Positions 1 to 29,140 of a stretch of DNA of 29,140 nucleotides are shown here, piece by piece. Location of the stretch: positions 1-29,140 of IMG/VR virus record IMGVR_UViG_3300020213_000242, one strand, 5' to 3'. The notes below the pieces were generated by a model. That model did no database searches. It saw only the letters and a list, made by a program, of their open reading frames with translations, and was not told where the DNA came from. The first letter of the stretch is position 1, and each line of letters starts with the position of its first letter. The position numbers and the translations under genes were made by a program. The DNA comes from a virus.

Positions 1-108
1 ATCCTTGTTCTCTGCCCACGACTTGCCGCCTCCGTTGGGTCGGGACACGAGGCCCATCGTGAGAATGACCGCGACGGTCATGCCTGCGGCAGTCAGCGGC
101 TCGGTCAC
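1..108 (-). CDS. Small membrane-segment protein, 3' end beyond window
   Basis: Only the first 36 residues are in the window. The start is a GTG at 108 that overlaps the TGA of the previous gene (GTGA), with an AGAGGAG ribosome site just upstream. The product begins VTEPLTAAG, and residues 10-21 (MTVAVILTMGLV) are hydrophobic and could be a membrane anchor or signal, followed by a polar SRPNGGGKSWAENKD stretch. The VTEPLT opening recurs at three other gene starts or internal starts in the window, so it marks a repeated gene-start sequence and not a function. I do not recognise the protein. Confidence 0.5.
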   Translation of the reverse strand, partial: MTEPLTAAGMTVAVILTMGLVSRPNGGGKSWAENKD

Positions 109-131
109 GGCAGCTCCTCTCGGGTGGTGGC
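92..131. repeat. Gene-boundary repeat, copy 1
   Basis: 40 bases holding the end of one gene (ATTREELP), the ribosome site AGAGGAG and the VTEPLT start of the next. 38 of 40 bases match copy 2 (349-388). Copy 3 (851-889) matches 360-398 at 35 of 39. Parts recur at 10803-10817 (15 bases), 10991-11006 and 12697-12712 (16 bases each). Confidence 0.85.
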
Positions 132-560
132 GGCTGCCTCATACGTGATGGCGAGCATCCTGTCTCGCATCTCGTAGTCCATCTCAGGGTCCCGGGAGGC
201 GCGGGTGGCGCGGGTCTCCGGATGCTCGCCCGAGAGGCAGTCCTCGCATTGGCCGCAATAGAAGTCGGCGTCGCAACGAGGTTCGGCCGCAGTCATCCCA
301 GCGGCATCCTCGGCCTCGGTGTAGGGGGTGGTGGGTGCGTCGATGGGCGTCAGCGGCTCAGTCACGGCATCTCCTCTCGGGTGGTGGCTAGGGCGGCGAT
401 TGGCGGCATCCACGATGCGGTTGTAGGCGTCGGCCAATCGTCGGTGGATATTCGCTGGCAGGGCTTCTGAGCCGATCGCCTCCGAGACGGCGTCGAGCAG
501 GGCGTCGGCCAGTTCCCGCTGGGTTGCCCACTTCTCCTGGGCCTCGCTGGGGGGGGTCAT
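105..560 (-). CDS. Mosaic hypothetical protein, probable fusion of two small genes
   Basis: The 151-residue frame opens with ATG at 560, overlapping the TGA of the preceding gene. Residues 1-57 look like a compact helical domain (EKWATQRELADALLDAVSEA). Then comes an odd PSHHPRGDA linker, then a second unit starting at VTEPLTPIDA with two close CxxC-like cysteine groups (CDADFYCGQCEDC) and ending TTREELP. The GTG at 365 has its own AGAGGAG site, so a separate 86-residue product is likely. Read in the other frame, the linker gives LATTREEMP and a stop that overlaps that GTG, the same ending seen in neighbouring genes. This points to an ancestral frameshift that joined two genes. Function unknown. 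Confidence 0.6.
   Translation of the reverse strand: MTPPSEAQEKWATQRELADALLDAVSEAIGSEALPANIHRRLADAYNRIVDAANRRPSHHPRGDAVTEPLTPIDAPTTPYTEAEDAAGMTAAEPRCDADFYCGQCEDCLSGEHPETRATRASRDPEMDYEMRDRMLAITYEAAATTREELP
301..326. repeat. 26-base identical segment shared with 10766-10791
   Basis: Identical 26 bases encode the TPYTEAEDAA segment of two genes about 10 kb apart, showing exchange or duplication of gene modules within this genome. Confidence 0.9.
349..388. repeat. Gene-boundary repeat, copy 2
   Basis: 38 of 40 bases identical to 92-131. In this copy the gene coming from upstream reads it in a different frame (SHHPRGDA), so no stop is met and the two genes run together. Confidence 0.85.
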
Positions 561-856
561 TCGCCTGTCTCTCGGAAGTGATACGCCCGCCCGGTCCAGG
601 TGCAGGGCTGATCGTCCTTGAACTCGCAGTCCTCGCCGTCGTCGCCGTCCTCACACTCCCAAAACGCCTCGTGCAGGCTCATCGTGACCTCCTCCATGCC
701 CTGGAAGGCGAGCGTGGACGTCGCGACCTCGTTGGCCTTCCGCCGTGCCGCGACGATGCCACCGACCTCGGCCGGTGCCCAGATGTCGCCGTCGTCGTTG
801 ACGAACGGCCCGAGGCGGGGGTTGTAGCGGGTCGCTGCGACTTCGGCGGGGGTCAC
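557..856 (-). CDS. Phage protein, paralogue A (VNDDGDIW...TGRAY family)
   Basis: 99 residues, GTG start at 856 overlapping the TGA of the preceding gene, with GTGAGGAG upstream. It is a clear paralogue of the protein at 1314-1592: both carry RLGPFVN(D/E)DGDIW, VEVGG- or AEVGG-IVAARR, GMEE(V/A)TMSLHE, CEFKDDQPC and TGRAY followed by ETGE at the C-terminus. The segment CEFKDDQPCTWTGRAYHF holds two conserved cysteines and looks like a small beta-rich fold. No enzyme motif is visible. Each of the two copies is followed directly by a gene starting MTP, which suggests the pair arose by duplication of a two-gene block. Confidence 0.75.
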   Translation of the reverse strand: MTPAEVAATRYNPRLGPFVNDDGDIWAPAEVGGIVAARRKANEVATSTLAFQGMEEVTMSLHEAFWECEDGDDGEDCEFKDDQPCTWTGRAYHFRETGE

Positions 857-889
857 GGCAGCTCCTCACGGGTGGCGGCTAGGGCGGCG
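851..889. repeat. Gene-boundary repeat, copy 3
   Basis: 35 of 39 bases match 360-398. The upstream gene ends here in the LAATREELP frame, and the downstream gene starts with GTG at 856 (MTPAEVAA). Confidence 0.8.
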
Positions 890-1317
890 AGGGCTTCGCG
901 GAGGGCGGCCTCGGTCGTCACGAGGGCGCAGTCATCGTCGTGCGTCCAGTTGACCGCGAGACAAGAGCACTCGGCGTCGGTGTGCGCTCGGGCCGCCTCG
1001 GCGACGCGCCACAGGGGATCGGCGAGGTTGACGGCGACCACGATGGCTCGGGCGTCGGCGTCAGACTGCTCACGGTGGACTCGGCGGTGCGGGAAGCGGG
1101 CCGCGACCTCTGGATGGTCCCGGAGCGTGATGTCATCGAGGCGGACTTTCGCGATCACGGTCGCGTACCGCTCGCGGTCCTCATCCGGGTCGCTCGCGCC
1201 ACCGAGACTCTTGTTGGCATCACCCTCGACCACGATGTGGCGCGGCCACCCGCTGAGCGGCACCCAGCGTCCGGGTGTCCTCGCGGCCAGGGCGGCGGTC
1301 ACTTCGTCGGGGGTCAT
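853..1317 (-). CDS. Hypothetical protein, 154 aa
   Basis: ATG at 1317 overlaps the stop of the upstream gene, and the last codons (AATREELP) overlap the next GTG. The N-terminus MTPDEVTAALAARTPGRW resembles the starts of the neighbouring genes (MTPAEVAA, VTPDEVAE). The central part contains TVIAKVRLDDITLRDHPEVAARF and a later CSCLAVNWTHDDDCALV segment with three cysteines and one histidine, which could bind metal. Positions 140-154 are alanine-rich helix. I cannot assign a family. Composition and dense packing support a real gene. Confidence 0.65.
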   Translation of the reverse strand: MTPDEVTAALAARTPGRWVPLSGWPRHIVVEGDANKSLGGASDPDEDRERYATVIAKVRLDDITLRDHPEVAARFPHRRVHREQSDADARAIVVAVNLADPLWRVAEAARAHTDAECSCLAVNWTHDDDCALVTTEAALREALAALAATREELP

Positions 1318-1592
1318 TCGCCGGTCTCCAGGAAGCGATAGGCCCGACCGGTCCAGACGCAGGGCTGATCGTCCTTGAACTCGCAGCCGTCGCTACCCCC
1401 CTCATCTTCCGGGCACCGCGAATACACCTCGTGCAGGCTCATCGTGGCCTCCTCCATGCCCACGAACGCGAACTTGGACCATGCGACGGTGGCAGCGATC
1501 CTCCGCGCCGCAACAATGCCTCCGACCTCGACCGGTACCCATATGTCGCCGTCCTCGTTCACGAACGGCCCTAGACGCGCGCTGTAGGTCAT
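1314..1592 (-). CDS. Phage protein, paralogue B
   Basis: 92 residues from ATG at 1592, which overlaps the stop of the cationic peptide gene upstream. A longer reading frame runs upstream to 1859 but is arginine/proline/serine-rich antisense-like sequence, so the short start is chosen. Strongly similar to the protein at 557-856 (shared CEFKDDQPC, TGRAY, GDIW motifs). In paralogue A the N-terminal MTPAEVAA is fused to the body. Here the matching VTPDEVAE sits at the end of the upstream 52-aa gene, in another frame, so the two copies differ by a frame break at their starts. Confidence 0.75.
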   Translation of the reverse strand: MTYSARLGPFVNEDGDIWVPVEVGGIVAARRIAATVAWSKFAFVGMEEATMSLHEVYSRCPEDEGGSDGCEFKDDQPCVWTGRAYRFLETGE

Positions 1593-1747
1593 GGTCGCTT
1601 GGCTCCTTCGGCTACTTCGTCGGGGGTCACTTGGTCTCCTTCGGCTAGATCGTCCAGGTGGCTGTCGCGCCAGGGCTCGTACACGTCGTCTCGGCGGCGG
1701 AAGAGGCGGCGGAGGAAGGCGCGGAGGAAGGCGCGGAGGCGGGTCAC
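1589..1747 (-). CDS. Cationic 52-aa peptide with arginine-rich amphipathic N-terminus
   Basis: GTG at 1747 overlaps the TGA of the RlpA-like gene and the stop at 1589 overlaps the next ATG, so this gene exactly fills a gap that otherwise lacks a frame. The start is VTRLRAFLRAFLRRLFRRR: a short repeat (RAFL twice, then RRLF) forming an arginine/leucine/phenylalanine amphipathic helix, followed by an acidic part (DDVYEPWRDSHLDDLAEGD) and VTPDEVAEGAKRP. The helix could bind membrane or nucleic acid. The DNA under it has a direct 12-base repeat (GCCTTCCTCCGC). No known family recognised; the position is convincing, the role is not known. Confidence 0.55.
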   Translation of the reverse strand: MTRLRAFLRAFLRRLFRRRDDVYEPWRDSHLDDLAEGDQVTPDEVAEGAKRP

Positions 1748-2118
1748 GGCAGCGCCTCGGCCGTGTCGGTGGCCGGCAACGGGATGTCGTCCGTCGGCTC
1801 CACTTCGACGGCGATGACGCCGGCGGCCAGCGGGGCGAGCTCGGCGAACGCCACGTCATCGAGGTCCAGGAGCGTCGCCTTGCCGTTGCGGTCGCCGCAG
1901 GCGCACCAGTCCGTCAGGCGGACCGTGACCGAGCGGCCGTCGTGGCGGACCGTGACCCACGATCCGCGCCAGTCGCTGCCGAGCAGGTCGCGCAGGGCAG
2001 GGCCGGCGGCGGCGTCCGTCCGAGATGGTGCGTCGTACCAGGTCGCCACGCCACCGAGCAGCGGGGTCCCGATGGCGCCGTTGGCGATGAGCGCGAGGGC
2101 GAGGATGAGGCCGGTCAT
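1744..2118 (-). CDS. Secreted RlpA-like double-psi beta-barrel protein
   Basis: 124 residues, ATG at 2118 overlapping the upstream stop. Residues 1-17 (MTGLILALALIANGAIG) form a hydrophobic signal or anchor. Residues 22-107 fit the RlpA-like double-psi beta-barrel: GVATWYDAP near the start, WRGSWVTVRHDGRSVTVRL, then TDWCAC with the conserved aspartate D70, and DLDDVAFAELAPLAAGVIAV near the end. Cellular RlpA proteins bind or cleave peptidoglycan and related barrels loosen cell walls. A role in wall binding or lysis is inferred only. No endolysin or obvious holin is near, though a gene with a hydrophobic segment lies at 1-108. Fold call fairly sure, activity uncertain. Confidence 0.75.
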   Translation of the reverse strand: MTGLILALALIANGAIGTPLLGGVATWYDAPSRTDAAAGPALRDLLGSDWRGSWVTVRHDGRSVTVRLTDWCACGDRNGKATLLDLDDVAFAELAPLAAGVIAVEVEPTDDIPLPATDTAEALP

Positions 2119-2294
2119 GCGTTGCCGCCTCGTCGGTTCTCTCGGCGGTAGCGCTCGACTTCAGACGCTTCGACCCACCAGTCCCGGCCGTGCTTGTCTG
2201 CCTTCAGGACTCCGCGCTTGATCGCACCGCGGAGGTTGTCGGGGGTGACGCCGAGCATAGCGGCGGCTTCGATGAGGGATAGCAGGGTGTTCAT
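2115..2294 (-). CDS. Excisionase/MerR-type helix-turn-helix protein
   Basis: 59 residues from ATG at 2294, overlapping the stop of the first gene of this operon. Residues 6-30 (SLIEAAAMLGVTPDNLRGAIKR) form the helix-turn-helix of the excisionase/MerR-like winged-helix group, followed by the typical wing and closing segment KHGRDWWVEASEVERYRREN. Such proteins act as recombination directionality factors or small transcription regulators. There is no integrase in the window, so regulator versus excisionase cannot be settled. Second gene behind the leaderless promoter at 2498-2526. Confidence 0.75.
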   Translation of the reverse strand: MNTLLSLIEAAAMLGVTPDNLRGAIKRGVLKADKHGRDWWVEASEVERYRRENRRGGNA

Positions 2295-2491
2295 GCGACG
2301 ACCGCCTCGCGGGCCGCGTCCAGCATCTCGCGGTCCAAACGACCACGGTAGTGAGCCTCGACCATGCTGCGAGCGCAGCGGGCCTTGTCGGTGATCTCGT
2401 CGTCGCCGGCAACCCATGAGAGAGCGGTCTGATAGAGCGCCGCGTATTCGGCGATGACTTCTTGGACGTTCGAGCGGTCGTTGTTGTTCAT
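2291..2491 (-). CDS. First gene of left operon, leaderless hypothetical protein
   Basis: 66 residues starting MNNNDRSNVQEVIAEYAALYQ, mostly helical and acidic (AGDDEITDKARCARSMVEAHYRG). The ATG at 2491 lies exactly at the predicted transcription start of the TTGACA/TAACCT promoter, and no ribosome-binding site precedes it, so translation would be leaderless. No family recognised. As the first product of the operon and partner of the HTH gene that overlaps it, a regulatory role is possible but not shown. Confidence 0.7.
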   Translation of the reverse strand: MNNNDRSNVQEVIAEYAALYQTALSWVAGDDEITDKARCARSMVEAHYRGRLDREMLDAAREAVVA

Positions 2492-2526
2492 GTCCGTAGG
2501 TTACGCTAGCGTGCTCGCATTGTCAA
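2492..2526 (-). promoter_or_regulatory. Sigma70-type promoter giving a leaderless mRNA
   Basis: On the minus strand a perfect -35 TTGACA (2521-2526) is separated by 17 bases from a -10 TAACCT (2498-2503). Six bases (ACGGAC) follow, then the ATG of the 66-aa gene at 2491, which is position +1 by normal spacing. No Shine-Dalgarno sequence can fit. The promoter at 13745-13772 has the same layout. Confidence 0.8.
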
Positions 2527-2539
2527 TACCCTAACGTAA
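2501..2539. promoter_or_regulatory. Possible operator pair around the left promoter
   Basis: TTACGCTAGCGT (2501-2512, plus strand, with the 10-base palindrome ACGCTAGCGT at 2503-2512 inside the spacer and touching the -10) and TTACGTTAGGGT (2528-2539, minus strand, just upstream of the -35) match at 10 of 12 bases in inverted orientation. Such a pair flanking a promoter is typical of a repressor or activator site. This is inferred from sequence only. Confidence 0.4.
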
Positions 2540-2546
2540 GTTTCTT

Positions 2547-2750
2547 TCATGTGACCATCTGCCGGTGGACGTAGACATGACCGTCCCCGTCCAAGTCGGC
2601 CTCCGCAGTCGGCTGACACCAGCAGAACCCATCTAGACGATGAGTGGTCTCCGGTGCTACCGTGATACTCGTTCCGACACGACGCGACTCAGTCGCCTCG
2701 GTAGGGAGGTCCATCTTCGGGTGGGCCTCCTTTCGTTTGAGGCCGGTCAT
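2547..2750 (-). CDS. Small protein with CWCQP motif
   Basis: 67 residues from ATG at 2750 (overlaps the upstream TGA). The basic N-terminus (MTGLKRKEAHPK) is followed by TSITVAPETTHRLDGFCWCQPTAEADLDGDGHVYVHRQ. The CWC pair plus the two histidines near the end could bind a metal ion. The same order (CWC, acidic stretch, VHR) occurs in small phage hypothetical proteins I have seen, with no known role. This is the last gene of the operon that begins at 13738; the next feature downstream is the left promoter, and I see no terminator hairpin between them. Confidence 0.6.
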   Translation of the reverse strand: MTGLKRKEAHPKMDLPTEATESRRVGTSITVAPETTHRLDGFCWCQPTAEADLDGDGHVYVHRQMVT

Positions 2751-2929
2751 GCGGCGTACCTCGTGCATGGACGGTCACGGTGTCCAGCGGCGTACAAGCA
2801 TTCGCCGCGACGCTTGCCAGGTCGGTGCCGGCCCTCGATGCAGCCGCAGTTGCGACACGGGCCGCGACCGTATGAAAGCTCCGTCCAGTCCTGTGGTCGG
2901 TCGAGTCCTAGAGACATCTGGTCCGTCAT
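2747..2929 (-). CDS. Small cysteine-rich protein
   Basis: 60 residues, ATG at 2929 overlapping the stop of the replication-like gene. Residues 24-30 (CRNCGC), C44 (GECLY) and C55 (RPCTRYA) with a histidine at 35 (GRHRPGKRRGEC) give a probable zinc-binding arrangement in a basic protein. The opening MTDQMSLGLDRPQDW is typical of an unstructured start. A longer upstream frame is arginine-rich shadow sequence and was not used. Function unknown; nucleic-acid binding is plausible. Confidence 0.6.
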   Translation of the reverse strand: MTDQMSLGLDRPQDWTELSYGRGPCRNCGCIEGRHRPGKRRGECLYAAGHRDRPCTRYAA

Positions 2930-3642
2930 GCGTGCCCCTCGGCTTCGAGCTTCTGCATCTCGGCCATGATGTGCCGGGTGGACTCCGGCAGGCCCCGAGA
3001 CCGGCGCGGTACGGGCTTCGGCGCTTCGGCCGCTTGTGCTTCGGCGATGCGATCGGCGCGCCATGCCTTGTCGGCTTCGATGACGGCACCGATGGGGTCG
3101 TCGGGGTGGCGCATCATGATGTCCGCTGCCCATGCCGGCCCGGTCAGGTCGTGACGATCTAGGAGGCCGTCCAGTAGCTTCCGCTGCCGTGATGTCGGGG
3201 CACGTCGGGTGAGCAGGACGAAGGCCTCAAGGTCCGCCCTTCCGTCGTCAGATGGAAGCGCTCGCATGATGCTTTGCTCGTCTTTGCTCTGCTCTGCTCG
3301 TTTAGGCATTGCGACCGGATATGCGGGCGCAATGCCCTCGCTATGCCAGCGCAATGCAGCCGCATTGCGGGCGCTTTGCTGTCGCTTGCCTCGCTCTGCG
3401 TCCAGGCCCTTCATGCGATACCGGCCCGACGGCAATGTCTCGACCAAGCTGGAGGACGTCAACGATGCCATCGGACGGGAACGCACCGAGCGCGGCAGCT
3501 CGGGGGGAGTCGGCCACATAGGGTCGGCCGTTGCCAGCATCCGCAGCCACGTCGCGAGGGCGGCATCGTCAGCCCACACGTCGGGATAGTCGCGGATCAG
3601 GTCGTTGTAGTAGACCCTGACGTACTTGCGGTCATCGGTCAT
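2926..3642 (-). CDS. Replication-initiation-like winged-helix protein
   Basis: 238 residues. The chosen ATG at 3642 overlaps the upstream TGA; another ATG at 3657 lies inside that gene. Residues 4-45 (RKYVRVYYNDLIRDYPDVWADD...LATWLRMLATAD) followed by LPSGRYRMKGLDAERGKR match the N-terminal winged-helix layout of phage replisome-organiser or DnaD-like proteins. Then comes a charged linker with low-complexity DNA (about 3255-3310) and a helical C-terminal half (ADLEAFVLLTRRAPTSRQRKLLDGLLDRHD). Such proteins bind the phage origin and recruit helicase. No helicase or polymerase lies in the window. Family by pattern recognition, so moderate confidence. Confidence 0.6.
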   Translation of the reverse strand: MTDDRKYVRVYYNDLIRDYPDVWADDAALATWLRMLATADPMWPTPPELPRSVRSRPMASLTSSSLVETLPSGRYRMKGLDAERGKRQQSARNAAALRWHSEGIAPAYPVAMPKRAEQSKDEQSIMRALPSDDGRADLEAFVLLTRRAPTSRQRKLLDGLLDRHDLTGPAWAADIMMRHPDDPIGAVIEADKAWRADRIAEAQAAEAPKPVPRRSRGLPESTRHIMAEMQKLEAEGHA

Positions 3643-3890
3643 CGGTGCTGACTCCACCGTCTGGTCTGCGTCACCCGCTCAACCGGAGTCAGCGGGAGCG
3701 GGTGACGCATGTGGTGTGATCCGCTGACTCCGGACACGTCCATTATACGCTCCTCATCGACGGCCCGACGTTCGGCTGCACGCCAGGAAGCGATCGCGTC
3801 CCGTTCGGCTTCCGTCAGGGGCGCCTTGCGACGGAGCGCGTACAGGCGGTCGCGTGCGGCCCAGATGAGGAGCAGGTCAGCGAGGGTCAT
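3639..3890 (-). CDS. Small helical hypothetical protein
   Basis: 83 residues from ATG at 3890 with AAGGAG seven bases upstream and a 4-base overlap with the previous stop. MTLADLLLIWAARDRLYALRRKAPLTEAERDAIASWRAAERRAVDEER is an alpha-helical pair, possibly a coiled coil. The rest (SGSHHMRHPLPLTPVERVTQTRR) is polar. It sits directly before the replication-like gene, with which it is translationally coupled. No family recognised. Confidence 0.6.
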   Translation of the reverse strand: MTLADLLLIWAARDRLYALRRKAPLTEAERDAIASWRAAERRAVDEERIMDVSGVSGSHHMRHPLPLTPVERVTQTRRWSQHR

Positions 3891-4138
3891 GCGGCTCTCC
3901 TTCGGCCCACGGCGGCCCGCATCGCATTGTCTAGCGCGTACTGCGTCCGATGCGCCGTGGTGTGGCCGGGTCGGCGGGCGCACCGTTGGTGGGCGTAGCG
4001 CATCCACGCGCCACAGGTCGGGCGGTCAACGGGGCAGACGTGCCGGACCCCGTGACGGGTGCCCTCGCGCCACGACTTGCCGCCCCACCACACCGGCCGA
4101 CGGCAGACGACACAGGCTCCCGGAAGACGCGCGATCAT
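3887..4138 (-). CDS. Small zinc-motif basic protein
   Basis: 83 residues, ATG at 4138 overlapping the methyltransferase stop. Cysteines and histidines are arranged as CVVC (9-12), HVCP (33-36), C42 and C52 with histidines at 50, 59 and 63, and the protein is strongly basic (GRRRAA end). This resembles a zinc-ribbon or degraded HNH-like fold, but the HNH catalytic pattern is not complete. Likely nucleic-acid binding. It directly follows the methyltransferase in the operon. Confidence 0.6.
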   Translation of the reverse strand: MIARLPGACVVCRRPVWWGGKSWREGTRHGVRHVCPVDRPTCGAWMRYAHQRCARRPGHTTAHRTQYALDNAMRAAVGRRRAA

Positions 4139-5217
4139 GCGCCGAGCCCCAGCGGGATATCGCGGTTGCGGTCCATGACTTGCTCCAGGTACTCGCCGTT
4201 GAGGTCGATGAGGACAGCGCGGCGCGACAGCGACTGCGCCACCATGCCGGTCGTTCCAGAGCCCGCGAACGGGTCCAGAACAATCCCGCCTTGCGGGCAG
4301 CCCGCCTTGATGCACGGCTCCACGAGAGCGCGCGGGAACGTCGCGAAGTGCGCGCCCGGGTAGGGCTGGGTGGCGATGGTCCAGACGGAGCGGATGTTGC
4401 GCGACTGGGACGCGCCCATGACGCCACCCGGCGAGTGGCGGACTGTGTGGCCGTTCGTGCCGCCGATGCGGTCTGAGCGCTGGCGGTCAGGGTCGATGCC
4501 GACCTCCCGGACCGCATCGGCATCGAAGTAGTACCGCGGGCTCTTGGTGAGCAGGAACAGGTACTCGTGGCTCTTGGTCGGGCGGTCCGTGACGCTCTCG
4601 GGCATCGGGTTGGGCTTGGCCCAGATGATGTCCGAGCGCAGGTACCAGCCGTCAGCCTGGAGCGCGAAGGCGACGCGCCACGGGATGCCGACGAGGTCCT
4701 TGGGCTTGAGGCCGGATGCGGGCACGTCGTGGCGGCGTGTTCCTGGTCCGCGGCCGGTGCCGTTGTCGCTACTACCGTAGGCTCGCTCGCCGCCCGACGA
4801 AGCGTACGAGTCCCCGAGGTTGAGCCAGACCGTGCCATCGGATCGCAGCACGCGCCGGACCTCGCGGAAGACGGCGACCATCGACTCGACGTACGCCTCG
4901 GGCGTGGGCTCCAGGCCGAGCTGGGAGTCGATGCGGGTCGCGCCACACAGTACGCAGACATTCTGTGGACGGTCACGGGGCGAGCCGATCGGGTGCGCGC
5001 CACTAAGCGTGGAGGCGCCGGAGACGCCCATCCTCGGATCATGTCGGCACGTCGGATCTACTCCGCCAGCCCACGTCGCCGTCCCGTAGTCGCGGAGGCC
5101 CCAGTACGGCGGGCTCGTGACGACGCAATGGACGGACTCGGGCTCCATTGTCGCCATGACCTCGCGGCAGTCGCCGAGGTACACCGTGAGCCAGTCGTCG
5201 GCGTAGTACGGAGTCAT
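4135..5217 (-). CDS. DNA methyltransferase (beta-order, TSPPYW type)
   Basis: 360 residues from ATG at 5217, overlapping the upstream stop. The catalytic motif IV TSPPYWGLRDYG (34-45) precedes the SAM-binding motif I DPFAGSGTTG (315-324), the order of beta-class amino-methyltransferases. SPPY is most typical of N4-cytosine enzymes, but N6-adenine enzymes with this motif exist. A cysteine group (C57, CVLC at 88-91) suggests a zinc-stabilised insert, and WAKPNPMPESVTDRPTKSHEYLFLL (199-223) is the conserved target-region core of the family. The reaction is methyl transfer from SAM to a DNA base, which may protect phage DNA from host restriction. No partner endonuclease is next to it, so it is likely an orphan enzyme. 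It belongs to a four-gene cassette with a PLP enzyme and a second methyltransferase. Confidence 0.9.
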   Translation of the reverse strand: MTPYYADDWLTVYLGDCREVMATMEPESVHCVVTSPPYWGLRDYGTATWAGGVDPTCRHDPRMGVSGASTLSGAHPIGSPRDRPQNVCVLCGATRIDSQLGLEPTPEAYVESMVAVFREVRRVLRSDGTVWLNLGDSYASSGGERAYGSSDNGTGRGPGTRRHDVPASGLKPKDLVGIPWRVAFALQADGWYLRSDIIWAKPNPMPESVTDRPTKSHEYLFLLTKSPRYYFDADAVREVGIDPDRQRSDRIGGTNGHTVRHSPGGVMGASQSRNIRSVWTIATQPYPGAHFATFPRALVEPCIKAGCPQGGIVLDPFAGSGTTGMVAQSLSRRAVLIDLNGEYLEQVMDRNRDIPLGLGA

Positions 5218-5615
5218 CGCGAGCCCGCCAGCGCCGCGCGCTCCCGCTGCTCCGATGACGGCGAGCGATGACCGCCGACGTGGCCGCGTCCGCGACCGCA
5301 CGGGCCACCAGAGCGCGCCAGGGGGCCCCGACACGGCTCGGGCTTGCCCTTGCGGGGTCGGAGGTCGTGACCGCGGCCGGCGCCCCCCTTGGCGGCAGGT
5401 GGCACGCGCACGCCGGCAGCCACGGCGAGACGAGCGGCGCGCTGGACGGTCTGCGGCATGACGCCGAGGTCACGCGCGCAGCAGGATCGGTTTCCGTTGT
5501 GACCGCGCAGGCGATCCACGATGTAGCGGGTCCGCGCCGTGAGGGACCAATACGGGTCTACCTCGACGATGAGGCGGGTGGGGAGGCCGGGTTGGCTGAG
5601 GCGTAGGGCGCTCAT
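5214..5615 (-). CDS. Helix-turn-helix protein in the methyltransferase cassette
   Basis: 133 residues from ATG at 5615, overlapping the PLP-enzyme stop. Residues 27-75 (TARTRYIVDRLRGHNGNRSCCARDLGVMPQTVQRAARLAVAAG) carry a clear helix-turn-helix (CARDLGVMPQTVQRAARL). The C-terminal part (from about 80) is glycine/arginine/proline-rich and probably disordered. It may regulate the cassette or bring one of the enzymes to DNA. Not a member of a family I can name. Confidence 0.65.
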   Translation of the reverse strand: MSALRLSQPGLPTRLIVEVDPYWSLTARTRYIVDRLRGHNGNRSCCARDLGVMPQTVQRAARLAVAAGVRVPPAAKGGAGRGHDLRPRKGKPEPCRGPLARSGGPCGRGRGHVGGHRSPSSEQRERAALAGSR

Positions 5616-6298
5616 GCTCCGACGTTCCAATACAGCGCACCAGGAGCTGCATCGGCCTGAAAGTATCTCCAGACCTTGGCGTCGTAGTTATCTGCCGATG
5701 GGAACGGAGGCGGCATCCTCGCGGAGGACTCAAAGGCCTCGGGCGCGACCAAGAGCTCTGCCTGATCTGGCAAGATCGGCGGATGGCCTACCTGGACCGC
5801 TACCACTCGTGCCGTAGGCCATGCCTCCGCGATGCAGCGGGCTAGCACTCCAGATCCTGCCGCCACCCAGACCTCGTTGTGCCAGTAGGGCGCCACCGTG
5901 AGGACAGTCCCGACCAGCGACTGGCGGAACCGCGGATCGTCGAAGCCGTGTGGAAGCAGCACCGCCCCGGTCTGGATGCAGTAGTCGCGGGCGCGCTTGG
6001 TGACCACGTTGAGGTAGCCGTGCTCAACGGAAATCACCGTGGCCCCGTACGCCGCTGCTCGGAGCGTCAACGGCGACGGGCGCATACGAGCGGCGGAGAA
6101 GATGGTCGCCCGCAGCCCACGGGCCTGACAGGCGACGGCCAGCGCGACCTGTGCATAGCCGTAGGCCGGTGAGGCGTAGACGAACTCGTCCCCTCCCTCT
6201 AGGAGCGCATCCACGGCCCGTCGCTTGGTCCCACCTGGCAAGAGGTCATCGCGCAGGACATATCTATCTCCCAGAGGCTCGACCAGCGGCGTGATCAT
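5612..6298 (-). CDS. PLP-dependent enzyme (fold type II, short)
   Basis: 228 residues from ATG at 6298, overlapping the stop of the second methyltransferase. LLPGGTKRRAV (19-29) looks like the PLP-lysine segment of the tryptophan-synthase-beta/ACC-deaminase fold, with K25 as the Schiff-base lysine. ASPAYGYAQVALA (42-54) fits the loop that contacts substrate, and VAAGSGVLA (145-153) fits the glycine-rich phosphate loop. At 228 residues it is about 100 shorter than cellular members. Its substrate cannot be told. Its place between two DNA methyltransferases suggests work on DNA bases or on an amino acid used to modify them; this is inference. It could also be a metabolic gene. Confidence 0.75.
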   Translation of the reverse strand: MITPLVEPLGDRYVLRDDLLPGGTKRRAVDALLEGGDEFVYASPAYGYAQVALAVACQARGLRATIFSAARMRPSPLTLRAAAYGATVISVEHGYLNVVTKRARDYCIQTGAVLLPHGFDDPRFRQSLVGTVLTVAPYWHNEVWVAAGSGVLARCIAEAWPTARVVAVQVGHPPILPDQAELLVAPEAFESSARMPPPFPSADNYDAKVWRYFQADAAPGALYWNVGA

Positions 6299-7305
6299 GG
6301 TGTGCTCCAGTCGAATGATGTCTGCGGGTCGGGTGGCGCATCGCGCTCGTATGACCAGCCGCGCGGCTGGTCGCCTTTGATAAAGACCAGCACGTTCTGA
6401 TGGGTCCGACCCAGCTTGCGACCGGCCTCGAACTGCTTGGTGATGCGGATGGGGAGGCTGCCCGCCGAGTTGATGAGGATGGCCTCGTTGTAGTACCGCA
6501 TCCCAGCGTTGATGAACGCCGCGATGGTGTCGGGCACCAAGCCTTGGAACGTGCCGTCCTTGCCCCGTATCTCGGACACGACGATGCACGCCATACGGCC
6601 CGGCAACAGGCGGTCGACGGCCTTGACGATGATGCCTCGGTACATCTCGATGAACTGCCCGTAGGTCGAAAGGTTGGACAGGTCGTGCGGGTCGTCGCTG
6701 TACACCTCGAGGTCGTAATACGGCGGGCAGGTGAAGATCAGGTCCGCCGATGCCGCGATGGTGGGCAGGACGAGATGGCTGTCGCCCACGATCCACTCGG
6801 GTACGGGCTGTGTCGTCAGGATGCGTGCCGCCTGCTCGCGGTTGGCTTCGATCTGCCGCGCGGACAGGTCGATGCCGATGTACGGGTGGCCCAGGTATGC
6901 GGCCACGATGCCGCGGACGCTGCCGCCGGCAAAGGGGTCCAGCACAGTCCCTCCGGGTGGGCAGAACCAGCGGTAGGCCAGCTCGCAGAGCACCGGATCG
7001 AAGATGCTGGTTCCGGGGGCGGTAACGTCGGCGCCGAGGTGCTCGCCCTTCATCATGTCGGTGCTAAAGGCACGGGCCGGTCCGTTGCGCCCCATCGTGG
7101 GGTCGTATCCGGTGCCGTAGTTGCCACCCGGCTCTAGCCCTCGCCCTAGCTCCGACTGGAGGCCCAGCCCCAGCCACCAGCGGCGACGCTCCTGCCAGTA
7201 ACCTTGGCGGGTGTCCAGAATGCTGAATGGCGGCACCACGAAGCGCTCCAGCAGCGCGCCCGATAGGTCGGCCTCGGGCGGAACCCACGTCATGTCAGTA
7301 GTCAC
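6295..7305 (-). CDS. DNA methyltransferase (motif I before TCPPYYDLE)
   Basis: 336 residues from GTG at 7305, chosen because GGGGGAGGA lies just upstream; an internal ATG at 7293 is the alternative. The N-terminus PPFSILDTRQGYWQERRR (25-42) is seen in phage methyltransferases that associate with ParB-like domains. Motif I is VLDPFAGGSVRG (121-132), the adenosine-binding part follows (IGIDLSARQIEANREQ), and motif IV is TCPPYYDLEVYSDDP (192-206). The order differs from that of the other methyltransferase, so the two are of separate origin. The CPPY motif fits an amino-methyltransferase acting on adenine or cytosine, but the DLEVYSDDP tail is unusual and a modified reaction is possible. First gene of the cassette, after an 80-base gap. 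Confidence 0.85.
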   Translation of the reverse strand: MTTDMTWVPPEADLSGALLERFVVPPFSILDTRQGYWQERRRWWLGLGLQSELGRGLEPGGNYGTGYDPTMGRNGPARAFSTDMMKGEHLGADVTAPGTSIFDPVLCELAYRWFCPPGGTVLDPFAGGSVRGIVAAYLGHPYIGIDLSARQIEANREQAARILTTQPVPEWIVGDSHLVLPTIAASADLIFTCPPYYDLEVYSDDPHDLSNLSTYGQFIEMYRGIIVKAVDRLLPGRMACIVVSEIRGKDGTFQGLVPDTIAAFINAGMRYYNEAILINSAGSLPIRITKQFEAGRKLGRTHQNVLVFIKGDQPRGWSYERDAPPDPQTSFDWSTP

Positions 7306-7385
7306 AGGTCCTCCCCCATGCGCGGGATGGTTGCCCATGCCCGATAGCGCTAGCGCTTGGCGCGATACGTCGAGCGCCCCGCGCT
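7306..7385 (-). promoter_or_regulatory. 80-base gap before the methyltransferase cassette, with a 12-base palindrome
   Basis: One of only two sizeable gaps inside this operon. It holds the perfect palindrome AGCGCTAGCGCT (7346-7357) and the GGGGGAGGA ribosome site for the GTG at 7305. I see no TTGACA-type promoter. The palindrome shares its CGCTAGCG core with the one at 2503-2512 and may be a regulator site. Confidence 0.3.
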
Positions 7386-8012
7386 TCACAGGCCCATGCC
7401 GTACCCGACCGACTGCGCTCGGACCATGCCGACTGTGATGCCGTGCCCGATGAGCGTGGCCTTCGACTCGGCGGCCATCCGACCGCGCTCGGTGATGGCG
7501 ACGGGGATAAACAACGCGCCGCCAGGCGCCGGCCGGTTGTGGCCGGCGCAGCCGCAAGTGCGGAACGTAGTGGCGTCGGGGTCGTCGCCTGCGGGCATGA
7601 TGACGTGCCGGTACAGGTCCTCGGTTCGGACGACGTAGGCGTTGATGAGCTCACCTCGGCTGCGGTTGACGTATGCCTGGATGGTCAGCGTCGGATATGA
7701 CCCGCCGTTCATGACAGACCGATACCGCTTCAGTAGCTCGGTATTGTGCGATCCGCCGCCGGTCCTCCATCGGATTGAGAACGTGCCGTAGTCGCGGTCC
7801 CACTGAGCGCGCGTCGCCAGGGTCGTAATGGTGCCGTTGCGCTGGGCTACGATCCAGTCGATGCCGGCGCGCTCGTCCTGCGTCGTGCCCTCGGCATGGA
7901 CCAGCTCGCCGCGCGGCACCAGCCCCACGGCCACGAGCGCCGGATGGACGACATCGCGGTATGCGTCCTCGGGCGATAACTTGTTCGACTTAGGTAGCTG
8001 GAGAAGGGTCAT
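7386..8012 (-). CDS. Hypothetical protein, possible nuclease-like fold
   Basis: 208 residues from ATG at 8012, overlapping the upstream stop. The central part GIDWIVAQRNGTITTLATRAQW (50-71) reads as two strands with an aspartate and a basic residue, loosely like the core of PD-(D/E)XK nucleases but lacking the ExK. FSIRWRTGGGSHNTELLKRY follows, then a CGCAGHNRPAPGG segment (153-165) that could hold metal. A DNA-processing role would fit the neighbours (resolvase-like, RecT, exonuclease upstream; methyltransferase downstream). The family is not recognised and the nuclease idea is weak. Confidence 0.55.
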   Translation of the reverse strand: MTLLQLPKSNKLSPEDAYRDVVHPALVAVGLVPRGELVHAEGTTQDERAGIDWIVAQRNGTITTLATRAQWDRDYGTFSIRWRTGGGSHNTELLKRYRSVMNGGSYPTLTIQAYVNRSRGELINAYVVRTEDLYRHVIMPAGDDPDATTFRTCGCAGHNRPAPGGALFIPVAITERGRMAAESKATLIGHGITVGMVRAQSVGYGMGL

Positions 8013-8230
8013 CTGGTCACCTCGAAGCGAACGTCCCATGCGCGGTAGCCGAGCAGTCCGGTCTTGACGCGGCGGCGCTTGACGCCCAGCACCTCCGCTC
8101 GATAGCCCCGGCGCTCGACGTAGGCGCGGGCGCGGGCGATAGCGTCCTCGGGCGTCGATCCCTCGGCGGTGACGGTGGTTCGGCCATTGCGGCAGGCGCA
8201 GCGGTACAGGCCGCAGACGGCGCACGTCAC
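8009..8230 (-). CDS. Small zinc-motif protein
   Basis: 73 residues from GTG at 8230, which overlaps the TGA of the upstream gene; a methionine codon 15 bases upstream lies inside that gene and is not preferred. CAVCGLYRCAC (3-13) has four cysteines in a CxxC-x4-CxC zinc-knuckle arrangement, followed by a small alpha/beta region (PEDAIARARAYVERRGYRAEVLGVKRRRVKTG). Basic overall, so RNA or DNA binding is likely. Not recognised as a named family. Confidence 0.6.
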   Translation of the reverse strand: MTCAVCGLYRCACRNGRTTVTAEGSTPEDAIARARAYVERRGYRAEVLGVKRRRVKTGLLGYRAWDVRFEVTR

Positions 8231-8454
8231 GAGGCCACGTCCCACAGCGGCACGGCCTCACCCGTCGTGACCTCGGACACGCGGTAGCGGTTGAGCCCCG
8301 TGTCGTCCTTCCAGCGGATGACGTTGTGGCCCGCGTCCCTTAGGTCGGACAATCGAGCGGTGACGTTGGCGATGTGCAGGTCCACGCCGATCTCCCAGGT
8401 CGTGCTGCCGGGGTGGTCGCGCAAGTAGCGGAGGATGCGGTCGGCGTGGGTCAT
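8227..8454 (-). CDS. Winged-helix DNA-binding protein
   Basis: 75 residues from ATG at 8454, overlapping the stop of the resolvase-like gene. MTHADRILRYLRDHPGSTTWEIGVDLHIANVTARLSDLRDAG is a standard winged helix-turn-helix, with recognition helix around residues 30-41, and NVIRWKDDTGLNRYRVSE is the wing. Very common in phage recombination operons. It may regulate transcription or help the nuclease gene next door. A longer frame upstream is shadow sequence. Confidence 0.75.
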   Translation of the reverse strand: MTHADRILRYLRDHPGSTTWEIGVDLHIANVTARLSDLRDAGHNVIRWKDDTGLNRYRVSEVTTGEAVPLWDVAS

Positions 8455-8933
8455 CCCTCGACCTCCGGGAGTCCGTGCCGTTCCGCGAAGTCGGCCAGCC
8501 GGAACACGATCAGTCGCTCGCCGCCGCGTCCCGGCTCGACCCAGACGAAGCCCGGCATCTCCGCGCCGGACCCGATGCGGGCCAGCTCGGAGGCCACGAA
8601 GCGCAGGGAAGGCGCAGTCGCCAGCTTCTTGACCTGGAGTCGGGCGTAGCCGGGCATCTCGACATCCCACGGCAGCCCAAGCGGCCCCATCTTCTTGCCG
8701 CCTAGGTGACGGGCCACCACGAGCTCGGCAGCGTTCCCGCGTGACCGCGAGTTGCGCCCGCGGCGGGAGGTCGCATCGTCGCGGACCTTGCCGCAGCGCT
8801 GGCAGACAATCCCCGACTGGCGACCATCGGTGAAGTCGAGAACCATTAACCACTCGTGGCGGAGGCAGACCTTCGCGGGTGCCGCTCCGGGGTTGGCCGC
8901 GGACGGGTAGTCGAACGGCAGGTCGTCAGTCAC
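8451..8933 (-). CDS. Resolvase-like PD-(D/E)XK nuclease with zinc motif
   Basis: 160 residues from GTG at 8933, overlapping the RecT stop (GTGA). CLRHEW (23-28) and CQRCGK (44-49) form a likely zinc-binding site. Then RGNAAELVVARHLGG (65-79) gives the first acidic residue, and LPWDVEMPGYARLQVKK (87-103) gives the D...QxKK core typical of Holliday-junction-resolvase and related restriction-like nucleases. The C-terminal EMPGFVWVEPGRGGERLIVFRLADF closes the fold. It probably cuts branched DNA made by the exonuclease and annealing protein encoded just upstream. The exact substrate is not shown. Confidence 0.7.
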   Translation of the reverse strand: MTDDLPFDYPSAANPGAAPAKVCLRHEWLMVLDFTDGRQSGIVCQRCGKVRDDATSRRGRNSRSRGNAAELVVARHLGGKKMGPLGLPWDVEMPGYARLQVKKLATAPSLRFVASELARIGSGAEMPGFVWVEPGRGGERLIVFRLADFAERHGLPEVEG

Positions 8934-9712
8934 TTCAGGCCGCCCGCGATCAGCGCGCGTTCCTCGTCATCGAGCGGCAGCATCGGCACCGACTCGGCCT
9001 CGACCACGGCGCCTTCCTCAACAGGCTCCGGCTCCCAAGTCAGCAGCTCATCGAGGAGCGCCTGCCGCTGGGCATCGGTCAGCTCGGTGCCGTCCGGGAA
9101 CATGCCCTGGCGAACGTCGGCGGCGTACTTGGCCGGGATGCCGTGGTCCTTCAGCGCGGCGACGAACGCGGCCTTTGACATCCCCGATGTCACGGCCTCG
9201 CGGGCGGCGGCGGCTCGTTCGGCCAGCGACGGGCGGGCGACGGGCTCCGCAGCCGGAAGGTTTATGTCCCACCGTTCCTCGATGACCGGGGCGGCCACGT
9301 CGAAGGCGCGGCGCAGAGCCATGACCTCGGCGACCTTGACCGCCATCTCCGGCGCGAACTTGGCGTTGCCGCCCTTCTCCGGGTAGCGTCCGCTGTAGGT
9401 GAACGGACGGCTCATGTCCTTGCGGTACACCGAGCACGAGGCCCGCCAGTAGCCGTCTGCCAGGATCGGGTCCGTCGTCTCGATGCCGTCAAGCTCCTTG
9501 GAGCGATGGGCGACGTGTAGCAGACCGTCACGGGTGATGTACGGCTTGCCGTCGATCATCACAAGGTGCTTGAGCATGAGGTCGAGCTCGTACCGCTGCG
9601 CGATGTTCAGCGCCAGCTCGCGCTGCTCGGGACTCACGCGGTCCAGCCCGACCGCGCGCAGTAGCGTCAACTCGCGCGGGTCCGTGACCGAGGGAACGAC
9701 TTCGATCGCCAT
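8930..9712 (-). CDS. recT: RecT-type single-strand DNA annealing protein
   Basis: 260 residues from ATG at 9712 with AAGGAG upstream and only 3 bases after the exonuclease stop. LKHLVMIDGKPYITRDGLLH (48-67) and GNAKFAPEMAVKVAEVMALR (115-134), followed by RAFDVA, are signature segments of the phage RecT group. Residues 150-220 form a variable linker with SLAERAAAAREAV and a helical domain, and the C-terminus is acidic (EPEPVEEGAVVEAE), as is usual for annealing proteins. It pairs complementary single strands produced by the exonuclease, acting in phage recombination and repair. The pairing with the YqaJ exonuclease gene makes the call firm. Confidence 0.9.
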   Translation of the reverse strand: MAIEVVPSVTDPRELTLLRAVGLDRVSPEQRELALNIAQRYELDLMLKHLVMIDGKPYITRDGLLHVAHRSKELDGIETTDPILADGYWRASCSVYRKDMSRPFTYSGRYPEKGGNAKFAPEMAVKVAEVMALRRAFDVAAPVIEERWDINLPAAEPVARPSLAERAAAAREAVTSGMSKAAFVAALKDHGIPAKYAADVRQGMFPDGTELTDAQRQALLDELLTWEPEPVEEGAVVEAESVPMLPLDDEERALIAGGLK

Positions 9713-9715
9713 GTC

Positions 9716-10651
9716 CTACTCCTTGTCCAGCGTGACGCGGAAGGGTCGGAAGCCCTGCCTGACCGTCGTTGCGATCCCGACGAGGGCCTGTGCCTCTGTC
9801 TCGGGAAGTTGCCGCAGAAGGCCATCGGCGACCGACTTCCAGTCGACCTGCTCCGATGACTTCGTCTGCCTCCAGGTGACGCGGAAGCCCTGACCCACGA
9901 GGGTCGCGACCTCGCCCATGCGAGCCTTGATGGCCGACTCGATGGCTTCCTCGTTGGACTCCAGCGCCTTGCGGTCGGCGCGCGTCGCGAGCAGCGCCCG
10001 GACGGCCTCGGCGATATCCGCATCGGCGACCATCTCGGAGCCGTCGTCGGACGGGTGGTCGCGCCGGATGCGGGCGGCGTCACGGGCGAACGGCCCGCCG
10101 GCAGCAAGCCGCGCGCGGAAGCCTTCGGCCACCACGACGAGGTCCGCGAAGAGCGCCGGGTCGGCCCGCTGCTCGAAGATGGCGAAGTCGTCATCGCCTA
10201 CCAGCACGGCCACGTCGGCGACGGGGAAACCCGTGATGCCGAGCTGCCAGGCCACCTGCGCCTCGATGTCCTGCGGGATGCCGTCAGCGAAGCGTGTCCG
10301 GCTGGAGGTCCGCTTGGCTTCCACCAGCCGACGCTCGCCCCGCACTCCGAAGTCCGGCGACGCGGCGGCCCACTCGATGTCGTCGTGGCGGACCATGCCG
10401 TGGTAGCGATGGATGCGTCGGCCGGTGCGCCGCGCGTATTCCTCGCCGATCAGGTCTTGGACGGCAGAGCCGACGCGCATCCGCAGGCTCGCCTCCTGTC
10501 CGACGCCGGTCAGCTTCTCGTCGGCCAGGTCGGCCTCGCAGCGGTACGGCGACAGCCCCAGCAGGACCGCGATGTCAGTCGCCGTGACGAGGCCCCGGCG
10601 CGCCTCCAGCCACGCATCGGACCCCTGCTCCAGCGCCAGGTGGACGGCCAT
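9716..10651 (-). CDS. YqaJ-type viral recombination exonuclease
   Basis: 311 residues from ATG at 10651, which overlaps the preceding stop (TGATG). LEARRGLVTATDIAVLLGLSPY (15-36) is the YqaJ/lambda-exonuclease N-terminal motif, GSAVQDLIGEEYARRTG (61-77) supplies a catalytic glutamate, and ASPDFGVRGERRLVEAKRT (97-115) holds D100, E111 and K113 of the PD-(D/E)XK core. IPQDIEAQVAWQLGITG (125-141) is the QxxxY-like helix. It degrades one strand of duplex ends to give single strands for the RecT protein encoded next. The C-terminal 110 residues are helical and variable. A longer upstream frame to 10711 lies inside the previous gene. Confidence 0.9.
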   Translation of the reverse strand: MAVHLALEQGSDAWLEARRGLVTATDIAVLLGLSPYRCEADLADEKLTGVGQEASLRMRVGSAVQDLIGEEYARRTGRRIHRYHGMVRHDDIEWAAASPDFGVRGERRLVEAKRTSSRTRFADGIPQDIEAQVAWQLGITGFPVADVAVLVGDDDFAIFEQRADPALFADLVVVAEGFRARLAAGGPFARDAARIRRDHPSDDGSEMVADADIAEAVRALLATRADRKALESNEEAIESAIKARMGEVATLVGQGFRVTWRQTKSSEQVDWKSVADGLLRQLPETEAQALVGIATTVRQGFRPFRVTLDKE

Positions 10652-11007
10652 CAGTAGCTCCCAGCCATCCGGTCCCACAGCTCGGCGGACCGCTCCTGGC
10701 AGTCGGCGCACTCGGGATCGGGCTCGTCGTCATGGGCGGCGTGGGTGCCCTCGATGGCATCCAGCGCGGCATCCTCGGCCTCGGTGTAGGGCGTCATGGA
10801 ATCTCTCGGGTGGTGGCGAGGCGCGCGAAGGGCGGCGCGGGCGCGAAGCTCGTGCCAGCGGCGCAGCAGAGCGACCTCGTCGGCGAGGGCGACCCAGTCG
10901 GGAGCGACTGTGCCGGATGGTCCGTCCACGCAATCCCCGGTGTGGCGTCGATAGCACCATGACGCGTGGTCGGGTGTGGCGTCGTCGGCGGTCAGCGGCT
11001 CGGTCAT
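10651..11007 (-). CDS. Mosaic hypothetical protein sharing modules with the 105-560 gene
   Basis: 118 residues from ATG at 11007 (TGATG overlap). The start MTEPLTADDA, the RAPRHHPRDS linker and the MTPYTEAEDAAL segment repeat the modules of the gene at 105-560. 26 bases are identical (301-326 and 10766-10791). The ATG at 10797 could begin a separate 48-residue protein: in the alternative frame the sequence before it reads RLATTREIP and a stop overlapping that ATG. CYRRHTGDC (18-26) and CADCQE (102-107) supply cysteines. Function unknown; probably a fusion of two small genes. Confidence 0.6.
   Translation of the reverse strand: MTEPLTADDATPDHASWCYRRHTGDCVDGPSGTVAPDWVALADEVALLRRWHELRARAALRAPRHHPRDSMTPYTEAEDAALDAIEGTHAAHDDEPDPECADCQERSAELWDRMAGSY
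10766..10791. repeat. 26-base identical segment shared with 301-326
   Basis: Second copy, next to the internal ATG at 10797 and to the 15-base boundary fragment at 10803-10817. Confidence 0.9.
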
Positions 11008-11228
11008 CACGCCGGCACCGGGTACAGGTAGTGGTCGCCCACCGCCAGGTCCGCGCCGCCGTACATCGCGTCGGCGAGCTTGTGTTCGGCGCGCAAGGCG
11101 ATGCGATCCAGCAGCACGGACAGGTCCGGCTCGGTCCGCTCCAGCAGCTTCCGATAGGCGCCCAGCGCGGCGGCCACGACGTGCGCCTCGGCCCCGTCGA
11201 GGGTGATGGTGATGTGGTCGTCGGTCAT
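11007..11228 (-). CDS. Small hypothetical protein, 73 aa
   Basis: ATG at 11228 overlaps the upstream stop. MTDDHITITLDGAEAHVVAAALGAYRKLLERTEPDLSVLLDRIALRAEHKL reads as a short beta strand followed by two helices, and the end DLAVGDHYLYPVPA is polar. The layout (ITITLDGAEAHVVAAAL...LLERTE) is common in small phage proteins without known role. No motif beyond that. Confidence 0.6.
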   Translation of the reverse strand: MTDDHITITLDGAEAHVVAAALGAYRKLLERTEPDLSVLLDRIALRAEHKLADAMYGGADLAVGDHYLYPVPA

Positions 11229-11740
11229 CGGGCCAGCTCCGCCAACTGGCGAGCCAGCCGCGTGACTTCGCGCTCGACGTAGCCGCAGTCGCGATAGCGT
11301 TGGTAGTCGCTCGAAAACCCGGGGTTGCGCGCTTCATACCCCGGCGAACGGTCATGTGAGTGGGCGCAGTCGAAACCGAACCACCACACGCGACCGGGTC
11401 GGCCGGGCTGCGGAACGTGACAGACGAACCGCGACTCGTCGTCTGTCTCCATGCAGAAGTCCGCGTAGGTCAGTCCGCCGTGGACGTCCAGTGGGTTGTG
11501 CCCGTCCTCATCGAAGGGCACCAGCTTGTCCGTCTCGGAATAGCCGACGCCGAACAGTGGGTGGCCCTCCGTCACCGCGACGTAACCACACCAGTGACCG
11601 CCGTGCTGGCTGCGGACCATGAGGCAGTCGAGGTCCGTCTTCTGGTCGATCCAGTGGACCTTGTCGGGCTCGTCCTGCCAAGGACCGGGACCCCACGTCG
11701 ACTTATCGACGGTCGTCCACTCTGAGATTGCTGTCGTCAT
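11225..11740 (-). CDS. Conserved phage protein with CGYV...GHPLFG motifs
   Basis: 171 residues from ATG at 11740. HGGHWCGYVAVTEGHPLFGV (46-65), VHGGLTYADFC (86-96) and WWFGFDCAHSHDRSPG (118-133) form a pattern I recognise from a conserved family of phage hypothetical proteins in which the region before DCAH is an aromatic strand. Several histidines and cysteines suggest metal binding, but no activity is known to me. The gene follows a 73-base gap with a strong stem-loop, so it may be expressed differently from its upstream neighbours. The Shine-Dalgarno sequence is weak (GGGAGA, 10 or more bases upstream). Confidence 0.7.
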   Translation of the reverse strand: MTTAISEWTTVDKSTWGPGPWQDEPDKVHWIDQKTDLDCLMVRSQHGGHWCGYVAVTEGHPLFGVGYSETDKLVPFDEDGHNPLDVHGGLTYADFCMETDDESRFVCHVPQPGRPGRVWWFGFDCAHSHDRSPGYEARNPGFSSDYQRYRDCGYVEREVTRLARQLAELAR

Positions 11741-11775
11741 CTGCCCGTTCTCCCGTACGCCCGTTCAGTGGTGCT

Positions 11776-11806
11776 GGGAGCCGGTGGACGGGCACCACCG
11801 GCTCCC
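11776..11806. terminator. Strong 12-bp stem-loop between genes, no U-tract
   Basis: GGGAGCCGGTGG (11776-11787) pairs perfectly with CCACCGGCTCCC (11795-11806) around a 7-base loop. It lies between the stop at 11814 and the ATG at 11740. No run of T follows on either strand, so it may be a weak terminator, an mRNA processing or stability element, or a protein-binding site. The structure is certain, the role is not. Confidence 0.5.
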
Positions 11807-11813
11807 GCTGTCG

Positions 11814-12035
11814 CTACCCTTCGGCAGCGGGGGTGCCGACCTGGACACGGGCTCGCGCCCGCGGCTGCCACCCATCGGCAGCGTCGGCGTGGGGCCTGAC
11901 CAGCCCGAAGTGAGCAGGACTGGGTTCCTGCCCACGTCGCGCGGGTGAGGCGGGGGTCCATATGCCGCCGTGCATCCGGTCGCACCCGTCCACGGGGCAT
12001 GGCGCGGGCTCGTAGCGCCCAGCGAGGCGGTTCAC
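11814..12035 (-). CDS. Small zinc-motif protein (HGGxWT type)
   Basis: 73 residues from GTG at 12035, overlapping the TGA of the next gene upstream (GTGA). PCPVDGCDRMHGGIWTPAS (13-31) resembles the neighbour's CFGCRKRHGGTWTC, suggesting the two adjacent genes are diverged copies of one module. The remainder is proline/arginine-rich and possibly disordered. A further ATG at 12053 lies inside the upstream gene. Function unknown. Confidence 0.55.
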   Translation of the reverse strand: MNRLAGRYEPAPCPVDGCDRMHGGIWTPASPARRGQEPSPAHFGLVRPHADAADGWQPRARARVQVGTPAAEG

Positions 12036-12283
12036 TGGTCGTCCTCGGACCACACGTACTCACCACCGAACCCCGCGCGTCGGTCGTCGCCGCATCCATC
12101 GCAGCGATACTCCCAGAAGGGCTCGGCCCAGCCCCACGCGCCTGTCTCCATCAGCGTGTCGAATGACGGACGCCGGCACGTCCACGTCCCGCCGTGGCGC
12201 TTGCGGCAGCCGAAGCACCATCGCGGGTCCTCGCGCTCCGTGGCGACCGTCTCCAAGGGGACACCGCAGATAGCGCCGCTCAC
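12032..12283 (-). CDS. Small zinc-finger protein
   Basis: 83 residues from GTG at 12283, overlapping the stop of the 39-aa membrane protein. Two cysteine pairs are visible: CFGC (23-26) with CRRP (37) and CDGC (61-64), with RKRHGGTWT between. WAEPFWEYRCDGCGDDRRAG is a zinc-ribbon-like end. The protein probably binds one or two zinc ions. No named family. The upstream ATG at 12331 lies inside other genes and is not used. Confidence 0.6.
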   Translation of the reverse strand: MSGAICGVPLETVATEREDPRWCFGCRKRHGGTWTCRRPSFDTLMETGAWGWAEPFWEYRCDGCGDDRRAGFGGEYVWSEDDQ

Positions 12284-12399
12284 GGCTGCATCCCCGCCAG
12301 CCCGCTCAGGGTCGCCACCACGACGATCCACAGCAGCGGCACGGCCAGCACGGCGCCAGCGATGTCACGCCGGGAGAGCCGGACGCCCATCACGGTCAT
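12280..12399 (-). CDS. 39-aa single-pass membrane peptide
   Basis: ATG at 12399 overlaps the TGA of the preceding gene and its stop overlaps the next GTG. MTVMGVRLSRRDIAG is a short basic start and AVLAVPLLWIVVVATLSGLAGM (16-37) is one hydrophobic span, so it would insert with the positive end inside. Tiny membrane proteins of this type in phages include holin-like and exclusion proteins, but nothing specific points to either. Confidence 0.6.
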   Translation of the reverse strand: MTVMGVRLSRRDIAGAVLAVPLLWIVVVATLSGLAGMQP

Positions 12400-12713
12400 G
12401 ACGGCATCTCGCGCTGTGGCTCGATGTGCACCACGACCTGTCCCCGCTGGCCGCAGATGCTGCATAGCAGCGGGCCGTAGTCGTGGAAGTCGTGTCCGGC
12501 GTCGAGCGTGATAGACGTGGGCGCCGCGACGCGTTCGGCTGCCTGAGCTTCGATCTGTGGCAACGCTCGCTCGATCGCTTCGATGACGCGTTCTCGGAAC
12601 TGAAGCCCGTGCTCGGATGCGTCGCCCGTGATGAGCCGGTCGGAGTCCAGCCCGAAAGCAGCATTGAGGCCATCCAACAACGCTTGACTAGCGGCGGTCA
12701 GCGGCTCGGTCAT
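12396..12713 (-). CDS. Hypothetical protein with C-terminal CxxC
   Basis: 105 residues from ATG at 12713, overlapping the upstream stop. MTEPLTAASQALLDGLNAAFG is the repeated MTEPLT start. LQFRERVIEAIERALPQIEAQAAERV (38-63) is a helix. LDAGHDFHDYGPLLCSICGQRG (70-91) carries CSIC with two histidines close by, a possible zinc site. The frame continues upstream to 12839 only as arginine/proline-rich shadow. Function unknown. Confidence 0.6.
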   Translation of the reverse strand: MTEPLTAASQALLDGLNAAFGLDSDRLITGDASEHGLQFRERVIEAIERALPQIEAQAAERVAAPTSITLDAGHDFHDYGPLLCSICGQRGQVVVHIEPQREMPS

Positions 12714-13222
12714 CGGTCGGCCTGGAGTACGCCGGCCAGCGCGAGCAGGGCGGCGGCGGGGGTGTCGCCGGATGCTCGGCGGTAGCGCTGGTGCCACGGG
12801 CGGCCGGTAAAGGAAGCGTCGTACGCCGCCGCGCCCCATCGGCCGGCGTCGAAGATGAGCGACAGGATGATCCAGCCGTCCGGCAGCTCGGCCTCAGCAG
12901 CAGCCCAAGCGGCGTCGAGGGTGTCGGGTGTGGGGGTGGCGGCGTAAGACGCCCGGAACACGGACTCACGGATGGGGTAGATGCCGCCTTGCACGTCCAT
13001 GTCGGTGGTGAATGCGGACTCGACGCCCCACCACTTGCGGGTCCAGGTCTCGACAACCTCCACGGCCTCGCTGGCGTAGCCGCACGCACTGATGCTGGCG
13101 AGCAGGTCGTCTAGTTCCTCGGGCGTCGGGACGTGACCAGTGGCGCGGGTGTCGAGGGTGTCAAGATGGTGATCCGCCAAGCTGCCGGAGTAGTCGAGTC
13201 CGCAGCGGTCGCAGTGCGTCAT
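12710..13222 (-). CDS. Hypothetical protein, 170 aa
   Basis: ATG at 13222 overlaps the upstream TGA. MTHCDRCGLDYSGSLADHH starts with a CxxC pair and a double histidine, which suggests a zinc ribbon. The remainder is alpha/beta with tryptophans (WTRKWWGVESAF; AELPDGWIILSLIFDAGRWGAAAY) and ends in a leucine/alanine helix (PAAALLALAGVL). I do not recognise the family. It reads as a soluble globular protein, unlike most of its tiny neighbours. Confidence 0.65.
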   Translation of the reverse strand: MTHCDRCGLDYSGSLADHHLDTLDTRATGHVPTPEELDDLLASISACGYASEAVEVVETWTRKWWGVESAFTTDMDVQGGIYPIRESVFRASYAATPTPDTLDAAWAAAEAELPDGWIILSLIFDAGRWGAAAYDASFTGRPWHQRYRRASGDTPAAALLALAGVLQADR

Positions 13223-13380
13223 GACTTGGCTCCCAAGACGGCGAGGGTGGCGCCGACCGGGACCGCCGCGACCGCCAGCCCCAACAGGCCGAAGGTGGGC
13301 AGCACCCACAAGGCGACCGCGAACCAGTAGGCGACGCCCAGCAGGAAGGCCAGCGCGAGGACGGCGCGGCGGTCGGTCAT
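13219..13380 (-). CDS. 53-aa membrane protein with two predicted spans
   Basis: ATG at 13380 overlaps the upstream stop. After MTDRR, residues 6-26 (AVLALAFLLGVAYWFAVALWV) and 31-49 (GLLGLAVAAVPVGATLAVL) are hydrophobic, separated by a short PTF turn, and the protein ends GAKS. A two-span 53-residue protein fits a small holin-like or envelope protein, but there is no lytic enzyme beside it, so the role is open. Confidence 0.6.
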   Translation of the reverse strand: MTDRRAVLALAFLLGVAYWFAVALWVLPTFGLLGLAVAAVPVGATLAVLGAKS

Positions 13381-13589
13381 GCCGACACCCTGGTCATGTC
13401 GCGGGCCAGGCCACGCTGCTGCCAGAGCGGAACCAACGCGTTGACATCGAGCACGCGCAGGTCCAGCCCCATCGCCACATAGGCGTCGTGGCAGGACTGG
13501 CACAGGGCGCGATCCCCGACCATCGGGATACGGGCCGTCAGGACGGCTTCGCGCGGACAGGGGTGCCCGGCGCTGGCGCACGGCTTCAT
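13377..13589 (-). CDS. Small cysteine-rich protein
   Basis: 70 residues from ATG at 13589, overlapping the stop of the first gene of the operon. CASAGHPCP (4-12) and CQSCHDAYVAMG (30-41) provide a likely four-ligand zinc site, similar to DksA/TraR-like or zinc-ribbon layouts, but the family cannot be fixed. The end LDVNALVPLWQQRGLARDMTRV is helical. Possible regulator that touches nucleic acid or RNA polymerase; inference only. Confidence 0.6.
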   Translation of the reverse strand: MKPCASAGHPCPREAVLTARIPMVGDRALCQSCHDAYVAMGLDLRVLDVNALVPLWQQRGLARDMTRVSA

Positions 13590-13738
13590 GCCACGATCCT
13601 CCGCACTTCGACGCCGTACCGCTTCATCAGGCGGTAGACGGTCATCCGGCTGACGCCGAGCCTGGTGGCGGCCGCCGAGATGGAGTCGCTCTCCTTCAGG
13701 GCGTCGCGTAGTTGGCGTTCGGTCGTCTGTGCATCCAT
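13586..13738 (-). CDS. 50-aa Fis-type helix-turn-helix protein, leaderless
   Basis: The whole product is one DNA-binding domain: RQLRDALKESDSISAAATRLGVSRMTVYRLMKRYGVEVRR, with the pattern AAATRLGVSRMTVYRLMKRY typical of Fis-type or resolvase C-terminal helix-turn-helix. ATG at 13738 is the predicted +1 of the TTGACA/TACATT promoter, so it should be translated without a leader. As first gene of a long operon it is a good candidate regulator, perhaps of its own promoter (a GGGGT/ACCCC inverted repeat overlaps the -35). Confidence 0.75.
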   Translation of the reverse strand: MDAQTTERQLRDALKESDSISAAATRLGVSRMTVYRLMKRYGVEVRRIVA

Positions 13739-13772
13739 GCGCCTAATGTAACACGCGGGGTACAGGTGTCAA
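13739..13772 (-). promoter_or_regulatory. Sigma70-type promoter giving a leaderless mRNA, with possible operator
   Basis: Minus strand: TTGACA (13767-13772), 16 bases, TACATT (13745-13750) with an extended TG before it, six bases (AGGCGC), then ATG at 13738. An inverted repeat GGGGT (13757-13761)/ACCCC (13772-13776) overlaps the -35 and may be an operator. It drives the 13738-to-2547 operon and starts about 40 bases after the late terminator. Confidence 0.75.
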
Positions 13773-13810
13773 CCCCTATCGGATATTGGCAGGAAGATTG
13801 CCTAAACTCC

Positions 13811-13855
13811 GGCTAAACTAAACCGGCCCGCCTCCCGGTGAGGGGAGACGGGCCG
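13811..13855 (-). terminator. Intrinsic terminator ending the structural operon
   Basis: GGCCCG and CTCCC (13825-13836) pair with GGGAG and CGGGCC (13843-13854) around a 6-base loop with one C-A mismatch. A U-rich run TTTAGTTTAG follows on the minus strand (13813-13822). It comes 30 bases after the tail-fibre stop and before the next promoter. Confidence 0.75.
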
Positions 13856-13883
13856 AGGGCCGGGGGGATAGGCGAGGGTCGGG

Positions 13884-16250
13884 CTAGGCGGTCTTGTCGA
13901 AGAAGTCCCAGTTGCCGATGCTGTTCGCGGCGGTCCCGAGGATACGCCCGATGCCGACGCGGGTCGGGGTGAACGCGCTCGGGGTTCCCGTCGCCTCCCG
14001 CGAATAGCTCTCCCCATCGAGGCTGTACGAAGCGTGATACACGCCCGAGGCCTTGCGGAGCTTGAGCCAGATCGGGCCTCCGCTCTGGTAGTAGGTGGTC
14101 GCCGGCTTCAGCCCTGTGATACTCGTCAGCACCGTGCTGTAAACGTGGCTTGCGACGTTGGCGAGGTACAGGCCGTTCGCGTTGTCATAAACCATCGCCG
14201 CAACGCCGTTCCCCGAACTGTTCACCATGACCAGCGCGAACATCTGGTTGGTCGTGTTCTCCTGGAACCACGAGCACTTGGCTTCCCACGTCTCGTCGGT
14301 CCCGTTTGGCGCGGTCTGGTAGATGTACTCGGACGCGTTGACGGCACCGTGCGCGACGCGCAGGATCGACCCTGCGCGGCCCTGCGCGTATGTCTCCATC
14401 CCGACCGTCTGGTTGTGGCGAGTCCACTTAGCATCCAGTGAACCGCCCGTGAACTCGTCGCCGTAGGTGCCGTTCAGCGTCCGGCCGCCGCCGCCAGCCG
14501 CCGCCGCCCACTTCATTCCGGTCGTCTCGGCCGAGTCCGCGGTGAGGACATGCGTATTGCTTCCGATCGCCAGGCGAGAAGCCGTGTTCGCTCCGGTGCC
14601 GCCGACCAGGTCGCCCTTGGCGTCCCAGATGACATCGGTGGCGACGGCGCCGCTCCCGGCCGCCGCCCACTTGAGCCCGGTAGCCTCAGCGGAGTCCGCC
14701 GTCAGCACATGGCCGTTCGTGCCGACCGCCAGCCGCGACGCGGTATCGGCCGCCGTCGCCGCGATGATGTCGCCCTTGGCATCGAGGATGGTCGCCGGGA
14801 TGCCGCCGCCGCTGATGCTGTCGTACAGCTCTTTGAGCGCGGTCTCCACGTTCGTCGCGGTGAACACGGCTGCGGTATCCAGCACGGACACGGCACTCGC
14901 GTCGTGGGCATCGGTCGTATCCGCGAGGTGCGCGTCCGCATCGGTCGCAAGCTCGGCCAGCGCCGCCTCAACGTTCGTCGCGGTAAGCAACGCCCCGGTG
15001 TCCAGCACGGACACGGCCGAGGCATCGTGCGCGTCCACCGTGTCGACCAGGTGCGCCGCCAGGTCGGCCGTGACGCCCGCGACGTCGGTCGCCAGCGTGC
15101 CCTCGTACAGCTCCCACGCATGGATGCGGTAGGTGTCCGACGTGCCGATGGAGAGCTCGTAGTAGCGATACGAGACGGTGTTGACCCACGTCGCGGTCAC
15201 GTCCTGCGCCGTCAGGGAGCCCGTCGCGGTGAAGGCGATGGTGGTGAGGGTCACTTCGTCGGAGAAGTCGGCTTCGTTGGCGCCCTTGATCGTGAACGTC
15301 CGCGCGCCCGCGTTGGTGGTGGCGATGCGGATGCGGGTGCGGACGATGCGGTACTCGGCCGCGAGGTCGACGCGCAGTAGGTCGGTGCCCGTGATGGTCT
15401 CGTACGTCGCGTCATCGCCGTCGACGGCGAGCGGCTGCGGGATGTTCCAGGCAGCGGCCGAGGTACTGGCGATGAACGCCAGCGTCTGCCCGCCGAATGG
15501 CGCGGAGGATGTGCAAGTGCCGGACGGGTTGTACGAGCCCGACGCCGATGACACGATCTGCTCCACGACCCAATGGACGGGATGGAAGCTGCCCTGCATC
15601 AGGTCGCCGCGCTCGGTCCATCCCGCGTCGGGCGAGACCGAGTTGGCCGAGTCCCCGGTGTTGATGGTCGCGCCACCGACGATCAGTACCTTCGCGCCGG
15701 CCGTCGGGGTCACGGAACCCGTGACGATGGACGCCGACGAACCCGTGGTCTCGGTCGAGTTGCCCAGCGTGAACGTGCCGCTGTACTCGATGACCGTCGC
15801 GACGTTGCGGTCGGGCGTGCTCAGTGACGTGACGATGACCGTCTCGGTCCCGGCTGAGACCTTGTAGAACATCGCGCCACGGTCGTTATTCGCCACCACG
15901 ACACCATCGGGATGGGCGGTCCATCCGCTCGGTGCCTGAGGGACTCTGCCGGAGCGGGCGCTGTGGTACAGCACCAGCAGGTGGCCGGCCACGGGAGCGA
16001 CGTCCAGCGTGACCGTCACGGCGGTGAGGGCATCATCCGCCGTCTTGTGCTGGACGTATTCGGGCAGCTCCGCGTCCGACAGCGACACGGCGTTTGCCCC
16101 GTTCGTGTCGGCCGCGCGGTCCGGCAGCACGACATCCGGGTCACAGCAGTCAGGGTCGGGTGGCTGTGCTTCGGGGATGGTGCCGCCGGCTCCAAGCGCC
16201 GCGACCTTGCGCCAGGCGACGCTCCGCCGGCTGCCCTGTGTGATCTTCAT
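13884..16250 (-). CDS. Tail fibre with F5/8-type, repeat and lectin-like domains
   Basis: 788 residues, ATG at 16250 overlapping the upstream stop. Residues 60-260 look like a beta-rich attachment domain. 270-392 resemble an F5/8-type C (discoidin) sugar-binding fold (PQPLAVDGDDATYETI to YRIHAWELYEG). 393-476 contain two copies of a 39-residue unit with DAHDASAVSVLDT and TATNVE. 487-585 contain two copies of a unit with ILDAKGD or IWDAKGD, DTASRLA, HVLTADSAE and KWAA, common in phage fibres. 590-788 fit a concanavalin-like domain (DEFTGGSLDAKW start, SYSLDGESYS, GIGRIL). Trimeric receptor binding at the tail tip is the likely role. Last gene of the structural operon. The N-terminal 25 residues (KITQGSRRSVAWRKV) are basic. 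Confidence 0.85.
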   Translation of the reverse strand: MKITQGSRRSVAWRKVAALGAGGTIPEAQPPDPDCCDPDVVLPDRAADTNGANAVSLSDAELPEYVQHKTADDALTAVTVTLDVAPVAGHLLVLYHSARSGRVPQAPSGWTAHPDGVVVANNDRGAMFYKVSAGTETVIVTSLSTPDRNVATVIEYSGTFTLGNSTETTGSSASIVTGSVTPTAGAKVLIVGGATINTGDSANSVSPDAGWTERGDLMQGSFHPVHWVVEQIVSSASGSYNPSGTCTSSAPFGGQTLAFIASTSAAAWNIPQPLAVDGDDATYETITGTDLLRVDLAAEYRIVRTRIRIATTNAGARTFTIKGANEADFSDEVTLTTIAFTATGSLTAQDVTATWVNTVSYRYYELSIGTSDTYRIHAWELYEGTLATDVAGVTADLAAHLVDTVDAHDASAVSVLDTGALLTATNVEAALAELATDADAHLADTTDAHDASAVSVLDTAAVFTATNVETALKELYDSISGGGIPATILDAKGDIIAATAADTASRLAVGTNGHVLTADSAEATGLKWAAAGSGAVATDVIWDAKGDLVGGTGANTASRLAIGSNTHVLTADSAETTGMKWAAAAGGGGRTLNGTYGDEFTGGSLDAKWTRHNQTVGMETYAQGRAGSILRVAHGAVNASEYIYQTAPNGTDETWEAKCSWFQENTTNQMFALVMVNSSGNGVAAMVYDNANGLYLANVASHVYSTVLTSITGLKPATTYYQSGGPIWLKLRKASGVYHASYSLDGESYSREATGTPSAFTPTRVGIGRILGTAANSIGNWDFFDKTA

Positions 16251-17863
16251 ACGAGCGACCCGCCCACGATGCGTACCTGCGTGTTGAAGCCCGTCCCGCC
16301 GGGAGTGCCGAAGAACGGCATGGTAGACGGCGTGCAGGTCAGGAGGATAGTGACTTGGTCGTTCGTCGCGACCGCGATGTCCTCGAACAGGGTCTGATGG
16401 TTCCCGCCGTAGAACACGAGGAAGCCCGAGACGCTGTTGGACGTCGAGGCGACCGTAACGCCGTTGACCTGGACGCCCCAGGTGATGGTGTAAACGATGT
16501 TATCGACGAGCACGCCGACCGTGTCGAAGGAACACTGCACGTCGATGGTCCCCGTCCCCAGCACCGTCCAGCCGTAGTAAGACCAGCCCGTCTCGAACGG
16601 CCCGTTGACGTCCTGCAACGGCGTCAGGTTGGCGGATGTCGTGATGGGCGTGTGTCCGGCTGGCGGGGAGTCGCCGGTACCCGCGAACCAGACCCGCCCA
16701 CTCACCGGACCCTTGGTCAGATACAGGATGCCTCCGACCGGCGATACGACGGCAGGCTCCGAGCGACTGACCTCGATGGTGTGCAGGTACGTCATATCGT
16801 CCTGCTCCGAGATGTCCGTGACGGTTCGCGAGAGAATCCGCATCCATGTGAACTCGGAGCGGTACGGCTCGGGCCAGTGGGTCATCTTGACCGGCACGCG
16901 CATCCCCTCACGGATGGCGTTGACCTTCGCGCGCGAAGTGTGGAACTGGAGCGTGGCGCGATGCTCCGGCGTGCGGGCGTCCTGCGCGTAGCGGTTGGCC
17001 CGCACCAGCGCGACGGCCTTGGAGTTGACGTTGATCGAGGGATACACCACGTCCCGATACGGCAGCACGGTTCCGGTCGGTGTGGTCGCCGTGGCGTAGG
17101 AGTCCGTGTATGGCACGATCGCGCGATTGGCGATGCGCGAGCTGTCGATCGTGAACTCGACCGGCTCCAGCGTGACCGCGAAGGTGTTGGACCCGATGGC
17201 GGTCAAGTCGTTCGTCAGCCGGTGCGTTGACGCGTAGTTGGAGCCCTCCGCGAAGTCATAGAACAGCGAGTAGTCCCCGAACGGATACGGCCCGGTATCT
17301 CCGAAGTGCGTGAGAAAGAAGTTGCGACCCGATTGCTGCGCGGCGTCGTTATAGACGGCGTGCGTCTCCTGGAGCAGGTAGTCGTTCGCATCCATCGCCA
17401 CGCCGGCGGCCCCGGTGACGTAGCGGGTGTCCCCGATGACCTCCGTCTCGTCAGTGGTCAGCACCCACGCGACCCGCGTGGTGTCCGTTTCGGCGGGCCG
17501 GTCGTTGTCTTTGCCGAGCATCACGCTCCGATAGAGCATGTTGTTGACGTCGGACAACTGGACGCGCCACTGACGCGCCGCCCCGGTCCGATACGGGCCG
17601 CGGATGATCTGACGCTCCGGCTGCGAATGACCGACGTAGATGCACGTCTGCGTCGCCACTTCCGCTTCCGTCTCATAGATGTAGAAGACCCGCCAGCCAC
17701 CTACGTCGAGGTCGCCATCGGGGTCGTCGATGATGAGCGACGAGATGCCGACAGCGCCTTCCTCGGCCTTCTGGGTCACGTCCAGTTGATAGGTGCGGCA
17801 GCGGTCCGTGATGTCCACGAAGGCGCTCGTGGTCGCGTTTCGCATGTAATAGCGGAGGCTCAT
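16247..17863 (-). CDS. Distal tail/baseplate minor tail protein
   Basis: 538 residues, ATG at 17863 overlapping the tape-measure stop. The N-terminal 120 residues (DITDRCRTYQLDVTQKAEEGAVGISSLIIDDPDGDLD) resemble a tail-associated hub or distal-tail domain. The middle region (DANDYLLQETHAVYNDAAQQSG...FAEGSNY) fits phage baseplate proteins downstream of the tape measure. The last 150 residues (FAGTGDSPPAGHTPITTSANLTPLQDVNGPFETGW) form a separate beta sandwich that may bind sugar or the fibre. The family is inferred mainly from position and fold pattern. Directly upstream of, and translationally coupled to, the tail fibre. Confidence 0.75.
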   Translation of the reverse strand: MSLRYYMRNATTSAFVDITDRCRTYQLDVTQKAEEGAVGISSLIIDDPDGDLDVGGWRVFYIYETEAEVATQTCIYVGHSQPERQIIRGPYRTGAARQWRVQLSDVNNMLYRSVMLGKDNDRPAETDTTRVAWVLTTDETEVIGDTRYVTGAAGVAMDANDYLLQETHAVYNDAAQQSGRNFFLTHFGDTGPYPFGDYSLFYDFAEGSNYASTHRLTNDLTAIGSNTFAVTLEPVEFTIDSSRIANRAIVPYTDSYATATTPTGTVLPYRDVVYPSINVNSKAVALVRANRYAQDARTPEHRATLQFHTSRAKVNAIREGMRVPVKMTHWPEPYRSEFTWMRILSRTVTDISEQDDMTYLHTIEVSRSEPAVVSPVGGILYLTKGPVSGRVWFAGTGDSPPAGHTPITTSANLTPLQDVNGPFETGWSYYGWTVLGTGTIDVQCSFDTVGVLVDNIVYTITWGVQVNGVTVASTSNSVSGFLVFYGGNHQTLFEDIAVATNDQVTILLTCTPSTMPFFGTPGGTGFNTQVRIVGGSLV

Positions 17864-19644
17864 ACCGGCGTCGGTCCGTTCCCAGCGCCGCCGGCCGAGC
17901 CTGAGCCGTTGCCCGAGCGGTTCTGGTAGGTGATGCTGCGGGTGACAGTCGTCGCCGTGACGTTGACGTTGACGATGGGCGCCGGGATGCGGCCGATGGC
18001 TGCGACAGTGGCCGACGCGCCGCGGCGGGTGGCGGCCGACGTGAGGAACGACCCGGTCGTCGTCGCGCGCTTCGTGTCCGCCTGCGCTTCCGTTACGGCA
18101 GTCTTGCTCGTGTTGATGGCGCCGACCTGGTCATCCTTGGCCGCGTTGACCATGAACCCGATCCGCTCCAGCTCGGCCAACTGCTCCTTGGCGTTACGTC
18201 CGAGCTGCGAGGGATGGCCGCCGGGTGCGTTCTTCGGCGGCTTTCCGGCTCCCGTTGCGGGACCGTACTGGCCGAAGTTTGGCGCGTAGGGCTTCGGGGA
18301 GCGACTGCCAAAGAACAAGTCCTCAAACCCGTTGCGGATCTCGTCGAGGATGCCGGACTCTTTGATAGCGACGGCCGGGATGACGACTTGGGCCACGGTC
18401 TTGGCGGTCTCGACAACCTTCCCGAGTGCGCCGCCGCTCGGACCCGGTACGGGCGCGCCGGGGATGCCCGCCCCGACGACGTTCACGACGCCGCCGTTGA
18501 CGTTGACCACGCCCGAGACGAGCTGCTTCAACACCGACCCAATGAGGCCGCCCGCGATGTTCGTCACGAGCCCGCTGGTCAGCTTGTTGACGGCCAGGCC
18601 CGCGACGGCCAGCGACTGGATCTCAGGCGGCAGGGAGTTGAACAGCTTGACGGCCGTGCCGATGACCTCGCCCGCAACCTTGGCCGCCGCGCCGATGGCC
18701 GGCGCCGCTTCCTTGGCGGCGCGCAGGAAGCCGCCGATGACCTCCGCGCCGGCTCGGATGTTCTCCTTGCTGAACAGGCCCGCGATGTCCCGGCCCAGGT
18801 CCTTGACGCCGGCCTTGACGGCTGGGTCCTGGAGGAAGGCCGACAGCTCGTCGGCGACGTTGCCGAGGGTCGGCAACAGGGCCTCGGCGAGGGAGCGCTG
18901 GAGGTCTTCGATGCTGTCCGTGAACTTGGCGACCTTGCCCGCCGTGGTCGCACCCTTGCCGAGGAACGATCCGCCGTACCGCTTGTCCAGGGCGGCGATG
19001 ATGACGCTCTGCGCGCCGAGCGCATCGTTGTTCGCCAGGTGCGCGTCGATCTGCTTCTGCTCGGCCTTGGTCAGGATGATGCCCTGACGCCGCAGCCGTG
19101 CCATCGCCTTGGCAGGATCGGACAGCGCCTTGCCGACGGTCTTGATGGCCGAGTTGAGGTCGGTCCCGAGCGCCGTGGACAGGTCGAGCGCGGCCTTCAG
19201 CGACGGCTCAAAGGCATCCTTGCCGATGGCCGTGAACGTCAGTAGAAGGTTCTGACCGGACTGGATGACCTCGTCGCTGACGGTGGCGTTGAGCGCTTCG
19301 TACTTCTCCGAGAGGTTCCGCACCTGCTCGGCGGTGACGCCGGCCGCGCCGCCCGTGGACTTGATGACGGCCTCGGTCTGCGCCGTGGCCTGTTCGAGCT
19401 GCACCAGCGAGCGGAGGCCGAGCGCCACCTGCGTCGCCAGGATGCCGACGCCGACCGCGGCGAGGCGCGCGCCGTTCTTGATGCCGGTGCCGATCTGCTG
19501 GCCGGCCTGATACCCACGCGATGACGTCCGGGATACCTTGCCGTCGAAGGTGTCGAGGGACTTGCCGGCCTTGCCCAGGCTGGACGCGAAGTTGCCGGCG
19601 AGGCTCAGGTCAACGACGAGCTTGGCGGTATCCGCGAGACCCAT
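17860..19644 (-). CDS. Tail tape measure protein
   Basis: 594 residues, ATG at 19644 with AGGTGG upstream. Residues 1-60 are a polar head (LVVDLSLAGNFASSLGKAGKSLD). 60-340 are long alanine-rich helices with hydrophobic patches (GVGILATQVALGLRSLVQLEQA; AKVAGEVIGTAVKLFNSLP). The region near 355-385 (VTNIAGGLIGSVLKQLVSGV) is hydrophobic and could act in DNA ejection. The end is glycine/asparagine-rich. The position between chaperones and distal-tail protein is diagnostic. By the usual rise of about 1.5 angstrom per residue the tail would be roughly 90 nm, short for a siphovirus. Confidence 0.9.
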   Translation of the reverse strand: MGLADTAKLVVDLSLAGNFASSLGKAGKSLDTFDGKVSRTSSRGYQAGQQIGTGIKNGARLAAVGVGILATQVALGLRSLVQLEQATAQTEAVIKSTGGAAGVTAEQVRNLSEKYEALNATVSDEVIQSGQNLLLTFTAIGKDAFEPSLKAALDLSTALGTDLNSAIKTVGKALSDPAKAMARLRRQGIILTKAEQKQIDAHLANNDALGAQSVIIAALDKRYGGSFLGKGATTAGKVAKFTDSIEDLQRSLAEALLPTLGNVADELSAFLQDPAVKAGVKDLGRDIAGLFSKENIRAGAEVIGGFLRAAKEAAPAIGAAAKVAGEVIGTAVKLFNSLPPEIQSLAVAGLAVNKLTSGLVTNIAGGLIGSVLKQLVSGVVNVNGGVVNVVGAGIPGAPVPGPSGGALGKVVETAKTVAQVVIPAVAIKESGILDEIRNGFEDLFFGSRSPKPYAPNFGQYGPATGAGKPPKNAPGGHPSQLGRNAKEQLAELERIGFMVNAAKDDQVGAINTSKTAVTEAQADTKRATTTGSFLTSAATRRGASATVAAIGRIPAPIVNVNVTATTVTRSITYQNRSGNGSGSAGGAGNGPTPV

Positions 19645-19656
19645 CTAGGCCACCTA

Positions 19657-20264
19657 CTAGCGATTGATGTGACGCAGGGACGCGCTGTACCGTTCGTCTT
19701 CAGCGCGCTGGTTCTCGCGGAGCAGCACCCCGAAGAACTCCTCAGTGAGCAGTTGGCGAGCTGCCATCCACTCGCGGAAGCTCATGCGCTCGGAGCCTCC
19801 GGCGCCGTAGTAGCGGTCGACGATGGCGATCGCCGCCGCTTCGTCGAACCCGCGGAACGCGAGGTCGGCTGTGGGCCAGCGTCGATCGACCCAAGCTGCG
19901 AGGCTCGCTTGAGTCGTGCCCGTAAAGGGGCGAGGATGTCTTCGGCGTACAGGTCGTCGGCACGTTCCGCGACCGCCATCCCTCCCTTCCCGTAGGGCAG
20001 ACGGTCGGACACGTTGGCCGCGTTGACGGGGAGCGGATCGCCATCGGCATCGACGAGGTTCCAACCGACGATACCGTGGCCGATCCAGATGCGGGCGAGT
20101 AGTTCCTGGAGCCGGATGGCGTCGCCTTCGGACTCCGAGATAGCCGCCTGGGCCGCCATCCCGCCCGTCATGGACAGGTGGCGGGCCAGGTAGACCTCAT
20201 CCTCATCGTGCGGCGTGCCTTCGCATCCGCATGGGCCGATGGGGACTACGACGTGGTCGTTCAC
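19657..20264 (-). CDS. Tail assembly chaperone G-T frameshift product
   Basis: GTG at 20264 starts the zero-frame gpG-like protein. At CCCTTTA (19923-19929) the codons CCT-TTA lie exactly in frame, and a -1 slip continues into the downstream frame ending at 19657. The fusion is 114 plus 88 residues (about 202). The T part (TGTTQASLAAWVDRRWPTADLAFRGFDEAAA, then MSFREWMAARQLL and a charged end) is highly coding in character and has no start of its own. In lambda and relatives G-T binds the tape measure while G coats it. This gene pair sits in exactly that place. Confidence 0.8.
19782..20264 (-). CDS. Tail assembly chaperone G (zero-frame product)
   Basis: 160 residues when no frameshift occurs. 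Residues 1-114 (VNDHVVVPIGPCGCEGTPHDEDEVYLARHLS...GMAAQAAISESEGDAIRLQELLARIWIG) are the shared part. After the slip site the zero frame runs through a low-complexity STKRRRSPSSTATTAPEAPSA tail. The ribosome site is weak (GCGAGGGC). Expected to make far more of this form than of the G-T fusion, as in other siphoviruses. Confidence 0.75.
   Translation of the reverse strand: MNDHVVVPIGPCGCEGTPHDEDEVYLARHLSMTGGMAAQAAISESEGDAIRLQELLARIWIGHGIVGWNLVDADGDPLPVNAANVSDRLPYGKGGMAVAERADDLYAEDILAPLRARLKRASQLGSIDAGPQPTSRSAGSTKRRRSPSSTATTAPEAPSA
19923..19929 (-). promoter_or_regulatory. Slippery heptamer CCCTTTA
   Basis: The heptamer fits X-XXY-YYZ (C CCT TTA) in the zero frame of the G gene: codons begin at 19928 and 19925, multiples of three from the start at 20264. 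Re-reading the last base gives ACG GGC ACG, the first codons of the T frame. Confidence 0.75.
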
Positions 20265-20285
20265 TTGGTGCCCTCGCTTTCGGTA

Positions 20286-21293
20286 CTACAAACTAGCCAA
20301 GGTGTTGACCACGACGGCCCGGATGGCGTAGCCGAGCGCGCTGTCATAGAACCCGCGATAGACGAGCGTGATCGTGGAGTTGCCGCCAAGCTCGCCATCC
20401 GTCGGTGTCTGAAGCCGAACGGGGACGCGGATGGACTGGCTGTACGGGGTCGAGCCGGTGATGATCTCCGGGCTCGTCGTCTTGATCTCGATGTACCGGC
20501 TGGGGACCGGCGTGTTCTGGGCCGTCGCTCGCTCGGCTACCGTCGCGGCCGTCTTGGCGACCACGATGGTCACTTCGATCTCACGCGCTCCGCGCCCGTA
20601 GCCCGCGAGCTGGAAGCGCGAGTTGCTGCCGTTGGCAAACCGCTTGCGGTCGAGGTTGTTCCCGATACTGACCGTCACGCCGTGGATGGCGTCATCGAGC
20701 TTGGTAGTCCCGATCGACGCCGCGACGCTGTCCAGGTAGACCTCGGTGTCAGCGCCGTAGACCCACTGGGGGGTGTCATCGATGGTCAGCCCGCCGGTGA
20801 ACCCGGAGACATCCGCGCGGGCGTAGACGAGGTCCGCGCTGACCTCGAAGGCCGACAGGTCGTCGCCGAACGAAAGCTCCAGCGAGTCGATGACGCCGCC
20901 GCCCGCGTTGATGACATCGGTCGAGTAGTCGTCGCCCCACTGATCGGTGAAGTATGCGAAGGCGTCGGCGGTCAGCGAGGCCGCCTGGAAGACCCACGTC
21001 TTGGCCGTGGCGCCAGTCGGGCTGACGCCGCCCTTGACCGTGCCGGCCCACAGGTACGGGGCGTCATCGAAAGCGAGATTGCCTTCCCAGTTGCCCTCGA
21101 TCCCGGTCGGTCCGTTGAACGGCGCGAGGATGGGGTCGAGCGAGCCGACGTCCACATCCGGGTCTGTCCGTGCCGGGTCGATGGTGATGGCACCGCGGTA
21201 CGGCAGGATGCGCGTTGCCGGGGAGTTGGAAGACAACGAGAGCGAGTGTCCGACCTGATGCTTGCGGAACCTGGTGAAGCCGCTGATGGGCAC
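20286..21293 (-). CDS. Major tail tube protein
   Basis: 335 residues from GTG at 21293, chosen for the perfect AGGAGG eight bases upstream; ATGs at 21326 and 21323 lie in the U-tract of a terminator. The sequence is beta-rich with repeated STITLVYRGF, DSLELSFGDDLSAFEVSADLVYA and IEVTIVVAKTAA strands, and its size and position between tail terminator and chaperones match siphovirus tail tube proteins. The N-terminus VPISGFTRFRKHQVGHSLSL is typical. The C-terminal 90 residues may be an added immunoglobulin-like domain. The gene lies behind an in-operon terminator, which may regulate its level. Confidence 0.8.
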   Translation of the reverse strand: MPISGFTRFRKHQVGHSLSLSSNSPATRILPYRGAITIDPARTDPDVDVGSLDPILAPFNGPTGIEGNWEGNLAFDDAPYLWAGTVKGGVSPTGATAKTWVFQAASLTADAFAYFTDQWGDDYSTDVINAGGGVIDSLELSFGDDLSAFEVSADLVYARADVSGFTGGLTIDDTPQWVYGADTEVYLDSVAASIGTTKLDDAIHGVTVSIGNNLDRKRFANGSNSRFQLAGYGRGAREIEVTIVVAKTAATVAERATAQNTPVPSRYIEIKTTSPEIITGSTPYSQSIRVPVRLQTPTDGELGGNSTITLVYRGFYDSALGYAIRAVVVNTLASL

Positions 21294-21324
21294 TTGGGAT
21301 ACCTCCTGCCCTTTCGCGGGCATC

Positions 21325-21348
21325 AAAAAACCCGCCGACTTGGCGGGT
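21325..21348 (-). terminator. Intrinsic terminator just upstream of the major tail gene
   Basis: Minus-strand ACCCGCC, loop AAGTC, GGCGGGT followed by five more Ts: a 7-bp stem and a clean U-tract (A-run at 21325-21330). It lies between the tail-terminator stop (21377) and the tail tube GTG (21293). The 3' arm can instead pair with CCCGC at 21316-21320, and GCCC/GGGC at 21308-21321 forms a small hairpin next to the AGGAGG. Confidence 0.85.
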
Positions 21349-21376
21349 CATCGGCCGATGGAAACAGGGGGACGGG

Positions 21377-21814
21377 CTAGAGCCGTCCCTCCTGCGCTAA
21401 GGTGCCGCCGAACGTGAATACGGCGGCTGGATAGAAGGTGCCCTCAGCATCGAGCTCGACATCCTCGATGGACGTCGGCACCGTCACGGTCTGATTGCTG
21501 ATCGCATGAGGCCGTGCGGTGCAGTAGTCCAGGAACGCATCCACGAGCACGTCCATCGCGTCGGCCTGCTCACTGACGACTTCGGACAGACGGGCGACGA
21601 GGACGATGGTCGGAGCCATCGTTCGCTGGCGGATGGTGGTCCCGGTGTGGACGATGGACTCAGGCATCGAGCCGACATAGCCCGAGAGCTTGTCCGGGAA
21701 GGTGGCCGGCCGCCGCGAGTAGACGTGGTGCAACAGCGTCGGGTTGGCGGTCTGGAACCCGGTGAGCAGGGCGTACAGGCCGGTCCGCGTGTTGGCTCGG
21801 AAGGTGGTCGCCAT
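21377..21814 (-). CDS. Tail terminator (tail completion) protein
   Basis: 145 residues from ATG at 21814 (TGATG overlap). MATTFRANTRTGLYALLTGFQTANPTLLHHVYSRRP is a helix-rich start. VARLSEVVSEQADAMDVLVDAFLDYC (53-78) and VEDVELDAEGTFYPAAVFTFGGTL-type strands (ending EGRL) match the gpU-like tail-terminator layout. It caps the tail tube and joins it to the head connector. Called mainly on order: connector, gp10-like, this, tail tube. Confidence 0.7.
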   Translation of the reverse strand: MATTFRANTRTGLYALLTGFQTANPTLLHHVYSRRPATFPDKLSGYVGSMPESIVHTGTTIRQRTMAPTIVLVARLSEVVSEQADAMDVLVDAFLDYCTARPHAISNQTVTVPTSIEDVELDAEGTFYPAAVFTFGGTLAQEGRL

Positions 21815-22293
21815 CAGGCGGCGTCATTCCAGGCGGCCACTACGGAGTCGGTGACGCCGGACCGCTCCATCGCCTTCTTCGCACCGGGGAGCAGGTACGG
21901 GGTCGCCCTGCGCCCGCGCACGGAGCGTGCGAAGCGCCACGATGCCCCAGGACCGCGCCCAGTCAACCGAGAGCCGCCGCCCTGCCACGCGAGTATCTTT
22001 GCCCGCTTCGGTACGATCTTCCGCTTACGGGGGCCGTACAGGCCGGTGCCCTCTTCGACGTAGCGGGCATACCCGACACCGGACGTGCCGCCGGCCACGA
22101 TCTGCGCCGTCTTCTCAGTGACGGTCCCGAGCCGGATGGACCGCTCCAGGTTGGCCGTCTTGGTGAAGTCTCGGCGCGCGATCTTCTTAGCCTCGGAGAC
22201 GCCGAGCAGCGCCACCGTGCCAAGCAGCTTCCGAGTATCGCCGATGGCCCGTAGGCGCTTGCGGAGGGCGTCGTCGCCCTTGAGGGCGGTCAT
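21814..22293 (-). CDS. HK97 gp10-like head-tail joining protein
   Basis: 159 residues from ATG at 22293, overlapping the connector stop. LKGDDALRKRLRAIGDTRKLLG (4-25), VALLGVSEAKKIARRDFTKTANLERSIRLG and GYARYVEEGTGLYGPRKRKIVPK show the basic helical, then ARYVEEGTG pattern of the gp10 family, which includes head-tail joining and neck proteins. The C-terminus (PYLLPGAKKAMERSGV) carries the conserved PxLxPA-like end of that family. A longer upstream frame is shadow sequence. Confidence 0.75.
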   Translation of the reverse strand: MTALKGDDALRKRLRAIGDTRKLLGTVALLGVSEAKKIARRDFTKTANLERSIRLGTVTEKTAQIVAGGTSGVGYARYVEEGTGLYGPRKRKIVPKRAKILAWQGGGSRLTGRGPGASWRFARSVRGRRATPYLLPGAKKAMERSGVTDSVVAAWNDAA

Positions 22294-22943
22294 ATCGTCA
22301 CGACGTGGTCGGTGAGCCGCCACAGGTCGATGAGGTCGCGCACCTCGGGCGGCAGCTCGCCGTAGTTCAGGACGTTCCCCTCGGGCGTGATGGCGACGTT
22401 CGCCAACAGCGAGTCGGGTCGTTTGTAGTAATAGCCCGCCATGATGAGCGCGGTGAACTTCCACTGTGGCGGTACCGTCGTCCAGCCCCACAAACCCGTG
22501 ATGACCAGATCGTTGGGCAGCCCGCTGCGTCGCAGGTTCCAGTACGGGCTGTCGAGGTTGCGATCGAACCACTGCGGATTGGAGCGGTAGTCGTATGTCC
22601 CGAACGCCCGCAACTGGATGCCGGTGTACACGGACACGCCCGACTCGGGCTGCTGACGCGACGGGAGCAGGTAGTAGGTGCTGTCCGCCGCCAGGGCCGA
22701 CGATTGCAGCGTGACGCCCGACGCCGTCCGCAGGTCCGGGATGGTGATGGCGTCGCGCCCGTCTGAGCTGAACGTGCGCGCGGTGTTGGACGCGCTGGAC
22801 GTGATGACGCGCCCCGTGGCGCGCTCCAGGAAGTCTGACGCAGCCGTCAGTAGCAGGTCAAGGTTGGCCGTGGACGCCCGTCCGGTGGTGGACGCGATGT
22901 CGAGGAAGTCACGCAGCTCCTGCGCGGTAGCGAACTGGCTCAT
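22290..22943 (-). CDS. gp6-like head-tail connector protein
   Basis: 217 residues from ATG at 22943 with AGAGAGGAT upstream. ELRDFLDIASTTGRASTANLDLLLTAASDFLERATGRVI (8-46) is the helical gp6-type start, where helices of neighbouring subunits pack. A beta region follows (TFSSDGRDAITIPDLRTASGVTLQ; STYYLLPSRQQP), and the end is helical (PPQWKFTALIMAGYYYKRPDSL...LPPEVRDLIDLWR). It forms the ring between portal and tail. It is separated from the capsid gene by a glycosyltransferase island, which is unusual. Confidence 0.8.
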   Translation of the reverse strand: MSQFATAQELRDFLDIASTTGRASTANLDLLLTAASDFLERATGRVITSSASNTARTFSSDGRDAITIPDLRTASGVTLQSSALAADSTYYLLPSRQQPESGVSVYTGIQLRAFGTYDYRSNPQWFDRNLDSPYWNLRRSGLPNDLVITGLWGWTTVPPQWKFTALIMAGYYYKRPDSLLANVAITPEGNVLNYGELPPEVRDLIDLWRLTDHVVTI

Positions 22944-23033
22944 GGACGGTGGTATCCTCTCTGTCCGGTCCTGCGAGACGGAGACGTCCGCTTTCGGACC
23001 CGGTCGGGATCAGTTGGCGGCTCGGCCGAGCAG

Positions 23034-23087
23034 TCAGCAGACGCACGCCGGGGTAGCGCCCGCACAGGGCGGCAGGGCCGGGTTCAT
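23034..23087 (-). CDS. Possible 17-aa cysteine-bearing mini-protein
   Basis: ATG at 23087 overlaps the stop of the glycosyltransferase (ATGA), exactly like real gene junctions here, and encodes MNPALPPCAGATPACVC. The remaining 90 bases to the connector gene hold no frame; they contain a small GTCCG-AAAG-CGGAC hairpin (22986-22999). It could be a chance coupling or a decayed gene, so confidence is low. Confidence 0.25.
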   Translation of the reverse strand: MNPALPPCAGATPACVC

Positions 23088-24340
23088 GCTGCGACCTCTA
23101 GGCGGGAACTGACGATGTCGCGGAACTGCTCGGCAGCCCGCGCCCAGGAGAAGTTGGCGGCGACGTGCCGGGGACCGGCTGCGCCGAGTGAGCGCCGGAA
23201 CGCCGGCTTGCGAATGAGGCGTTCGACGTGCTGGCCCCACTCGTCGGGGTCCTCGGCGGCCCAGTGGTGGTCGTATTCGTTGTCGATCAGGTGCGCGACT
23301 GACGCCGTCAGGCCCGCGGGGCCGATGACCTCAGGGACCGCCGAGTAGTTGATGCCGACTGCCGGCACACCACACGCGATGGCCTCGGCGACCGTCAGGC
23401 CGAAGCCCTCGGCGCTGTTCTGGACGTAGATGTCCGCGGCGTTGTACAGCACGTTCAGCTCCTCCCGAGACAGACCCTGGAACGTGTTGTGCGCGTTGGT
23501 CAGGAACACCCGCTCCCGGAACCAGATGGGGTACTTGGACAGCGAGTCGTAGAGCAACCCGCCTTGGTCGTGCGGCCGGCAGTGGATGACCAGGTCGGCT
23601 TCGGGGTTGCGCTCGAACACCGGCAGCAGCGCCCGGAGCATCGCGTTGTATCGCTTGCGCGGCATGTGCCGGTCCGTCCGCAGTAGCATCACCCGCTTCG
23701 TGTCGATGCCGAAGTGCTCCTTGGCAGTGAGCTTGGAAGTGATGCGCTTCCCTTCGACGGCGGCCGGCCGGTTGGCCGCGACGGGGTAGAGCTTGGAAGT
23801 GATGCGCTTCCCTTCGACGGCGGCCGGCCGGTTGGCCGCGACGGGGTAGAACACCGACTGATCCACGCCGTGATAGACCATCGGCGGGCGACGGCCCATG
23901 ACCTCCTCGATCTGGTCAGCGCCGAACTTGGTCATCGCGACCGGGCTCACGATGTCCCACAGGCCCTTCCACGCGGGCGGAAGTCCGACGCCCTCGACGG
24001 GGACGTAGTGGTAGGACGGCACCGCCTGGAGTGCTTCGCGTACCCGCTGGTCCACGACGATCCAGCGAGCGGCAAAGTAGTCACCCAGGATGATGATGCC
24101 CTCGGGCTTCCACTTGTCCGGCATACCCTCGCCGGTCAGCGCCGCTAGGACGTGCTCCGGTCGGGCGTCATCGTTGAGGCGGAACGTCCGGCTGCCCAGC
24201 GGCTCAGGGATTGCGAAGCCCGCCGCGTTCTGCGACAGGAAGCGCACGTCCTCGCCGAGGTCCAGCAGCGCCCGCCCAAGGTCGGCGGTCACGGTCCCGA
24301 AGCCCGTTGCGGCAGCGTCGCCGACGAACAGGAGCCTCAT
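23084..24340 (-). CDS. GT-B glycosyltransferase (GT4-like) with internal duplication
   Basis: 418 residues from ATG at 24340, overlapping the upstream stop; a longer start to 24418 runs through the previous gene and was rejected. FVGDAAATGFGTVTADLGRALLDLG (5-29) is the N-terminal domain motif of GT4 enzymes, RTDRHMPRKRYNAMLRAL starts the second domain, and EGFGLTVAEAIACGVPAVG (311-329) is the nucleotide-sugar binding E-x7-E motif. MVYHGVDQSVFYPV precedes a perfect 20-residue tandem duplication (165-184 and 185-204). It transfers a sugar from a nucleotide sugar to an unknown acceptor. Confidence 0.85.
   Translation of the reverse strand: MRLLFVGDAAATGFGTVTADLGRALLDLGEDVRFLSQNAAGFAIPEPLGSRTFRLNDDARPEHVLAALTGEGMPDKWKPEGIIILGDYFAARWIVVDQRVREALQAVPSYHYVPVEGVGLPPAWKGLWDIVSPVAMTKFGADQIEEVMGRRPPMVYHGVDQSVFYPVAANRPAAVEGKRITSKLYPVAANRPAAVEGKRITSKLTAKEHFGIDTKRVMLLRTDRHMPRKRYNAMLRALLPVFERNPEADLVIHCRPHDQGGLLYDSLSKYPIWFRERVFLTNAHNTFQGLSREELNVLYNAADIYVQNSAEGFGLTVAEAIACGVPAVGINYSAVPEVIGPAGLTASVAHLIDNEYDHHWAAEDPDEWGQHVERLIRKPAFRRSLGAAGPRHVAANFSWARAAEQFRDIVSSRLEVAA
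23729..23850. repeat. Perfect 60-bp tandem duplication inside a glycosyltransferase gene
   Basis: The unit starting GCTTGGAAGTGATGCG (plus strand) occurs at 23731-23790 and again, without a mismatch, at 23791-23850; two flanking bases also match. 60 bases is 20 codons, so the frame is kept. The lack of any divergence points to a very recent event or an assembly artefact. Confidence 0.95.
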
Positions 24341-25362
24341 GCCAGGAACTCCGCGATACGCGCGGCCTCGGCGTCGAAGTCCACCAGCTCGTCGAAGGTG
24401 GCCCGGATGGCTTCGCACATGGCCCGATGTCGGCTAGCATCGCGCGCGATGTCCACGATCATTTCCGCGGCCTCGCCGAGCGTGTGCTTGTCAAGGTCGA
24501 TGCAGGTCACGCCGTCCTGCCACAACGGCTCGGCCATGAGGCCCCGGTAGTGGGCCGCGTGCCCGATGAGCGGTCGGCCGATGGCGGCCCAGGCGTGGAT
24601 GACATGCCCGAACCCGTCTCCCTGCACCTTGTCGTGCCAGCCGAAGGCCGAGCCGCGCATGAGCGCCGCGATGTCGGCCACCGTCTCGATGTTGCCATCC
24701 GGGCCGTCGATGCCGTGGCTGGCGAGGGTGAACCCCGGCAGGCACTGCCGCATCTGCTCAAACGGCCGGGCGCACGGGGTGGAGCCGAAGCAGTTGACGA
24801 AGGAACGGATGGTCAGGGACGCCGCTGGCGGGTCCGCGTATCCGAACAGCCCTTCGGCGTCGAACTCCTGATGATAGACGATGCCCTTCCCGCGGATCGG
24901 AACCTCGGAACTGACGAGGGCTAGCGGGTCGAGGCCCCAGTCCACCGACTGGTTCGTGTTGCCGACCTGGAGGACGAACTTGGCTCCGATCTCGCGGGCC
25001 AGCTTGGCGAACCCGCGCTGATTGTCCTGCACCGTCGCCACGACGTAGCCCCACTCGGACGGGGTAGCGCGGAGGGCGCCGAGCTCGACCCCCAGGATCT
25101 CCCGCTCGGGATGGTGGCCGTCGACTGTGCGGAACGTCCGGTAGCCCGGCTGCTGTCCGAAGTCCCGTTCGGTCCAGCCGTCCAGCGCGAGGAACTGGCG
25201 GGCCAGCCGGTCATCGCCGTAGCCTTCGCCGAAGCGCCACACGTCCTCATCCCACCATTCATGGCCCACGGGGGTATAGACGATGTGCCCGAGCCTGTCC
25301 CCGAACAGGCGCTGCAGGCTGTAGAACAGCGCGTGGTGGTGGCGGTCGATAAGCACCCTCAT
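24337..25362 (-). CDS. Glycosyltransferase-like protein
   Basis: 341 residues from ATG at 25362, overlapping the stop of the upstream glycosyltransferase. The start MRVLIDRHHHALFYSLQRLFGDRLGHIVYTPVGHEWWDE resembles a family of phage and bacterial glycosyltransferases whose first strand ends in DxHH. GSAFGWHDKVQGDGFGHVIHAWAAIGRPLIGH (about 232-263) is the C-terminal GT-B nucleotide-binding region. No transmembrane segment. It probably acts with the two flanking transferases to build or decorate a glycan. Confidence 0.75.
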   Translation of the reverse strand: MRVLIDRHHHALFYSLQRLFGDRLGHIVYTPVGHEWWDEDVWRFGEGYGDDRLARQFLALDGWTERDFGQQPGYRTFRTVDGHHPEREILGVELGALRATPSEWGYVVATVQDNQRGFAKLAREIGAKFVLQVGNTNQSVDWGLDPLALVSSEVPIRGKGIVYHQEFDAEGLFGYADPPAASLTIRSFVNCFGSTPCARPFEQMRQCLPGFTLASHGIDGPDGNIETVADIAALMRGSAFGWHDKVQGDGFGHVIHAWAAIGRPLIGHAAHYRGLMAEPLWQDGVTCIDLDKHTLGEAAEMIVDIARDASRHRAMCEAIRATFDELVDFDAEAARIAEFLA

Positions 25363-26387
25363 CGGAGGTATGCCTTCCACGCCGCGGCCACCGCTGCCTT
25401 GCCGAAGATGTCGATGGCGCGCTGGCGGATGGCGATGGAAACGTCCACTGCCGGTTCGGCCAGGAGTTGCCGCAGGTGCAGCGCCGCTACCGCCGGGTCA
25501 TCGGAGAACGACGACGCCAGCTCGTGGCCCTCGAACAGCGACGGCCCGTAGGGGAAGACGTTGTGATGGCTCGGCCCGATGGACACGATCGGGATGCCGG
25601 TCATCATCGCCTCGATGAGGCCCAGCGTATACGAGGCCGGCTGCGTCCCGGTGTACAGGTAGGCCCGCGCCATGCGGAGCGCGGTGTGCATGTCGTCATA
25701 GGACAGCTCGCCCGAGCCGCCGACGGCCTCCGAGCCCGGACCGAGGGCCATCGCCGATAGGCCCTTCGTCGCGTCACGCCAGAACTCATAGTTGGTGTAC
25801 GGGTGGCGCTGCGCCAGGTGCTGCGTGATGTTGATGACGATCTGCGTATCGCCGGTCCAGCCCGTGTATTCGGCGGGGTCGACCCAGAAGCGAATGAGCG
25901 CGTCGTGCCCGGAGTAGCCGGGGATGTTCGCTTCCTTGGGCGAGTAGGCGACCCGCTCCAGTCCCTGCCGGCGATACGGCGCGGCCTGCTGCTCGTTGTT
26001 CGTGACCGACTGGCCGACCGAGCGCCAGATGATGCGCCGGCCCGACGATGCGTCACGCCATGCCCGAATGCGGTCCCACTGCCCGTACAGCCGGTCCAGG
26101 TAGTGGTGATAGATGATGATGCCGTCGTCGCCCAGCCAGTCGAGGATGGCGTCGGGGATGTGTGCCTGAGCGGCGCCGAGGTTGTCATCCGTCCCGAGCG
26201 CGTCCACCGCGTCCTTGACGGCCTGCACCATCGGCACCTGCGGCAGCGGCGGGCGCTTCGGATCGTGCGGATGGGCGGGGTCGATGTAGCCGCCGATGCT
26301 GGCGACCTGGTACCCGAGCTCGTGGAGGAGCTGGAGCTGCTGGCTTTCCTCGATGCTGTGACTGAGGCAGAGCAGGATGCGGGTCAT
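25359..26387 (-). CDS. GT-B glycosyltransferase (GT4-like)
   Basis: 342 residues from ATG at 26387, overlapping the methyltransferase stop. MTRILLCLSHSIEESQQLQLLHELGYQV starts a Rossmann domain; IIYHHYLDRLYGQWDRIRAW and IIWRSVGQSV continue it. The donor-binding motif is TLGLIEAMMTGIPIVSIG (254-271), preceded by ARAYLYTG. It lacks signal or membrane segments, so it acts in the cytoplasm, presumably on phage proteins or on sugar precursors. Second gene of four coupled sugar-modifying genes. Confidence 0.8.
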   Translation of the reverse strand: MTRILLCLSHSIEESQQLQLLHELGYQVASIGGYIDPAHPHDPKRPPLPQVPMVQAVKDAVDALGTDDNLGAAQAHIPDAILDWLGDDGIIIYHHYLDRLYGQWDRIRAWRDASSGRRIIWRSVGQSVTNNEQQAAPYRRQGLERVAYSPKEANIPGYSGHDALIRFWVDPAEYTGWTGDTQIVINITQHLAQRHPYTNYEFWRDATKGLSAMALGPGSEAVGGSGELSYDDMHTALRMARAYLYTGTQPASYTLGLIEAMMTGIPIVSIGPSHHNVFPYGPSLFEGHELASSFSDDPAVAALHLRQLLAEPAVDVSIAIRQRAIDIFGKAAVAAAWKAYLR

Positions 26388-27088
26388 GACCGGATCGCCG
26401 TGAAGCCGCCTGGGCCGCCGTCAGGGCCTGTGAACGTCACGTTGTGCGTCGCCACCAGCAAGGCGGCCATATCATCCTGCGTGTGGCCCCTGACCGGATG
26501 CCACTCGCCGAGGATGATGCCCACGTCCTTGACCGCGGGGGAGCTCAGGAAGGCCCACTCGGCGCCCTCCGTGTCGATCTTCAGGAGCGTGAGCGGACCG
26601 TGAGCCTTGACCAGCGAGGCGAGGCTGATGGCCTTGTACGTCGAGGTCTGGTGCGGCAGCATCGAGCCGTGGTCATAGGCCAACGTCGAGTTGCCGACGA
26701 AGGCGTGATGCTCGGCAGACTCGGAGCCCGTGTAGCCGTACCACACGTCCACCGTCTCGCCGCCCTTGCCCACTGCCCCGATGACGAGCGTGATGCGCTC
26801 GGCGAGGCCGTTGGCGTCGATGTTCTGGCGGATCAGCTCGGCGTTCGGCGGGACTGGTTCGATGATGACGACGCGCAGTCCGGGGTTGTCCGCCGCCAGC
26901 GCGATGCCGACCGAGCCGAGGTAGCCGCCGACGTCGATGGCGGTCCCTGTCAGGCCCGATGGGAGGCGGTATTCGTCGCCGTCCAGGCTCGCGTTGAGCG
27001 TGTTGTAGTCGTTCGTGTCCCGCCGGTAGTGCATCATCACGCGATGCCCGCCGGGAGTCGTGAACGCTCGTTGCGTAGGTGCGTACAT
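26384..27088 (-). CDS. FkbM-family SAM-dependent methyltransferase
   Basis: 234 residues from ATG at 27088, which overlaps the stop of a 37-aa membrane peptide (TGATG). AIDVGGYLGSVGIALAA (50-66) is the SAM-binding loop, VVIIEPVPPNAELIRQNI (73-90) the acidic strand and helix, and LLKIDTEGAEWAFL (168-181) the classic FkbM motif. Such enzymes O-methylate sugars and small molecules; the neighbours (three glycosyltransferases) suggest a sugar on a glycan. A longer frame upstream to 27259 is poorly coding. First enzyme of the island. Confidence 0.85.
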   Translation of the reverse strand: MYAPTQRAFTTPGGHRVMMHYRRDTNDYNTLNASLDGDEYRLPSGLTGTAIDVGGYLGSVGIALAADNPGLRVVIIEPVPPNAELIRQNIDANGLAERITLVIGAVGKGGETVDVWYGYTGSESAEHHAFVGNSTLAYDHGSMLPHQTSTYKAISLASLVKAHGPLTLLKIDTEGAEWAFLSSPAVKDVGIILGEWHPVRGHTQDDMAALLVATHNVTFTGPDGGPGGFTAIRS

Positions 27089-27201
27089 CAGAGCCACCCC
27101 ATCCATCGCAGGATGGTCGGATAAAGCCAGAACCAGAACGCGACGTTGGTGGCGATGCCCACGACTACCGTGAGCAGTGAGCAGCCGATACTTCGGTCCA
27201 T
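27088..27201 (-). CDS. 37-aa single-pass membrane peptide
   Basis: ATG at 27201 with GAGGG upstream, stop at 27088 overlapping the next ATG. MDRSIGCSLLTVVVGIATNVAFWFWLYPTILRWMGWL is almost wholly hydrophobic (residues 5-27 form one span) with aromatic residues at the C-terminal membrane edge. Too short for many gene callers. The membrane location is clear from composition; the job is unknown, and its coupling to the methyltransferase suggests a role in anchoring or linking the glycosylation set. Confidence 0.55.
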   Translation of the reverse strand: MDRSIGCSLLTVVVGIATNVAFWFWLYPTILRWMGWL

Positions 27202-27239
27202 GTCTTGTGCCCTCGTGTGCGTGCCCTTGGAGGTGGTGG

Positions 27240-27274
27240 TGCAGGCGGGACGAGGGCACCCGAACCCGCCTGCA
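27240..27274. terminator. 10-bp stem-loop upstream of the glycosylation island, no U-tract
   Basis: TGCAGGCGGG (27240-27249) pairs perfectly with CCCGCCTGCA (27265-27274) around a 15-base loop, in the gap between the 54-aa gene and the membrane peptide gene. Without a T-run it may be an mRNA processing or stability element rather than a terminator, perhaps lowering expression of the island relative to capsid. Confidence 0.4.
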
Positions 27275-27287
27275 TGAAGGGATGTGC

Positions 27288-27452
27288 TTACTTCGGTCGA
27301 GCGCCCATCGCCTGGTGGTCCTTCAGCAGGGCCGCCAGACGCGAGTCGATGTCACCCCGCAGGGGGAGCAGCGTCTTGACATCGGCGACCGCATCGGATC
27401 GCTGTCGGTCCTGGGGTGGCGTCTCCACCGCGTCCGTCTTCTTGGTCGCCAT
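27288..27452 (-). CDS. Small hypothetical protein after the capsid gene
   Basis: 54 residues from ATG at 27452 with ACGGAGG upstream; a longer start at 27545 lacks such a site. MATKKTDAVETPPQDRQRSD is a charged, probably disordered start and VKTLLPLRGDIDSRLAALLKDHQAMGARPK is helical. Small proteins at this position between capsid and connector are common and may be head decoration or assembly factors; nothing specific is seen. Confidence 0.65.
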   Translation of the reverse strand: MATKKTDAVETPPQDRQRSDAVADVKTLLPLRGDIDSRLAALLKDHQAMGARPK

Positions 27453-27479
27453 ATCGGCCTCCGTTTGGGGATGGGTAAG

Positions 27480-27499
27480 TGACCGCTTAGGTGCGGTCA
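27480..27499. terminator. Weak stem-loop after the capsid gene
   Basis: TGACCGC (27480-27486) and GCGGTCA (27493-27499) pair around a 6-base loop, followed on the minus strand by CTTACCC with no T-run. It lies in the 111-base gap after the capsid stop and could be a partial terminator that keeps capsid mRNA higher than the genes beyond. Confidence 0.3.
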
Positions 27500-27563
27500 G
27501 TCCTGCCTGATGCCCACGGCAAGGGGAGGAGAACCCGCGAGCCAAGCCCGCGTTATCGCTGGC

Positions 27564-28901
27564 TTACGGGAGGATGTTCGTCACGCGCTGGAAGCGGCCC
27601 GTGTAGACCGACGGCCGAGCGTCGAACGCGATCTCCTCCTCACCACGGAAGCCGGTGAGGTTCTTGTCCCAGCGATCGCCGGCCTCGCTCGACACGTCGA
27701 CCCGGTAGCCCTGGCCGCGGAAGAACGTGACTGCCGAGAACTCGCCCACGACGGCCGAGTCGGTCGGCATGTTCGGGGAATGGCGGAGTCGCAGACCCCA
27801 CGGACCGGCGCCGGTCTGACCCGCTGCCGCCGCGTTGACGTTGAAGCCGCCGCCCATCGAGTCGACGAAGAAGCCGGGGCCTGCCGGATCGCCTGCGGTC
27901 AGGCTGGTCCAGTAATCGCCCGAGTTCATCACCACGGCGTCGGGGATCGCTCCACGCTGGGCCACGGCACCGGCCAACTTGGCGACCGCTGTGGCCCAGT
28001 TGCCGGCCACGGTGGAGGCCGACGGGGAGTGTGAGGTGACGTAGGTGCCGCCCGTGCCGAGCGCGGTCAGCAGGCCGTACGGCTCCGAGGAACCCGAGCC
28101 CTGGATGGCGTAGTAGTCCTCGCCGAGCGCGAACGCCCGTGCGAGCTTGCTGCGAACCAGCTTCTCGGCTGCACCCTCCGAATGGCGGAGAAGCTGATTG
28201 CCAACATCGAAGATGCGGGCCAGCGTGTACAGGGTGGCGGTGTAGTTGCCGACGATGAAGTCCTGGTTCTCCTTCGTGGCACCGGCCGCGGCGATGACGG
28301 CACGGGTGTCGCCGGAGTCTTCCCACGGGATGTCGACGGCAGAGCCGCGGACACCGTCGATGACGGTGAACAGGTCGACCACCGAGCGGGCCGGCTGCGC
28401 CTGGATGTTGATGTCGGCCACGACGTTGTTCGGGATCAGGAAGCCACCCGCGGCATCGGTGCCGCCGACGGTTGCCTTGGACTCAAACGGGACATCGGCG
28501 AAAGCCGAGCCCATGTCGTCGAGCCGAGCCTTGCCGGCCGCCTGGATCTCGGTGTCGCGCGAGCGAGCCATCGCCAGCGCAGCGAAGAAGTGCTCGTCAG
28601 CCGGGGCCTGCCCACGGTTGCCCAGGATCAGGTCGGCCTTGGACGGGGTACGCATCTGGCCGACCGTGCTGCGGAGGCCCTGAAGCTCGGAGAGGATGGC
28701 CTTCCGCTCGGTGTCCGCCTGGCGGTCGTTCTCGACCTTCTGGAGGTCGGAGATGTCGGTGCGGATGGCATCGAACTGGTTTCGGACGTCCTGCAAGCCC
28801 TCGCGGTCCAGCTTGTTCTCTTCAAGCTGCGCCTTGAGCTCGCCGGCTCGTCCGAGCAGCGCAGCGATGTCGTCGCTGGGCCGCTCGATGTTCTCTGGCA
28901 T
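27564..28901 (-). CDS. Major capsid protein, HK97 fold
   Basis: 445 residues from ATG at 28901 with AAAGGGA upstream. Residues 10-75 form a charged coiled coil (ELKAQLEENKLDREGLQDVRNQFD), the delta/scaffold domain. ATVGGTDAAGGFLIPNNVVADINIQ (142-166) begins the mature part, with IPWEDSGDTRAVIAAAGA, FDVGNQLLRHSEGAAEKLV and EDYYAIQGSGSSEPYGLLTALG as family landmarks. The C-terminus FRGEEEIAFDARPSVYTGRFQRVTNILP is also typical. It probably scaffolds itself and loses its N-terminal domain to the maturation protease. Confidence 0.9.
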   Translation of the reverse strand: MPENIERPSDDIAALLGRAGELKAQLEENKLDREGLQDVRNQFDAIRTDISDLQKVENDRQADTERKAILSELQGLRSTVGQMRTPSKADLILGNRGQAPADEHFFAALAMARSRDTEIQAAGKARLDDMGSAFADVPFESKATVGGTDAAGGFLIPNNVVADINIQAQPARSVVDLFTVIDGVRGSAVDIPWEDSGDTRAVIAAAGATKENQDFIVGNYTATLYTLARIFDVGNQLLRHSEGAAEKLVRSKLARAFALGEDYYAIQGSGSSEPYGLLTALGTGGTYVTSHSPSASTVAGNWATAVAKLAGAVAQRGAIPDAVVMNSGDYWTSLTAGDPAGPGFFVDSMGGGFNVNAAAAGQTGAGPWGLRLRHSPNMPTDSAVVGEFSAVTFFRGQGYRVDVSSEAGDRWDKNLTGFRGEEEIAFDARPSVYTGRFQRVTNILP

Positions 28902-28937
28902 GTCAGTCCCTTTCGGACAGGGGACCCGCCGGGTGCC

Positions 28938-29140
28938 TTACGAGTCGATGATGAACTGGTTGATCTCCTCAAGGACCGCATCCAGCGCGGCGATCGCTGC
29001 TCGACGCCGTTTGGGGTCGAAGTAGCTTTCGTCCATCGCCTCGCGTGCCTCGCGAAGTCGAGCCTCGTTACGAGCCGCCACGATGCGCCCGGCCTTGCCC
29101 GTTTCCGAGGAAGTACCGAGGGTGTCGAGGAAGGTCGTGA
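28938..29140 (-). CDS. C-terminal part of the gene upstream of capsid, probably the prohead protease
   Basis: Only the last 66 residues are in the window, ending at a TAA (28938-28940). The visible part TFLDTLGTSSETGKAGRIVAARNEARLREAREAMDESYF is charged and helical. Its position directly upstream of a capsid with a scaffold domain points to a maturation protease, but a separate scaffold gene cannot be excluded. The catalytic region lies outside the window. Confidence 0.4.
   Translation of the reverse strand, partial: TTFLDTLGTSSETGKAGRIVAARNEARLREAREAMDESYFDPKRRRAAIAALDAVLEEINQFIIDS

Follow-up and report, generated by a model that had tools for sequence, protein, structure and literature searches.

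What does a PLP enzyme do beside two DNA methyltransferases in a phage genome, and does a base in that genome receive something larger than a methyl group? The locus lies in a stretch of viral DNA of 29,140 nucleotides (IMG/VR record IMGVR_UViG_3300020213_000242), here called the window. An earlier note on this DNA had treated four genes as one cassette and had proposed that a base gets more than a methyl group through amino-acid chemistry. The idea of a larger group gained from the recurrence of the methyltransferase–PLP pair, from insertion of the PLP domain into the methyltransferase, from an intact catalytic lysine, from homology to hypermodification enzymes, and from exchange with such enzymes at one genomic slot. 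The four-gene cassette did not hold: MT1 and the weakly HTH-like gene are not recurrent partners, and the conserved unit consists of MT2 and the PLP enzyme only. Taken together, the data suggest that phages with this pair decorate their DNA with a larger, amino-acid-derived group rather than with a plain methyl.

The locus and its four genes

All four ORFs were confirmed (Table 1), and the four-base overlaps described earlier are ATGA sequences present at all three junctions: MT2/PLP (6298-6295), PLP/HTH (5615-5612), and HTH/MT1 (5217-5214). MT1 overlaps the next ORF in the same manner (4138-4135). The MT2 gene itself is real, but the start formerly assigned to it, GTG 7305 (336 aa), had to be corrected. 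Since the closest relative, L012 (79% identity), has its start at the corresponding codon, MT2 most likely begins at GTG 7389, which would make the protein 364 aa long and let its gene share a GTGA with the gene upstream.

Table 1. Genes of the locus, with positions in the window.
Feature	Position	Strand	Description
MT2	6295..7389	-	phage CPPY DNA methyltransferase family (phrog_12517/phrog_498), ParB-less
PLP enzyme	5612..6298	-	fold type II, 228 aa, Pfam PALP
Small ORF, weakly HTH-like N-terminal half	5214..5615	-	133 aa; outside the conserved module
MT1	4135..5217	-	beta-order (IV...I) N6/N4 DNA methyltransferase, phrog_67, CcrM-like

The two methyltransferases have, as had been read, opposite motif orders: DPFAGGSVRG precedes CPPYYDLE in MT2, and TSPPYW precedes DPFAGSGTTG in MT1. 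MT1 matches Pfam N6_N4_Mtase with E = 1.7e-49, above the curated cut-off; it is an ordinary CcrM-like enzyme, a neighbour rather than a recurrent partner. The gene called an HTH protein fell short of that name, with an HTH_8 match of E = 0.019 (15.1 bits against a cut-off of 22) and no PHROG match. The cassette of four was rejected on the evidence of L012, in which neither MT1 nor the HTH gene lies beside MT2, except for an N-terminal stretch of the latter: the first 15 residues of the HTH ORF come directly after MT2, and the PLP gene is absent. Pfam and PHROGs found no restriction endonuclease among the ORFs near the module in this record, which is a fragment, and the only PADLOC matches on the four genes were to methyltransferase models.

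Fold and active site of the PLP enzyme

The PLP enzyme matches Pfam PALP (PF00291; E = 1e-9, 38.6 bits against a cut-off of 35), and its AlphaFold (AF2) model, with a pLDDT of 96.4, has the type II fold named in the earlier note. Across the whole protein, the model matches many PALP chains with Z of 20–23; for D-cysteine desulfhydrase (DcyD), Z is 22.7 over 226 residues. The active site comprises catalytic Lys25, the glycine loop AGSG at residues 147–150, and Tyr205/Lys208 (YDAK). Lys25 is invariant in 77 of 77 aligned PLP sequences and shares its alignment column with the lysines of E. coli DcyD (GGNK), CysK, CysM, and TdcB, and so the predicted site, on whose lysine geometry the earlier note had made its proposal depend, does have the lysine in place; the AGSG loop and Tyr205 are nearly invariant.

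D-cysteine desulfhydrase and ACC deaminase, the closest folds, share with the PLP enzyme the catalytic lysine and a Tyr-x-x-Lys near the C terminus, but they are longer (about 325 residues versus 228), with 16% identity. They also have an SN(H/Q) substrate-carboxylate loop, in place of which the window enzyme has AYGYAQ. Two clades of PLP enzyme can be told apart at this position: clade A has PAYGYAQ where the SNH loop would be, and clade B keeps S-P-Q. The lack of a DcyD SNH-type loop in clade A counts against a role of the module in hypermodification.

Association of the PLP enzyme with MT2

MT2 matches Pfam N6_N4_Mtase (PF01555; E = 1.4e-11, 45.2 bits against a curated cut-off of 26.7), and its motif I is the SAM motif of N6/N4 methyltransferases. 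Motif IV departs from (D/N/S)PPY in having a cysteine first, and this CPPY is shared by all 69 relatives with the PLP gene and all 35 without it. The family is large, with at least 549 relatives in one IMG/VR scan. MT2 corresponds to the methyltransferase half of the ParB-fused N6/N4 phage methyltransferases (PMC12704722; phrog_498), from which the window protein differs in having no ParB half. The text of that survey mentions neither PLP nor pyridoxal, and our literature search found no paper that puts a PLP enzyme together with a methyltransferase of the ParB type.

At least 80% of the length of MT2 is matched in only 22 of 50,697 phage records, yet a methyltransferase of its family lies beside or around the PLP sequence at 77 of 83 IMG/VR loci that were found by PLP sequence alone. 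The association is therefore far beyond chance, and the recurrence of a PLP enzyme with a CPPYYDLE methyltransferase in other phages, on which the earlier proposal had been made to hinge, is real. On two further contigs (those of L052 and L059), MT2 lies away from the PLP locus, making 79/83 in all. The remaining PLP loci without a neighbouring MT2 include one with a C-terminal MT2 remnant at the contig edge (L092) and one that is cut at its end (L072); among the six, only L035 and L055 are left as exceptions. The association is one-sided: many phages carry MT2 without the PLP gene, which is present at only 19 of 79 MT2 loci, and PLP presence switches at least nine times on the MT2 tree.

A scan of genome contigs with a single PLP sequence as the query gave no match. 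With the PLP alignment A1 as the query, 21 loci were found, of which 10 adjoin MT2 and 11, more distant, do not; the distant standalone homologues lie in bacterial chromosomes, away from methyltransferases. Is there a third partner? When the ORFs near 102 MT2 loci with the PLP gene and 69 without it were clustered, no recurrent modification gene emerged; the clusters were terminase, portal and similar genes, with a few weak or antisense ones. The neighbours at one locus (L118) were considered as a thymidine-modification set and were dropped, having no support from Pfam or PHROGs; a 402 aa neighbour there has no phage relative.

Insertion of the PLP domain into the methyltransferase

In most phages, the PLP enzyme is a separate protein. 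At least 11 proteins, however, are methyltransferases interrupted by a PLP domain, always at a single position that falls between motif I and CPPY. Both clades of PLP enzyme are found there: clade A in L039, L049, L063, L068, L080/L090, ZS04, and R6L, and clade B in L024, L025, Pam4, and apparently L026. The methyltransferases of L013 and L024 are 82% identical despite the absence of the PLP domain in the former and its presence in the latter. The insertion follows the helix after strand 2 of MT2. In Rossmann methyltransferases, this helix faces away from the active site, and thus direct channelling between the two activities is not obvious.

No residue in the conserved motifs of MT2 separates PLP-bearing from PLP-less phages, and the best-separating columns are gappy and barely above shuffles. 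This equality of motifs fits a single MT2 product that is optionally tailored by the PLP enzyme.

Relation to known hypermodification systems

The known routes by which amino acids reach phage DNA start from a hydroxymethyl pyrimidine, which is phosphorylated and then substituted. In phage ViI, PLP enzymes are thought to reshape the amino acids attached to 5-hydroxymethyluracil, with decarboxylation as one example. Predictions of base modification in phages, and PLP decarboxylases, are reportedly treated by Iyer et al. 2013 and Lee et al. 2021.

Relatives of the PLP enzyme occur in thymidine-hypermodification gene sets (Montesquieu MONT_41 and Vi01_182) and in Vibrio 1.244. A clade B enzyme, Vincenzo gp2, is 35% identical to that of Montesquieu (E = 4e-46), which in turn matches Vi01_182 with E = 2e-19; clade A is more distant. 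In the tree, the MT2-linked PLP enzyme of Vincenzo groups with those of Montesquieu and Vi01 (support 93/92). Moreover, the slot that holds the MT2–PLP pair in the mycobacteriophage Vincenzo, a Coopervirus, holds TET/JBP (Tet_JBP) or an amino-acid:DNA transferase (ADDT) in sister phages; Fortunato is one Coopervirus relative in which other genes occupy it. The pair thus shares with ViI/M6-type thymidine hypermodification (5-hmdU, kinase, ADDT, PLP enzyme) a PLP enzyme of the same fold-type-II family and an interchangeable modification slot; it differs in that the PLP enzyme is partnered by a SAM-dependent CPPY methyltransferase, into which the PLP domain can be inserted.

What, then, would install the amino acid? 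The ADDT profile (PF18724) had no match in the 26 MT2–PLP records, four whole phages included; this profile finds Vi01 and misses the annotated clade-2 enzyme of Montesquieu. A kinase of the hydroxymethyl-base type (PF18751) was found in 1/26 (Vincenzo), by a profile of incomplete coverage that is positive for Montesquieu and misses Vi01 itself. Given these results, MT2 is the best remaining candidate for installing an amino-acid handle. In the CmoA/CmoX/CmoY carboxymethylcytosine system (PMC12783734), likewise, a homologue of DNA methyltransferases installs a handle that a second phage enzyme extends, and ParB-domain proteins are often near; CmoX, however, is a C5-cytosine enzyme (SPPC), and the second enzyme is an ATP ligase rather than a PLP enzyme. 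Of 21 PLP records searched, only 2 contain the C5-cytosine methyltransferase domain PF00145, and the window does not.

A proposed module and its alternatives

We propose that MT2 and the PLP enzyme may form a two-enzyme DNA hypermodification module that makes a tailored, amino-acid-bearing base and lets the DNA escape host nucleases, and we put this at a little under even odds (roughly 45%). MT2 would bind its target site, as its relatives may do through the fused ParB-like domain, and flip out the base. It would then use SAM to attach an amino-acid-bearing group, of which the simplest would be the 3-amino-3-carboxypropyl (acp) arm of SAM itself instead of a methyl. The adjoining or fused PLP enzyme would form an aldimine with the appended amino acid and reshape that group, e.g., by removing its carboxyl to leave an aminopropyl, making the phage DNA resistant to host nucleases. 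We infer, from homology and gene arrangement, a base in DNA as the substrate, acp transfer by MT2, the type of PLP reaction, and a protective role; acp as the product is a guess. The more specific version, in which MT2 would serve as an amino-acid:DNA transferase dependent on SAM and put the acp arm on an exocyclic amine, with reshaping by the PLP enzyme on the DNA and no need for a 5-hydroxymethyl pyrimidine, is doubtful. We know of no precedent for acp transfer to DNA. The ordinary SAM motif I of MT2 and its Pfam label as an N6/N4 methylase count against an acp module. If true, delivery of an amino-acid handle straight from SAM, with PLP chemistry to follow, would differ from the known routes and be far shorter.

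Alternatively, the PLP enzyme might act on the cofactor, making a SAM analogue, from SAM itself or from an amino acid precursor, for transfer by MT2, as CmoA supplies carboxy-SAM to CmoX. This logic is known in phages (PMC12783734), and coupling as tight as insertion or adjacency would suit a hand-over of cofactor. A new cofactor should, however, need changes in the pocket, such as the Arg of CmoX, and no motif residue of MT2 tracks the PLP gene beyond chance; we regard this alternative as unlikely. Less credible still is direct addition of part of an amino acid by the PLP enzyme, e.g., aminoacrylate from serine by beta-addition, to a base that MT2 methylates or exposes. The lysine is intact and the related fold type II enzymes CysK and CysM (Z about 21) do carry out beta-replacement, but the closest folds are those of D-cysteine desulfhydrase and ACC deaminase, and related PLP enzymes of hypermodification are paired with a separate amino-acid:DNA transferase.

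The Pfam, PHROG, and NCBIfam labels would fit something plainer, namely orphan DNA methylation with the PLP enzyme as an auxiliary metabolic gene of the serine/threonine dehydratase type, a companion by chance, and the bacterial standalone homologues point the same way. The 79/83 association, the repeated gain or loss, and the one-point insertion by two clades leave little room for this. Nor do we find it probable that MT2 is an ordinary methyltransferase whose by-product S-adenosylhomocysteine is cleared, or whose SAM is degraded, by the PLP enzyme: S-adenosylhomocysteine is an amino acid, the class of compound on which PLP enzymes act, and MT2 does stand alone in many phages, but degradation of SAM would starve the fused methyltransferase, and the homology to and slot exchange with hypermodification enzymes would be left unexplained. 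A non-catalytic PLP domain, serving the methyltransferase in specificity or as a scaffold, would suit the insertion point, since alpha-class amino-methyltransferases have their target-recognition domain between motifs I and IV, but it is very improbable in view of the conserved active site and the separate PLP protein of most phages.

The hypermodification module that we favour is open to biochemistry on a single protein by way of fusions such as ZS04_7, and MT2–PLP families are present in phages that can be grown in culture: Vincenzo and AlanGrant (M. smegmatis), R6L and ZS04 (Erythrobacter), Pam4, and Mae-JY30.

Organization of the locus

The four ORFs of this 29,140-base virus record lie on the minus strand and are joined by ATGA overlaps; the earlier note had read four genes with 4-base overlaps. 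Its two methyltransferases of opposite motif order, MT1 and MT2, are assigned to the N6/N4 type by searches of Pfam, PHROG and NCBIfam, which place the PLP gene in PALP. MT2 probably starts at GTG 7389, since this start gives a GTGA overlap with the preceding gene and is shared by the closest relative, L012. The small ORF between the methyltransferases is present, but its HTH label is weak, the Pfam match being below threshold. The proposed four-gene cassette is not supported as a unit: the conserved module consists of two genes, MT2 and PLP.

Slightly upstream of the module are a YqaJ/RecE-like exonuclease (PF09588, E=6e-18) and, beside it, a RecT/Bet-like annealing protein. Judged by eye, an ORF that contains YPVAANRPAAVEGKRITSKL as an exact tandem repeat resembles a glycosyltransferase, two further ORFs are similar to it, and a methyltransferase-like ORF follows these among structural genes.

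Positions of the module and of other features discussed
Feature	Record	Position	Strand
MT1, CcrM-like	window	4135-5217	-
Small ORF	window	5214-5615	-
PLP enzyme, 228 aa	window	5612-6298	-
MT2, CPPY-type (probable start)	window	6295-7389	-
RecT/Bet-like annealing protein	window	8930-9712	
YqaJ/RecE-like exonuclease	window	9716-10711	
Glycosyltransferase-like ORF with repeat	window	23084-24418	
Similar ORF	window	24337-25380	
Similar ORF	window	25359-26387	
Methyltransferase-like ORF	window	26384-27259	
Methyltransferase and divergent PLP enzyme	L206 (Staphylococcus phage Alsa_1)	1918-4678	
Distant PLP operon	L118	3796-6807	
Distant PLP operon	L120	304-3084	
gp2	L214 (Mycobacterium phage Stinger)	776-1744	
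gp4	L204 (Vincenzo)	2559-3152	

The PLP enzyme

The AF2 model of the window's PLP protein (pLDDT 96.4) agrees with the fold-type-II assignment made earlier; its best solved fold is D-cysteine desulfhydrase 4d9f (Z 22.7, 226 residues, 2.4 A), next to the ACC deaminase homologue 1j0a (Z 22.6). When the lysine geometry was checked, Lys25 proved invariant among 77 aligned relatives, and it aligns with the GGNK lysine of E. coli DcyD as well as with those of CysK, CysM and TdcB. Arg16-Asp17-Asp18, Gly23, Gly47, Gly118, Lys208 and Trp224 are also invariant, and, judging from alignment and model, the enzyme looks active. It resembles D-cysteine desulfhydrase in fold, catalytic lysine and a C-terminal tyrosine, Tyr205 being the counterpart of that in DcyD DPVYTGK. 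The substrate loop SNH of DcyD is replaced by AYGYAQ, so the substrate is probably a different one.

Pairing and fusion with MT2

IMG/VR was scanned twice, first with the window's PLP sequence and second with a PLP alignment; the second scan returned at least 549 relatives. Every ORF of 83 PLP loci from both scans was scored with an MT2 profile made from relatives. Among the matches listed, 77 of the 83 have an MT2-family methyltransferase no more than 2.5 kb away or sharing the PLP ORF (it shares the ORF in 7, overlaps or lies no more than 200 bases off in 62, and is up to 2.5 kb away in 8), a count that includes near-duplicates and is thus not one of independent lineages. The pairing suggested by the earlier note is therefore recurrent. 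The other six comprise two with MT2 elsewhere on the contig, one in which a remnant of MT2 sits at the edge of the contig, one truncated locus, and L035 and L055, the only two truly without MT2. In the reverse direction, of 79 loci retrieved with MT2 just 19 have a PLP gene; among the 45 flanked by 1.5 kb or more on each side, 11 do. Thus, PLP depends on MT2, whereas the reverse is not true. When PLP presence is mapped on a tree built from 105 MT2 cores, it takes 22 changes, and well-supported branches force at least 9 of these.

The methyltransferase has the PLP domain embedded in it in the Erythrobacter phages R6L and ZS04 (812 aa in ZS04), in Pseudanabaena phage Pam4 (829 aa) and in metagenomic loci L039, L049, L063, L068, L080/L090, L024 and L025; L026 apparently has the fusion too, divided between two reading frames of its contig. 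Insertion is at MT2 profile position ~152-159, between motif I and CPPY, and the same site is used by two different PLP clades. In the AF2 model of one fusion both domains are intact, and PLP enters after the helix following strand 2. The methyltransferases of L013 and L024 are 82% identical and, apart from the PLP insert, show no large internal difference. The window and L012 differ by the clean presence or absence of the PLP gene, which in the window stands between MT2 and the next ORF. In mycobacteriophages Vincenzo/AlanGrant and Microcystis phage Mae-JY30, MT2 and PLP are neighbouring genes.

Other PLP enzymes were seen in passing. In Alsa_1, a divergent PLP enzyme is preceded at ~1 kb by a DNA methyltransferase with a weak phrog_12517 match, possibly a further module variant. 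Five loci on bacterial chromosomes (L112, L114, L115, L116, L121) encode standalone PLP enzymes of 260-267 aa that share the RDDLLPGG(T/S)KQR motif; their genomic contexts are mixed and lack a methyltransferase, and they are a possible chromosomal source of the phage clade. A distant PLP clade occurs in a conserved operon (L118, L120) that is possibly another PLP-based modification set. In L118 its partners are proteins of 402, 329 and 335 aa without a Pfam match, the last matching phrog_13881, a PHROG of unknown function.

Proposed mechanism

In 26 records with MT2 and PLP, including four whole phages, we found neither an amino acid:DNA transferase (ADDT), with a profile that also missed the clade 2 enzyme of phage Montesquieu, nor Tet_JBP, searched for without a positive control. 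A PF18751 kinase was found in Vincenzo only, with a profile that missed the ViI kinase. No third modification gene recurring beside the pair was found, and the MT2 motifs are identical with and without PLP. PLP enzymes act via the amino group of an amino acid. Since no separate installer and no recurrent third gene was seen, and the motifs are identical, we propose as the simplest reading, at a probability of roughly 0.45, that MT2 would move an amino-acid-bearing group from SAM onto the base and that the PLP enzyme would tailor it there; the group might be acp, the 3-amino-3-carboxypropyl arm of SAM. Alternatively, the PLP enzyme might make a SAM analogue, add the amino acid itself, clear by-products, or be unrelated to MT2. 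It is rather likely that what is put on the DNA is not a plain methyl group.

PLP tailoring of DNA-bound amino acids is already known. Lee et al. (2021) reportedly described amino acids installed on 5-hmdU and tailored by enzymes including PLP-dependent decarboxylases. A handle installed by a methyltransferase is known as well, from CmoX (PMC12783734). Their union in a single ParB-associated module, where the methyltransferase can also contain the PLP domain, is not described in the literature searched; Iyer et al. 2013 may hold a related prediction.

Relation to hypermodification phages

The second PLP clade, which includes Vincenzo gp2, is related to Montesquieu MONT_41. This gene adjoins one annotated alpha-glutamyl/putrescinyl thymine pyrophosphorylase clade 2, as well as two P-loop nucleotide kinases of family PF18751; PHROG 3271 is common to the clade 2 neighbour and the ADDT of mycobacteriophage Fortunato. 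Relatives of MONT_41 occur in 346 phage records, mostly Salmonella, Klebsiella, Escherichia and Dickeya phages of Ackermannviridae type. They include Vi01_182 of phage ViI, a phage that also has ADDT in its genome and 5-(2-aminoethoxy)methyl-dU in its DNA (PMC6449724; PMC11721090). On a tree of 24 PLP proteins, the methyltransferase-linked PLP of Vincenzo groups with Montesquieu, Vibrio 1.244 and Vi01 (support 93/92), and the window's clade branches separately and at a greater distance.

The left end of Coopervirus genomes, ahead of the terminase, holds ParB and a Tet_JBP-like protein in Stinger (E=4e-6, which misses the curated cut-off), ParB and ADDT in Fortunato (35.3 bits vs cut-off 26.2), and ParB-MT2 and PLP in Vincenzo; Vincenzo and Stinger share 78% identity in their ParB parts. 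An independent study describes a group of ParB, TET-like, aGPT-Pplase2 and 5-hmU kinase genes where the genome of Rhodococcus phage Tonitrus begins (PMC11955845). This exchange and the Tonitrus gene set place MT2 and PLP among interchangeable DNA-modification cassettes.

Two annotations here deserve comment. Stinger gp2, the Tet_JBP-like protein, is labelled queuine tRNA-ribosyltransferase, as is phrog_6059; it is probably a misannotated TET/JBP dioxygenase whose label has spread through PHROGs. Vincenzo gp4 is annotated as terminase small subunit or adenylate kinase, but scores 242.7 bits against PF18751 (P-loop nucleotide kinase 3) and may be a base-modification kinase.
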